The notes under the pieces are model-generated. The model was not told the DNA's origin. It saw nothing but the letters and a program-made list of their open reading frames with translations, and did no database searches. DNA of 64,000 nt from Eutypa lata (taxonomy: Eukaryota; Ascomycota; Sordariomycetes; Xylariales; Diatrypaceae). Shown one piece after another: positions 1-64,000 of the stretch. Made by a program: the position numbers and the translations under genes. The stretch is from NCBI GenBank assembly GCA_022661535.1, contig JAKULF010000008.1, forward strand, positions 1,736,001-1,800,000, given 5' to 3'. Numbering within the stretch: position 1 is the stretch's first letter; every line of letters starts with the position of its first letter.

Positions 1-994
1 CAATGGGGTTCTTGTGAGCATCTTTCCCGCTGAAGGTCGTCAACAATTGCTTGCTGCTTTCGTACGTGGCAAAATAGATTCCTGTCCCTAGGGTATCTCT
101 CACTAAATCATATTGGTTAGAGACATCATTTATAGCAGAACCAGAGCTATTTCGACTTACAAAGATGTAAGTTTAGTCCGGTGTACATTCCACTAAACCC
201 ACGATGCCTCACGATATTCGCTAGGGTCTTGAAAGTGCCTTTGTTGTGATAGCTAAGGGCGATAGCTTGTCTCTTCGGATCGGAGTTCTTCTGGTTTGCC
301 ATGAGAACAGACACTTGAGCGCTCAACTTGGTTAATTCGAACGGGCCTATTTACGCAGGTGCGGGTCAGCTTTATGTCTGAGACATCCCGTGTCCGTTGG
401 TATTCCTTTCACTCTCCCGATTACTCACACGCTATGAATGTGATTCCAGAGCCAGCCGTAGCACCGGCAGCTCCAAAACAAGCAATGGTTCCCAGGCTGG
501 GATACGCTCCATTCTTGTTGACGTGTTCCAGTGGACAGAATCCCAAGTTCTTCCCCATCCAATCAGAGTATACGTGTTTAGAGCGCTGGTAGATGGAGAA
601 TGATATCGTTCGTACGAGGGTCACACTGGCTAGCGGCGCGGTCACACCTGAACTAATAGTTAGATAGCCACTCAGGCATTTATATTTAGTCGAGATAAGG
701 CACAAAGCAAAGCCTACCTCGGAAGAAACCCCGAACACCTTCAGAGTGATAGGTCTCTCTAACGCAATGGAGGAAACCGTCGTAAGGATAGGTCTGCAAT
801 CGGGTTTTGACGCTATCGAGAGGGAAAGCGGTGATGGTGGACAAGACACTGGCGGAGCTGGCCGAAACCTCAGTTCGATAACGTTTCACCCATCTCCGTG
901 ACTTCTCACTTCCGGTACTGAGCTGAGGCATGGTCCGAGTCCGAAGTGGAGGCGTCGCGCCGGTGACATTTTGTATGCTGGACTCGGCTGGCAT
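1..994 (-). CDS. Mitochondrial carrier family protein, 3' end outside the window
   Basis: Solute carrier of the mitochondrial inner membrane; the substrate cannot be told. Exons read on the minus strand are 994-718, 647-429, 346-161 and 102 to beyond 1, with phases that agree at every junction (introns 648-717, 347-428 and 103-160). The signature PX(D/E)XX(K/R) is seen twice: PLDSVKTRLQ near the start and PFELTKLSAQ after the second intron, each followed by the usual G-rich loop (GFFRG, GFSGMYTG). The start at 994 gives MPAESSIQN and lies about 50 residues before the first signature, normal for the family. About 260 residues are visible and the last helix of repeat three is cut off by the window edge. 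The first signature differs from that of the ADP/ATP carrier at 35.8 kb, so this is a separate subfamily. Confidence 0.85.
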
Positions 995-2923
995 TGCTCT
1001 CGAGGAGCGGGCGGACAGAAGAGACTTCTGTTGTATTGCGGGAAAGCGTCAGACAGTGGCCTCATAAAGAGGACCAGAGTCATCAGCGCGGTCGCGATAC
1101 AATGGAATCGACTGTTGGCAACAGGATATGTGCCATCAAGACCCTTGATGGTTTTCGAGTATAGAGATTAGGGGAGGAAAAGATGCGGGGTTGGACGTTT
1201 TGGAAGGGAGAGAGGGATCGGATCGGATGTTATAAGTTACGGGGTACAGATCAAGTAATGCGTAGATATGAAGCTCAATGGAGGACCGGATATGTAGATA
1301 TGAGATATGATGCAGGTATTCGGAAGAGAGAGCCACCGTCGAATGGCGATTGTTGGATTAGAATTGGTATTTGTTATGGTACAGTGCCAAAGTAAAGATC
1401 AGTAGTTATGTGTGTGTAGGTTATGTACTTCGTACTCTATGTCGGTATGTAAGTCAGTTGTTATAGGTCCAATTGGTTTCAGGGTTTCGTTTCGATGTTT
1501 TGCGGGGATGGATGCACCATCTCGATGACACACGAACACATGTGGAGATAATTGAAGAGCAGGGGCAACTGACATGAGTACCTAGACCTCAATTGCCTTG
1601 ACCAGGTATGCAGGTGCAAGTCTGGGGAAGACAAGACCTGACCTGGGAGTGTAGTTAGTGGGTGCTCTTCTGTTACAAATGAATCAGTTGGTGATGGACA
1701 CACTTCAAGCATACTGAAGACGACGCGGAATGGAGAAGAGTCTCATCGGAGGCAGCAAGGCCGGTCATACAAAGTACAACCATACTGTTGTCAATCATTA
1801 TCTTTATTGGTCACTAAGGGGGTGAGTGGCTTCATGAGGGGAAATAGTGGAGATAAATGATTGGCCACTGTCACAGTCTCACAGCAATTGAACCTCTATC
1901 TCCACATCCTACAACCCACATCCCTTATATAGACTTCATACATGCAGCAAAAGCATACCATCACAATAAAATACCTATGTAATAACGATAATGATATGTA
2001 TACTGATAGTATACCAATCGGTGAAGGGCCTGGGGGTTTACTCATGGCTTGGACTAGATATAGATAAGCCTGCTTCTGGCCCAGAGTGTTGGTTATGTGT
2101 GCACCCGAATCCAGTGTAGTCAGGGCCGATAGATCAACCTAGAGCTGCTATTATGTACGGTGATACCCTCGCTGTACGAAGTATAAATGTGGCAAACTCG
2201 AGTTAAAGTATGCATGCATGCATGCAAAGCTTCTTTTGCCTTGTCTTACGGGATTAAGCTGGTACAGACGAGATATGGAGTACTACCCAGCAGATCGTCG
2301 ACCATACATGCCGTCCCCTTTCTAATGATCTGAGGTGTACGCAGAGTGAATACCGGCTGATGTCCACACGGGACTATCTGACTATATATTCGCTAAACGC
2401 CATCTACTGCCTTCTGATGTCCGGTGACGTCATAGTCAGCATCCTAACTCCTATGTATCGAGTATTCATTGACTCTGAAGTTATAACGAGCCAATGAAAT
2501 ACTATGCAGACCTGGCAGAGTAAGAAGCAGGCATGAATGCAATTGGCTGACATGCCCGAGGCCACGTCTAGACCTCAGTCATATACATGAGAAGTAACCT
2601 TATTTCCTAAAACACCCTAATGACCAAAGGTGGCACATCTATGTACTGTACTATGACCAGAGCTTGACCTACCTAAGCTTAGCTTTGAGCGTGATATGCC
2701 TACACTGTGGAGGCACGACATAGGTTGTATTGGAGCTGCAGCTTAAGAGTAACATGAGAACCAAATCCATAAGGGGAGGGCCCGTATATCACATTTGTAT
2801 ATATAAGTCGAGGCTCATTAGTTAAGGCTTTGGAACAATCCTTAATGGATCGTCGCTCTTGAATACATAGAACAGAATTGATTCCAGCTAAATTCCCTAT
2901 CAGCTGCCTACCTACTTGAAAAT
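995..2923. other. Intergenic stretch, no gene seen
   Basis: This is the 5' flank of the carrier gene followed by low-GC sequence with only short chance reading frames. A four-unit TGCA run lies at 2211-2226. I see no tRNA, rRNA or protein homology. Confidence 0.6.
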
Positions 2924-3645
2924 TCAGCTGGCGGTGTTTATGGCAGCTTTACCACGAGCCCTAGAACTCGAACGAGTTCTCTCCATCAGACTGTCCTCGC
3001 CGGGCGCTACGACGAGCATAAAGGGCTTCTTCCTCAAGTCTGCCCGTCGTGCTAGCGGACTCGGTGCGCATCGGTAGGACCGTGCCGCCACGGATATAAA
3101 CCGGCATGTCGGACCAGCCCACGTTTCCCAGCGTGGCGTTGTTACACTGGCACCGTCTCGTCTCGTGGGCCCAGAAGGTATAGTGCAGGTCGCCGAGAAG
3201 GTAAAGGTTAACGGATTCCGAGTTGTCGTTGGTATTGAGGGAGACAAGCAAGTTATTCCCGTCGAAGTACTGCAAATCGGTGGCGAAATTTTCCGGTCGC
3301 TCAGAGTCCCCAAGCGGTTGGCATTGGCATACTTAGGACTAAAAAGACCCAGGTCAAGGAGATCTTTGATGGTTGAATCTTGTTTCGTCTTAGGCAGGAG
3401 CCACATTGTGTTATTTTCGGAGACCTTGAAGGATGTGATCTCCTTCATAACTTCGCGGACTTCAACCGCGTGCTTCGCCCACTCGACGGCATCAATGGTT
3501 TCGTTAGGGTTGAAGTTGGAGCCTTCGTCTATATCGTTCCACACGCCGACGAAAAGGATACCATGGACATCGAAGAACCTCCTCATCTCATCCGTCCACC
3601 AGGCCTGGGCGTTAGGCGCTGAGACGGCCGCAGACTACATTGGCA
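2924..3645 (-). pseudogene. Broken GH31 alpha-glucosidase relic
   Basis: Remnant of a glycoside hydrolase family 31 enzyme. On the minus strand a first fragment (about 3620-3350) reads APNAQAWWTDEMRRFFD and then GVWNDIDEGSNFNP. This matches the family's substrate-channel segment and its WxDMNExSNF block, and the nucleophile Asp is kept. A second fragment in another frame (about 3300-3060) reads ERPENFATDLQYFDGNN and ends DMPVYIRGGTVLPMRTESA, the conserved C-terminal beta domain. A third piece returns to the first frame with LRKKPFMLVVAPGED. The several hundred residues normally between nucleophile and C-terminal domain, including the acid/base, are missing. A stop (minus-strand TAG) sits just upstream of the first fragment. 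At least two frameshifts and a large deletion make this a dead gene. Introns do not rescue it, because the spacing at the first frame change is only a few tens of bases. Confidence 0.75.
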
Positions 3646-4824
3646 GGTAAGAAGACTTAAACCACCAAATGGCAATGGGGGGCGTCGTGATCGTAAGTGC
3701 CGTCTAGGCAATTCTTCAATGTGGGCTTTATTTTCAGGTAATGAAAATTCCATCGAATGATCCGTTGAAGCTTGTGGAGGCTTGTGAGAGCTGATAAAAA
3801 TGCTTCTTTCTTTCTATGGGAAGTTAATGTTAAAAGGGGAACAATACAGCGATGACCCACGATTACTATATATGTTGTTCCCAAGATAGGTTAGATGCTA
3901 CCGAATAGCACCTTTCAGAAGTCCGCAGCGGTTGGGGGTTATAATCATTCCTAAAGAGCAGGCAGTTCTCATACGTCTACGTGGAGCTAAGGACTCTAGG
4001 AACAATGAAAACTGATCTAATTCACGATCTTTGGGCCTTAGTAAGTAATCCTCGCCCATCTCGGGATATACTCCGACCGAGGAGGCCCCATCAGAAGCAC
4101 AGCCGAGTGTTGTTTGGTCATTTTTGGAGCCTAGGGCCTCTCCAATGCTAACAACTCTAGACTACAATGGTCCAGGGCGTTTAGTCAATAGAGCCGAGCA
4201 GTGGATGGGACGTCATAACTCCCTCCTGATAAGACGTAGTCGAATATAGTCTACGGCTGTATCTGCTAGGCTGTCCTATTGGCGTCTGGCCGACCAGTGG
4301 TCCAAAATACTCTTCAAATCTCCCAGGAACTTCCAGGGATATATACAAATAGCATAAGCAGTCGTCGACATTCATACGAATGATCACGGATGGGGACTTC
4401 TAGCTTATATACCATGAAGGCAACAGAAACAGGGACACTCGGTATTTCTGAATCTCGGTGCTAATTCCCCTACCGCAACGTCATTAAGCAGATACCTAAT
4501 TGAACGGTTGAACTCATTAATTCGGTCCTATGGATAGTTTAGTCAGTTCGTCTCATGTGGATTTAGTATTGAATAAGTCTGTACGAATATCACCAACCCA
4601 TGCCAAAAGCAACGTAGGGAGAGAAAGAAGCTGAGAAATGCTAGACTAACTTTTCCAAAGCGAATATATTATTCGACTACCGTAAACATAGTCCCATTGA
4701 CTTATTCAACATGGCAACCGTCATGTCGTAGTGTTTGTATGCAGTGCTATCGATGCGTCTCTCCATCTCCTTCCTAGTATCTCGTTAGAAAGAACAAGTT
4801 CCATCAATATCACATAAAAATGCC
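3646..4824. other. Intergenic stretch, no gene seen
   Basis: It lies between the GH31 relic and the LYR-motif gene. I looked for the missing N-terminal part of the GH31 gene here and did not find it. Only short chance frames are present. Confidence 0.55.
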
Positions 4825-5136
4825 TTACATGTTTTCTCTTCTTCTCTCCTGTCCTATTTCATAGGAGTAACCATGACGAACATGATGGTAGCGGAAGTAG
4901 GTAGTCAACAGGAGATTCTTGAGAACAGAATGCTCCAATCCACGCTCTCTAGCTGCAGCGTCTAAGAATCTTAATGTCCTAGCGATTCCTCGGCCATCCA
5001 ACTTGGTGTCTTTCTCGCGAAAAGCTATCCTTAGCTTGTCTCGGGCCACATATCGAGCTGGTTTTGAGAATTGAACCGCATGCAGTAATCCTCGATAAAG
5101 ATGACGATATGCATGGATAACTTCTGTGTCTGCCAT
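4825..5136 (-). CDS. Small LYR-motif protein (DUF1763-like)
   Basis: A single-exon frame of 103 residues beginning MADTEVIHAYRHLYRGLL. The LYR tripeptide with the downstream basic, Arg-rich helices (KPARYVARDKLRIAFREK) is typical of the Complex1_LYR-like group. The sequence resembles the fungal family I know as DUF1763. Proteins of this fold are small mitochondrial assembly or accessory factors that bind acyl-ACP or Fe-S clusters; the exact client here cannot be told. The ATG at 5136 places the LYR 13 residues in, the normal position. The C-terminal tail (EIGQERRRENM) could change if a small 3' intron exists, but no clear one is seen. The family name is from memory and needs a profile search. 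Confidence 0.7.
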   Translation of the reverse strand: MADTEVIHAYRHLYRGLLHAVQFSKPARYVARDKLRIAFREKDTKLDGRGIARTLRFLDAAARERGLEHSVLKNLLLTTYFRYHHVRHGYSYEIGQERRRENM

Positions 5137-5936
5137 GGGAAAGAGCTAAGACAGCGAGCCGTATATGCTGAAATATGTAGCATTCAATAAGATGTGCTGC
5201 GGATTCGAAATACACCTGTTCCCCTTTAGTTAGAGCAGGTCCAATTCCCGGGGATCTACTACTAGATAAGATGTGGTCCAAGCTTGCTAAAAGTGGTTAG
5301 AAATTACTCTAAGTACCTTTGTATTGCCGACGATAACATTCAAGTAACAGGTAGATAAATTACATACCTGGCCGTCTGCATACATACAACATTGCAGTAA
5401 GCACCCCTCAATATATCTTAATAAGTCTACTAAATATAATGGTAAGATGGCTCTCCCAGAATTACAAATTAAGACACAAAATGATCCTCGAATATAAGTC
5501 AGTGCCTATCTGTACGATAATGAATACATAGCATAGCGTCGAAAAGGTCGGGGCATAGCTAACTACATGCAGGAGGTACAATACATCTTGCGGTGTTCAT
5601 ACCAGTCCATCCTCAGTTGATCGATCAATCATATGTCTGTATGGTGCATGTAACAATCGGTGATGAGACTATGTGACCACTTTTGTTACCATCGCCAACT
5701 TTACATTCAAACTGTAAGACTTCGAAACTTCTTCAATCTCTAACTAAACCATCCCCATCCTATACCCTAATTGTATGTTCCTACGCGGGGTTTGTCACCT
5801 GCTATTTTGCTATTTGTTATACATACCTAGCCCAACCCTCTCTTCATATGACCTGCTTCGTAGTAAACATCCCACTAAGTTAATAACCACCTACGTACAT
5901 AATCCCTACCCTCCTTATTCTCCGTCACTTAAGCCC
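5137..5936. other. Divergent upstream region of LYR gene and RING gene
   Basis: About 800 bp between two divergent starts. The part from about 5690 to 5935 is pyrimidine-rich and C/T-patterned, as is usual for the leader just before a fungal start codon. No conserved gene is visible. Confidence 0.5.
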
Positions 5937-8237
5937 ATGACGTCTCTTGTTACCGAGTTTTTTGTTAACCCTGTCATCCGCCAAGCACGGCAATTCTCAC
6001 GGTCAAATATTAGCAACGAAACCCAGCCTATTCAAGAAGATCCCCAAAGAAGCCAAGACGATGCGACATCAGAAACCGACAGGGAATCATTTCTCTTAGG
6101 AGATGACGATATCGAAGGGAGTGCCTCAATAGCTCCCTCTTCACGAACATCAATCCAGCTCGATCCGCATAGCGATGACCCCAGCTATCCAGACGAATGT
6201 GATGCTCCATCCGACGAAGGGCTATTGTCAACCCTCAGTAATATTCAGAGAAGCCATGACCTCAGAAGTCCTGAACTATCATACCGAGCTGAGTTAGCTA
6301 GAACACCGGGAATGGAGGAAGAATCGATATCTTTGTCTCGTGTCGATGAGGGCAGCAATGATATACTACAAGATGCAGGGCCATCATCTCAAAGAGCACC
6401 ACAGAAGTCCAGACCCTTGCCAGAGGATGATGGGATGGGGCTATTAAGAAGCCGGATATTCGAAATTCAATCGCAAGGCATACCTCCGCCTGACAAAGCC
6501 CGCTTGATGCACGATCTGTTCTTAGAAGGGTATGCAAAGTCAAGGTCGATTCCTCGAGCAGACCTTCCACCCACGCCCTCATCCCCGAATACCCCCGACG
6601 TCTCTGCTACTTGGCAAAGGCGACTAGCTCAGGGGCCACTCGAGTCCTTCAGGTTCTGGCAGAATGCATTGCTGGAAGGTGTTGCAACGGAGGAGTTCCA
6701 TTTGACAGAAAAGGACATAACACCCACATTTGCCCCTCCGCTCCATATGGAGGACCAGCCAGAAGATGTACAAGGAGAATGTGACGATACGGGCTACCGA
6801 CCCTTTGGCTGCGAACATTACCGCCGCAATGTCAAGCTACAGTGTTCCACGTGTCATCGCTGGTACACCTGTCGGTTCTGTCACGACCAGGTTGAGGATC
6901 ACGCATTGATTAGGACAGAGACGAGAAACATGCTATGCATGCTCTGCGGGACAGCTCAGCGAGCAGGCGAGGTCTGCATTGCTTGTGGGGCGTCAGCTGC
7001 CAGGTATTATTGTAGCATATGCAAACTATGGAATGATGATCCAGACAAGAACATATATCACTGTAATGACTGCGGTATATGTAGGATTGGGAGGGGCCTC
7101 GGCAAGGATTTCTTTCATTGCAAGGTGAGTTTAGATCCCTTCCCGGTAAAAGGTAGTATCTAGGCTAACTAGTTCGACGATAGAAATGCTGTGCTTGCAT
7201 CGCCATCTCCAAAGAAACAGACCATAGATGCATAGAACGGGTTACAGATTGCGACTGTCCAATATGCGGCGATTATATGTTCACGTCACCAAAAGCTGTC
7301 TGTTTCATGAAGTGCGGACATAGCATACACCGTGGCTGCTTGGACCAATATATGCAGACTTCTTACAAATGTCCAATCTGCAACAAGAGCGTCACCAACA
7401 TGGAATTCCAATTCCGTAACCTCGACATGGCCATCCAGTCTCAGCCAATGCCGCCAGAATTTGAAGACACAAGGGCTGTTATACTTTGCAATGATTGTTC
7501 TGCCAAGAGTTCTGTCAAATACCATTGGCTCGGCTTGAAGTGTGCCGTTTGCCTATCATACAACACTGCCCAGCTGCAGATACTCGGCGAGACTCCAGAA
7601 ACAACCCAGGTTCCTGTCTCTGAGCTAAGTGCTCAGTTACTAGAAGCTACCATCACCAGCACGTCTCGTGTGACATTTCAACCAGAGAATCCAACTGGGC
7701 GTGAGATACCAAGAAGGCGACGACATTCGTCTAACGTACTGCGACCTACCACTAGCGCTAGCGGAGACCCAGACCTCAGCCTACAGGTTCCAGATAGGCT
7801 ATCGAGATCTTTCTCCCCCATGCCCAACTTTGGGAATGCTTGGAATGACGCCATGGGTGATTCCCAAATAGATATTATAGAGGAAGAAGAGAGAGAAGAT
7901 ATAATTGGGTTCTGGAGCCGGCTCCAACGAAGCATAGGCTCTGACGAGGACGGGGAGCATGGCGATGCGGCAGACTCCGAAGACGGCTCCGATTGGTCTA
8001 CCGAAGATGAAGAGGTGGAAGATGATGATGACGAGGAAGAAGATCTAAAGGATTTCTCGTTATTAGGCCGTAAGCTCTTTTCAACATTGTCCCGTCTTCT
8101 TTACATCCAAGCCTATGGGAACACATTCCTCAATTGATCCCTTATTTCCCCTTGAGATATCCCCCCATCACTCAAATGTCCTCACGTAAGACAGAAAGGG
8201 TAACTAATTACTAACACCGAGTGTTGCAGATCGCTAG
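5937..8237 (+). CDS. CHY/CTCHY/RING zinc-finger E3 ubiquitin ligase (Pirh2/RCHY1 type)
   Basis: Predicted E3 ubiquitin ligase of 693 residues. Exons are 5937-7124, 7184-8069 and an 8-nt last exon, 8230-8237. Residues 1-285 are Ser/Asp-rich and disordered. The CHY zinc finger starts near 289 (FGCEHYRRNVKLQCSTC) and is followed by the CTCHY finger (CNDCGICRIGRGLGKDFFHC), split by the first intron exactly after HCK. A RING finger lies at about 420-465 (CPICGDYM, then CGHSIHRGCLDQY and CPIC). A zinc ribbon follows at about 497-522 (CNDCSAKSS, then LKCAVC). The tail is very acidic. The ATG at 5937 is the first with an Aspergillus-like MTSLVTEFF leader, since upstream in-frame codons belong to untranslated pyrimidine-rich sequence. 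Splicing into the last exon gives the ending LLGHR, close to the FGHR-type end common in this family; reading through would give a longer unrelated tail. Confidence 0.88.
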
Positions 8238-11200
8238 CTTCGTAGTCTATAGAACATGGCATGATCCGGGCATTGTGGGTGGGTATTCAAACGGGCGTTC
8301 GGACGGACTAGGATTGGTTACTTTAGGAGCAAGGGGAATAAGTACTTGGCCTATGACGAAAATACCGACTTTAGGGCAAAATGGGAAACATCCTTCAAGA
8401 GATCAACTTTCGGAGGAGCGGTCGCTTCGGCGAAGGTGAATGTGAACGTAAATGCAGAGAGCTATTAAGTCGGATAAGATCAACGCTCTTGGATTAGTAG
8501 CTCTTCCAACTACTCATTATCCTATGTCTGTGGATAAATATGCTATGTACAACCGGCAATAGGTCTGTCAAAGAACCCATGTTCTTCTGCATGCATTGCC
8601 AACAATGAACATCAACTATGTAGGGACCATCAAAGGCGCTTTATTTGGTGACTACAGACAGGCATTCCAGTATTGATCAGAGACCTTCCACCGTGACAGA
8701 CGACAGCTTCGACGCATAGCGGGTATGGCTTTGGGTTCCTTTAAAACCTTATTGCATTCCTTTCACAAGCCTATATAACTAAGATAGGATTGAGGCTGTC
8801 CTTTATTACACTCTAACATATGTTAATACAACAACTCTTACTACATCTAGTCATATAATTAATGGATTGACAGGATCCCCGGTGGCTTTTGTTGCGGGTT
8901 TTCTTGAAAAGATTATTATTGGTTATACCAGACTTTCTTCGTATCCAGTCCATTTGACCTCTATGCCTTTCAATCAGATTCGTGTTTATACAGAGATATT
9001 AGGATCCGTAGCCGCATTGTCCCGTCTTCCATATGTGGCCCTTTAGTCTGTATGTAATAATATCCATATATACGTCACTGAGTACATTGCCGTCTAGTAC
9101 AAGGTTGTTTGTAATATTAACCCTTGAGATCTCTATATACCCCAAGACTAGTTAGTTTTAACGGGGTTGGATTAGATCCGGACGAGACCGTCATATCAGT
9201 TGCTAGGCCATACGTTGTCCCTTTTCCACAGAGCCATGATGGCCGTTGATACTACTATATCTCTGATCTTCGTAATGACCTCTACTGCCAAGATAGTCAT
9301 GATCAATTACTACTTCAATTTCCATAGTAGTATATTTACGCACTTAGTGTCCTGGTAATATTATCAATGCAATGTAGGTCTGGTAAGGTCAGACAAGCAG
9401 ACTTCATTATTTGCTCAAGTTGCACATGTAATGATTGGTAAAGTGCTCGGTCCGGGTTAATTATATGCGATAGCATGCATATCGTCAGGGGAGGCCACAT
9501 TCTCCTACATGAGCCCGAGCCTGTTCAAGAAGGTCCACATGAAAGCCAGGGAGATGTGGATATCACCATGTGAATTGATATATGAGAACCTGATCAAGTG
9601 GTTGTTCTGTTTAGCCAATATTCTTGCAGTATTTAAGTGGGCGTATTTCCCTTTCAAACCACTCTTCTACTGCTATATCCAGGCTTATCTATCACCTTTT
9701 CCCTGGCTACGACAGAATTGGCCTGGGAATTAACTTGAACGTTTACCACAAGACTCTACACCAACATTTAGCAAACATATCGTATTAAAGACGGGCATAA
9801 TGAAGGGAATTGGCACCATCTCTGTGGCCCATACGCCGGAACCAAAGCCTCAACCGGAACCACCAACACCCCATCCACCTTCCCCAGGAGAGTAACAACT
9901 CCTAGAAGACTTGACTAGATCGGCCGGAGTTCTAGATATGTCGGTGGATTCATGTGTGTGTTGTCTATTTTCATCGTGATGTTTACACTGCGTAGTATTG
10001 TCTCTAACACATAAAATAGGCCCACATCTAGACCGGCAGTTTTGCAAGTTGCGCAGAAACGCAACAGAGGGATGATTGGAGCAGGCGTCGATATTATTTA
10101 TATTGCATCATAAATATAGAACTTGTTTGTAATATGGACCAGAGTACAGCTTTCACTAAGTAATTTTGCATGGGAAAGATACAGCTTCAGATCATCAGCA
10201 CATATACTCAATTTTATGGTCACCATTTGGTAGTTGCTATGATACCAAATTAGTAGATCGATGGCATTGTTTTAGAAGATCTAACACTGCACCACTGGTA
10301 ATAATATGGGATCAACATGGGATAACTAAAGCATATAGTAGGACGACCAATGTCGTGCTAGAAGTATCACCTCACACAGTCTATCTGAATTTGGGCTACA
10401 TGCAATACCGGGGCGGTTAAACTACCATACAATGAATGATAAAGAAGCCTTTGGTCTGAGGTACCAGTCACTAGTAATATCATGATGCTTAATCAACCCT
10501 TTCACATCCAGCATGGCCCCATGTGATATCCTGTTCATTGGCGTACATTATGGCTAGATGGATCATAATATATGTTACTCTTGGGAAGGCATGTACTTGT
10601 ACACGCAGGTAATCTAAAGAATGCATGAAGGCGTGCAGATGTACATAGGTTGCTTCAGCATTCTAGACAAGTTGAGGTTGGAAATAATGTATGTATGTAT
10701 GTATCTAGCTGAGTACCTTCCTAGAATCAAAACATTACAGGCAGCAGCATGGGATAGCAGGAACGGGCAACCTACTTACCCAGCGCCTTACATGCTACAA
10801 AGTACCTCTGTATGTGTATGTATGTATGCAAAGCAATCTCCCAACCTCAATATCGACCGCGTCGACTTTCAATCCTAGACCTGCTTCCCACTTCCCTACT
10901 TCCTAACCCAGTTTCTTTTCCACAACGTCGAGTCACCTAACATCGTCGAGTTACCTCCCTACTTAAGATCGCCGATTCTCTTCAGGTTGTTGACTTCCCT
11001 TCCTGCTCACGACCTTTCTACTGCCTAATTTTATTTTACTTTGAATCGTCGACCTGTCCTTCTTTCTGTTACCGAGTGCTTTTCATCACTCTTGCCAATT
11101 TACGTTTACGTGGCCATCCTCCTGTTTCTGATTTTACCTTTGATTTTGTCGTCGCTCTTTCACTTGTAATACAAACGTCGACTTCAGTTTTCAGCAAAGA

Positions 11201-11864
11201 AAGCAGGCTTATTAGACCTGCTTACCTACCTATTGTAGTTTCACCTATTGATTAGACCTAGGTAAGTGCACACTGCAAACACCGTGCCTGTATGATTTAT
11301 TGTTCCTTGCGTTTCATCTATGCGAGACGTCGTCTTCTCCCCCATAACATTGCCCACCTCCGCTCGTCGAAAACTTGAACCAAATTCCTCTCTACCTTTT
11401 ACCCCAAGACGTCTCTTGGATCCGCCACACGATCTTGTATGAATACCAGTTGCTCATTGCTTTCACTCGCTTTGCTTTCGGTATGTTTACAATTCTCCTC
11501 CATAGCACTTGGAAGCTCGATGAGCCGGTGAGAATTTTACGCCGACTTCACATACACCTATAACAATATATGATAATCGTCCCGCCATTATTAACCACTA
11601 GGGATATTCACTATTTTGTATTCTGCAAAAGGACACAAATCCCTCTTGAGTCTCCGGGTTGGCATCGTCCATAAATCACCTACACCTACCAGCACTACAG
11701 GGTCTTCTGCCCGTCTTTTCTCCCCACCTACCTAGCGACCTTTTCCACCACCCTTTGAAGAAAGCCAACCCATACTGGTGAATGCATCTTTATTTCTTTT
11801 AGGCTGATCTACACATCTTACCACCATACCCCGTATACATTCATTCTCTGCCACCCGCTTTACA
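8238..11864. other. Long intergenic region and leader of the next gene
   Basis: There is no supportable gene in 3.6 kb. The left part is low-GC. (GTAT)n runs occur at about 10688-10704 and 10811-10829. From about 10860 the sequence becomes pyrimidine-rich and carries several GTCGA words. A strong donor (CCTAG/GTAAGT, intron start 11262) and a strong acceptor (TTTCTTTTAG, ending 11802) could bound a 541-nt intron in the 5' untranslated region of the gene starting at 11865; that is inference only. Confidence 0.45.
10861..11370. promoter_or_regulatory. Cluster of (C)GTCGA words upstream of the 1,082-residue protein gene
   Basis: GTCGA occurs at 10861, 10927, 10945, 11048, 11177 and 11366, mostly as CGTCGA, within an otherwise C/T-rich leader. 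The repetition is visible directly. A regulatory role (DNA-binding site or structured leader) is only inferred. Confidence 0.3.
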
Positions 11865-14800
11865 ATGACAACTCGCAAGAAAATCATCAAACAGCTCTAT
11901 AGGCAGCTTAAGAAAAACCAAGCTGATGATGTCCCCATCCCTGCACCTACACTTACTGGGATCAAGTTCTACATAAAAAATCACGGTCATGCCAAGCAGA
12001 TGTTGATTGAAGACGACCCGCTTTCTATTAAAGACAACTTGGGACAACTACCACTTGCTCATCCTTCCAAGTTCATCTTGTCTCAGCTTGAAGCTCAGAA
12101 GATAGCTAACCTCGCTAGTCCTTCAAACCAGGTTACTGCTGCTCTCGTCCTTACGTCTAAATTCCTTGCCGAGGATCCTTTAGGATCACCAAGTTACCCT
12201 ACTCTTCTCACCTGGCATACTGCAGAGAACCACCGTACCTATTGCCTCTTTGCATATCTCACACACCCGATGGCCTCACGAGTTTACAACGCTTCCGAGC
12301 TCCTTGAGCTCAGGAGCACATTGCCACCCGACAATGAGCTGGATGTCTCCAAGCTCAACCCAGATGTTGGTAAGTCTACTCTGTTGTTTTCCTTCTGTCC
12401 CATAACCGGAACTGCTATTACCTGCACTTCTTCATGGTAGAGTTTGTTTAATAAAGCTAACAATTGTCTAGCCGACATTATCAAGAATAAAGTCAAGGCC
12501 CCGCTTGCCCAGCCCAGACGTCTGAAGAAAGCCAAGGAAGATATTTCCTCTTCAGCGGAGAGCGAAGACCATCTCTTGTTCAAGGGAAAGAAACAGTGTC
12601 TGGCAACAGATGGTCCGTCCGAGTGGAAGTACCGGGGCCGCTCTAGTTCCGAAGTCACTTCCAATGAACCACTGTCTGCTCCTGCCGGACTGGCTGCTCA
12701 ACAACGGGAGGGATTCCAAAAATTCTTCAAGGCTGTCGTCTCTCCGACCCATATTCGAGTCACTGCAGGCGGCAGGATTGTTCCCAACACTCGAGCTGTT
12801 GCGTCTCCATCTACAAAATGGGACAAAATCAATAGAGACCATGATACTCACGGTCCTATTGACACAACCAAGAATGGTAAAGTCGAGGTTGAAAACGGAG
12901 TGAAGAGCAACATTCTTGATCCAGCTAGAGGCCAAGTGTCTCAGCCTCCTGTGTTCTTTCAGCACCCCGGCATGCATTTCCCCTTTGGTATTTTGCCTAA
13001 CGGGGTCTCACCGGCGTATGGCTTCCCGCAACATCCGCCTTTTGCACCAAATTCTGTGCAATCTGCCCCCTTTGATGCTAAACCGGAGCCTCAGAAAACA
13101 ACTTCTGCAGCCCATAACGATGATGAACCTGGCACAAAGAAATCTCAGTCAGGTACGGTCAAAGTCTCTCCACCCGGCCAGTTTGACCATAGCAAGCCGT
13201 ATACATTCAATGGCAACTGGTTCTACCCGACCATGGGACCTGGACCTGGACCTATGCCTGGCCAGACCCCATCGTTTATTCCAGCCCCTTACTTCTCACA
13301 TGCGGACCAAGCTGCATTTGCCGCGGCTCGAATGGCGTCTATGGGTCATCTCCCACCTCCTGTACCTATGTTTGGCCCTCCTGGACCCATTCCCAACCCT
13401 CATGGTGTTGCCCCTGCCGCTAGTCGTCCACAGGCGGCACAACAGCCATCTTTCCCGGTTAAGCCAGTAGCGGCGCCCCCTATTTCCTCTATCAGACCGA
13501 GCGAGATTACGAAGCAACAGCTTGACCAATTGCGAACGGCGGCCAAGTATTTTGAGGACCAGTTGCTGTACAATAAGCACCAGATCGATGAGAAGACCAC
13601 TGAAGCACAAGTGATGGATCTCAAGGCTAAGGTACAGCACTTTGAGTACAACCTGAGGATGCAGTTGGCCTTTGAGGCTAAATACTATCCGAAACAAACT
13701 CAAAGCACAGAGAGAACGACCGCGGCCCCAGCTCAAGAAGCAGCAGTACACCGTGACACCCCCTCGCGACCGCTTAGTATGAAAGATAATCACTCGGATA
13801 ACCTATCTCAGGATGACTCGAATATGTCGATTAGATCGGGCACACAAGCTTCTTCCATTCGACATAAGCAGCTGTCTAACCGTCCTCGCCCTCGATCTAA
13901 GGGGTTCAAAAAGCGCGATATTGAAGGAATCAATGCGTTCAAGAGCGATAGCCATCCATCAGCTGCTCTAGAGGCCCTCGAAGCTCATATCAAACAATCA
14001 CTACAGCTTGAGCATGATAAGAGACAGAACCCTGCTAGTGATGTTGCTGTCGCCTCGTCTTTCCACACTGGCACAAATCTTCCGGTCCCTTCGGTATCAG
14101 GTGATGGCCAGAACGAAGCTCAATCCTGGCTTACGGGTGAGCAAAACTACCAACGGCCGTCTGCTATCGCCTATCCGCAGAACCCACGAGGAAGTTGGGG
14201 TCCAATGCAGACGACCAACACATATCTTGCTGGTGACTCGGCTTCAATTGGCATTCGATCGTCCACTGGAGCCTTTGGTATGAACCTGCACTCTGCTCCG
14301 TACCTCATTGGAAGACTGCCTCAGGGCGTAACCGCTAGTGGTGCGCGAGCAACGGATTATATCTACGCGCGTGAGCTGACAGACGAGGAGATACGTGCTC
14401 GACATGTCTATTGGGGTCAAGTATCGATAAAGGGAACGGGTCTGCCAAAGTTTGACGGCAAGGATTTCTACCCCCCTTCCCCTGTGAAAACGGACGAGAA
14501 ATCCGGGCCGCGGCCACGGATTCCAAGCGGTCGACCCGATGTTGATTATGGGTTTGAATCCTCTACCGATAATGACCCATTTCGTTCGAGCCGTGATGGT
14601 GGCGCAAGCATACGCTCTCAAGAGAGTACTCAAAGACTCAGCCGAGCTATTCCGATTGTCAATCCAGACAGTGTTGGACATGGAGGCACTAGCAAAACAC
14701 CTAACGCTGATTCAGCACGTGCAATCAAAATGGGTAGAGACCTCGCGAGGGCTTTTGAGGAACTGAAGAAGAATTCGCCGGCAACGGAGTCGACTGATGG

Positions 14801-15270
14801 TAGAAAATCGGCAATGCCTAGCCGACGGGCTATTGAGAGATCAAGGTAAGATATCATAACTGTTTTCTGCTATTTCAATGAGAATACTAACGGCATGCAG
14901 CAACAGATCTGGACACGACCTTTGGCAGACTATGCTGAAGAAGGGAACGGCCAGTGGAACAGCACTCCCTAGTGCTATCTCTTCAACAACGGCTACCGGA
15001 TATCTCCCTCAGTACTCTGGTCACGCAGCCGCATCGCTCAACCCCGCCATCTCGAATGTCACTAGCTTGCCGGCACATGTTGCTTCGGGTGCTGATGGCA
15101 AATCTGGCGAGGTTGATGGAGGTATTTCGCAAGGACTGGCAGCCAAGCTCGGAGAGAACCTCCCTCCGCGCGAGGGATCTGCGCCCGAGTCTGAAGCTAC
15201 GAAGGAAATTCGTAAGCGTATGCTTCGTGATGCTGAACGCCGTGGAGTCATTGGTCCTGGTTGGAAGTAG
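11865..15270 (+). CDS. Large conserved-looking fungal protein of unknown function
   Basis: I do not recognise a named family. Exons 11865-12369, 12472-14845 and 14901-15270 join in frame to 1,082 residues; both introns have GTAAGT/GTAAGA donors and the second has a CTAAC branch site just before its acceptor. The first 170 residues look globular (MTTRKKIIKQLYRQLKKNQ, basic helix). Residues about 330-505 are rich in Pro, Gly, Phe and Met, as in low-complexity assembly domains. A likely coiled coil lies near 510-575 (KQQLDQLRTAAKYFEDQLL, then EAQVMDLKAKVQHFEYNL). A motif-like block near 780-815 contains APYLIGRLPQG and ELTDEEIRARHVYWG. The C-terminus is basic (TKEIRKRMLRDAERRGVIG). No signal peptide or membrane segment is seen, so it is probably cytosolic or nuclear. 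It may be an RNA-associated or scaffold protein; that is a guess from composition. Confidence 0.8.
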
Positions 15271-16103
15271 TGGTGGCATCTCACGATTCGCTCTGCATCT
15301 CTTACGGACCTCCCAAGGGTAGTAGCAACTTACACAAACCTATATGACTTTCTTGGACGGGACGAGTTGAGAAGCATGGCTCGTTATCGCTATTCTGCTG
15401 CACCTTTCAAGCTGAAGAGGGTGCAGATTTAAGGTATCAATTCTTCGGCAACTTTCATCTGATGCATGGTTAATTTCATTTGTATGTGGAATCGGCCAGG
15501 GTATCGGATTTGATAATTACGGAATATGGAATATTATGCTCTACACGTTGAGGTTGAGACATAGCTTCTTGCGAACATGGCATGGAGGACAGTCTCGCTC
15601 GACACAGCATTTAATATCATAATTCGCTATTGCTGACATAGAGCTATGAAAGGATTCTACCTAAGGATCAGGAGATAGGGTAGACAGTTAATGCACCGTA
15701 TTAGTAAATAAAACTTCCTTGCTGTGATATCTACTCAGCTGAGTATGGAGCATGTGACTAACGCGTGACAAAAACTTGTTCTACGGTGACTGTAGGTTAG
15801 CCAATAGCTACCTACATAGTGAGAGAGTCGTGCTTATTTGCTAGGTAATACAAACAGTTTATAAGTATTAAGAACCAGTAGATTATGTAGTCTTGTGCCT
15901 CACCATCAAACTTCCAGCCTCATCAACGTCTTTCTAAGGACGTTTACGGTTGAAAGTCTGCAGGCAAGAGCGGTGGAGACGGTGATTCAAATTTGTATGA
16001 GCTCCTCCCGCTTGGTTTGTTCTTCGCTAAAGATATACCTCGAAAACCATCGGGTTAAGTAAGTGGTTGATTGACGAGGAGATTTCCTAGCGGTGACAAC
16101 TAC

Positions 16104-16104
<1 letters not shown>

Positions 16105-16158
<54 letters not shown>
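16105..16158. repeat. (CT)n-(CG)n microsatellite
   Basis: A CT dinucleotide run with one TTT interruption passes directly into alternating CG for about 15 bases. The CG half is a candidate Z-DNA-forming tract and is unusual in DNA that is otherwise AT-leaning. Confidence 0.9.
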
Positions 16159-16764
16159 TCGCCATCGTCTTTTAAGCCTACGCATACCTACCCTTGTTTG
16201 TGTCAGGTTAACTGATAACAACCTTAAATACATATACACGTGTACCTATTGCCCTTGACAAATGGGTGAGTGTGTAAAGTTAGTCCAGTCAATCACAAGT
16301 CACACATGTACGCATCATGTATTTACATATATGTATGGCATGCCAAAAGCACAGCCATAGCACATATGTCAAAGAAGACTTCGGGAAGGACCTCCCATGG
16401 AACATTTCACAGGAAGACTGTGAAACGGCCATTGATATGAAGTAATTTTGTTCTCTTTTTCAACTCGTGCGGTTGCCGTCAAAATGCATCTAGATGCCTG
16501 ATCAGAAACCTCCCCCCTTTCCTTATGCCGTTGTGAAAAAGCCCATACGATTTTCCCTCCCTTCACCTCTTCGGTGTGTCGAAAACGCCCGGGAGATGGA
16601 CCAATTGCTTGCTCGTAAAGACGCCAACCAGAAAGAAGAGTCCGATGTGTGTATGCTTGTGTGGTGGGTTTCCACCCTCTCAGCGTGGACGAAAAGCAAA
16701 AAAAGAAGCCTTTTCCATTGTTCATATCGTCAATCGTGGCCGCTATGTAAAACTATTGGCAGGG

Positions 16765-16801
16765 TTGGCTAGGCTAGGCCAGGCCAGGCTAGGCTAGGCA
16801 G
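16765..16801. repeat. Short imperfect GGCTA/GGCCA tandem repeat
   Basis: Six or seven consecutive five-base units alternate between GGCTA and GGCCA, ending in GGCAGG. It lies just downstream of the uL24 gene. Confidence 0.75.
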
Positions 16802-16869
16802 GCGAGCATATGTTGCACTCCCTTAGGTAACTAGGAGGAGCCGGAACATGGAAGGAATAGGGGAAGAAT

Positions 16870-17462
16870 CTATTTGTTGTTCTTCTTGCGCAGCTCGCGG
16901 CCGGCCTTTATGCGCTCCAGGATGTTCTCGCGGTCCTTGTCGAGCTTGAGCTTCTTGATGACGACCTTGCTGGGGTGGACGCCGAGGGGCACGCTCTGGC
17001 CGGACGCCTTGTCGCGGGTGACACGCTCGACGTGGATCTGGTACTTGAGGCGGTAGACCGAGACGACCTTGCCCTCGCGGCCCTTGTTGGAACCCCGGAC
17101 GATCTCGACCTCGTCATCCTTTCGGATGGGGATGCTGCGGACCTGTGGCAGAGGGTTCGTGTGAGTAGGGCCGTCTTTTAGCTCAAACAGGCACAAACCC
17201 CATTTGACGAGTAGCGGAAATAATAAAATGTGACTTACGTTGTACTTCTCTCGCAGCTCCTTGCTGAGAGGCGCGCTCATGATAACGCGGCGGACGCTCG
17301 AGGGGGCGCTGAAGTGCGCCTTTCTCGACTTGCGTCGGGAGCTGGAAACGCCTGTGGTTCGTTCAATCATGTTAGTTCTCTCGAAAAGCCTCAATTGATA
17401 TTACATAGAACAACAGTTCAATATTGAATTGAAATAAACGTACTGTTCTGGACCTTCGTCAT
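16870..17462 (-). CDS. RPL26: 60S ribosomal protein uL24 (L26)
   Basis: Cytosolic large-subunit protein near the exit tunnel. Exons 17462-17444 (19 nt), 17351-17239 and 17142-16870 give 134 residues, the usual length. The N-terminus is [20 protein letters not shown], followed by [19 protein letters not shown], both highly conserved in eukaryotic L26. The KOW-type segment reads [19 protein letters not shown]. The tiny first exon with an intron after about codon 6 is common in fungal ribosomal protein genes. The last exon is very GC-rich at third positions. The start lies 456 bp from the divergent Coa1 start, so the promoters probably share this space. Confidence 0.96.
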
Positions 17463-17918
17463 TTTGACTGCTGTTGGGTGTGTGGGTTAGTTGAAGGCGG
17501 AAGAGGAGGGTGTTGTCGGGCGTTTGTCGAAAAGAGGTGAAATGGTTGGAGGTGCTGGGCAGGCGATACAAAAAATTTCGAGAGGTTCGGGTCGGTGGGT
17601 GGAAATTTCGCAGAAAACTAAAATTGTGCCCTAATCAGTGGAGCCACAGATTCAGGACAGTTGATATGGCTGTGGCTTGTCTCAGGAAGTGTGGCTTTTA
17701 TTGAAAAGATTGCATAAATTTATTATGCTGCATAAGAGGGGCATGGCTTCATTGCAATTAGCCAATTAGGGAATAGTGCATCACGGCTGGAAAGTTTATT
17801 AACTCCCGACTTGAGTACCCACTTTCATCGAAGTTGCAGCCGTTGAAAGTGGGATGATGCTGTTGCTAAGCTCTCCTAGACATGTCATGATATTGATACT
17901 CGAACCCCAATTGACAAG
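17463..17918. promoter_or_regulatory. Divergent promoter region between uL24 and Coa1 genes
   Basis: 456 bp separate two start codons facing away from each other. No other gene fits here. I cannot name a specific factor site with confidence. Confidence 0.5.
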
Positions 17919-18658
17919 ATGTTGTCAAGAATAATACGTCGGAGAGCTGTGAACCCATTAAGGAATGCCTCTTCTTCATTCACCAGAAACCAGGTCCAGA
18001 GACGGACGTTAGTAGCAGCGCCAAAACCGGGAGATGGACCGCTCATGGAGAGACGGCCAGACCGAGAGCTTCCTAGTACGTTCACCCCCCCTTTCGACAT
18101 ACATACACATACGAACATGTAGCCTCCCATACTAATTAATCATACCCACCCCCTACAGACACAGACGGATTCCGGTGGTGGCGGACCCTCCCCCTCTTCG
18201 CGGCCGCGATCGCCGCCTCGAGCGTGGCCATCTTCAACTACCAGAAGCTGTCGTCGCCCGTGGTGGCGTCGACGCTGTACGCCCTGAGGACGTCGCGCAA
18301 GGCGCGCGAGTACCTCGGCGACGAGGTCTACTTCCGGCGGCAGATCCCGTGGATCTCGGGCCAGATGAACCAGCTGCGGGGGCGCATCGACATCACGTTC
18401 GCCGTCAAGGGCACCCGCGCCCGCGGCGTCATGCGTTTCGCGAGCCACCGGCCCACCGCCCGCGGCGTCTTCGAGACCACCGAGTGGTCCCTCGAGACCG
18501 AGGACGGCCGCGTCATCGACCTCCTCGACGACGGCACCGGCCTCGATCCCTTCCGGGGCATTGCGGGCTACTCGGACGAGGAGGACGCCGAGGACGATGC
18601 GGCGGCGACGGCGGCGGCGGCGGCGGTGACAAAGGGGTTTAGGCAGCAGGTGAAATGA
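17919..18658 (+). CDS. COA1: Cytochrome c oxidase assembly factor Coa1
   Basis: Inner-membrane factor that acts with Mss51 and Shy1 in early Cox1 assembly. Exons 17919-18075 and 18159-18658 give 218 residues. The N-terminus is Arg/Ser-rich and lacks acidic residues (MLSRIIRRRAVNPLRNASSS), a mitochondrial presequence. One membrane segment follows the intron (LPLFAAAIAASSVAIFNY). The domain matches fungal Coa1: LSSPVVASTLYALRTS, then GDEVYFRRQIPWISGQMNQL and GVMRFASHRPTARGVFETTEW. The C-terminal tail is acidic and contains a poly-Ala run. The second exon is almost entirely G or C at third positions. Confidence 0.93.
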
Positions 18659-19066
18659 TGGCATTCTCGAAACATAATTATCACCTGGCGGGTTATTCCA
18701 AACAGTCTGGGGGCAGGCCATGCATGATATTGTCCCTCGGTGATTTGGACTTCTTAAGGCAACGTGGACGAGGGAGAAGAGCGGACATCATGAAATAGAG
18801 AAAGGTCCTGGCAGAATGAGCATGGAGGTTTTTGACGGGAAGACACCTGTCTCTAAAGATGTCAATAGCAAATGATACGGGAATTTTTGGTGCTGAATAT
18901 GTACAATATTGTATATAATACAAATAGCTACGGCATTGTGGTTTACTGCACGGCTATGGTATTACCATTCCTCCTTTCCCCTCTCGTAACCTTTTCTATT
19001 GGCTTTTCGGTTTTTTTTCTTTCTTTCGTTTCTGGTTGCTTTCCCAAATCTTTATATATTTATAAA
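18659..19066. other. Convergent 3' region of Coa1 and mitochondrial uL3 genes
   Basis: 408 bp between two stop codons, AT-richer than the genes on either side, with a T-rich stretch near 19005-19045 on the plus strand. No gene is seen. Confidence 0.5.
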
Positions 19067-20125
19067 TCACGTCAACACCACCTGTGCTATCGTGCCCTCC
19101 TTCCGCATCTCCTTCAGCTCCAGGTGCTTCTTCCTCGCGTCCGCCAGCCTCTCCTCGTGGCCCGGGTTGCGCTCGAGCACCAGGCTCCTCGCCTTCTCGA
19201 CGAACGTCTCGGCGGGGGGCGGCTTCTTAATCGCATCGGCGATCTGCACGATGCAGCCCTTGGGGCCCGCGACGTGGCCCTTGATGACCACAAGCCCCAT
19301 CTCGTTGTCGACCTTGAGCACGCGCAGGTTCTGCACCGTGTGGCGCTGGCCCCCCATGCGGCCCGGCATCTTCTTCCCCGGGTGGACACGCGAACCGCCG
19401 CCCTGCGACGGGCCCGTCGTGCCGATCGTCCGGTGGTTCTTGGAGTTTCCGTGCGACGCGCCCTGGCCCGCGAACCCGTGGCGCTTCATGCCGCCCGCGA
19501 ACCCCATGCCGCGGCTGTTGCTGCGGGCGTCGACGAACTGGCCGACCTTGAACCAGTCCGGGGCGAGGCGCACGCCGACGGGCAGCAGGCCGTCCTCGGA
19601 GCGCACGCGGAACTCCACCAGGTGCCGCTTGGGCGCGACGCCCTTGGCCTCGTAGTAGCCCAGCATGGGGGCGGTCTCGTTCCCGGCGCTCCGGTGCCCG
19701 CACCCCACCTGCACGGCCCAGTACCCGTTGCTGGCGCGCGTCTTGGACGCCACCACCTCCACCTGCTCCATCTGCAGGATCGTGCACGGCGTCCGCTGCC
19801 CCTTCTTGTTGTACATGGCCGAGACGCCCTTCTTGACCGCCAGCACCCCCGACCGCACCGGCGTCGACTGCGCCCTGCGCTCGAGGGCCGCCGCGGGCCC
19901 CGTCGTCGGCGCCGGCAGCCCCGCCGACACCTGGTTGAACCGCGTGGGCTTCCCTCGTGCCGGGGCCGTCGACCACCCGTATTTGACGCCGCGGCGGGCG
20001 GTGCGCGGTAGCAGGGCGTGGTGCTCCGTTAGGAGGATCCGGGATGTGATCGATGTTGTCGAGGTGTGTTGGGTTAGGCCTGCTGCCGCCGAATGGGCCC
20101 AGCGGGCTGGCAGTCGTGCTGCCAT
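19067..20125 (-). CDS. MRPL9: Mitochondrial ribosomal protein uL3m
   Basis: Large-subunit protein of the mitochondrial ribosome, 352 residues in one exon. The N-terminus (MAARLPARWAHSAAAGLT) is an Ala/Arg-rich presequence. The L3 core is clear: SGVLAVKKGVSAMYNKKGQR, the loop GFAGQGASHGNSKNHRTIG, and HPGKKMPGRMGGQRHTVQNL. The ATG at 20125 was chosen because codons before it are repetitive GT-rich leader with no upstream ATG in frame. The gene is extremely GC-rich at third positions, which creates long meaningless frames on both strands. Confidence 0.95.
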   Translation of the reverse strand: MAARLPARWAHSAAAGLTQHTSTTSITSRILLTEHHALLPRTARRGVKYGWSTAPARGKPTRFNQVSAGLPAPTTGPAAALERRAQSTPVRSGVLAVKKGVSAMYNKKGQRTPCTILQMEQVEVVASKTRASNGYWAVQVGCGHRSAGNETAPMLGYYEAKGVAPKRHLVEFRVRSEDGLLPVGVRLAPDWFKVGQFVDARSNSRGMGFAGGMKRHGFAGQGASHGNSKNHRTIGTTGPSQGGGSRVHPGKKMPGRMGGQRHTVQNLRVLKVDNEMGLVVIKGHVAGPKGCIVQIADAIKKPPPAETFVEKARSLVLERNPGHEERLADARKKHLELKEMRKEGTIAQVVLT

Positions 20126-20808
20126 TGTGTGTGTATATATGTATGTGTGTGTGACTGTGTGCCTTTCTCTCCCCCGGCTGTGCGTATAGGTTTGTATCGT
20201 CTGCTTCGATGCTCTGATGGTCACGTCGAGAGGAATTGACACACAGAAGCCACCTGCACTCACTACAGTTTTCGACGTTCAGGTAGAGCTTCTATCGGTC
20301 TGCTGTTAATTTAGTTAGTGGGTCAAGCAAAAAAGCAAAAGTCTGAGCGTCTGAGCTTCAGGTCGGCTACACGAACCACTTTTTGCCGACGGATATCTCA
20401 CAGATTCAATGGTAGCCAATCCGACAGCTGCCGTCAACTGGGAACACTGAAGTAATCATGAAGAAAAAGACAAACACTTTAAAAGAAAGAGAAGGTAGTG
20501 TAGATATAATATAATATTTATATTTATGTCCTCGTTCTGAAGCCGTATTCTTGTCTTTTTTTTGTTTTTTTTCTTTCATGTATTTCACTGGTTAGTTTAG
20601 GTACCTACTGCTACAAGAGAAGGCAAGCGCATGCAACTTTGGAGGAAGTAATATTTCTCGTGACAGCTGCCAATCAATTCGAGAGGAGAGACTTTTCGAA
20701 ACCTTGACCAAAGCAAAAGAGACATACCTAGGCGTACGAAGAACTTGGGCATATTATTCCGAATATCCAGATCCCCTCATTGCATCCCCTTTTTACCATC
20801 GCTTCAAA
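20126..20808. promoter_or_regulatory. Divergent promoter region between uL3m and Jlp2-like genes
   Basis: 683 bp between divergent starts. It opens with a GT-rich leader on the plus strand (20126-20162) and otherwise shows only low-complexity A/T runs. Confidence 0.5.
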
Positions 20809-21823
20809 ATGGTGTATTATTTCACCTCTAACGTGGTGAGTCCGTCGGCGTTTGTCTACGTCGGCAAGGACAAGTTTGAGAGTATGTACAAGCCCTATAA
20901 TCTTTAACCCTGTTATGGCCGTTTATACACACATTTCCTGACAAGATACGATGCAGATGAGGAGTTGATAAAGTATGGCTGGGAAGAGGATGTCTGGTAA
21001 GTCTCACGACGACGAAACCAATGAACCCAATTACCAGTTCTGCGTATTTATCAAGTGTCCACTAGGGTATGAGTCCGTCCCTATCATAAACCCCCCTTCC
21101 TTTTACTAGTACTAGGATGGATCAAAAGTTTCTCATACCTCCCTCCCTTTTTCCTTTTTTTCTTGTAGTTCCACGCAGACAAGCTATCGAGTGCGCACAT
21201 CTACCTGCGGCTGAACGAGGGGGACGCGTGGGACGCGATCCCGGAGGACCTGCTCGTGGACCTGGCGCAGCTGACCAAGGCCAACTCGATCGAGGGCAAC
21301 AAGAAGGACAACGTGACGGTCATCTACACGCCGTGGTCCAACCTCAAGAAGGACGGCAGCATGGCCGCCGGCCAGGTCAGCTTCAAGGACCCCCGCAAGG
21401 TCAAGAAGATCCTCGTCCCCCAGCGCGAGAACCCCGTCGTCAACCGCCTCAACAAGACCAAGGTCGAGAAGCACCCCGACCTCCAGCAGGAGCGCGAGGA
21501 CCGCCTGCGCGAGCTGCGGAAGCGCGACCAGGCTTCCCAGCAGGCACGGGTGAGTTTGAAAACCCCCCAAAACACCCCCCCTCTTCTCCCTCCCCTCTTA
21601 TCCCCTTTGCTACTCGCTTTGGTTTTCTTAAGGGGTATTTGCTTACGTGATACTTTTATCTTATTTCGAAATGCAGAAAAAGGAAGAGGCGCGGATATCC
21701 AAGGAGCGACAGGAGAAGAAGTGGCAGAAAGATCACGCGTACGATGACCTGTTCACCGAGGAGAACATGGACGCATCGAGCAACCAGAACCGCGACGAGA
21801 ACTGGGAGGATGATTTCATGTAG
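20809..21823 (+). CDS. JLP2: Jlp2/CCDC25 family protein (NFACT-R domain)
   Basis: Homologue of yeast Jlp2 and animal CCDC25. The NFACT-R (DUF814) domain fills residues 1-115 (MVYYFTSNVVSPSAFVYVGK, KYGWEEDVW, FHADKLSSAHIYLRL, VIYTPWSNLKKDGSM), followed by a charged coiled coil and the conserved acidic end DENWEDDFM. In-frame exons are 20809-20881, 20957-20996, a single G at 21066, 21169-21549 and 21677-21823, totalling 213 residues. The one-base exon is required: the Trp of DVWFHADK is split as TG, G and TTC, with a perfect donor at 20997, CACTAG/G/GTATGA around 21066, and TTGTAG before 21169. A single intron 20997-21168 would shift the frame. The family is linked to ribosome quality control and tRNA-like binding; its exact role is unsettled. 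Confidence 0.92.
20997..21168 (+). other. Twin intron around a one-nucleotide exon
   Basis: The first intron, 20997-21065, is 69 nt (GTAAGT to CTAG). One G remains at 21066. The second intron, 21067-21168, is 102 nt (GTATGA to TTGTAG). Together they keep the TGG codon of a strongly conserved Trp-Phe-His stretch. Both sizes fit fungal introns, while a single 172-nt intron would break the frame. It may be spliced stepwise, the second donor being joined to the exon only after the first intron is removed. Confidence 0.75.
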
Positions 21824-22031
21824 TAGTGTTTTTTATGTTTATTTTTTTAAACTATTAGACACAAAACTAAAAATTGCAACGCCCCTGTCTTAAATCATTA
21901 GAAGGAAGACCTTAGTGCCGCCTTCGCCGTATTGTAGTTTACACATTTAGCCAGTGCCCTTAATACGAAGCTCGCAATGCAATGCTCCGTGTTATCATGC
22001 CACTGCAGATTCTCTCCCCCTCGCTCTCCAT

Positions 22032-23069
22032 TTAGATCCCCGAACCCCCACCGCGCCCTCCAATACCACTACCGACCTGATTGACCCCAGTGCCCTTAAG
22101 CGCATGGTCGTTAGGGTTGGGCGCAGCCTCGTAGAGGATATTCGCCGGCGCGCGACCCAGCTGCATCCACTCGCCCTTGAAGCCCAGGTAGCTCAGCCTC
22201 GTAACCTCCTCCTCCTCCTCCTCACCTTCGTCACTATCGTCGTCGTCACCGTCACCACCACTACTAACACCAAAGTTGTCCTCGAAGAACAGCGTCACCC
22301 GCTGCACCTTGCCGAAGAGGGCCCGCTTGACGGGCAGCTCCTGCACCTCGGACGTCTGCGACAGCTCGAAGGTCTGCGTCGGCGCCAGCTCCTCCGCCGC
22401 CTCGAAGTCCACGTCCTCCCGGTTGATGAACACCTTCAGCGTGCGCGGCGCCGAGGCGGAGGGCGAGCTGCGCAGCAGGATCGAGTGTAGCTTCACTTGG
22501 CCTGTGAAGCTATTTTTTTTTAAATCAAGGGGTAGAGATTTATGCGTTAGCTTTTTTTTTCCTTTTTGAAAGTGATTGTGATGGCAATGCTAATAACGAT
22601 AATGGTATTTACGGATAGTGGATATTTCTTTTCTTAATGAAAAGAGCGAATGATGATACATGGAAGCTTGCGACTTAACTAGAGAAGGCGGGATGGAGCG
22701 CTTGCTTGCTTTGTCGGGGATGCGAGGAAAAGAATCAATGCAACCGTGATAAAACCAGAAAAAAAGGGGGGTAGAGGGATATCAGGGGTACTCGACTTAC
22801 GGCACGTTGACGATGATCTGCTCGTCGGTGTCACTCGCCAGCTCAGGCTCCTCCTGCAGCCGCTCAGCCCACGTCTTCTTCACGATGGCCTTGCCCGAGC
22901 CAGGCGACGCCTCGTTCATTGTGTTGATGGAGTCGAAGTTTATGTGCTGGTACAGGCTGTGCTGGATGGCGGGTGTGATGTCATCGGAATGATCATGCTC
23001 GTGGTCATGGTGGCCGTGGCCTCCTCCTCCTCCTCCATGGCCGGCGTGCTCGTCGTGGCAGTGTGACAT
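22032..23069 (-). CDS. PITH-domain protein (PITHD1-like)
   Basis: A PITH (DUF1000) domain protein of 248 residues; this domain is the proteasome-binding module of thioredoxin-like TXNL1 and also occurs alone in PITHD1. Exons are 23069-22801 and 22509-22032. The N-terminus is His/Gly-rich (MSHCHDEHAGHGGGGGGHGH), typical of stand-alone PITH proteins. The domain reads NTMNEASPGSGKAIVK, then QIIVNVPFTGQVKLHSILL across the intron, and the final LSYLGFKGEW. An acidic insert (GDDDDSDEGEEEEEE) sits before that last strand. The acceptor TAG/CTTCACAGG was chosen over the nearby CACAG because only it keeps PFTGQ in frame. It is convergent with the Jlp2-like gene, 208 bp between stops. Confidence 0.93.
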
Positions 23070-24314
23070 AATCGTGAAAAGCCCCGGTGTATAGTACCAC
23101 TTCTGAGAGAATAAGAGAGGAGAAACAATATGTTGATTATCCCTAATTTTGTTGAAGTGCGAAGTTGTGTGCTTGGGGTTGAGTTGTGTTGTTGATTGAC
23201 AACGTCCAAAAAAAAAATGCGGGTAGCCGCGGTGAAATCATAGGTCGTTTTTAAAACGGCGAGTGTGTACTTACACGCCGTGATGATGGTGTAGACTCCA
23301 ACACCAGCCAGCGAATTAGTTAGGCATCATTTATTAGTAGAATAGCATTTCATCCGAAGGAAGGAATTTGAATCTTGTCCTAATGGGTGGGTGTTTAATG
23401 AATTCCTTGTGTGCGTGAATATTGCAATTGCACAGACGAATTACGTTTGTTACCTCACCATCCGTCGTGATGATGCTCGGATTAGAAACCCGAAATAGTC
23501 AATCAAGGAGCAAGTTCCTTGATAATATAATCGCCACCCAGATTTACATATTTGTTGGTCATACAGTATTCTCTAATTCGGCACGGTTGTTTTATGGTTT
23601 GTGCTACATACATATACAAAGACATCATTATTCTGTAATTTGGAAGTATACACCTGTTTCTCGGTGATCTAAGCCGTGTAAGTAATGTATCGCATTCACA
23701 TGCATGGCAATGATATTACGTCCTCTCCCCCCTCCCCCGCGCCTCCCCCTTGAGCACCTAGTATCACATACCTTGGGAGCCAAGAGGGAAGCAAGGGATA
23801 ACTTATTACAGCTGCTCCGATGCCCCCCTTGCTAAACCTCGTTCCTCGAACAAGAATTTTGAACAAAAAATAATAAAAATATATTGCCTGGTCCAGGATT
23901 CGAACCTGGGTCTTCTTTTCTTGCCATTCTGTGGAGGTGGATTTATTCGCACAGGGTGTGAAGGGCCACCCGGATGTTTTTGCTGTGTACATTTGTACAA
24001 CCGCAGGGCATCGAACCCAAGACCTTCATTTGTTCTGTTTTGTTTTTTTTGGAGGGCGAAGATGTGTTACCACTACACTAACCTGGCCTTCAATTGTTGG
24101 GAGGTTAATGTCTTGTTATTACTTATATGGTTAACCGCCGAGTGATGGGGTATTGTCGTTACCTGGGATACTAACGATGGAGTGTATGTATGTATGTACG
24201 CAGCAACGATGACTTTCTTCTCAATTAACCCCTTTAATTGTCCGTTTATTTAACATAATGCAATATTGTAAATTTTCTACAGTGACAATGATTGATTGGT
24301 AAAGGGCCAAACCT
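23070..24314. other. Intergenic region holding a tRNA-like locus
   Basis: 1.2 kb between the PITH gene start and the Rrn6-like gene end. Apart from the tRNA-like units at 23886-24088 it holds AT-rich sequence and a CT/CCCC-rich patch at 23712-23750. No protein gene is seen. Confidence 0.5.
23886..24088 (-). pseudogene. Degenerate tandem tRNA-like units (tRNA-Gly-TCC-like)
   Basis: On the minus strand a 5' tRNA half (GGTTAGTGTAGTGGTAAC, an A-box match, 24082-24069) leads into an anticodon-stem-like CTTCGCCCTCCAA. It is followed by a first B box GGTTCGATGCC (24017-24007), whose T stem is imperfect. About 110 bases on lies a second, perfect T arm, CCAGG-TTCGAAT-CCTGG (B box 23906-23896), then ACCAGGCA, which pairs with the 5' GCCAGGT of the first half except for one A-A mismatch. 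So the 5' half matches the far 3' half, with a second tRNA-like 3' half in between. The loop suggests anticodon TCC (Gly), but position 33 is C instead of T. Either a tRNA broken by an insertion or two decayed copies. Confidence 0.5.
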
Positions 24315-27300
24315 TCAGAATCCACCCTTCCTCTTCGTCCGCTTCTTGGGTCTCTGTGCAAACGGCCCAGGAACCGGTTGGGACATTGTTACCGGGTCCG
24401 AGTGCACTGGGGCCTGTGAAGAAAATGCAGCAACGGGCTGCGTGCGCTGGGTAAAGCGCACTTCGGGTGCCGGCTGAGTCGATGGTAGTAGACTTGGTTC
24501 GCGCGATATCTGAAGGAGTGATTCTGCACGTCTTCTCTTTCGAGACTCCTTGGCGAGTTTCTTAGCCCTCCTCTGCATTCCCGGAGTTACCTCCTTCTCC
24601 TTATCTAAGTCGAAGACGTAGTCGTTCGGATCCGCCCCGATCTGCCATTGGCCGAGGAGCTCGAAGCGTTTCCTTGGAACGAACTTCCCGGAATCGGTAT
24701 AAGCTTTCAAGAGAGTCATTGCGGGCTCTTCCTCGTTCTCGTCTTGGGATTTTTCAGTGACTGTAGCCTGAGATTCTACACTCGACGATCTCTGGGATTG
24801 AGGCGCTGAAGAACTGGGGACGAGAAGGTCATCCGAACGGTCTAACTGAGATGCGGGCTGTGGCTCATGTTTCTGGCTCTCAGTTAAATCTGGTTTCCCA
24901 TATACTAGACCACATAGAGACAAGTAAAGGTCGCAAGCCATCTTCTGAAGCACCACTTGCCTCGACGCCGTTATCCAAGTGCTGCTCTCGTCATCTCGAG
25001 AAATACTGGTATTCAGTTTGAGCAGTCTGCTATGAATATCCCCTAGAGACGAGCCTGATTGCTCTGGTGCTGTACCACGGGATAGTCCAAATTCTAGAAG
25101 TAGCAAACTTGGGTCAATATGCTGAAGACGTTCAACTTCGACGTCCCATTCGCTAGCTATATAACTAATATCCTCGGGCAATGCATATTGGCGAATAATT
25201 TGTAGCCTATCTATTTGTTAGTACCAGCTAGGTCACCGAAACATGATGGGTGTCTTACAAGGTAGTGGCAGGCATTTTGCAGGTAGTGGTTGCTTCTTGG
25301 ACGGCATAATGAACGGCGTCGAATGTGTTCAAACCGAAGGCATCCTCGAAAGTTACTTGGTTATGGGTTGACACCTTGAATGTGTCGCCAAATTGTTCAT
25401 ATAGCAACTTGAGGAACCGCTTAGGGGCTAGAGGAGTCGAATGCCGGTTCTTCCTTTCAACGTCTCTCCTAGATAAATCCCATCCGCTCTCAACGATAGC
25501 AAGGTAATCCGGTACTATGAATCGTGACCCTAAATGTTGAATCATTTTCTTCCTTTCACGCAAGTGATTTGTAGGCTTTTTGATTTTATGGTTTGGGGTC
25601 GTTATCCTATTAACCGGTTTCGTTGATGATGTACACAGCTCGCTCACGATATTGAAATGAGTATCCAAAGTAACTAGCTGGTAGAAACGTATTTGTTGTT
25701 GAACAACTAAGCGTGTGGTTTCGCTAAGTGCCTCGGAAGATTGACTTGCTACGGTTACAGGACACAACTGTATGGCCTGGAGCGATGAGCTTCGTAGCGA
25801 ATTCCCAGAAGCCTCACGATTTACAGCCTCGCGACAGAAATTTATCAATTCTGGATTGTGCTTCGCAATATTGACATGGAAGACATCTAGCCAGGCATTT
25901 CTAGTCGAATAGATGGTAGCAAGTGTTGTTATCAGGCCCTTCGAGTTAGCTCCCGGAGCAATGTTTAGTTTCAAGCTGGGACCAGAGCCGTCCCGGTGGT
26001 GAGGCGAAGAAAGGAGAATCGACCAATATTTTATCGGCTCGTCCCATCTCAGGCCAGGTGTTGAAAAGAGACCAACTACGAAAAGTCTCGACGTAGTCAG
26101 AACAAAGAAATATCGCGGATCTTGCGGACTTGGTTGCACATCAAGAATACGAGCCAATCCTAGCCTAGGTACAAATGCTATATCCGGAAGGAACGTGTTG
26201 GTATTGAGGTCGAGAAGCCTAAGCAACTTTGAATTTCCTAGGAGCAACGTCGATGATCGCTCCAGGGGTGGGAATGCGCTCTGCGGCTGAGGTAGAGTCG
26301 TATCATCTTCAAGATCTAAATCCTCAAGCTCATGCAATGGATCTTCCGAACTGCCGACCCAGAAGATTGTATGCCAATCTGAACGCCCAGTAGCCTGATA
26401 GGGAAGCTGTTTTAAAACGCCGTCTTGGATGTTTCCGCATCTGTAAAGGTTAATCCTAGCTTTCCTAGAAGCCTTGAGCCTGATACCAGCGACATCCCAT
26501 ATGCTCCAGTAGCCTTTTTCGTCTATTAGACCAAGTTGCGCCGGTTTCGATCTCGTGTTAGGGTTGAACGCTGCGTCAGTATGAGAGCTCCCACCAGTCT
26601 CGCTTGTTGATAGAGAAAAGAGCGAGGTCGTCGCAATTCGAGAAGGTTCTTCACCACCGGGCAGTCTAGGTCCGATAGGGAGTTTTCCGAATTCTGGCTG
26701 GAACACTCGAGTCTCTGAATCCCACTGAACTATCAGCCAGCGCGTTGGGTCGTATCTCTTTGGGTCGACGACACATTTCATACGGCGGATTGAACCAATG
26801 CCACCCTCCCAGGTCGCTGGTTGATAGTCACTCACGTCCAGAAGTCGCAAGCCAACGGCCTCATCGCCCTTCCAACGCCATTCTACCTGATCCAACCTTA
26901 TCAAGCGGAGGACATTATTCGCTCCACCTACGGCTAGCGCAAGATAGGGGGCACTGGAAACACTTTGAGCATTGCTCCTGTCGGTTAATTCACCAAGTGC
27001 GAAAAGTGCGGGATGCCATAGCGCATCGTGATCCGGTTCCTGTGGTGAATGCGCTTCTGAGAGGAGATCATGGACTACTCCATTGCCAAGCCTTGACTCT
27101 GGGTGCGATTTTAGGAGCCATGTTTTCTGTCTCCTGCACTTTTGCCATGTACTCCCGGAAGTTTCATCCGGAGACTGTGGAGCAGGATTCCCCGAATACC
27201 ACTTCTTATAGGCGCCCAAGTCTTTAAAGCAGGGCCCTTCATGGGGTATTAGTTTGTGTTACTACTATTCGTCCAAGGTAAGGAAGGGGTACCTACCCTT

Positions 27301-27420
27301 TTGAGAAACGTTTCTCGCAGATTGCCAATTGCAATCCTCCGCCTGACCAACACCGAAAGGTTGAAATAAAAGGCGTCCTGCGTGTCCTATAAACGATTCT
27401 TTGGGATGCCTCTCAGTCAT
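24315..27420 (-). CDS. RRN6: RNA polymerase I initiation factor Rrn6-like
   Basis: Core-factor subunit for rDNA transcription in the nucleolus, 997 residues. Exons 27420-27297, 27236-25259 and 25206-24315; the last acceptor is preceded by a perfect TACTAAC branch site. The first exon gives MTERHPKESFIGHAGRLLFQ, matching the GH.GR...P start of fungal Rrn6 proteins; the long second exon alone lacks an ATG at its start, which shows the first exon is needed. The body is a WD/beta-propeller-like region (WHPALFALGELTDRS, LALAVGGANNVLRLIRLDQV). The C-terminus is the Lys/Arg-rich AQRPKKRTKRKGGF, a typical Rrn6 end and likely nuclear signal. It is divergent from Spc25 with 485 bp between starts. Confidence 0.9.
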
Positions 27421-27905
27421 TGGGGGAACCGCGCTCGTATATCCTCTGAATGATTATCAACCGCTTTCGACTGTACATAGCGATGCTTGAGCAAGCCAGA
27501 AAGCCATAGAAAGAGATCTTCAAGAAAAGACAAGGTAACTTAATATTAACTAGTTATTAAGGAACCAGAAAAATAATTAACGAATACATATTTTTGATTT
27601 TAATTGATTAAACGCAAGTTTAAGTCCAAGTTCACGTTAAAAAAAGAAAGGTTCACAGCACCGTTTTTAGGTATGGCCTGTGCGCTCCTCCGCCAACGCC
27701 AAACTTTTAAAGTAAACAATGGGGTAGGCATTCAAGGGCATTCTAGCGCTAATTAGTCTAATTGACTTTGTTACGAGACCCATGTCATACCTCTCTCCCC
27801 TCTATCTAATTCGAATCATTTTACCGCGCCAGGCTCCTAGTTTCAACGTATTCCTCGACTTGTACCGAAAATTCACCTGAGGTAATCTATTCAACTGTCG
27901 CGATA
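27421..27905. promoter_or_regulatory. Divergent promoter region between Rrn6-like and Spc25 genes
   Basis: 485 bp between the two start codons, AT-rich in its middle (27535-27650). No other gene is possible here. Shared regulation of a nucleolar and a kinetochore gene is an inference from spacing only. Confidence 0.5.
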
Positions 27906-28812
27906 ATGAGTTCAGCATTCGAGCCCTCGCTTTCCTCAAGCCTAAGTAGCCGACCGCCAATGTCGGCGACCGCCCCATCCATGGCAGACTCTCTGCCCAG
28001 CATCAACTTCGGATTTGACGAATTGCGCGATCGCATGAGCAAATTCAGCTCGAAATTCGACGCGTTTATCGAGCAAGGAAGAAAGCGGGTTTTGGAGGAG
28101 CGCAACCAGTTCCGCATGAATGTCGCTGAACTACAAGGTAAGCAAAAAGAAAAAAGAACAAGCAACGCACATATTGCAATACAATGGAGGGTTGAAAGAA
28201 GCAGGTGGAAGGTCGGGCAGATGGACCAAAAATACTGATTCGATCATTTGTTTCGCACATACAGAGGACCAGCGCATGAAGAAGAAGGACATGGAGATCC
28301 TGCAGCACAAGACGAACACGCACCAACAGACGATCTCGCGGGAGGCGGCGGAGAAGCGCGAGATGCAGGCGGCGATCGCGCAGCTGAGCGAGCAGCGGGA
28401 CCGGAACATGGCGACGCGGGACGCGCTCTCGCAGCAGATCGCGGAGACGCAGCGGGAGATCGAGGGGCGGCTGGCGGCGCAGCGGGCGCACGCGGCGCGC
28501 GTCGAGGGCCAGGCCCGCTTCAACGTGCCCGAGCTCGACTTCTGGGTCTCGAACCTGTGCCTGAAGATCGAGGGCGCGGGCCAGACCGACCGCCTCAAGT
28601 TCGTCTACTCGCACCTCGACGACCGCGACTGGGACCGCGAGGCCTGGTTCGAGCTCTCGACCGCCTCCCGCGACTACGACGTGCGCCACTGCCGCCCGAA
28701 GCTCGAGCGCGAGAAGGTCGACAGGGTGCTCGAGCGCGTCAATGAGACGCGGGAGCTGGTTGTCTTGCTCAAGGGGATGCGGGAGCTGTTTGTCGAGGCT
28801 ATGAAGTCGTGA
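27906..28812 (+). CDS. SPC25: Kinetochore protein Spc25 (Ndc80 complex)
   Basis: Subunit of the Ndc80 complex that, with Spc24, anchors microtubule-binding Ndc80/Nuf2 to the inner kinetochore. Exons 27906-28137 and 28265-28812 give 259 residues. The N-terminal region (SLPSINFGFDELRDRMSKF) is the fungal Spc25 start. A long coiled coil covers about 60-150 (KKKDMEILQHKTNTHQQT, EIEGRLAAQRAHAARVEGQA). The C-terminal globular domain reads ELDFWVSNLCLKIEGAG, then FVYSHLDDRDWDREAWFEL. The acceptor ACATACAG/AGG keeps the frame. The second exon has nearly all G/C third positions, the first does not. Confidence 0.94.
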
Positions 28813-29565
28813 TTGGGGGGAGAAGGCCCCCCGTGATGTACGTGCTACGAGACGGAACGCTTTGCTTAGGAAGCTATGGAAAAACAGAGGAAGAGATGAA
28901 TGCACTCGTCTCAAAATCCAGTTGGTAACAACCAATTGGGTAGGATCGAAGAATATCGTGGCTATGAAGATAGATACCTAGCCTCGGCTCTGCTACCGAG
29001 GAAGACGAGGGGGCGTAGAACGCAATACCCGATCGTCCATAGGGCTATCTGCAGCAGTCATTTGCATGATCATGTCAAAGGCGATGTTGGAAGTCTACAA
29101 TTGTCTTCTGCACTTGGAAATGAATGCCTTAGGTGGTGGGCTGGCTATCGCTTGTTTGGAGTACGGAGTTTTGCGGCAGCTGTTGGACTGGACGAATACC
29201 ATGACCGATGAACGATACGTACCTACATACTATTATCATTATACTACAAATTGCATATACAAGTCTTTCTAGAAGTGACAGACCTAAAAACTTTAGTTAG
29301 GATCGGATTAATGTATGAGGTTATCTTCATCCTTTCTGTGTGTTGCCCCCTGGGTAAGTACATCACAGTACTTCAGATGGCAGTTGCAGGCAGCTGGAAA
29401 TCTATCAACCTCACACACCTGGCCCCACTACGCGTCTGCTCAAGTCTCACAGTCTTTACTCGTGTCTTATGTGTGTACATCAGCCGTGTCAAGGAAACCT
29501 CAAGATACTTTTAGACTGGCAAATAAAATAAACAACACAAATCAAGTCGAGCTGCCATCATCATC
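28813..29565. other. Intergenic region between Spc25 and MOZART1 genes
   Basis: 753 bp, no gene. The last 120 bases contain the likely leader of the MOZART1 gene. Confidence 0.5.
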
Positions 29566-30092
29566 ATGCCTCCACCCGCCGCCAGTGACAACGAGAAGCA
29601 GCAGGCTGCCCAGCAAGCCGTTGACATTCTCCACGAGATATCCACGATCCTGGTACGTTCGTCTGTTTTTACTCATTTATCTATCTATTGCATTCAGGGG
29701 GAGGAAACCTTAACAACAACAACCAATTACATTGTTCGAATAGCCTATTTTCTCTCCCATTTTCAAGTCTAGGTTTTTATCTTATTTACAAGACCTGAAC
29801 TAACGAAACCTAAAAATTAAAATAAAAGAACTGCCATCTCGACCGCCGGACGTTGTCCATCTGCATCTCCATGATCGAGAATGGTGTGAACCCCGAAGCC
29901 CTCGCTGTGAGTAGTTAACCTTGATGATTAGAGAGTAACTCCCTCCTCCTCCCCCTTGAATGTTAAAATTCCACCTACCTACTTAACTTATGCAAGCGGG
30001 TGGCTGACGTGAAAATCCCCGTGTGCCAGAATGTGGTGCAGTACCTGCGGAAAGAGTCGCAGAAGATCGACTTCGCTAAGGGGGCCCGATGA
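29566..30092 (+). CDS. MZT1: MOZART1 homologue (gamma-tubulin complex microprotein)
   Basis: Mitotic-spindle organizing protein 1, a 75-residue subunit that binds the N-termini of gamma-tubulin complex proteins and is needed for microtubule nucleation. It has three small exons: 29566-29652, 29829-29906 and 30030-30092, all in phase 0. The protein reads [20 protein letters not shown], then [20 protein letters not shown] and [19 protein letters not shown], matching the family along its full length. Automatic gene finders easily miss it because no single exon exceeds 87 bases. Intron acceptors are AAAAG/AAC and TGCCAG/AAT. Confidence 0.93.
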
Positions 30093-30741
30093 GCATTGCT
30101 CTCTTTCTTTCTTCCCGCGTTGTTGGATTTAATGATGGTGATGAAGGCGTGGCGTTAGGTGTATAGGGGTGGTTGGTTGGTCTTGGAATGCAATCGGCAT
30201 TGGTATTGCAGTCTTGGCATTGCCTTTTATTATTATTTTTGTATCGAGTCTCTTACTTTCAGTACTCGACGAATAATAGAGCTGAGCTATGTTATAATAC
30301 CATTTGAAGTATTTACTGTGAAGGGTGCTATAAAGCCTTCTACCTTGAACATTGATCTTGACAGGGTCGAATAATCAATGGCATATTTCAAGGGCCTGTC
30401 ACAGAGGTCAATTTGATAGAAAGGGGGCTGATGGTAGCTAACGTAGGCTTTTGAAACCCGAATATAGTCTGTTGAAAAAAGGGCCCAAAGGCATCTTAAT
30501 TTGCCTCGATATATAGCGATAGGTATCAACTCTCTAGGTATCTATGAAGAGGAAGTTATCTGCTCGCCCCCCATAGCTCATATAGATACATTGTACAGAA
30601 ATGCAATACCGTACACCCAGCTATCCTTTACACAAACTCCATACCTCCCTTGAAAATCAAGCATTATATATCACGACGCGGTCTTCGTACATACAACTCT
30701 ATGCTATCAGTGGTTCTTGCGGTGGGACTGAACGAGCCCTT
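30093..30741. other. Convergent 3' region of MOZART1 and membrane-protein genes
   Basis: 649 bp between two stop codons with no gene seen. Confidence 0.5.
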
Positions 30742-32610
30742 CTATTCTTCCTCGTCAGTATCCGCCCACCGCGTCCAACCGCTTCGCGGCCCATTTTCCT
30801 TATCGATGCCCGCACCGCCCGCATATTTGCTCTCTTCTTCTTCCCATTTCAGTCGCTCGACCCTCGAGCGCGCCATATAGGCACGGGCGAATCGCCAGGC
30901 CTCGGCATCGGCGAGGTTCCACGCCTCCACGGTGTTGCGTATCCGCACGTTTTCGTCTGCTTTGGATTTGATGATGTCACGCGCTTTTTGCAGGAGTGCT
31001 GGCTCCTGTACCAGGTCGTCCTCTTTTGGGATCGGCCCGTCGTTCGGATCGTGTTGCGGTTTCGGGCGCCTCTCCGGCCCTGGGACCGGGGTCTCCGATT
31101 TGCCATCATCCGTGGCGTTATGAGGAATCGCGAACCCAAACCACCAGTCCAGGTCCTGCGGAACACTTTCCCTCTCGGCCGTCATCCAGACGGAATGCGC
31201 CGTGGCGTGTTCTCCAGCAACAGCTTCCTTGAACTTGATGAGACGAGGCGTGCCACCAACGCCTGTTCCAAGCAGGTCCTTGAAGAGCTTCCGAAGCCAC
31301 TCGTCGCGCTTCGTCTCCCGTCTAACCCACGAGATATCAATAGATTCACGGAGGGCATTGACGGTTTGCAAAGTATACGGGTGAGGGACAGTTCCAATAC
31401 TGAACAACCCAGAGGTATTACGATAGAGGGCGGGAGTTGCAACTTTCATAGGATTAGACGCCATGCACGGTGAACATTTCGGAATATTAGGTGGGCAAGA
31501 GGAGGGTTCTGGCGTATCTCTGCACGACGCAAGCCTTGTGGCAAGGTCCAAAGCCGGTTCAATCATATATGTCGTATGTTCCGGTAAAGGCTTGAGGACA
31601 GCTATACCACGATCGAATATGTCCTGCCAAGTGAGATGTAAATGTGAATTTATCAACAAGTTTAACTTCTGCAATCCAGAGGCACGACTAGGGTTCATCG
31701 CATCTGCGACCTTGGGGTACTTCCTTTCCAGAGTATCCGTGTCGTAGAATGCCAACGCATCGTGTGTTGGATCGACTTGAAAAGTGTCACTCGAGACGGC
31801 GGAGATAAAATCCTTGGCACCCTTGACTTGCGGGCTTCGAAGGACCTGCGTAATGGCTGCTGTGATCTCGGCCTTAGAACCAGCGAACAATGCATCTTGT
31901 AAACCTTCCCACCTTGTCAAGGTTGGGTATTCTCCGCGACGCAGATATGAGATCAATGCATCTTGGCGTAGTCCCATGGGAAACAAGTATTGGTGGGATA
32001 GCAATCCTCCCCCCATATTCTCCCAAGCCAGCCATCGCATCACGTCTTTTTTAAGCCCGGGTTCGAGTTCTAACCTTTGCAACTCATTATATATAGGATT
32101 GTTCGTGGCTTCAGCCGCACTTAAGATAATTGGCCTAAATCCTTGTGCCCACCAAGCACGCCTCCAAGTAAGGAGCAATTCACTTTCAGCCTCCTTAGTG
32201 GATTCGTCTTTTTTCACGGTCGTGTCGTAGTAACAGTATATCGGCGGTCTCTCCTTTAGAGGAGGAAGAAGGGAACGGTTTTCATCTAAGGTGACTGAAG
32301 AAGAAAACGGACTAAGCCAGTTCCAATTCGAGTACCAGGAGCTTTCTCCATATGTAGAGTTCTTCTGGATGGGTGGTGGATGCGCGGCAGGTCTGAAAGG
32401 GTTCAAGATACTTGATGAAAAGGAATCTTTGAACTTGGGTATAGAGATCTTGTGATCGGCTAAACTCTTGGATAGACTTGGTCCTGTTGGTATCGAGCTC
32501 GGCAAGGTGAAAAAGAGCGTGAATAGGGCGAAAAGTCCTAGACTAACGAGAAAAAAGGAGATTCGACGAGGTCCGACTCGTAGGCCGAGAATAGTATGTC
32601 GTTTCGGCAT
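30742..32610 (-). CDS. Type II membrane protein, glycosyltransferase-like, function unknown
   Basis: A single exon of 622 residues. The ATG at 32610 (MPKRHTILGLRVGPRR) is the first in frame; further codons upstream lack ATG. A basic N-terminus is followed by one hydrophobic segment (ISFFLVSLGLFALFTLFF, about residues 18-35), then Ser/Pro-rich stalk and a large lumenal domain, the layout of a Golgi type II enzyme. One block, KKDVMRWLAWENMGGGLL, resembles the K.D..R...L...GG segment of Och1/GT32-type transferases, but the DxD that should follow is absent (SHQYLFPM). A YDTDTLERKYP occurs about 120 residues later and could serve instead. Many Cys cluster at SCRDTPEPSSCPPNIPKCSP. The C-terminus is charged. 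The enzymatic role is inference; I do not know the family name. Confidence 0.75.
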   Translation of the reverse strand: MPKRHTILGLRVGPRRISFFLVSLGLFALFTLFFTLPSSIPTGPSLSKSLADHKISIPKFKDSFSSSILNPFRPAAHPPPIQKNSTYGESSWYSNWNWLSPFSSSVTLDENRSLLPPLKERPPIYCYYDTTVKKDESTKEAESELLLTWRRAWWAQGFRPIILSAAEATNNPIYNELQRLELEPGLKKDVMRWLAWENMGGGLLSHQYLFPMGLRQDALISYLRRGEYPTLTRWEGLQDALFAGSKAEITAAITQVLRSPQVKGAKDFISAVSSDTFQVDPTHDALAFYDTDTLERKYPKVADAMNPSRASGLQKLNLLINSHLHLTWQDIFDRGIAVLKPLPEHTTYMIEPALDLATRLASCRDTPEPSSCPPNIPKCSPCMASNPMKVATPALYRNTSGLFSIGTVPHPYTLQTVNALRESIDISWVRRETKRDEWLRKLFKDLLGTGVGGTPRLIKFKEAVAGEHATAHSVWMTAERESVPQDLDWWFGFAIPHNATDDGKSETPVPGPERRPKPQHDPNDGPIPKEDDLVQEPALLQKARDIIKSKADENVRIRNTVEAWNLADAEAWRFARAYMARSRVERLKWEEEESKYAGGAGIDKENGPRSGWTRWADTDEEE

Positions 32611-33429
32611 ATTGAATAGAACTAAATTTCGAGGTCGTTTATGAAGGATGGGAAAGCCCACAGGCTATGGACATTAGAAAAACCCAACAGTAAGTCGGGC
32701 ATATGATGCCGGAGCTATTGAGGGGATGTCCTCTAATTCAAGAATACCGAAGTAGTTAGAGGGAGACTGTCAAAGAAGAAGGTTTCATGGTACAAGAATG
32801 CTTCAAGGTTGGCAGGTCAGCCAGCCCAAAGTAAATATGCGATGGGGTGGTTGTCGCTAAGAATAAGGTTGTATGTGACTTAGGTAGTTATCTGCCCTTG
32901 TGCAGATACTTTGAATAGTTTAAGGGTGACGGCATTCGCGATAGCCTTATTACGCACGTAGACGACGTGGACTTCAATCTTTAACTTCCTTTAATAGGTA
33001 CTGTGGAACATACTGCGGTGCCTGACAGGAGGGCAGGGGTTTGATATCCAAACATTTGAACATTTCTTAGCCCCTGTCAGACTGAGACCCTGGTAGAGGT
33101 ACGTAACACTACATTAGCCACGAATAACATAGAATGAAGCTCTGGGGATTGGTTATGTGGCTGATTCAATCCAGACAAGCCACAGCAAAAAACTTTGCTA
33201 GCTACCAGCTGTCAAAAACTGTTTACCACTCCTGCCACTCTGACCATATCATCCGATCGCTTGGTCCCACCCCACCTCCACGTGACGTTAGATAACCGCA
33301 CCTTTCTCACACACAACCTAAAATTCCATTAAAATAAATCTCGGCTTTACGACACTTAGGCCTGCCGTCATCAACGCCTCAAGTCAACACAACTCAAGAA
33401 AGACAACCAAAGTCTTCAAATCAGCGACA
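32611..33429. promoter_or_regulatory. Divergent region between membrane-protein and eS25 genes
   Basis: 819 bp between divergent starts. A CACGTGACGTTA word at about 33280-33292 combines E-box-like and CRE-like cores in the eS25 upstream flank. It is about 140 bp from the start codon, so a promoter role is plausible but unproven. Confidence 0.4.
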
Positions 33430-33897
33430 ATGGCACCCGCAGCGAGTACCGGTGCGAAGAAGCAGAAGAAGAAGTGGTCAAAGGGAAAGGGCAAGTTTAC
33501 CATCAATTTCCTCGAGAACGTTTGCAGTCTTTGATGAGACAACGACTGAAGCCGTCGTGTAAATCGTTCAAGTGAGCTTTGGCTAACATTGCATCACTTT
33601 TATAGTAAAGGACAAGGCCCAGCACGCCGTCCTTCTTGACAAGACCACCTCCGAGAAGCTCTACAAAGATGTCCAGTCCTACCGCCTTGTCACAGTTGCC
33701 ACCCTCGTCGACAGACTAAAGATCAACGGCTCGCTGGCGCGACGGTGTCTGAAGGATCTTGAGGAGAAGGGTCAGATCAGGCCCATCGTTACCCACAGCA
33801 AGATGAAGATCTACAGTATGTGCATTTTCGAATTCCGAAATACTCGGAACTATTCACTGACAATTCAATAGCCCGAGCTGTCGGTGCCTCGGACTAA
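33430..33897 (+). CDS. RPS25: 40S ribosomal protein eS25
   Basis: Small-subunit protein of 98 residues. Exons 33430-33490, 33606-33815 and 33872-33897. Sequence landmarks: MAPAASTGAKKQKKKWSKGK, then VKDKAQHAVLLDKTTSEKLY, RLVTVATLVDRLKINGSLAR and the end KIYTRAVGASD. The first intron starts with GC, not GT (AAAGG/GCAAGT), and ends TATAG; only this choice yields the conserved KGK-VKDKAQ junction, and no GT nearby works. The GC donor otherwise matches U1 perfectly, as is usual for GC-AG introns. Confidence 0.96.
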
Positions 33898-35832
33898 ACG
33901 TTGATTACCTCACGATACGATGACGGACACGATTTTCGGTCGACATGAGTTTGGTGGACCAGATGATCGCATAAAAGATCTCAATGGATTCAGGCATTTG
34001 ATCCACGGCGTAGCATATCGGGACGGGGTCATGGTTTAAGGCTTTTGCAGTCACATCTTACGCAGATAGGGTAAATCAACGAACCTGATTCCTTCTGTGC
34101 ATTGCCGATTAGGTACCATCCAATAAATGACATTGTGATGTGAATCAACAGATTACTCGCTTCGAAGTCCTCACACCTTGTGCATATGTATACCCTATAC
34201 CTGGATTACTATGTTGTTCGCTACATCATATCGATTCCATCTATTTGATGTCCACCTCATTCAACTATCAACGAGGTACACAGTTCATACGGAGGTCTCA
34301 GAATTCTGTTGAAATGATTTCACAATTATTCGGTAAAATGCACACAGTCCTCATAATGTAGAAACACTAGATCTCAGTTTTAAGGATGTTGTAGGTCACA
34401 TTTCGGTGGTTATGGTGATTAGCAAGTCTCCCATTGGCCAACTAGATTTGTTAGATTGGTTGGAGAAGGTGTTGCCATCTTCGTTGGTAGTAGGACAGTA
34501 CACTAGCCACTGGTGTGATATGGGAATATCAATATCTAAGCAAATTTTATACGGATTATATAGACAAAACCATGTTCAGTTGAATATTGATCTCCTATAC
34601 GACACACAGCAGTGTATATTATACCTAACTAATACCCCACGCAAGAAGTAATAAAAGAATGCCGTTTGTGACTACAGCCAACATCCTCGGGATAGCCTTG
34701 GTAAAGGGCTAAAGGATAACTCTTAAAGATCCACTTCCTGAGCCGAGAACCTGACTCGGGAGCCAAAAGACCGACGATCATAGACAGGCCGAAACCCCAA
34801 CCTCCACTGCTAGAATTTTTTATTTGGCGAGGCAAAATTATTACATATTTGGCATTGAAGGATGGTGATTCGCACCAATACATATATTTCTATCCTAGCT
34901 ACGAAGTACCTTTTGCGGAAGCTAACTGCCATGATGCAATACGACTTCTAGTGCAAATAATAGACAGTAAAACTATGTAGGTAGGTACAAATGTATGCCG
35001 CCAATCTGTACAACTGTAATAACACGTAAATAATTCCTATGTACACAATAGACCCCAGGTTTGGACTACGTAGGCGTTTGAAATAATGATGTCTTGTGTT
35101 TCTCTCTATCCACTAACGTAAGTGCCTATCTTTGCGGGAGAGAATTCCAAGTTATAAGTCCTAGGTATGTTTAGGGAGGTGCCCAAGGGCTAAGATACCT
35201 AAGCTATAGGTAGCTGTGCCTAATGTACCTAGTGCTAAGGCGCTATCTCCATCATCATGATTGGAGATTCCGAAATTGTCCGGTGGAAGATGTACATCAG
35301 CCGTGCTAACCTCTAGTTACAGCGCTTTGTAGGGTAACATCCAAGAGGAATAGGTGTCCACAGTGGTGTTAGAGCACACACAAAGCAAGTAGCAGATGCT
35401 GGCAAACACGCACAACACACTGTCAGATAAGGAGCTCTTTAACTGCCTAGTGCTGATAGGTAAAATATGTCCACTTTCACGTGACTGACCAATGGTCTTC
35501 GGGGCAACCGTGTACATAATATTCTTAGTTTGGATGTATGTATGTATGTATGTAGTAATGAGATTGGCAGGGTCTCCTTCTAGAGTTAGCGGCGGGTCCG
35601 GCCCCCGGGAAGAGTCGCTTGAAAAAGCTGCGCTTTCTTGCACCTTTACCGCTAAGAATTTTCTCCCTCTTCCCCCAGAGCCTTCCAAAAAGTCGTAGTA
35701 GAAATATTTCTCTCGACCTGCCACCACAATCTACTTTCCATTCTCCCATCTTTTTATTCTTTTACATCCATCCATCTCTCCACTCCTTCTTTTCTTCACA
35801 GGTCAAGGTCTCTTTGATCAACATTAGACAAG
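33898..35832. other. Intergenic region before the ADP/ATP carrier gene
   Basis: 1.9 kb without a gene that I can support. A (GTAT)n run lies at about 35534-35552. The last 150 bases are C/T-rich and look like the leader of the carrier gene. Confidence 0.5.
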
Positions 35833-37295
35833 ATGTCTGAGCAAAAACAGAAGGTCCTGGGCATGCCGGTAAGTGAACTGAAAATTTCTCCAATCTATAC
35901 AACCAAAATTCCCTCGCACCGAACCCGACCTCAGGTATTCGGCGATTGTACCTATCAACCAATATCGCAAACCTTGAATTATCTCAATTGATCATTTGAG
36001 GAGATCTCGCCTACTTGCTAGGAAACTACGAGATAATTCCCGTTACATTTTTGAGTGGTTAATGGAATGCGATAAGCGCAGAATTTTCGCGCATCACAAA
36101 TTTGTTCTCTGAATTTACATGAATATTTACTAACAAGGATTGTTATGTAGCCCTTCTTGGCCGACTTCCTGATGGGTGGTGTCTCCGCCGCCGTCTCGAA
36201 GACTGCCGCTGCCCCCATCGAGCGTGTTAAGCTCCTGATCCAGAACCAGGTACGTCGTTAATAATAGACCCCTTGTCACGGATGATCTGCAAAACGTAAA
36301 AGCTCATCGGGCATGTGATGATGGCTTGGGCCTTGGACCTTATACCTATCATATGTGCTTTATGTGTGGATCTAGCAGGCTCGTGATGGGGAGTTAATAT
36401 GTGAAGTCAGAACTTAAGTCCACTGACAAATAATACAGGATGAGATGTTGAAGACCGGCCGTCTTGACCGCAAGTACGCTGGTATTGGTGAATGCTTCAA
36501 GCGTACCATCGCCGATGAGGGTGTCATGTCCCTGTGGCGTGGTAACACTGCCAACGTCATCCGATACTTCCCTACCCAGGCTCTGAACTTTGCCTTCCGT
36601 GACAAGTTCAAGAAGATGTTCGGTTACAAGAAGGACAAGGATGGCTATGCCAAGTGGATGGCTGGTAACCTGGCCTCCGGTGGTGTAAGTTTCTCTTAGG
36701 TCCCGCCCACAGCGTGCTCTTCGTTGCTAACAATATCATAAAGGCTGCTGGTGCCACTTCCCTTCTCTTCGTCTACTCCCTAGACTACGCTCGTACGCGT
36801 CTCGCCAACGATGCCAAGAACGCCAAGAAGGGTGGTGACCGTCAGTTCAACGGTCTGGTCGATGTCTACCGCAAGACTCTGGCCTCCGACGGTCTTGCTG
36901 GTCTTTACCGTGGTTTCGCTCCTTCGGTTCTTGGAATCGTCGTCTACCGTGGTCTGTACTTCGGTATGTACGACTCGATCAAGCCCATCGCCCTGGTCGG
37001 TCCTCTGGCCAACAACTTCCTTGCCTCTTTCGCTCTGGGTTGGTTGGTTACCACCGGTGCCGGTATCGCCTCTTACCCTCTTGACACGATCCGTCGTCGT
37101 ATGATGATGACCTCCGGTGAGGCCGTCAAGTACAACGGCACCATGGATGCTGCCCGACAGATCGTTGCCAAGGAGGGTGTCAAGTCGCTCTTCAAGGGTG
37201 CTGGTGCCAACATCCTCCGTGGTGTTGCTGGTGCTGGTGTGCTCTCCATCTACGATCAGCTCCAGGTCATCCTCTTCGGCAAGGCCTTCAAGTGA
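35833..37295 (+). CDS. AAC: ADP/ATP carrier (adenine nucleotide translocator)
   Basis: Exchanges matrix ATP for cytosolic ADP across the mitochondrial inner membrane. Four exons, 35833-35868, 36151-36249, 36439-36684 and 36744-37295, all phase 0, give 310 residues. The nucleotide-carrier signature RRRMMM is present ([20 protein letters not shown]) together with the three repeats' motifs [24 protein letters not shown] and PLDTIRR. The short N-terminus [20 protein letters not shown] fits fungal AACs. Codon usage is strongly biased to C-ending codons, as expected for a highly expressed gene. Confidence 0.97.
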
Positions 37296-38162
37296 GGAAG
37301 GGTGGATATGTAATACCCTAGACTGGGCAGATTGCTCGGGAGAGATGGCTTAGGTTACGGAAAGGGGAGATGTGAAGGGAAAGTTGTTGATACAGGCATC
37401 ACAAGTCGTGGCGTTCTGGAACAATCGGCTTTCGCGGTGTTGAGGATAGCAGGCAAGGTGTATACACATAATACCTGGCCAGCTGCCCAGCCGCTGTAAT
37501 TTAGATCTTAGGCAATTCCCTTGACTGTATTCTTGCCTCTTGCGACCTGCATCTCCGCTGATTTTTCCATTTTTGTTGGGTGTTTTTGTTTCGGTTGCAT
37601 ACGACTGATAGACATGAGTGTTCAATACGAGTGAATTTACCCGAGATCAGTGAAAGAGAACGATTGTATTTTTATAGTGAATTAACATGATCCTGCCTGC
37701 ATTCTGTAACTTGCCACCTACCTAGGTACCTAGGTAGTCTTGAGTTCTTTAAATGTTTTATCTGAGCTTTCACTTCTAAAATACCCGGTTTAGCATATCG
37801 GGTTATGTACCGTAGAGGTTCGGGAATGTGGTTGAGGATAACCGACCGTAGATAGCCGCTTGTCAAGCTAAGTCAGGTGCTTGACAGCTGCCATTACTCC
37901 ATTTGCCCAAGTTCATAATTAACCACCAACCGCGTCCGAAACGCGTCGAAGTCCAACTCACCCGCTCGCTACGTCTCCCCCCGAACAGGCACGGTGTGCG
38001 TAGATCAAGCCGAGCCGCAATAAACCCTTTCCGTGTACGTACTGCGGAATTAGGGAACTCACCTCGCCTCACCGGTCCATCTCAATTCTCCTGTCATCAT
38101 CACCAAAACAATCCCTAGCTCCTAACTACCTAGGTAACTACCTAGGAAATCTTCTGTGCGCC
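37296..38162. other. Intergenic region between ADP/ATP carrier and CENP-X genes
   Basis: 867 bp. Palindromic CCTAGG words embedded in ACCTAGGTA occur at about 37717-37737 and again at 38125-38149, the latter ending 13 bases before the CENP-X start codon. No gene. Confidence 0.5.
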
Positions 38163-38729
38163 ATGCCTCCTAAACAATCCACGTCAGCATCAGCGCGAGC
38201 CTCGGGACCCGCCAAGTCATCCAAGTCGGCCGCCGCCGCCTCGTCCTTCAAAACCGCGCGCGACGTCACCCGCGCCCCAGGCCGGAAGCCCCCATCGAAG
38301 AAATCCACTGCCGCCGCACCGGCGGTGCCCGACTTTGAGGACCTAAGCGACCTCGACCCCTTCGCCGACAGCGTAGAGGAAGGGGAACCACCCCGAGCGC
38401 AGCCATCGAAGCAACGGGGACGGGAGAAAGCAACAGCTATGGACATCGATGACGACGACGACGACAGAGTAGAGGAAGCGAATGAGGAGGAGGAGGACGA
38501 CGACGAGGCCCCTAAGACGATCCCGCCGGACCTCCTGACGCGCCTGCTGCACGAGTTCTTCGAGAAGGACGGCACGCGCATCTCCAAGGACGCCAACGCC
38601 GCCGTCGCCAAGTACATGGACGTGTTCGTGCGCGAGTCGATCGCCCGCACGGCCGTGGAGAGGGAGAGCGGGTTCCTCGAGGTCCAGGATCTCGAGAAGG
38701 TCGCGCCGCAGCTTTTGCTCGATCTTTGA
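38163..38729 (+). CDS. MHF2: CENP-X / Mhf2 histone-fold protein
   Basis: Partner of CENP-S (Mhf1) in the CENP-T-W-S-X centromere complex and in the FANCM-MHF DNA repair complex. One exon, 188 residues. The histone fold is C-terminal (about 118-188): PPDLLTRLLHEFFEKDGTRI, then SKDANAAVAKYMDVFVRESI and LEVQDLEKVAPQLLLDL, an almost canonical CENP-X end. Animal CENP-X is about 80 residues; here a 115-residue disordered extension precedes it, Ala/Ser/Lys-rich at first and then acidic (DDDDDDR, EEEEDDDE). Such extensions occur in other fungi. Confidence 0.92.
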   Translation: MPPKQSTSASARASGPAKSSKSAAAASSFKTARDVTRAPGRKPPSKKSTAAAPAVPDFEDLSDLDPFADSVEEGEPPRAQPSKQRGREKATAMDIDDDDDDRVEEANEEEEDDDEAPKTIPPDLLTRLLHEFFEKDGTRISKDANAAVAKYMDVFVRESIARTAVERESGFLEVQDLEKVAPQLLLDL

Positions 38730-38757
38730 TGAGGTTTGAGGTTTGAGGTTTGAGGTT
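38730..38757. repeat. Four tandem TGAGGTT units
   Basis: Four exact seven-base copies begin one base after the CENP-X stop codon. Because the stop itself is TGA, the repeat start also provides back-up stops in other frames. Confidence 0.9.
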
Positions 38758-41700
38758 TAGGCAACCCTTTCCCTCCCATCCTCCCGACTTTCCTAGCGAA
38801 TAGGGATATAGTAGACTATAGATGGATAGATGGGAGATATTTTACCTAGCTAGCTCCCACGAGCGAATATGGGGTGTTATTTATGAGCTATTGCGTGGGC
38901 CTCGTTCTATTCATGTTAAGCCCACAACTGCGTCTAGGTAGGTAGCTATCGAGCTTTTGATCATGAAGACAACAGGACATTTGATGTAAGTGTGGTGCCA
39001 TACTATGAGCATACGCTTTACGATGTGCTGATTTAATCGCTGCTAGGTAGCTAGAAAGGCCGAACAACATGTTATCGCGAGCAGAGCCGGACAATTGCGG
39101 ATTGTCCTTCCTGTCCAACGAAGCAGAAATGGCAAGGAATGTTGGTATGTAGTGTAAGGGGGTGAAAAGATCCGAGCCTACGAATCCAGCACTCCATCAC
39201 CTAAGCTTAGGGCTCCGACTAAAGACGAGAGGTTCCGTCTTGGCTAGACACTTTCATTAGCTCTGTCTAGTAGAAGCTTCTGCTTAGGCATAGAGACCAT
39301 ACAAGACTGCCCTTCCAAATATCTTGACGGATGGCCGTATGTGGCAGCATACCTTGGAACTGTCTAACGGCTGTGGTAGTATACACAAGGGACAGGCACT
39401 ACGAGTGTTAGGCTTACCTAACTTAGGTGCCATTTTCAAGAACTCTGGTAGGCTGCGGGCAATGTCGGAGGCATTAGGCATCGCTGGAATAATTAAGATA
39501 TACATACTTGCACGCTGTCGAGCTCTCATGCTTCGAATATGATTTGAGCGTTACCTCTAGGGATTGGCCATGTAGACAGAGACGATTTATATTAATAAAA
39601 AATGAACAATTCTCTACTGACCCGTCTTCATCCATATGTCTTTTGCTTGGGCTTGTCACGGCACTTAGATTATGAGATAAGTTATTCGCTGATAGTATTG
39701 TTATGACGGACATCTACGTCTTCTACAGTTCACCAGCATGTATTCTACGAAGCTGAAAATGCCAATCGTCTATGGGGGGTTTCCTGATACTAGAAGGCCT
39801 TTAGCTTACCTACATATGATGTTTATAGCTCGCTAATCGCTAATTGATCCCTTTCAGTCTATATGCGTGCTCACAAAATGCCGTGAATATATCCCTTATG
39901 TCCATCAACTAAGGAAGCCAGTTGATCGGGACGGAATGTATATTTAACGCCAACTTCCTCGAACTAAACCGGCACTGGCCAGAGCCACAGCGTCTCAATA
40001 TATTATGTGAAAGAGGCGTGGCTTATAGTCACTGCTGCACATCAGAAAGGGAAAGCTCCAGCTGTATTACTTGATGCTGTGTGGTCCGCTACGGCTCGAT
40101 CGGTTTTTGCTGAAAGGGTCACTGCCACAGGATTTCTATTCCATATCCCTATGAGTAATTGAGGCTCAAGAACATCTTGGGAAAAGGTGAGGCGCCGCCT
40201 TGAGGTCGCTCGAATATTCATAAGGAAATGATGTGTAGACCCAATGTCCCCGACAGTATAAGCTCATAATAGGTATATTATCTGTATCTTGGAGCCAAGA
40301 TTTCTATTGTTTACCTTTGACCAACGTTAAAACGTTTATAAGTACGAAGTACTTCGCAGGTCACCCTAATCTTCGGAAAGAAGCTTAAAGAGATCCTAGG
40401 ATGGCACGAAGCTAAATAGCCCCAAGATACATGCCCATCGCATCACCTTCGCTCTTGGCATAGCATCTGACAGCTGAACTAGCGTTTTCAAAGGAGGGGC
40501 GAATCTTAATAATTCATCCTGACGAGATCCGACAACCGAACAAGGTCAGTGAAATGAGAAAATCCTCTATTTGGGTTAGGTATGAAATAGAGAACGGTTC
40601 CGTGGGCCGCCGTTGAGGATCTCGGCCATGGGATTACAGTGTACACAGGGTTCTCCTCATAAGCGCAGCAGAGCTAGTATGATAGCAGACGTAGCCCCGT
40701 GCTTTGACAGATGTGATGACTTCTCGTCAGGGGGCCAAGGAAAACATGGTGCATGGCTTTTGAGGCTCTTACAGCTCTTATTATTCGCTTACTTTACCCT
40801 TTCAGTAGGCGTTGCAAGGCTATGCGACAACGGAGAGATGGGATGAAACCAGGCCTGGTTTTGCCGGTGTTACAGGCCCACACTTGAAGCACATCCGTGC
40901 CCCAACGGCCCCTGTTCGCAGTCCCTGCCTTTAACCCATCTCCTTAGCGCTTAAGCTTATTTCGGCTTCATCTGCGTCCGATCAACTACGCCCGATTCTC
41001 TGGTGCAAGCCGGCCAACCGATACAACTCGATTTGACACTTCTGCTGTGCTTCCGCTCGGAAACTCTGCGTTTTGGTCTCTCTAGGTGCTTAACGAAGTC
41101 CTTCTTTAGCGCTCGAAATGATAGAAACAGGTAGGCTTAGTAGGTATTGTACAACTCGGCTATGTTCAGCTAAAGAAATATGCAGCATTTTCACTATGTA
41201 GTCGCACGTACAAGAAAGATTATCAGAGATCAACAGGGCTCATTTTAGTAAATTTACGTAGACTATAACTCTGGAAGTTATAGATTGAGGCTAAGTACAG
41301 GGGAGGAAGATTATTAGAAGGTTTTTACTCAACACATTGCTTACTGGCACGGTAATGCCAAGTCTGTTACGGCCGCGCTCAGAGATGATCATGAGAAAAC
41401 GTTGGGTTACCTCATGGCGGTGCAGGGTGTAGAGTAACCGGGCAATGAAGGTTATTTCGGCTTGTCAGCTATCCTGATAGTAAGAGCCACGGGAATGTTT
41501 CAATCGCAGTCGAGTCAATGGCCAAACGTGTTTCGAAGTCCTTTCCCAAGATCTTAGCTCTGAACCCCCTGTTCCGCAACCCCAGACGTCAGGGCCCATC
41601 AGAGAGCCATCAGGGGTGGTAGGTAATGGAGCTTGGCTCACCAGCAGGCGATCATTCATACATCAGACGCTGTTTAAATTCATGCTGCATCCATTCGCCT

Positions 41701-41960
41701 TTTCGACCTGTTTCCTTCTTTTCTCTGCTCATATTCCTCTGCGTTGATACAGGATTATCTTCAATCGTTATCCTTCTTTCTCTTTTTCTTACTTTTGCAT
41801 TCCTTGCATTTCAAACTAATATTCTCAAAAGGCTAGTCCTACCAAGCGCGAGTCGCTCTACCACCTATTTTTTGAGCTTTTTGGACATTTCTTTCGTTGC
41901 AAACGACACCCTTTACCCTCTTTTTATAAAGGAACTCGCCAGACTTCATACATAATCAAG
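38758..41960. other. 3.2-kb gene-free stretch
   Basis: No frame here resembles a protein I know, and none has good coding character. Base composition is moderate and not as AT-rich as the element at 54.5 kb. The last 250 bases before 41961 are pyrimidine-rich, the leader of the cupredoxin gene. It could hide decayed transposon sequence, but I see no termini. Confidence 0.45.
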
Positions 41961-42725
41961 ATGCATTTCACGACTAGCACTCTCTTGGCCCTTGCGGGTA
42001 TGGCCTCCGCTCAAACTCTGCACGTCGTCTCGGTATCGGGCGACGGCGACTGGGCGCTCAAGTTCAGCCCTGAGAAGCTCGACGCCCCGGTTGGAGACAT
42101 GATCCAGTTCCAGTTCAGAGCCGGTAACCACAGTGTCGTCCAGTCCAGCTTCGACGCCCCGTGCGCTCCAATGGCCGGGGCCGGCGCTAATGCGACCGGC
42201 TTCTACTCTGGCTACCAGTTGGTCTCGGCCAGCGAGGCTATGGGCATGATCCCCACCTACACCGTCATGGTCCAGGACGAGAAGCCCATATGGGCGTACT
42301 GCTCTCAGGCCACGCACTGCCAAAGTGGTATGGCTATGGTGATCAACGAGGAGTGAGTAGTAGTCAGAACCTGCTTCTATTAATCTAAAGCACGAAGGCT
42401 AACGCAGTTAAACAGCACCACCGCCAACGCCACCCGGTCGCTAGACAACTACAAGCTGGCCGCTGCCGCCGTCCCCGCTAGCTCCGCAGGAGGCGACACC
42501 AGCGCCGGTGATTCCGGTACCGTCCCTGACACTGACTCGGGAAGCTCCACTGGAGGCGACTCTACCAGTGGTGGCTCTACTGCGACTCCGGCTGGCGACG
42601 CCGCGGACAGCGCTGGCAGCGCGAGCTCGACTTCATCCCCTATCGAGCAGGGCGCTGCCAGCATGGTTGGCGTCACGAGCTCGATGGGTCTCGTCGGTCT
42701 CGCTGCTGTTCTCTTCATGCTATGA
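41961..42725 (+). CDS. GPI-anchored cupredoxin (extracellular Ser-rich protein)
   Basis: A secreted blue-copper-like protein of 233 residues. Exons 41961-42352 and 42416-42725. A signal peptide (MHFTTSTLLALAGMASAQ) precedes a single cupredoxin domain. Candidate type-1 copper ligands are His57 (AGNHSVVQS), Cys114, His119 and Met124 in WAYCSQATHCQSGM; Cys68 and Cys120 could form a disulfide. After the domain come a Ser/Thr/Gly-rich linker and a hydrophobic C-terminal segment (GLVGLAAVLFML) typical of a GPI-attachment signal. Members of this fungal family sit in cell wall or plasma membrane; their redox partners are unknown. The acceptor at 42415 was chosen because the AG ten bases upstream would bring in a stop codon. 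Confidence 0.9.
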
Positions 42726-43366
42726 TCCAACCACGTCTATTGACCTGGGAGTTCCTGTTCTTGTCTTCGGGATGGAGTAATCACGCGGATTTTTTCTTCT
42801 CTTCTTCGGTGGGGCTTTTGGCTACGGTATAATGATGGCACGGCCGTAATAGAGGGTAGCGCCCCGCCGAGATGAGAGAAGTGGTGGCCTCCCCCCGTCA
42901 ATTGTATAAAAAACGTACACCTCCGCCCCCCCGTGGAAGGGTGTGAGCTCGCTGCGCGAAATCCAGTGGAGGCAGGCTGCTTTGTATATGAGGGGAGAAG
43001 ATAAAAATCCCCGCGCCCGAGAGGCGCAGGTTGTTCGTTTGCTGTGAATATAGATGTCCACGGCCCTTTTTTATTATATTAATATACCCATTTGATGAGC
43101 CAACTCAATGATTTTACCTGTCATGTGAATGAACGATGGAGTGTCGCCCGTAATATGAGGATATGATCCCATGGCCACGTTATACGAACGATACGGCGTG
43201 GTGTTGACACATCCCAAGTCCTGTGAAGTGTATTAATGGTTATTAAGATGATCACTTAACTAGCATATCAATCGCTGTAGTCTCTTATAATACAATGCTG
43301 AATTTTCAATGATTTCCCTAACTTGGTACAGTACCTTGAATCACACCCATCCGTTGTACCGAGCAC
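42726..43366. other. Convergent 3' region of cupredoxin and b5-like genes
   Basis: 641 bp between two stop codons, without a gene. Confidence 0.5.
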
Positions 43367-44301
43367 TCATCTGTCCTCGGGTATCTTTCTCTTCTTCCGG
43401 CCCTTGGCCGCCGACTCGCACAGCTGCTTCCGCGGCTCCTTCTCGAGCCAGTCGGGATCGCGCTTGACGTAGCCAACCTGGGGGTACTTGGGGCTGTTGG
43501 CGAAGAACTTGACCCAGTGCTCGAGGCCGTCGTGGACCTTCTGCAGGGCGCGCTCGCGCTCCTTGGCCTTGAGCTCCGCCAGCTCCGCCGCCGTCCACCG
43601 CGCGTCCGTCTCCGCGTCGTCCAGCGGCAGGTACATCTCCTCGGCCCCCCGCATGTCCGCCGTCCGGTCCTCCAGGAAGCACCCCGTCACGAACGACCGC
43701 GCCGCGTCCGTCCCCGCGAAGTACTGGTACCCCCCGCCCGGCCCGTAGATCCGCCGGTTCGACGACACGTCGAAGATCGTCCCGTTGATCGCCAGGTACA
43801 GCGGCTTCGACTCGTTGCGCCCGTCGAACTCGGAGAGCTCCTCGAGCGTCATGTAGACTGGTCCGTTCTGTGGTAGAAGACATGCAAGATTAGCATCTAT
43901 CTATCGAGATCCAAATGAGGAGAGAACGCGGCTGTGGGGGGGGGGGTTTCTATTAGAGGCTATTGGAAGGTTTCACATACCCATTGCGCCTTCCACCACG
44001 CGGCATCCAGGTACTTCGGCGGGTGGCGCAGTCCCCAGGTGAAGGACTCGCCGTTCGAGACGAGGTAGCTGAGCCCGCACGAGGCGACGATCAGGAAGCT
44101 GATGACGCGGAGCACGTCCATCCACGGGCTGTAGTCGTCCTCGTCCTCCACGCGCTCCCGCGCCGTGCGCTTCTTCTCGACCCGCGTCTTCTCGATCTCC
44201 TCGGCCTCGTCGGTGTCGACCTCTTCGACGACGGCGACCTCGGCGGGTTTGCTAGCCGCTTTGGCCTTGCGGTTCCGTACGGAACCCCGGGTTTCTGGCA
44301 T
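43367..44301 (-). CDS. Membrane-anchored cytochrome-b5-like / MAPR-type protein
   Basis: Exons 44301-43981 and 43867-43367 give 273 residues. An N-terminal charged, Glu-rich region is followed by one membrane segment (VLRVISFLIVASCGLSYLV). A cytochrome-b5-like heme/steroid-binding domain of the MAPR group (as in Dap1/PGRMC1) follows: YMTLEELSEFDGRNESKPLY, LAINGTIFDVSSNRRIYGPG, GGYQYFAGTDAARSFVTGCF. MAPR proteins bind heme through Tyr instead of the b5 His pair, and the Tyr residues of YGPGGGYQYFAG fit. The C-terminal part has a charged helix and a Lys/Arg-rich end (KGRKKRKIPEDR). Likely location is the ER or another endomembrane. Third positions are almost all G or C. Confidence 0.9.
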
Positions 44302-46405
44302 TGCGAAGGGGGGGGGGGCTTTTCGTTATTATTTTGGGAGGGGTGAGGGAGGGTATGAAACGAAAAAGCCTTCAGTTGTTTGTTGACTAACTGGGATTTG
44401 AGAGAAAGAACGGAAAGATTTAGTTACAACGGGTATTACGGAGGGAGACGTGGCATGATCACGAAAGATCTCCCAGAGACATTGTTTCGTCACATACGCC
44501 TGTTCTGCTCGAGACAAGTGTTGGCAGGTGCTTCGTATCTCTCGTATCGGAGCTCCAGGGAATACTTTAGCCTAATCGCCAAGCAATGGGTCCTCCGTTG
44601 TCCAATCATATCCCGTGTAATACTAAGATGATTTAATAGCCTATTATATTCTCCGGAACGCATTCCTACCTAATGCTGCATGCCGACTTAAAGTTAGACT
44701 GTCTTGACTTCTTTTATTGTCTGTCTGGTCTGTCTCTTTTAACTACCCTGCTACCTAGAAATCGATCTAAACTTATTATCCTGATTGAATGTTTTTGATT
44801 TAGTTCCACAAACAGAGCTTGAGACGGCGTACACACAATTATGCTAAGACACAGGAGAAGGGTACATGTAGACACTGGGTCCTGCTTGATCTCTATCATG
44901 TATAATGACATGGCAGTGAGACGAGAGGAAGCCACTGAGTTAACATAAAAATAGAAAAACGCATATTTTAGCCGTAATATATTCTGACACTACTACTCAC
45001 GACCCCTGGGTAAGAAAAAACACAATATAGCGGAGTGGCTAGTAGATCCGATGGTGGAGGAATTGCCCCTTTTCAAATACATGGGCATAAAAATCTTAAA
45101 AATAGAGCGCTTTCAACTACAGGGCCTATAACAACGCTTATGAACAATATAGGTATACAACGATAGCCCTGGTTACTTCGATCAAATCAGACTTATCAGT
45201 GGCACTATCCAATCTCAATAAGAACTACCACGAGATACTTCTAACCTAGAGATGAAGCTCACTGCCTTAGCTCATTGGTAATCCAGGGGTGTAGGCTCAA
45301 CACCAAATGGTGACCGAACGAAGGGTCTATCAAGTAGTCGCCAAGATAATCGAGCATCGATTATCTTGTTTAACGCATATACAGCAAGCCTAGTTATTGT
45401 TACATAATAAACTATTACTGAAATATTATGATTTTGTATAGAACAAGTATTGATTATTATTGATCTACTATCGTTCGGGTTCCTAATACTTCGGCTCAAT
45501 GTCGTGACAGCAGTTAATTTTCTACCACTTTCTCTATCAGCCTATGCTGCCTACCGAGGCAATGATTCTTGTATATGAGGCCTGCAAATTTTGATTAATT
45601 GACCAGTAGCTGAGCCATTAGAAATCCTCTAGCAGATAGTCACCTCTAGTTGAAGCGTATAATTTATACTGCGATCCTGTTAGGTCATACCCCTTCATTA
45701 CACCAGGTTTTATGCTTATAGTCTAAAGCATATACTTGGAGTGGTCCATAGTGTGTCTAACAATACCTCCCCATATATTGCTTGTCGTTTTATACTGCCA
45801 CGGTAGTCTATAGAGAAATTATATTCACGGAATAGCTCGACTGGAAAGCTCTGGCTTTGACCAAATCTACCATCGCACAGTTTATGGCAAGATGTACTAC
45901 CAGTGACCGAGATGAGACTTTCAAGGATAGCTCTAAGATGTGATGCTGATACTGATACATTGACATCGATTATTCCTCCCCTGAAAGTTATCCTCTACAC
46001 ATTGAAAGGCTCGACAAGCCTTAAGAGCTGGAGGGAACGTGATTATGTAATTACGTATTGGTTGAATACATAGGTAGAAGTACCTAATTGACAGAGTCGG
46101 CAGCTGACGAGCAACTGTATGAAGCACTAGGGCTCTGATTGGCTTAGCTTGCCACTAACAGCAGGTGGGGAACTCAGTGGATGAATCGAGCCCTAGGTAC
46201 CAATTAACTAATTTTTCGCTAATATTTTATCGCCCACCAAGCAGAAAATTGTCAGTCAGCCGAACCTAACCCGAGTTTCTCTGAATTGAATCTTTAGGTG
46301 TCGTGACAAAAATTCAAGCCAGCCCTCAATCCCGCTACGACCCAGTGAATTCCTAACCAAGATCACCACCAACACCTCAAGGACATTTTATCACCAACCG
46401 CGAAA
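44302..46405. other. Intergenic region before the uS7 gene
   Basis: 2.1 kb, AT-leaning, no gene. The last 150 bases form the leader of the uS7 gene. A weak A-box-like word near 45262 was examined and not accepted as a tRNA. Confidence 0.5.
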
Positions 46406-47320
46406 ATGTCTGACGGCGAGATTGAGGTCGAGACCTCCAACTACCAGGTCCTCCCCAAGGATGTTGTGTCCGAAGTGGGCAGCGTGAAGCTGTTCAACCG
46501 ATGTATGTCGCGATAATTTCAACTGCCTGTCCAGTTTAACCATATCTGACTTTCGCATTAGGGAGCTACGAGGATGTTGAGATCCGCGACATCTCTTTGA
46601 CGTAAGTCTACTACCCGACCTTCGAAAATTCAGATTCGTACATACACGAGGTGGAAATTACTTCGACTAGCACCGAACGACAAACCACTTGACCGAGAAA
46701 TATTAAGAGAGAGAAAAAAGCAAGAAGGCGACTAACTCTGTTCTTTTTTCACTGTAGTGATTACATCCAGATTCGTGCCCCCGTCTACCTCCCCCACTCG
46801 GCTGGTCGATATGCCGCCAAGCGATTCCGCAAGGCCAACTGCCCCATCATTGAGCGGTTGACCAACTCCCTCATGATGCACGGCCGCAACAACGGAAAGA
46901 AGTTGATGGCTGTTCGCATTGTTGCGCACGCCTTCGAGATCGTAAGAGACTACTTTGCGTATATTAGGGTGGACCGGAACTCAAATTCTAACCGTTCACT
47001 AGATCCACATCATGACCGATCAGAACCCCATCCAGATTGCCGTTGATGCCATCGTCAACTGCGGTCCCCGAGAAGATAGCACCCGTATCGGTTCGGCCGG
47101 TACCGTCCGAAGACAAGCCGTCGATGTTTCGCCCCTCCGAAGAGTCAACCAGGCCATTGCCCTGCTCACCACTGGTGCCCGCGAGGCCGCGTTCCGCAAC
47201 GTCAAGTCGATTGCCGAGTGCCTGGCTGAGGAGCTGATCAACGCCGCCAAGGGAAGCAGCAACTCGTACGCCATCAAGAAGAAGGACGAGCTGGAGCGTG
47301 TCGCGAAGAGCAACCGATAA
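46406..47320 (+). CDS. RPS5: 40S ribosomal protein uS7 (S5)
   Basis: Small-subunit head protein that contacts the mRNA exit and E site. Exons 46406-46502, 46562-46601, 46758-46941 and 47003-47320 give 212 residues. The conserved body reads [60 protein letters not shown], then [20 protein letters not shown] and ends [10 protein letters not shown]. The second exon is only 40 nt. Confidence 0.97.
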
Positions 47321-47692
47321 AGAGAGTGTTCTTTTCTGGGGGTTTCACGGCGTGGTCGATCTGGGCTTCTTACACATTGCATTTGTGCGTTACTGGTCCA
47401 GGCGGGATGTGCTTCTATGGCATTACTAGTCACATAGGGCTCGTCAATAAAAAGCTCAGCTCGGAAATGAGCAAATGAATTGACATGATTTTCACGGTCT
47501 CAGGTTCTCTCATGTTTTCATATTGCTATTATTGCATAGCGATGGTCATGAAATACGTCTGAATGTAACTGCTGCGGAGACATGTGGAAACAAATGCAGT
47601 ACTAGGACTCGAAGCTGAAGTCTATGACAATGAGCCGGACCTTCTTTACAAGTGATTTGTGTCTCTTAGTAGTGATCGTGAACCATGACCCC
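47321..47692. other. Convergent 3' region of uS7 and GNAT genes
   Basis: 372 bp between stops, no gene seen. Confidence 0.5.
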
Positions 47693-48971
47693 TTACACTG
47701 TCGGATTTGTTTTCTTGATGTTGAGCCGCATGGCCATGCCCACGTGGGGGATGCCCTCCTCGTACCACTTTCCCATCCCCTCGTCTATCTTGAAGCCCCA
47801 TCGCTCGTAGACCTTGACGACGGACTCCTGCGCGTGGCAGACGATGAGACCACCCCACTTGGGGATCTCACTCGACACCCCCGCCTTGAGCTGGTCCACT
47901 GTAACAAACTAGAGTTAGCTATTTTCATGCCTAGATGAGCCAACCCAGCGGGAGCCCCAAGTCATGCATGCTTTTTCAGGAGCGAAGAAACTCTCATTTA
48001 TTGTGACAAAGACATGTACGTGTTCCCCGAAGCCACCCTAGATAGGGGATGGGGGAGGGGTAGGGTGAGGGGAGTAGGGGGGTATTGAAGGAATACTGCT
48101 ACTGCTATAAAAAAATATTGCTTACTGCCCAGCTCCGTGACGCTCGGGTTGAAGTACGCCGGGTGCGCCTCCAGCCACGCGCGCGCCGCCCGCCACAGCT
48201 GCCCCGAGATCCGGTGGCCCCGGAACTCCGGGATCACGGCCATCCGCCCAATCTTCACGTACGGCTCCCGCCCATCGTGGTACGTCGTGGCGCGGTCCGG
48301 ACCGAACGGCAGCGCCGAGGTCTGCCGCTCCTCTTCAGCGGCGCTCTGCGGCTTGGTTAGGGTGGTCGCTCCTCCTCCTCCCCCAGTTTCGGCTCCGCCA
48401 TCTGTTGTTATTGTTGTTGTTGTTGTTGTTGTTGTTGTTCTTGTTGAAGTGGTGGTATTGGTGGGACTGGCGTCGTTAGGAGGTCGCTCCTGCAGCACGT
48501 TGTCGACGTACCAGCCGCCGGCGCGCGGGTGCGGCGGGTGCGGGAACGGCACCACGCGCAGAGTGCCTACGGGCTGGCTTCGCGTCACGGACCGCCGGGG
48601 GCGCACTACCTCGCCCGTGCCTGCGTCGCGCTGTTCTGGTTCCGTCGTCTGGTTCACCGACGCGTACACCACCCAGTGGCACGACCGGGGGTCGTCGGCG
48701 TCCAGCTCGTACTCGAGTGGCACGCCTTGCTCTGCTACGAAGACTGTCTCCCGCACCTCCATGGCGTCGCGGAAGACGGGGGGGATGTGGGAGGGCTGTT
48801 TTGTTTGTGTTGTTAGCTTAATGCTGATGATGGTGATGGTGGAGATGTTGTTGGAAATGGATCATATACAGAGATGGGAGGCTGGATACTCACTTGGTCA
48901 TCGTGCGGCTTCCCGCGTACCCAACCGTCTAGCTTCATCGGTTCTTGCAGCGCTATGAATGGTGTGCCCAT
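47693..48971 (-). CDS. GNAT-family N-acetyltransferase
   Basis: Acyl-CoA-dependent N-acetyltransferase of unknown substrate, 317 residues. Exons 48971-48894, 48795-48126 and 47898-47693. The N-terminal part MEVRETVFVAEQGVPLEYEL, DADDPRSCHWVVYAS and the motif A segment KIGRMAVIPEFRGHRISGQL (acetyl-CoA pyrophosphate loop at about 218) are clear; the last exon has VYERWGFKIDEGMGKWYEEG and the end PHVGMAMRLNI. Between the beta strand TLRVVP and motif A is a long insert with a Thr run (about residues 139-157) and a Gly run, coded in part by a GTT/AAC microsatellite at about 48412-48440. The middle intron is followed by A+TG, giving ELGMDQLKAG. It is convergent with uS7. Confidence 0.9.
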
Positions 48972-49789
48972 ATTTGCTTGTGCCTGTGCTTGTACTTGTC
49001 GTTGCTACTGTTGCTGTTTGTTGATTATGGTTGTTGTAGGGCTTAGATAGGCCTAAGTTGAGTAATATGATGATGTAGTGTGTGGCGAGGTGACGTAGAG
49101 AAAACAAGGGGAGATGAATTGTATATGAAGATCTTGGTGATCTAGATAATGCCTCCAGTACATAAAGCGGGTGACTCCCAATATTTATGGGTTTGCTTCT
49201 CAGGTGACTGACTCTTGCCTTGGGGTTACGTTACGGAGACGCTCCTTCCTCTGCTACAAATGATGAGTAATGATATTGCAGCAGCTGAGGCTGACAGTGC
49301 ATATTTCACAAGGCCTTTTTCCCTCTCTTTCACTCTGTTCCGGATACGATGTGAGTATTTTTAGCATCAAATAAAGGGAGAAGAAAATGAGAAGCTGTTT
49401 CTCATCATATATTCGCCTAGGCTCAAGGTTTGGTAGGTAGTTTAAGGAAATGTGGCTTTCTTTTTTGAATTGTGAAGCGAAGACGGTTGGTTTGTTTGAT
49501 TTGCTCGTCGGACATCCATCCAACGGGTCCGAAGCTTTAATGGCCGACCGCTGACTCGCCACTTGAACTCCGCATGTCACGGTTTGCGGCGCGCCCTCCG
49601 TCGACCGAACCTGTGGGGTTTCTTGCTGATCCACCCCGCTCATGATCCGACTTGGAAATAAAATGCCCGATTTGCAGTCTACCGTACTGAATACTACCTA
49701 AATTAAATACTATATACTAAGATAGGTATTTCCATTCCTTGCATGACTCCTAACAACTTGCTACTTAGGTAGGACCACGTAGGTTATGT
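48972..49789. other. Intergenic region between GNAT and SDR genes
   Basis: 818 bp. A 129-codon frame (minus, 49643-49254) lies here but has no recognisable domain and I do not accept it as a gene. Otherwise nothing is seen. Confidence 0.45.
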
Positions 49790-50758
49790 TTACTGCAGTC
49801 CACCGCTTAACAAGACACTTTGACCTGTTAAGTAGCCCGTTTTACACATCATCGTCACGACGTTGGAGCATTCTTGGGGCGTCCCTAGCCTCCCAACCGG
49901 TATATTCTTCACATCTCCAGCAGTACCCTCGACGAATTTCTCGTTGGGGATCATACCGGTTTCTCCAATCATCGCAGGGGCAACATCATTGACAGTGATA
50001 CCAGATCCAGCATGCTTCCTAGCCAAATTCCTCATCATTCCTGATAATCCAGCCTTAGATGCCGCACTACCAAAATCACCATCAGTATAACATTATTGAA
50101 AATATAGCAAGTATAGGTCGAGCATTTCAACCAGAGATATCACCATATTTATGTTGCTCTGAAAATGTAGGCGATTCAAGAGTAAGAAGAGTATACACTT
50201 ACTAATGACAGGCGTTGATGCCGCCGCCCAGTGCAGCGATTGAAGATATGAAGATGATTCGTCCCCATTTTTGAGCTTCCATATGAGGAATGCTGAGTTT
50301 TGTGAGGATGAATGAAGCACGCAAATTTGTGTTCATGGTATAGTCAAACTCGTCTAAGGTCACATCTAGGATGCCGGGTTTGCGCTTCCCATACCCGGCA
50401 TTCGAGATTAATATATCGGGTCCTGCTTGGCCGTGTTGCTCTTTAATTTCATGGAAAAGACGCTCAATATCCTCAGCCGAGCTTGTATCCACGCGGTGTG
50501 CACTGATGTTTTGACCTGTGTTACTTGACTTGCTGAGCTCTTCGATCAATGCATCGACCGGCTGGCGGTTCTGGAAGTATGTGAGAGACAGGGAAGCGCC
50601 TGCGGCCCACAGGTCTTGAGCACAGGCAGCACCGATCCTGAGATGTGTCAATTCGATTGAGCTCAAGATAATTATTTGCTCTTCATATTTCCATACCCTC
50701 CAGAGGCTCCTGTAATGAGGGCTAGGCGGCCCTTGATCTCGTTGTCAACCTTAGGCAT
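49790..50758 (-). CDS. Classical short-chain dehydrogenase/reductase
   Basis: An NAD(P)H-dependent oxidoreductase of the SDR superfamily, 257 residues. Exons 50758-50697, 50637-50203 and 50066-49790. The Rossmann glycine motif TGASGGIG (16-23) is split by the first intron, which supports that join. NAG is at 100-102 (ILISNAGYG). The catalytic Ser153, Tyr166 and Lys170 occur in FISSIAALGG and YAASKAGLSG, the Tyr codon being split by the second intron (TA/T). The end ECSNVVTMMCKTGYLTGQSV is the usual SDR C-terminus (YxTGQ). It most resembles 3-oxoacyl-ACP reductase-like SDRs; the substrate cannot be told. It is divergent from Lhs1. Confidence 0.92.
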
Positions 50759-51388
50759 GGTTATTTCCCTTGTTGAGGTGTGTTCTCGCCTAGAGCTAGG
50801 TACGTATAAGTGGGAGGGATGAGATGAGGGGACTTTATTGGTTTCCGAGGATATGTCACTTCTAGCTTCGCTTATGATGGCGGGGAAGCTCTTAGCGTTA
50901 TATCTGGCCTGTTGACATACTGTGCTAGTCACGGAGACCAGCCACAATAGAGAAGCACTTGGAGTGATGCCCTAATTAGGGGTCTTTTATCTTATCGGCC
51001 CAATGATATGCTTATCGGTGTAGTCTAGAAATCTACGCCACACAGCAGGGATCATTAGCGACATACAGACAGTGAAAGTTGTCCTCAAGCCTTTGTATGG
51101 AACTTATTACATACAAAGTATCCCCAATAAGGCTGACACATAACTCTAGGCGGTAAAGTGAATAGATGTCTTCTTTTTGTTTTGGGAACAGCTGTTACTT
51201 CACAGTTGAGGACACATTCTTATAAGAAACATAGTGATCACGGCGGTTGAAGGTTCCCAGTCTTCAAAAGCCAGCACTTCGCCCATGCCAGATAGTTTTT
51301 ATTCTTCAAAACTAAATCAATCATCTGGTAGTTGTCATCACATTCAGGCGAGTTGTTCGCCGGTAAATTCTCTGCACAGTCGCCCAAC
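50759..51388. promoter_or_regulatory. Divergent region between SDR and Lhs1 genes
   Basis: 630 bp between divergent starts. I did not find a clear unfolded-protein-response element. No gene is seen. Confidence 0.45.
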
Positions 51389-54300
51389 ATGACGCCGTTA
51401 TACTCATTACGGTCCATCGTTCTCTGCGTTGTCTTTTTCTTCTCCGCCAATGTGCTCGCCGTATCGGCCGTCCTCGGTGTCGATCTCGGTACTGAGTATA
51501 TTAAAGCTGCTCTAGTTAAACCCGGTATACCCCTCGAGATTGTCTTAACTAAAGACTCACGAAGAAAAGAGACTTCGGCCGTTGCATTCAAACCCCTCCA
51601 GAATGCACCAGCATCCGGCTCCTATCCCGAAAGAGCATATGGCTCCGATGCCGTCGCTCTTACCGCTCGATTCCCAAACGACGTATATCCCAACCTTAAG
51701 ACCCTCCTAGGTCTATCCACAGACGATCCGATAGTACAAGGGTATCTCGCTAGACATCCGGCTCTCCAGCTGGAATCTCACAAAACCCGACACACGGCTG
51801 CATTCAAGAGCAAGGCTACGACTGTCGAGGATGAAGCATGGATGGTAGAAGAACTGTTGGCTATGCAACTCCAGAGCATACAGCACAACGCCGAAGCCCT
51901 GGCCGGTCCCGACTCCAGCGTTCGCTCCGTTGTCATCACGGTTCCGCCATTTTATACTGTTGAGGAGAAGCGCGCTATAGAGTTAGCTGCTGAGTTCGTG
52001 GGCCTAAAAGTTCTGTCTATGATCAGCGATGGACTAGCTGTTGGCTTGAACTACGCTACCAGTCGCACATTCCCAGTAGTCAACGAGGGAGGCAAGCCAG
52101 AATATCATATGGTCTTCGATATGGGAGCTGGATCTACCAAAGCCACTATCCTGAAGTTTCAAGGCCGAACAGTTAAGGACGTTGGAAAATTCAACAAGAC
52201 CATTCAAGAGGTACAGGTCCAAGGGAGTGGATGGGATCGCACTCTCGGTGGCGACGAACTGAACTATTTGATCGTGGATGACATGATTTCTAAGTTCGTT
52301 GAGACGCCCGCTGCTAAGAAGCTCTCGGTTGCGTCTGAGAGTGTTCAGGGTCATGGACGTGCTGTGGCAAAGATGTTGAAAGAAGCTGAACGACTGAGAC
52401 ACATCTTGAGTGCCAACCAAGACACTCAAACTAGCTTTGAGGGCTTGTACGAGGATATCGATTTCAAGTACAAGATCTCACGGGCAGAGTTCGAAACGTT
52501 GGCCGAGTCACATGCCGATAGAGTCCACGCTGCAGTACAGAAGGCATTAAATACGGCAGACCTTGACATTAGCCAGATTGATTCTATTATCCTCCATGGA
52601 GGTTCTTCTCGGACGCCTTTCGTTCAGAAGCAGCTCGAGAAGATTGCAGGAAGCGACAAGCTTCGAAGCAATGTCAACTCGGATGAAGCGGCTGTATTCG
52701 GAGCAGGTTTCAGAGCTGCGGAAATTAGCCCCAGTTTTAGGGTCAAGGAGATCCGAGCATCTGACGCCGCCTCATATCCTGTAGGCATGAAATGGAAGAC
52801 GGATCAAGACAAGCCTCAACAACAGCGGTTGTGGACGGAACGGTCTCTGATTGGTGCGGCTCCAAAGGAGGTCACCTTTGCGAACCATGAGAACTTCGAA
52901 GTACAGTTCTACCAGCAGGTCCCGTCCGCGGAAGGAGTTGTTGAGAGGGATATCAAGGTCCTGACGACGAAGAATTTGACAGCCTCCGTTGCTTCCTTGG
53001 TGGTCGAGAAGGGCTGTGTGAAGCCGGATATTCACTTCAAGGTCCAGTTACGACTTAACCATATAGATGGCGAAGTCGAGGTCGTAAAGGCAGGCGTTGA
53101 GTGTGAGGCTGAAGATGTGGAGAAGGAAGGAATTATGGATGGTGTAAAGAATCTGTTCGGCTTTGGAAAGAACAAAGACCAGCAACCATTGGCCGATGGC
53201 GAGGAAAGTGTAGAAAGCGTTGAAGCGGAGTCGACAACTGTATCTACTGAGACAGCAACGACATCCTCTGAAGAGTCTAGTACTATCTCTACCTCAACAG
53301 AATCTGCCGAGGCCGCCGAGGGCAGTCCAATCCCAAAGAAGACAGTTCTGGTCGTGATTCCCGTCGATTATACCCTGGAGAAAGCTGGCATCCCGGAGCT
53401 GCCAAGAACAGAGATCACGAAGGCCAAAGGCCGTCTCAAGGCTTTTGAATCGTCCGATCAGTCTCGACGACTACGAGAGGAGGCCCTAAACCAGCTGGAG
53501 GGTTTCACTTACAGAATCCGGGACCTATTAGAGAGCGAATCTTTCGTCGAAGCTTCTACCGAAAAAGAGCGCCAGACACTAGAGAAAAAAGCCGGTGATG
53601 CTAGCGAGTGGCTCTATGATGATGGAGCTGACGCCCCTCGTGATCAACTTAAGGCTCGACTGACGGAATTGAAAAGCCTAGTATCACCCGTGGAGAAGAG
53701 GATCGAGGAATCAGAGAAGAGGCCTGCTCTGGTTAAGAGCTTAAAAGAGGCGCTGAGCCAGACTGATGTTTTCATTGAGACTATCAAGCAGAAGATTGCG
53801 GAAGCTGAAGCGTTCTCTTCCTCTACACCTGATCCAAGCTCCACTGTCACCCAAGCCCCTTCTGCGGACGGTGACTTCGATGAACTTGAAGATGATACTA
53901 CAACTTCGACAACTTCGACAGCTACTGTGGAAGATCGAGGACCAGTTCCACCCCTGTATACAGTTGATGACCTAAAAGAAATCACAGATCTGTCTAAGTC
54001 TACATTGGAGTGGCTCGAAGAGAAACTCGCTGAACAGGAGAAGCTTCCCAGTACAGCCAACCCTATCCTCCTGGTCAAGGACATCACAGAGCGGACAAAG
54101 AAACTCGAGAAGGTCGGGATGGACCTGGCAATGAAAACGGCCAAGAACTTTGAGAAGGATCAGAAGAAGAAGAGTAGCAGCTCGAAGAAGTCGACCAAGA
54201 CAAAGAAGCCGAGCGGTACTGGGAAGGCAGACTCGGCGGATGCTGAGCCAACGATAGACTTCAAGGATGCGGAGAACTTCATCAAGTTTGGGGCAGACGG

Positions 54301-54391
54301 AAAGGCACCTACGGCCGAGGAGCTCGAGGAGATGATTAAGAAGCTGACACGGGATAAGGATACGGCCGATAGGAAACATGACGAACTTTGA
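51389..54391 (+). CDS. LHS1: ER lumenal Hsp70-like chaperone Lhs1 (GRP170/HYOU1 type)
   Basis: Hsp110/GRP170-class chaperone that serves as nucleotide exchange factor for BiP/Kar2 and helps protein import and folding. One exon of 1,000 residues. The signal peptide occupies about 1-26 (LYSLRSIVLCVVFFFSANVL). The ATPase domain starts at GVDLGTEYIKAALVKPG; phosphate-2 is MVFDMGAGSTKATI near 240, and the adenosine motif is LHGGSSRTPFVQ near 401. A Ser/Thr/Glu low-complexity loop (about 610-650) and a long charged helical C-terminal region follow, then the ER retrieval signal KHDEL at the very end. The ATG at 51389 is the first in frame and opens directly with the signal peptide. Confidence 0.96.
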   Translation: MTPLYSLRSIVLCVVFFFSANVLAVSAVLGVDLGTEYIKAALVKPGIPLEIVLTKDSRRKETSAVAFKPLQNAPASGSYPERAYGSDAVALTARFPNDVYPNLKTLLGLSTDDPIVQGYLARHPALQLESHKTRHTAAFKSKATTVEDEAWMVEELLAMQLQSIQHNAEALAGPDSSVRSVVITVPPFYTVEEKRAIELAAEFVGLKVLSMISDGLAVGLNYATSRTFPVVNEGGKPEYHMVFDMGAGSTKATILKFQGRTVKDVGKFNKTIQEVQVQGSGWDRTLGGDELNYLIVDDMISKFVETPAAKKLSVASESVQGHGRAVAKMLKEAERLRHILSANQDTQTSFEGLYEDIDFKYKISRAEFETLAESHADRVHAAVQKALNTADLDISQIDSIILHGGSSRTPFVQKQLEKIAGSDKLRSNVNSDEAAVFGAGFRAAEISPSFRVKEIRASDAASYPVGMKWKTDQDKPQQQRLWTERSLIGAAPKEVTFANHENFEVQFYQQVPSAEGVVERDIKVLTTKNLTASVASLVVEKGCVKPDIHFKVQLRLNHIDGEVEVVKAGVECEAEDVEKEGIMDGVKNLFGFGKNKDQQPLADGEESVESVEAESTTVSTETATTSSEESSTISTSTESAEAAEGSPIPKKTVLVVIPVDYTLEKAGIPELPRTEITKAKGRLKAFESSDQSRRLREEALNQLEGFTYRIRDLLESESFVEASTEKERQTLEKKAGDASEWLYDDGADAPRDQLKARLTELKSLVSPVEKRIEESEKRPALVKSLKEALSQTDVFIETIKQKIAEAEAFSSSTPDPSSTVTQAPSADGDFDELEDDTTTSTTSTATVEDRGPVPPLYTVDDLKEITDLSKSTLEWLEEKLAEQEKLPSTANPILLVKDITERTKKLEKVGMDLAMKTAKNFEKDQKKKSSSSKKSTKTKKPSGTGKADSADAEPTIDFKDAENFIKFGADGKAPTAEELEEMIKKLTRDKDTADRKHDEL

Positions 54392-54505
54392 TTGGAACGA
54401 TGCTTGTTTATAGAATAATACCATGCAGTTAGACACGAATACACGCGAGATAGCGGTCGTTGCTTCTAGGCGTATGCACCTCGGCTAATTTAGGTCTCTT
54501 GCATA

Positions 54506-54546
54506 GTCCCCCCGACCCACTTCTTGAATTCACCCACTTCGTGAAT
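54506..54546 (+). repeat. Left terminal inverted repeat
   Basis: 41 bases matching the right end in reverse complement. It contains two copies of CCACTTC(T/G)TGAAT, spaced by about 16 bases. Confidence 0.8.
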
Positions 54547-55368
54547 TTTTTTAATATATTATATAAAAAATTAAAAAAAAAGAAAATTTAAAGGATTATT
54601 TTAAATAAAGATATTATATAATATAATTTATATAACTTATATATAATATTTTTAAAAACGCTTTATTTTATATTTTATATTTTATATTTTTAATATTAAA
54701 AAATAAATATTAAAAGAATTATATTTTATTAATTACGTAATATTTTTTACTTTTTAATATAAAGGTATTTATATAAATATATTAAATAAAATATAATATT
54801 ATTATTTTATAATTACGTAATTTATTTATTTTATAAATTAATATAAAGTATTTTTATATATAAATATTTTATATATAAAAGTATATTATATTAATTATAA
54901 AATAAAATAAAATATATATTAAAAAGTAATTTATATATTATTATATAAAATATTTCCATATATATATAACGATTAAAAATAATTTAAAAAGTAATTTATT
55001 TAATTTATTATATTTAATATATATAAAATTATAAAGTTTTATTTAAATATTTATTATAAATTTATATTAAACGATTAATAAATATATTTTATATTTATAT
55101 ATAATACGCATTATAAAGTTAAAAATAATATAATAATAAAATAATATATTATAATATATATATTTTATTTTATTTATTTAAAATATAATATAATTATTTT
55201 AACTTTTACTTTTAATATTATATATTTAAAATAGATTTATATACTTAAAACCTTTATGTAATATATTTTATATCTTATTATATATTATAACGTAATATAT
55301 AACCTTGTACTTATTTTATTTATTTTATTGTATAATGTTAAAGTTAAGTGTATTTTGGTGTAAAAGTA

Positions 55369-55409
55369 ATTCAGGAAGTGGGTGGATTCAAGAAGTGGGT
55401 TGGGGGGAC
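55369..55409 (-). repeat. Right terminal inverted repeat
   Basis: Pairs with the left end with three mismatches (G for C, G for A, T for C when read in the same sense), two of which are transitions. The inner repeats read ATTCAGGAAGTGGG and ATTCAAGAAGTGGG on the plus strand. Confidence 0.8.
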
Positions 55410-55932
55410 TATTGACTTACAATGTTTGAACCACCTTGACTTCTGTTTGGCACAAATTAGCTCGCGAGCATACAATGTTGTACCTAACGTAGTCGTCAGT
55501 CCATCTAACCACGTCTTTGCGTCCGTCCGTACGGTGCAGCTCGAGGATGCTTGCATCGAACCTGGTCAAATTACCTACTGCAGTTGGCGAGATGTTCATC
55601 CTACAAATTTGTCAGGTTAGCAACAGTAGCTGTGTGTGTGGGACCTGGGGACCTGCAGGGGACCGGTTCTGGGTGTTTGACAAGATCGCCCCAAAGGTCC
55701 TCCAGAGCCCTTTAGCTCTGTACCGGACCTGCGGACGAAGGTGGCTGTGGAACGTGAAGCGGGTTGCGTGTTACCTTGTGCGCTTGTGATAGCCACGGTG
55801 CCATATCTGCCATTTCGGGAGTTATCATCCGCTAACTTAGACAACATTTTGGATGTTGATTGACACGGCGTGAACCCAGGATTTTCCATGGAACCCCCGT
55901 ACAGTAGCAGAGTAGCGAGGCGAGAAAAGCGG

Positions 55933-55979
55933 TAAGGGGGGCAGGCAGGGGGGAAGGGGGAGGGGGAGGGGGAGGGGGG
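55933..55979 (+). repeat. G-rich (GGGGGA)n tract
   Basis: Runs of five or more G separated by single A occur at least four times, satisfying the pattern for a G-quadruplex on the plus strand. Confidence 0.85.
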
Positions 55980-57144
55980 ATCTCACAAGATATACGCATA
56001 TCAATGAAAAGAAAAGAAAACAAGGGCTATTAGGTATGAGATCATACATATTTATCTACGATCACTACTGCCCCCTTTTTAACCACCTGTATTTTTTTTT
56101 TGGTGTATACGGGTAGTAGCGTATGTCTAGTTCCTCTGAGTAGACAGTCGTATATCACCTTATATACTCATGCATGCCTCGATATCTACATATCTGCAGA
56201 TGTAATCTGTTTGCTATATGGTCCCGTGTTGATTGGGTACCTGCTTACCTATGTACTGCTGCCTACATGCCTATGCCTACCTATGCATACCTACCTACCT
56301 CATGTGGGTGACCAGAGCCGTAGTCAATGGAAAGAGGTACCTTACCCTGACTTCATAGAGACTGCTCTGTTTACCTCGTCAAATCTGTCCCAATGTACCT
56401 TACATATGGTGATGTTATACAAAACCAGAAACCGGGTACCCTTCAATTTTTGATGCAAGATATGTGTTCTCCTCTTCCTTGGCAGGATCACCAGAATTGT
56501 CGTATTTATTCCCCGTGTTGGCTTTCCATTATAAATTTTGAGACATTATAAAACGCACTTGGTTAACTCTTTCCTGTTTGTCACTCCTTTAAGTTGAACC
56601 TGCAATCACTCCAGCACTCTCTACCAGGTACTTACATGGTACGGCAGGCACGACCTACATACGTGCGTGACATCAAACATTCGTACCTGCATGCCTACCT
56701 GAGGTATCTATCTACATACCTACCTACCTTACATACATACCCGACATACCTACCTACATACCCTGGGTAATCTTGGAAAATAATTAAATCACCTCAACCT
56801 GGAAGTGGTGTTCCCATTTTCATACCTACTACATAAAAACACATCACCCACCCGGGCTGTTACCTACAACCCTACAACCCTACTGACCTACCTAGGTAGT
56901 TGTTCCCCTACTCATCTACCTGATTGTGTGTACAATCTTCCTGTCTTTCTCTTCTACTTCGTTTGAACACCTTCATTTCCATTTCCATTTTCTTCCTACT
57001 GTCTCCCTTTCTTTTCGGAGTCTATTCAGTCTTGGAGTACAGACCGACCCTCCACTGCCATTCACCTGGTTCTATTCTAATACCTGACCTTAAGTAAACC
57101 AAATTGAATTACTATCAAGGTTCATCACAACATTCCAGTTCACA

Positions 57145-58617
57145 ATGGCGTACATTGCCAATGTTCTTGCCGTGGTAGCTTTTTGGCTTTCCTTGTTCGC
57201 AGTAGTGACATCTGTCCCCATCCTGGACGATGTCAATGGAAAGGACCTCTCCATCCCAGTCACCCACAACGTGAACCGAACCCGTAATGGCCCATTGGAG
57301 ATGTACAAGGCTTTCCGCAAATTCAACATTGAGATTCCCGATGCTCTGCAGAACATTGTCCACAAGCAACAGGCTAACAAGGCCGCGCTTGATCAAGGTC
57401 AGTCGATGTTTCATTACTTCAATTCCTGAAGCATCTATGCCTAGTTAGGGTGCTAACAGGTAGACTAGACGGTTCAGTTCCTGCCATCGCCAAGGATGGC
57501 GATCTGCTCTGGATAGCTCCAATCGGAGTTGGTACGCCACCCCAGGAGCTTTTCATCGATATGGATACTGGTTCTTCTGACACGTAAGACTTATATACAT
57601 ACATGTCACTTTTGTGTTTCTTACATGATGAACTGACTGGCTCTTAGCTGGCTATTCTCAACGGATACTCCCGACGATCAGGTAAAGGGACAGAAGCTTT
57701 ACGCCCCCGATGACTCTTCTACCTCCAGCTTGATCGACCACTGCACCTGGTCAATTCTTTACGGTGACTTCTCCAGCTCGAGCGGTATCTGCTACACAGA
57801 CACCCTGACTCTTGGGCATATCGCCATCGAGAACATGACCATTGAATCGGCTACTTCAACATCTGAGATGTTCACCGAAACGAAGTCGATGTCAGGACTT
57901 GTGGGTTTGGGATGGCCAGACCTTGCACAGACGGAACCAAAGCAGAAGACCCTTCTCGAGTTCTTGTCTAAGGCACTCCCAGAGCCTGTTTTTACCGTTG
58001 ATTTGAAACACAACGACACCGGATCCTTCAACTTCGGCTTCATCGATAGTAGTTTGCATGGACCTGACATTGAGTATGTTGACGTGGATACGACTGAAGG
58101 GTTCTGGACGGTCCTGCATAAAGGCTTTCATGTATCAGGAGAAAATTTGAAGTACGAATTTTCATCCCCGAAGGAGGTCATTGTTGATACTGGCACTACA
58201 ATCCTCTTCATGCCCGATGCCGCCGTTGATACCTACTTTGAGAAAGTTCCAGGAGCGAACTTTTCATATGAAGAATATGGATATCTAGTTCCGTGCGACA
58301 AGACCCCGCCGGATTTGACGGTAGAACTTACCGACAAGGCAGGCAACACACTGTCAACTACTATTCCCGGCGAATACGTCGTTTACGCCCACGTTAGCGA
58401 TGAGATGTGCTATGCGGGAGTACAGTCTCTTGGAGCATTCTCTTCTCTGGATGGCATTCTTGGCGATGTCTTCCTCAAGAGTAGCTTCTCCGTCTTCGAT
58501 ATCGGAAAGAAGAGATACGGCGTTGCACCAAAGGCAGTTGCAACAATCAAGCGCGAGGCTAACCCTGAGGCCAACCCTGGGGCCGCCGATGCTGATGTGG
58601 AGAGAATAATAATCTAG
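57145..58617 (+). CDS. Secreted pepsin-type aspartic protease (A1 family)
   Basis: An extracellular or vacuolar aspartic endopeptidase of about 445 residues. Exons 57145-57397, 57469-57583 (or from 57460) and 57648-58617. A signal peptide (IANVLAVVAFWLSLFAVVTS) and a propeptide (LEMYKAFRKFNIEIPDAL) precede the mature enzyme. Catalytic Asp residues are in DMDTGSSDTW (about 117) and VDTGTTILF (about 303); the flap Tyr is in WSILYGDFSSSSG. The first intron has two frame-compatible acceptors 9 nt apart (CTAACAG and GACTAG); the nearer is only bases from the CTAAC branch site, so the farther is preferred. Conserved YGVAPK is near the end; the C-terminal tail is ANPEANPGAADADVE. Confidence 0.92.
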
Positions 58618-60158
58618 ATTTCTTAATCTTCTGCCGTGAGGGGACTGAAGGCAGCAAAAGGGGTTATGGGGTCTAGCATTTGCGACTTACAGCTGTGTTC
58701 TGAGCCGCCTGCGGTTGATTTTGCTGACAAGCTTAGAGGGTTGTGCTTTATGCAAACCCCTTTTATGTATTAAATATTTGCATTGAGGTTTCGTGATACA
58801 CCACCCAGTCAGTCAATTAGACACATAATACAATACCATAGCTTCTTATCCAAGCAAGTCATTATATCCTCACCACTCTCATGTGACTGCATCATCGGAG
58901 AACATAACACGTTCTTATTCTAAAAGTCGATTACATATGTAGCTTTAGCCGGTCTAACTTTAATAAACTGCCCTTCGATGGCTGATGTGCTGTCGGAGGG
59001 ATCTTTTGTAGGTTCGCCCAGTTTTTAGCTGATACCTCGGCTCTTAGGTTTTATGAACGATGGGACTGGCCCGTCAAACCATATTTCAGAGATTATACCT
59101 TGTTTGCAAAAATAGTCAAGTAGCATAGAAAGTTCATCTCATCACTTTCCAGACAAAGCGAGCTATTCATATCCAGGATGCATTAGCAGCTGTCTCGGAA
59201 ACGATATGTACAACGGGAGCGGCGACATCAGGATATCAACCTCCCTTCACATCCTTATTCTCCCCCCTCTCTCCATCTCCATCTCCACCTCTCCCATCTT
59301 CCCCCCCAACTCTACTAAATCATGTAATGTATGTATGTATGTATGTATACCAATGCCAAAATGCACATGTATTTCCTACTGCTGCTAAACACCTGCACAG
59401 TGCAGCACGAAAAGAGCCCAACGGCGGCGACTTCATTCGCTACTGCTTGCTTGCTAATGAAGATGACCCTTTAACTCATAAGATGGGGAGGGGGGTTGAG
59501 AGGAGAACAGGCTGAAAAGCTGACGGGAAACAAAGAGAATAGACGCCGCGAACGCCAGGCAGGCGAAAGATGATGGATGGATGGATGGTCGGATGTTGGT
59601 TGGTAGGTAGGTAGGTAGGTAGCCTGTCTCAATTACGTTTTAAACGAGGGTGATTTGGGGGTAGAAGAGGTGGGGGGGATCTTTAGGTAGTCAGTCGAGT
59701 TGATGGGGTGCTCGAGTTCAAAAACAATGTGCTGTTCGTCCCCAGCGGTAGGAGTCCCCAAATGGTGATTAGCCCAATCCTAGTAGCCGTCCAAATTTTC
59801 TTTGGACCAGGTGGCCATTGGATGTCCGAAGGGAAGAGGCCAAATCTCGGTTCATTAGAGGGGGGAAAAAAAAGCCTTTGTTCTGGTCATCCCGCGAGCA
59901 TTCGAGCAATCAAGGACTCGGGAGGGAGGGAGCGAGCGAGCGGGTTTGTCGTTTGTTGTCGTGGGTCTTTCTCCCGGAAAGGTAACAGCAGACCTGAGGG
60001 TTTTAGGCTAGGTACCTAGGTAGCGAACAGGAAAATCGGATCGGAAAAAAGCGAGGGCGATTGGGTTTTCAGGAAATTTGGCTCGGGAGAGTGTATGTAT
60101 GTATGCATGTCGACAAAACGAGGGAAAGGCGCAGTTAGTTTGTTCGTCGCGAAGATTT
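58618..60158. other. Convergent 3' region with tetranucleotide repeats
   Basis: 1.5 kb without a gene. (GTAT)n at about 59328-59349, (GGAT)n at about 59572-59588 and (GGTA)n at about 59601-59622 are visible. CCTAGGTA palindromes occur near 60010-60024. Confidence 0.5.
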
Positions 60159-61040
60159 CTAGATGTCGCGGTCGCCACCATCTTTAGACACGAACACATA
60201 GTCAGCAAAGTTTCCGGGAGAGCGGCCAGCAGCAGGAGGAGCATTGGTGGTGGTGGTGGATGAAGAGGGAAGGTCACGAGGATGATGATGATGATGGTGT
60301 TGACGATGATATTGGTGGTGGTGGTGGTGACGGTGACTGTCATCATCGAGTTCGTATTCACCTTCGCTGGCCGTTGGAGTCGGCGGCATAGCCCCTCCGT
60401 GCGCGGGTGCGTTGTGGGTTTGTTTGGCAGTACCTGGTCTGGACGTCTTCGCCGCCGCCTCCTTCTCAGCAGCGACCGCCGCCGCCTGCTGTGTGTAGGC
60501 CTCATTGAGCGCCTGGCGCTGGGCGCGAGGCGACCCGCCCGCGCCCGCCGGCGGCGCCGTCCCCGCCGCCTTCGCTGCCGTGCTGCCCTTCAGTCGCTCC
60601 TCCATCTCCTTGATGCGGGCCTCGAGGGATTGTAGCTCGCTCGTCTGTGTTGTGACCTGGTGTTTCCTGTAACGCGAGAAAGAAAAAGAAAAAATCAAAC
60701 TGTTAGTATTATTTTTTATTTATCACAAGAAAGTATATACCATAGGGTTATGTATATAGGTTAAACGTACCGCTTGTGTACCTGCTCGTCTAAATCTGTG
60801 ATGCTGTTGTCGATCTTGAAGATATCCATCAATTCTTGACTGAAGGACCGGGCGATCGTTCTATGTTTTTTTCCCGAAGTTAGTTTCCAAATAAACTACT
60901 TCCCATTCGTCCAATTCGCAGGCGAGCGACCGAGAGAACATTAAATAAGAAGCGCTGCAAAGGAGGTTGTCTACATACGATTGTGGGCGGCGACCATTAG
61001 GCTGCCAATCACGGTCGAGCTCTTCGTCGGTAGGGCTCAT
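60159..61040 (-). CDS. Small coiled-coil protein with His-rich tail, function unknown
   Basis: Exons 61040-60979, 60860-60771 and 60666-60159 give 219 residues in phase. The N-terminal 50 residues (MSPTDEELDRDWQPNGRRPQ, then IARSFSQELMDIFKIDNSIT) look conserved and folded. A coiled coil follows (QVTTQTSELQSLEARIKEME). Then come an Ala-rich region, a His run coded by a GTG/ATG-type microsatellite (near 60280-60330) and a Ser/Thr tail ending DYVFVSKDGGDRDI. There is no signal or membrane segment. I recall similar uncharacterised fungal proteins but no name. A role in microtubules or trafficking would be a guess. Confidence 0.75.
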
Positions 61041-64000
61041 ATTGATGACTCTTGACGATATTTCTGTACTATATAATGTTCGAACGAATTGTCGTCGTAG
61101 TTAGTCCGTAGCACACGAGCGAGCAATGGGCTGGGCTACCACTTCAACGTAGGGAAGTTTTCTTTAGAAGTCTGTTTGTTAACTATGTGTATGCCAGTGC
61201 AGTGATGAGTGTGTGCTTTTGCGAGCGGGCGGGTTATAGATTATGCTAGACGTAAGGGGATCTGATCTTCTGTCAGGGAAATGCAATGGACTGGAGTTGG
61301 CGGTGGGATGAAGTGGGAAAAGGCGGTTATTACTTGCTGCTGCTGATGGAACGGATCTGTCTAGGTATGTATGTACTCTTGTGTCACCACCTTTTTTTAA
61401 GGAGCCGCCGACAGTAATCAGCAGGGGGGAAAGGGGGTCAGCCGAACCAGTCTTGTGGGACTGGGGGGGAGGTTCGAGGGGGCGTGTGTGTGTGTGTGTG
61501 TGTGTGTGCCTGACTATCCTTCTGTCTTGGGGATGGATAATTTTAGGCGAAGTTGCAGGTATGCAGGTTGTCTAGCTGTCTGCCTTTATGAAACAGGTAC
61601 TTGTAACTACCTACCTACATACGTATGTAATGAGAATAAAATAGATTATGTCGTATGCAGTAGCTAATGCTGACGGGATCTTACGAAAGGTCAAGAGGTG
61701 ACAACAGAAGCAAGCCGGAACGATAATATGTATAAAGATAGTAATGTACGAAGTAGTTCTTATGTCTTTGTCTAATATGGACTCGATCAAGTTGAACTTA
61801 TTACAATAGACAAGCAGCTCTTTATTGTTATGTATAAATGATATACCTATTTATACGAATACTTCGCCGACGTTGTGAAATACGACATCATACACCTACG
61901 CTACATAATTATTGCAAGATTGATATGTCGATCCGGAGTTCAATTGGGTTCTACTATTGTATCGAAGGGCCAAATGAAGGTTCGCTATTATGCAAATGAA
62001 TGGATCCCTCAACGAATGAAGATCCAAATCAAAGGGGCTATCCTTGTGGTCCCTGTGGTCCCTGGAGGAGAAAAAACCAATGCAATTTCAGCGCCCATGC
62101 TAGGATATGTATGTACAATACACATGTAGTTACTCCCCTCCTTTTAGCGTATGTAGCGTAGCGGGGAAGGGCTAACTACCTATGTACGTAGAGCCCATCG
62201 CATGCACTCTTGGGCGCTCTTGGATCTTGGACCTTGGGACTTTGGGTAAGTGGTAAGAGGGACATCGATGGTATGGTTAGGACGGAACGGATAGCTCGCA
62301 TGAAGCTAGTAAACCCGAGTGATGTTGTGCTACGATAACGAAGATGATTACCTACAGGTTTATGGTAGATGCGGCACATGTAGATATTAATCTACATACA
62401 TACGTAGATGCATACTTGAGTAGCGAATTATGTAGTTGGGGATTTAATGACTTCCAGGTTGATATGGTGTAGTTATGGTAGCACTGCAGCTAAAATATTC
62501 GACTTGCGCGCATTGTGGATAATTTTAAGACGTTGCATCGATACTTCATAAGAGATGGGTCCGTCCCCGTTGGATGAAACTAAATTTATTGTTTTTCATA
62601 AAAAGAAGTTTTGATAGGGAAATACTCATCTAATGGGACCCCTAATTCGGAGGCTCTTCTACTAAAAAATGGGTAAGCATGAGCCTATTTGGCAGTTAAC
62701 TACGAAGTAGAATATCAACTCCATGAAACTCCTATTTCTTGTTATACGAGCTTGCATGCATGCGCATTAAACAATGCCTTACTTTTGTCTCAAGATATGC
62801 CCCCCAGGTATATGTAGGTAGGTATGCAACTCTATTAACCACCTATATGTAGTAGCACCTTCTCTTCTACATACAGCACTGAATAGAGAAAGCGTCTTGG
62901 TATAGGTAGGTAGGTTCGACATGGCTATGTATGGGAGGTAAATTCTGATTTGTTCCATACCCGAAGCGTGCTAATAAGTAGCATAACTATACCATTCATT
63001 GTAACGTGAGTTTAGGAGAGAGCTCTAAATCCCATATGTAACACCCGTTATCATCTGAAGGCTCTAGCTAATAACTTGAAAAGTCTTAGTATGACCACAT
63101 ATGTCACCGGGCTACTCATATTACGTAGGTCATCATGTTGCTCAACCTTATCTTTCACGTGAGGTCCTTTGTGGTTGACCCAGTTCCCGTGCCAATCAAT
63201 AGTGACCATGTAATTCCTGACTACGTAGTAGTCGGCGGCTGAACAAGAATTAGAAAAACTCACTAGTAAGGAGCATACAAGCTATTTTTGAACTATAAAT
63301 TTGTTAAGATGAAGACAGTAGCTGTGTGAATTGAGGCGGATTAGTTGACGAGCTGGCATATAGTTAGCTAATGACGGAAAGAGTAGTCCGCAATAGAAAG
63401 AGGATAGGTATACTAAACTATCTAACAATATAAGAACTAGTTCTTGCCACGTGAAGACATATTATATGGTCTAGTGACTATGGATGTTAGATATATCAAA
63501 TGGTAGATCCTTCATCTTCATCTTTAAGCTTATTACTTAACCCATTACTGGGTATCACGTTGGGAAGTTGGGATAGCATTTGACTATAATCAGTGATCAC
63601 TCACTGGGTGCTGGGTACCTATTAGCCTATCTAGGCTGCTTAAATCGCATTAACTAGTTCAAATCGCTAGAAAGAACTAATAATTCGATAGCGGTCACCT
63701 AGAATTTTGCTTATCCGTGCTAGTCCAATACATATGTCATATGTACCTACTATCAAATAGAGCTACTAAGCAATACCTTTGTTTGGTGGCCTAAGCTCCT
63801 CTCAGAATTTCCCCAAGCAACGGACTGGTCTTCCTAATCTGTCGATCCATCACACAAACAACATCCACTTACTATCTATTCAATCACGTGATATGTTAAC
63901 AGACGACCAGTCATACGAAAAATTCTCCGTCGCGAATACCCTCATCGAATAGAAGCCTTAATCATCGCCATCGCGTCATGATACCGGTCAGAGTAGTCTT
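61041..64000. other. Final 3 kb, no gene seen
   Basis: Only short chance frames occur. A GT/GTGTG run spans about 61482-61508. A doubled nine-base word TGTGGTCCC lies at about 62045-62062. The region is AT-leaning with many TAGGTA words. A gene with many tiny exons cannot be excluded. Confidence 0.45.
61482..61508. repeat. (GT)n microsatellite
   Basis: About 13 consecutive GT dinucleotides preceded by a G-rich patch, upstream of the unknown coiled-coil gene. Confidence 0.9.

What the first reader, a model, noticed from the sequence alone, without database searches (positions are those of the whole stretch)
20957..21170. One-nucleotide exon (or stepwise twin intron) in the Jlp2/CCDC25 homologue
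The sequence shows GATGTCTG/GTAAGT, then CACTAG/G/GTATGA, then TTGTAG/TTCCAC. The family-conserved DVWFHADK peptide needs TGG-TTC-CAC, which is obtained only if the lone G at 21066 is kept between two introns of 69 and 102 nt. A single intron 20997-21168 gives a frameshift in the core of a conserved domain. Spliceosomal twin introns are known in filamentous fungi. A one-base exon flanked by perfect sites is an extreme case, and it suggests recursive splicing in which the first excision creates the exon context for the second donor.
Basis: partly seen in the sequence, partly recalled or inferred. Interest (0 to 1): 0.8.

Follow-up and report, generated by a model that had tools for sequence, protein, structure and literature searches.

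The report
One-base exon in fungal Jlp2 gene
A fungal housekeeping gene appears to contain an exon only one letter long, and related fungi probably share it, because many of their automatic gene models go wrong at exactly this spot.

Summary
The Jlp2/CCDC25 gene at 20809-21823 (Eutypa lata or near-identical) has exons 20809-20881, 20957-20996, G21066, 21169-21549 and 21677-21823. Keeping G21066 gives 213 aa; dropping it frameshifts the NFACT-R core. A database protein identical over all 213 aa lies on a 907-nt contig, shorter than the 1,015-nt genomic span, so it must be spliced. The mRNA cannot say which genomic G is kept, but only 20997-21065 / G / 21067-21168 gives it with GT-AG ends on both introns.

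Beyond the finding: among the 120 best-listed orthologues, 41 of 99 genome-annotated ones are wrong at this junction, 0 of 21 short-contig ones. Of 38 annotated non-Sordariomycete orthologues, 0 are. Some wrong models carry intron-like peptides that fit TG|GT, AG|G|GTATGG and a phase-0 acceptor in other orders. This speaks against an assembly error and for an old one-base exon in Sordariomycetes. I reached no relative's DNA, no reads and no intermediates. It is not a stwintron; splicing order is unproven. One-base exons are known in plants (APC11, VPS55) and Fusarium (CYP621A).

The parts
20809..21823 (+). Jlp2/CCDC25 (NFACT-R) gene, start codon to stop codon; 642 coding nt in five exons, 1,015 nt genomic
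   Evidence: PF05670 NFACT-R_1 114.6 bits, residues 1-112; PDB CCDC25 chain 7eof_B E 4.9e-59; spans computed
20809..20881 (+). exon 1 (73 nt)
20882..20956 (+). intron 1, GTATGT...GCAG, 75 nt; CTGAC with A at 20941, 15 nt before the acceptor, nearer AG at 20945 passed over
20957..20996 (+). exon 2 (40 nt), ends with TG of the Trp38 codon (phase-2 donor)
20997..21065 (+). intron A, GTAAGT...CACTAG, 69 nt; branch-site candidate TTTAT, A at 21050
21066..21066 (+). one-nucleotide exon G, third base of the Trp38 codon TGG
   Evidence: only position giving the exact P0001 protein with GT-AG ends on both introns
21067..21168 (+). intron B, GTATGA...TTGTAG, 102 nt; CTCAT with A at 21135, pyrimidine tract, no other AG before the acceptor
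21169..21549 (+). exon 3 (381 nt), starts TTC CAC (phase-0 acceptor)
21550..21676 (+). intron 4, GTGAGT...GCAG, 127 nt
21677..21823 (+). exon 4 (147 nt) with stop codon

Best explanation
The gene encodes the fungal Jlp2/CCDC25 NFACT-R protein. Its Trp38 codon TGG is put together from exon 2 (TG) and a one-nucleotide exon (G21066) that lies between two GT-AG introns of 69 and 102 nt. Shown: the sequence, the frame need, and a spliced-looking database protein with the Trp. Inferred: the two short introns are recognised by intron definition and removed one after the other, in either order, because acceptor A and donor B are too close to be bound at the same time. Skipping the G shifts the frame, and the reading ends 15 residues later. 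Also inferred, from protein models only: the arrangement is inherited from an early Sordariomycete ancestor and is widely misannotated.
For: Exact 213-aa match P0001 on a 907-nt contig, shorter than the 1,015-nt genomic start-stop span. Only solution with GT-AG ends on both introns. In the 120 orthologues listed, 41 of 99 genome-annotated proteins depart at this junction and 0 of 21 short-contig proteins do; in the alignment of the 120, 31 lack residues 37-38, and indels elsewhere in residues 1-112 are few. 0 of 38 annotated non-Sordariomycete orthologues depart. The same species name appears with different models at this spot: Sporothrix schenckii (P0173, P0182), S. epigloea (P0183, P0186), Apiospora arundinis (P0178, P0189), Xylaria curta (P0079 normal, P0175 not). 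Decoded peptides: TG| donors (P0051, P0183, P0189, P0190), AG|GGNATGG (P0179), TGG then GTNTGG (P0193). Intron A's branch-site layout resembles that of intron 1.
Against: No genomic DNA of another species and no RNA reads were available; P0001 was seen as a protein only, from an unnamed source. Single non-canonical introns give the same mRNA. Intron A has a weak branch-site candidate and donor B is not the best consensus. 58 of 99 annotated models are normal and could have one intron, none, or a well-handled one-base exon; the 9 annotated Hypocreales I count (order by genus name, recalled) are all normal, against 1 departing Fusarium. The 21 short-contig proteins bear no species name and some are probably Leotiomycetes (e.g. 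P0120, 88% to Amorphotheca). Counts are of related sequences, not independent events.
Confidence: 0.85

Rival explanations
1. One 171-nt intron with non-canonical ends (GT-TA 20997-21167 or TA-AG 20998-21168) is removed; CACTAG|G|GTATGA is chance.
For: Gives the same mRNA and protein. A [CT]AGGGT at a suitable place arises in 2.35% of shuffles.
Against: Such ends are rare (recalled). A match with a GTRNG donor arises in 0.08% of shuffles. In P0193 the Trp codon is followed by GTNTGG, and in P0179 an exon starts GGNATGG, both as expected for G|GTATGG and not for a non-canonical single intron.
Confidence: 0.08
2. The assembly lacks one G next to a boundary, and the gene has one ordinary 172-nt intron.
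For: Would give the same protein P0001; P0001 cannot exclude it.
Against: 41 of 99 annotated orthologues, from many genera, fail at the same junction, as expected if they share the phase conflict.
Confidence: 0.03
3. The main product is one of the annotated shorter forms: the 196-aa Eutypa lata model (exon 1 joined to 21179) or a VW-less protein (donor at 20992).
For: Both are in frame; P0042 equals the first exactly. VW-less models are common, 30 of 120.
Against: None of the 21 short-contig proteins departs. W38, F39 and H40 are invariant in a 13-row alignment that I chose from normal forms and align to identical residues in PDB CCDC25. One species name can carry two different models.
Confidence: 0.03

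Closest known systems
Fusarium CYP621A one-nucleotide exon (PMC12940212; parts 1 and 2 of 3 of the text read)
   Same: Single G between two GT-AG introns in filamentous Sordariomycetes, same AGGGT string, restores a conserved motif, gene models wrong at the spot; the authors report 18 SRA reads from two species.
   Different: There the lone base is the middle base of a Gly codon in a P450 that the authors find rarely expressed, in Fusarium species. Here it is the third base of a Trp codon in Jlp2/CCDC25, with indirect signs over several orders and no reads seen by me.
Plant APC11 and VPS55 1-nt microexons (PMC4674806: abstract and Discussion; PMC8831610: passages)
   Same: One-base exon, conserved over a wide clade, missing from annotations; stepwise removal by intron definition proposed for APC11.
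   Different: Plants, unrelated genes, shown by RT-PCR and RNA-seq.
[D1,2] stwintrons of Hypoxylaceae and Xylariaceae (PMC9024468, PMC12403724: abstract starts; word searches of the text found none of the terms asked)
   Same: Two consecutive introns in related fungi; likely removed stepwise.
   Different: There the internal intron splits the outer donor between its first and second base. Here the second donor is whole and a base of coding sequence is left between the introns.
Recursive splicing ratchet points (PMC8605326, PMC6110457: abstract starts)
   Same: Acceptor and donor nearly abutting.
   Different: Ratchet points juxtapose acceptor and donor in long introns and leave no base in the mRNA (recalled); here one base stays and the introns are short.

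Membership tests
One-nucleotide exon | Exactly one base between an acceptor AG and a donor GT | tested here: met
   CACTAG|G|GTATGA at 21065-21067
One-nucleotide exon | Both flanking introns have canonical ends | tested here: met
   GT-AG at 20997-21065 and 21067-21168
One-nucleotide exon | The base is needed for the conserved reading frame | tested here: met
   Without it the frame shifts and stops; DVWFH conserved
One-nucleotide exon | Mature mRNA contains the base | tested here: inconclusive
   P0001 protein on a 907-nt contig carries the Trp; which genomic G supplies the base is not shown and no reads were seen
One-nucleotide exon | Same arrangement in DNA of relatives | tested here: inconclusive
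   No relative's DNA found; indirect signs in protein models
Stwintron | Internal intron interrupts a donor, branch site or acceptor of an outer intron | tested here: not met
   Donor B is whole downstream of G21066 and acceptor A is whole upstream of it
Recursive splicing ratchet point | Juxtaposed acceptor and donor without an exon base | tested here: not met
   One base lies between them and is kept in the reading
Recursive splicing ratchet point | Stepwise intermediate | not testable with these tools
   No reads
Jlp2/CCDC25 | NFACT-R domain and long similarity to CCDC25 | tested here: met
   PF05670 114.6 bits against a cut-off of 29.8; 7eof_B residues 1-177 of the query

The most novel reading that the evidence does not exclude
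A one-nucleotide exon in a housekeeping gene was present in an early Sordariomycete and is still kept in many lineages (departing models seen in Xylariales, Amphisphaeriales, Sordariales, Ophiostomatales, Thyridiales, Diaporthales, Chaetosphaeriales, Glomerellales and Hypocreales). Because skipping it frameshifts the message, it may have been kept as a splicing-fidelity check that sets Jlp2 level through decay of mis-spliced mRNA. The first half rests on protein models; the second half is conjecture.
Probability: 0.55. Interest if true: 0.72.

Novelty: new member of a known kind. Interest (0 to 1): 0.6.

Why it matters
The authors of the Fusarium CYP621A report call theirs the first one-base exon for a fungal gene (PMC12940212); this would be another, in a conserved housekeeping gene with signs over many orders. 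In the list examined, 41 of 97 annotated Sordariomycete proteins have a wrong core at this point, so public Jlp2/CCDC25 models need mending. If confirmed, the many natural versions would let one test how a spliceosome handles an acceptor and a donor one base apart, and which intron leaves first.

Tried and rejected
Looked for genomic DNA of relatives in viral contigs and prokaryote genome contigs: no fungal locus; the one locus returned (L003, Melioribacter, 30% identity) was set aside. In the own genome the NFACT-R family search gave 2 matches: this locus and one on contig C5 with an open frame of 1087 aa; I did not examine L001 further.

Rejected: stwintron (no splice element interrupted); assembly error (shared junction failure); the annotated 196-aa or VW-less proteins as main product. 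One search used a start one base too early and gave wrong frames; one search corrected it. One search's pattern counted 47 VW-less forms and missed two with GWEDD; the final count is 49 of 195. The 26 proteins first listed (24 departing, 2 normal) were drawn with a profile of VW-less forms and are used for spread, not for rates. Of the 3,536, 3,474 and 4,136 proteins above threshold, only the best 120 of each list were seen, 195 distinct in all.

Ambiguous: WFFH in Colletotrichum (P0068, P0094) and Sodiomyces (P0088) may be a mended model or a real extra codon; P0182's inserted peptide told nothing; P0193 alone would also fit a gene with intron B only.

Literature: searches showed no report of this exon in Jlp2/CCDC25. 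They cover open-licence PMC papers only; of 557 papers naming Jlp2 or CCDC25 only 25 were listed.

Full report
What is there. The window is G000:C11:1736001-1800000 of a 54.5-Mb, 29-contig assembly. The gene at 20809-21823 reads as Jlp2/CCDC25: PF05670 NFACT-R_1 at 114.6 bits and three distinct CCDC25 sequences in the PDB, best E 4.9e-59. A Eutypa lata database protein, P0042 (MGN70_000807, 196 aa), equals exon 1 of this window joined to position 21179 and onward, letter for letter. So the species is Eutypa lata (Xylariales, Diatrypaceae) or something nearly identical.

The junction. Exon 2 ends GTC TG and exon 3 starts TTC CAC. The 172 nt between them hold GTAAGT...CACTAG, then G, then GTATGA...TTGTAG. 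Joining with the G gives 213 aa; without it the reading runs DVCSTQTSYRVRTSTCG and stops. The TAG of the acceptor is in frame with exon 3, so exon 3 cannot be lengthened upstream in that frame. Enumeration for the exact protein gave 2 two-intron solutions, one with GT-AG ends on both introns, and 3 single introns, none with canonical ends. If any open protein is allowed, 13 two-intron GT-AG combinations and 4 single introns (GT or GC donor) of 40 nt or more remain in frame; only one of the 13 keeps DVWFHADK, and none of the 4 does.

Evidence from mRNA. The search with the 213-aa reading returned P0001, identical over its whole length, on one contig of 907 nt with source tag lgn, which I take from memory to be an assembly of public reads. 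The genomic start-stop span is 1,015 nt, 642 of them coding, so a 907-nt contig holding an unbroken 213-aa frame must be spliced. This indicates a mature message with TGG. It does not show which genomic G supplies the third base.

Evidence from relatives. Of the 120 orthologues listed, 79 carry the [DE][VIL]WFH motif and 41 do not. In the alignment of the 120, 31 lack residues 37 and 38; the other indels in residues 1-112 are the P0042 gap, insertions around 37-41, and insertions after 53 (1 protein) and 57 (2 proteins); outside that are 3 N-terminal extensions and a one-residue insertion after 139 in 15 proteins. Of 21 proteins whose longest contig is 5,080 nt or less, 21 are normal; of 99 genome-annotated ones, 58 are normal and 41 not (Fisher P 7e-5). 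The 21 bear no species names, and some are probably Leotiomycetes. Thirty of the 41 lack VW, which here would be the in-frame model 20992-21168 with donor GAT|GTCTGG.

The query P0092 (Amorphotheca resinae, Leotiomycetes) added 49 proteins, of which 48 are normal and the exception is a Xylaria. Of 38 annotated non-Sordariomycete proteins, 0 depart, against 41 of 97 Sordariomycete ones (P 6e-8; classes by genus name, recalled except Amorphotheca; related sequences, so the P value overstates). Eleven unnamed short-contig proteins are all normal. A profile of VW-less forms brought 26 more proteins, 24 departing. Among their sources are Coniella (Diaporthales), Thozetella (Chaetosphaeriales), Plectosphaerella plurivora (Glomerellales), Fusarium phalaenopsidis (Hypocreales) and Apiospora arundinis (Amphisphaeriales); Sporothrix is Ophiostomatales. 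Over all 195 proteins, 66 depart, 49 of them by lacking VW. Four species names carry two different models at this place: Sporothrix schenckii, S. epigloea, Apiospora arundinis and Xylaria curta. That points to annotation trouble rather than to real protein differences.

Reading the wrong models. If the gene has a phase-2 donor, a lone G and a phase-0 acceptor, a program that does not allow one-base exons must mend the phase, and its mends can expose intron letters. Models with DVC (P0051, P0183, P0189, P0190) use a TG| donor. Models with VWY, VWW or VWYDLS (P0077, P0090, P0030, P0099) fit a donor TG|GTNN.. entered a few bases late. P0179 of Thermothielavioides terrestris (Sordariales) has EED|GMEATRSYLPAGRLKLTRPAAQ|FHVDK: its extra exon starts GGN ATG GAR, which is G|GTATGGAR if N is T (Eutypa has G|GTATGA); YTNAC sits 17 nt before the end. 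P0193 of Xylariaceae sp. FL1651 has DVW|VWYPLMKILPYMSSQVLTWGSQ|FHVDK: after the Trp codon comes GTN TGG, and YTNAC sits 14 nt before the end. Thyridium P0059 (Thyridiales) and Sporothrix curviconia P0106 read VW followed by GTN MGN. The degenerate letters are; their reading is inference.

Against deep conservation: 58 of 99 annotated models are normal, and the 9 annotated Hypocreales I count (order recalled) are all normal, so intron loss or correct handling in those lineages must be assumed.

How it most likely works. Intron A has donor GTAAGT and a TTTAT candidate whose A lies 15 nt before the acceptor, with a nearer AG at 21055 passed over. Intron 1 of the same gene has the same layout (CTGAC, 15 nt, nearer AG at 20945 passed over). 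Intron B has donor GTATGA, CTCAT 33 nt before the acceptor, a pyrimidine tract, and no other AG in between. Intron definition and one-after-the-other removal are inferred; the Discussion of PMC4674806 argues likewise for APC11. The bases before the second donor are AGG before and TGG after removal of A, so the first excision does not improve that donor.

What is known. One-base exons are reported in plant APC11 and VPS55 (PMC4674806, PMC8831610) and in Fusarium CYP621A, the last with the same AGGGT string (PMC12940212). So the kind is known; the gene and the apparent breadth were not met in my searches. The stwintron definition (abstract starts) is not met.

Limits. No DNA of relatives, no reads, no intermediates. 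Rates are for the proteins listed, at most 120 per search.

Noticed in passing
20882-21178: The public Eutypa lata protein MGN70_000807 (P0042, 196 aa) skips exon 2 and the one-base exon by joining 20881 to 21179; it lacks 17 core residues and is probably a wrong model.
   Followed up: yes
20941-20956: Intron 1 passes over an AG four bases after its CTGAC branch-site candidate and uses the next AG, the same layout as intron A.
   Followed up: partly
P0068, P0094, P0088: Colletotrichum and Sodiomyces models read DVWFFH: a mended phase, or a real extra Phe codon that removed the need for the one-base exon.
   Followed up: no
19067-20263 (-): Minus-strand open frame that looks like a mitochondrial ribosomal protein uL3 (recalled resemblance, not searched).
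   Followed up: no
22032-22496 and 22797-23069 (-): Two minus-strand open frames that look like exons of a PITH-domain protein (recalled resemblance, not searched).
   Followed up: no
L001 (G000:C5:2360103-2360444, -): The only other NFACT-R match in the genome, in an open frame of 1087 aa; probably the Rqc2/NEMF homologue (recalled).
   Followed up: no
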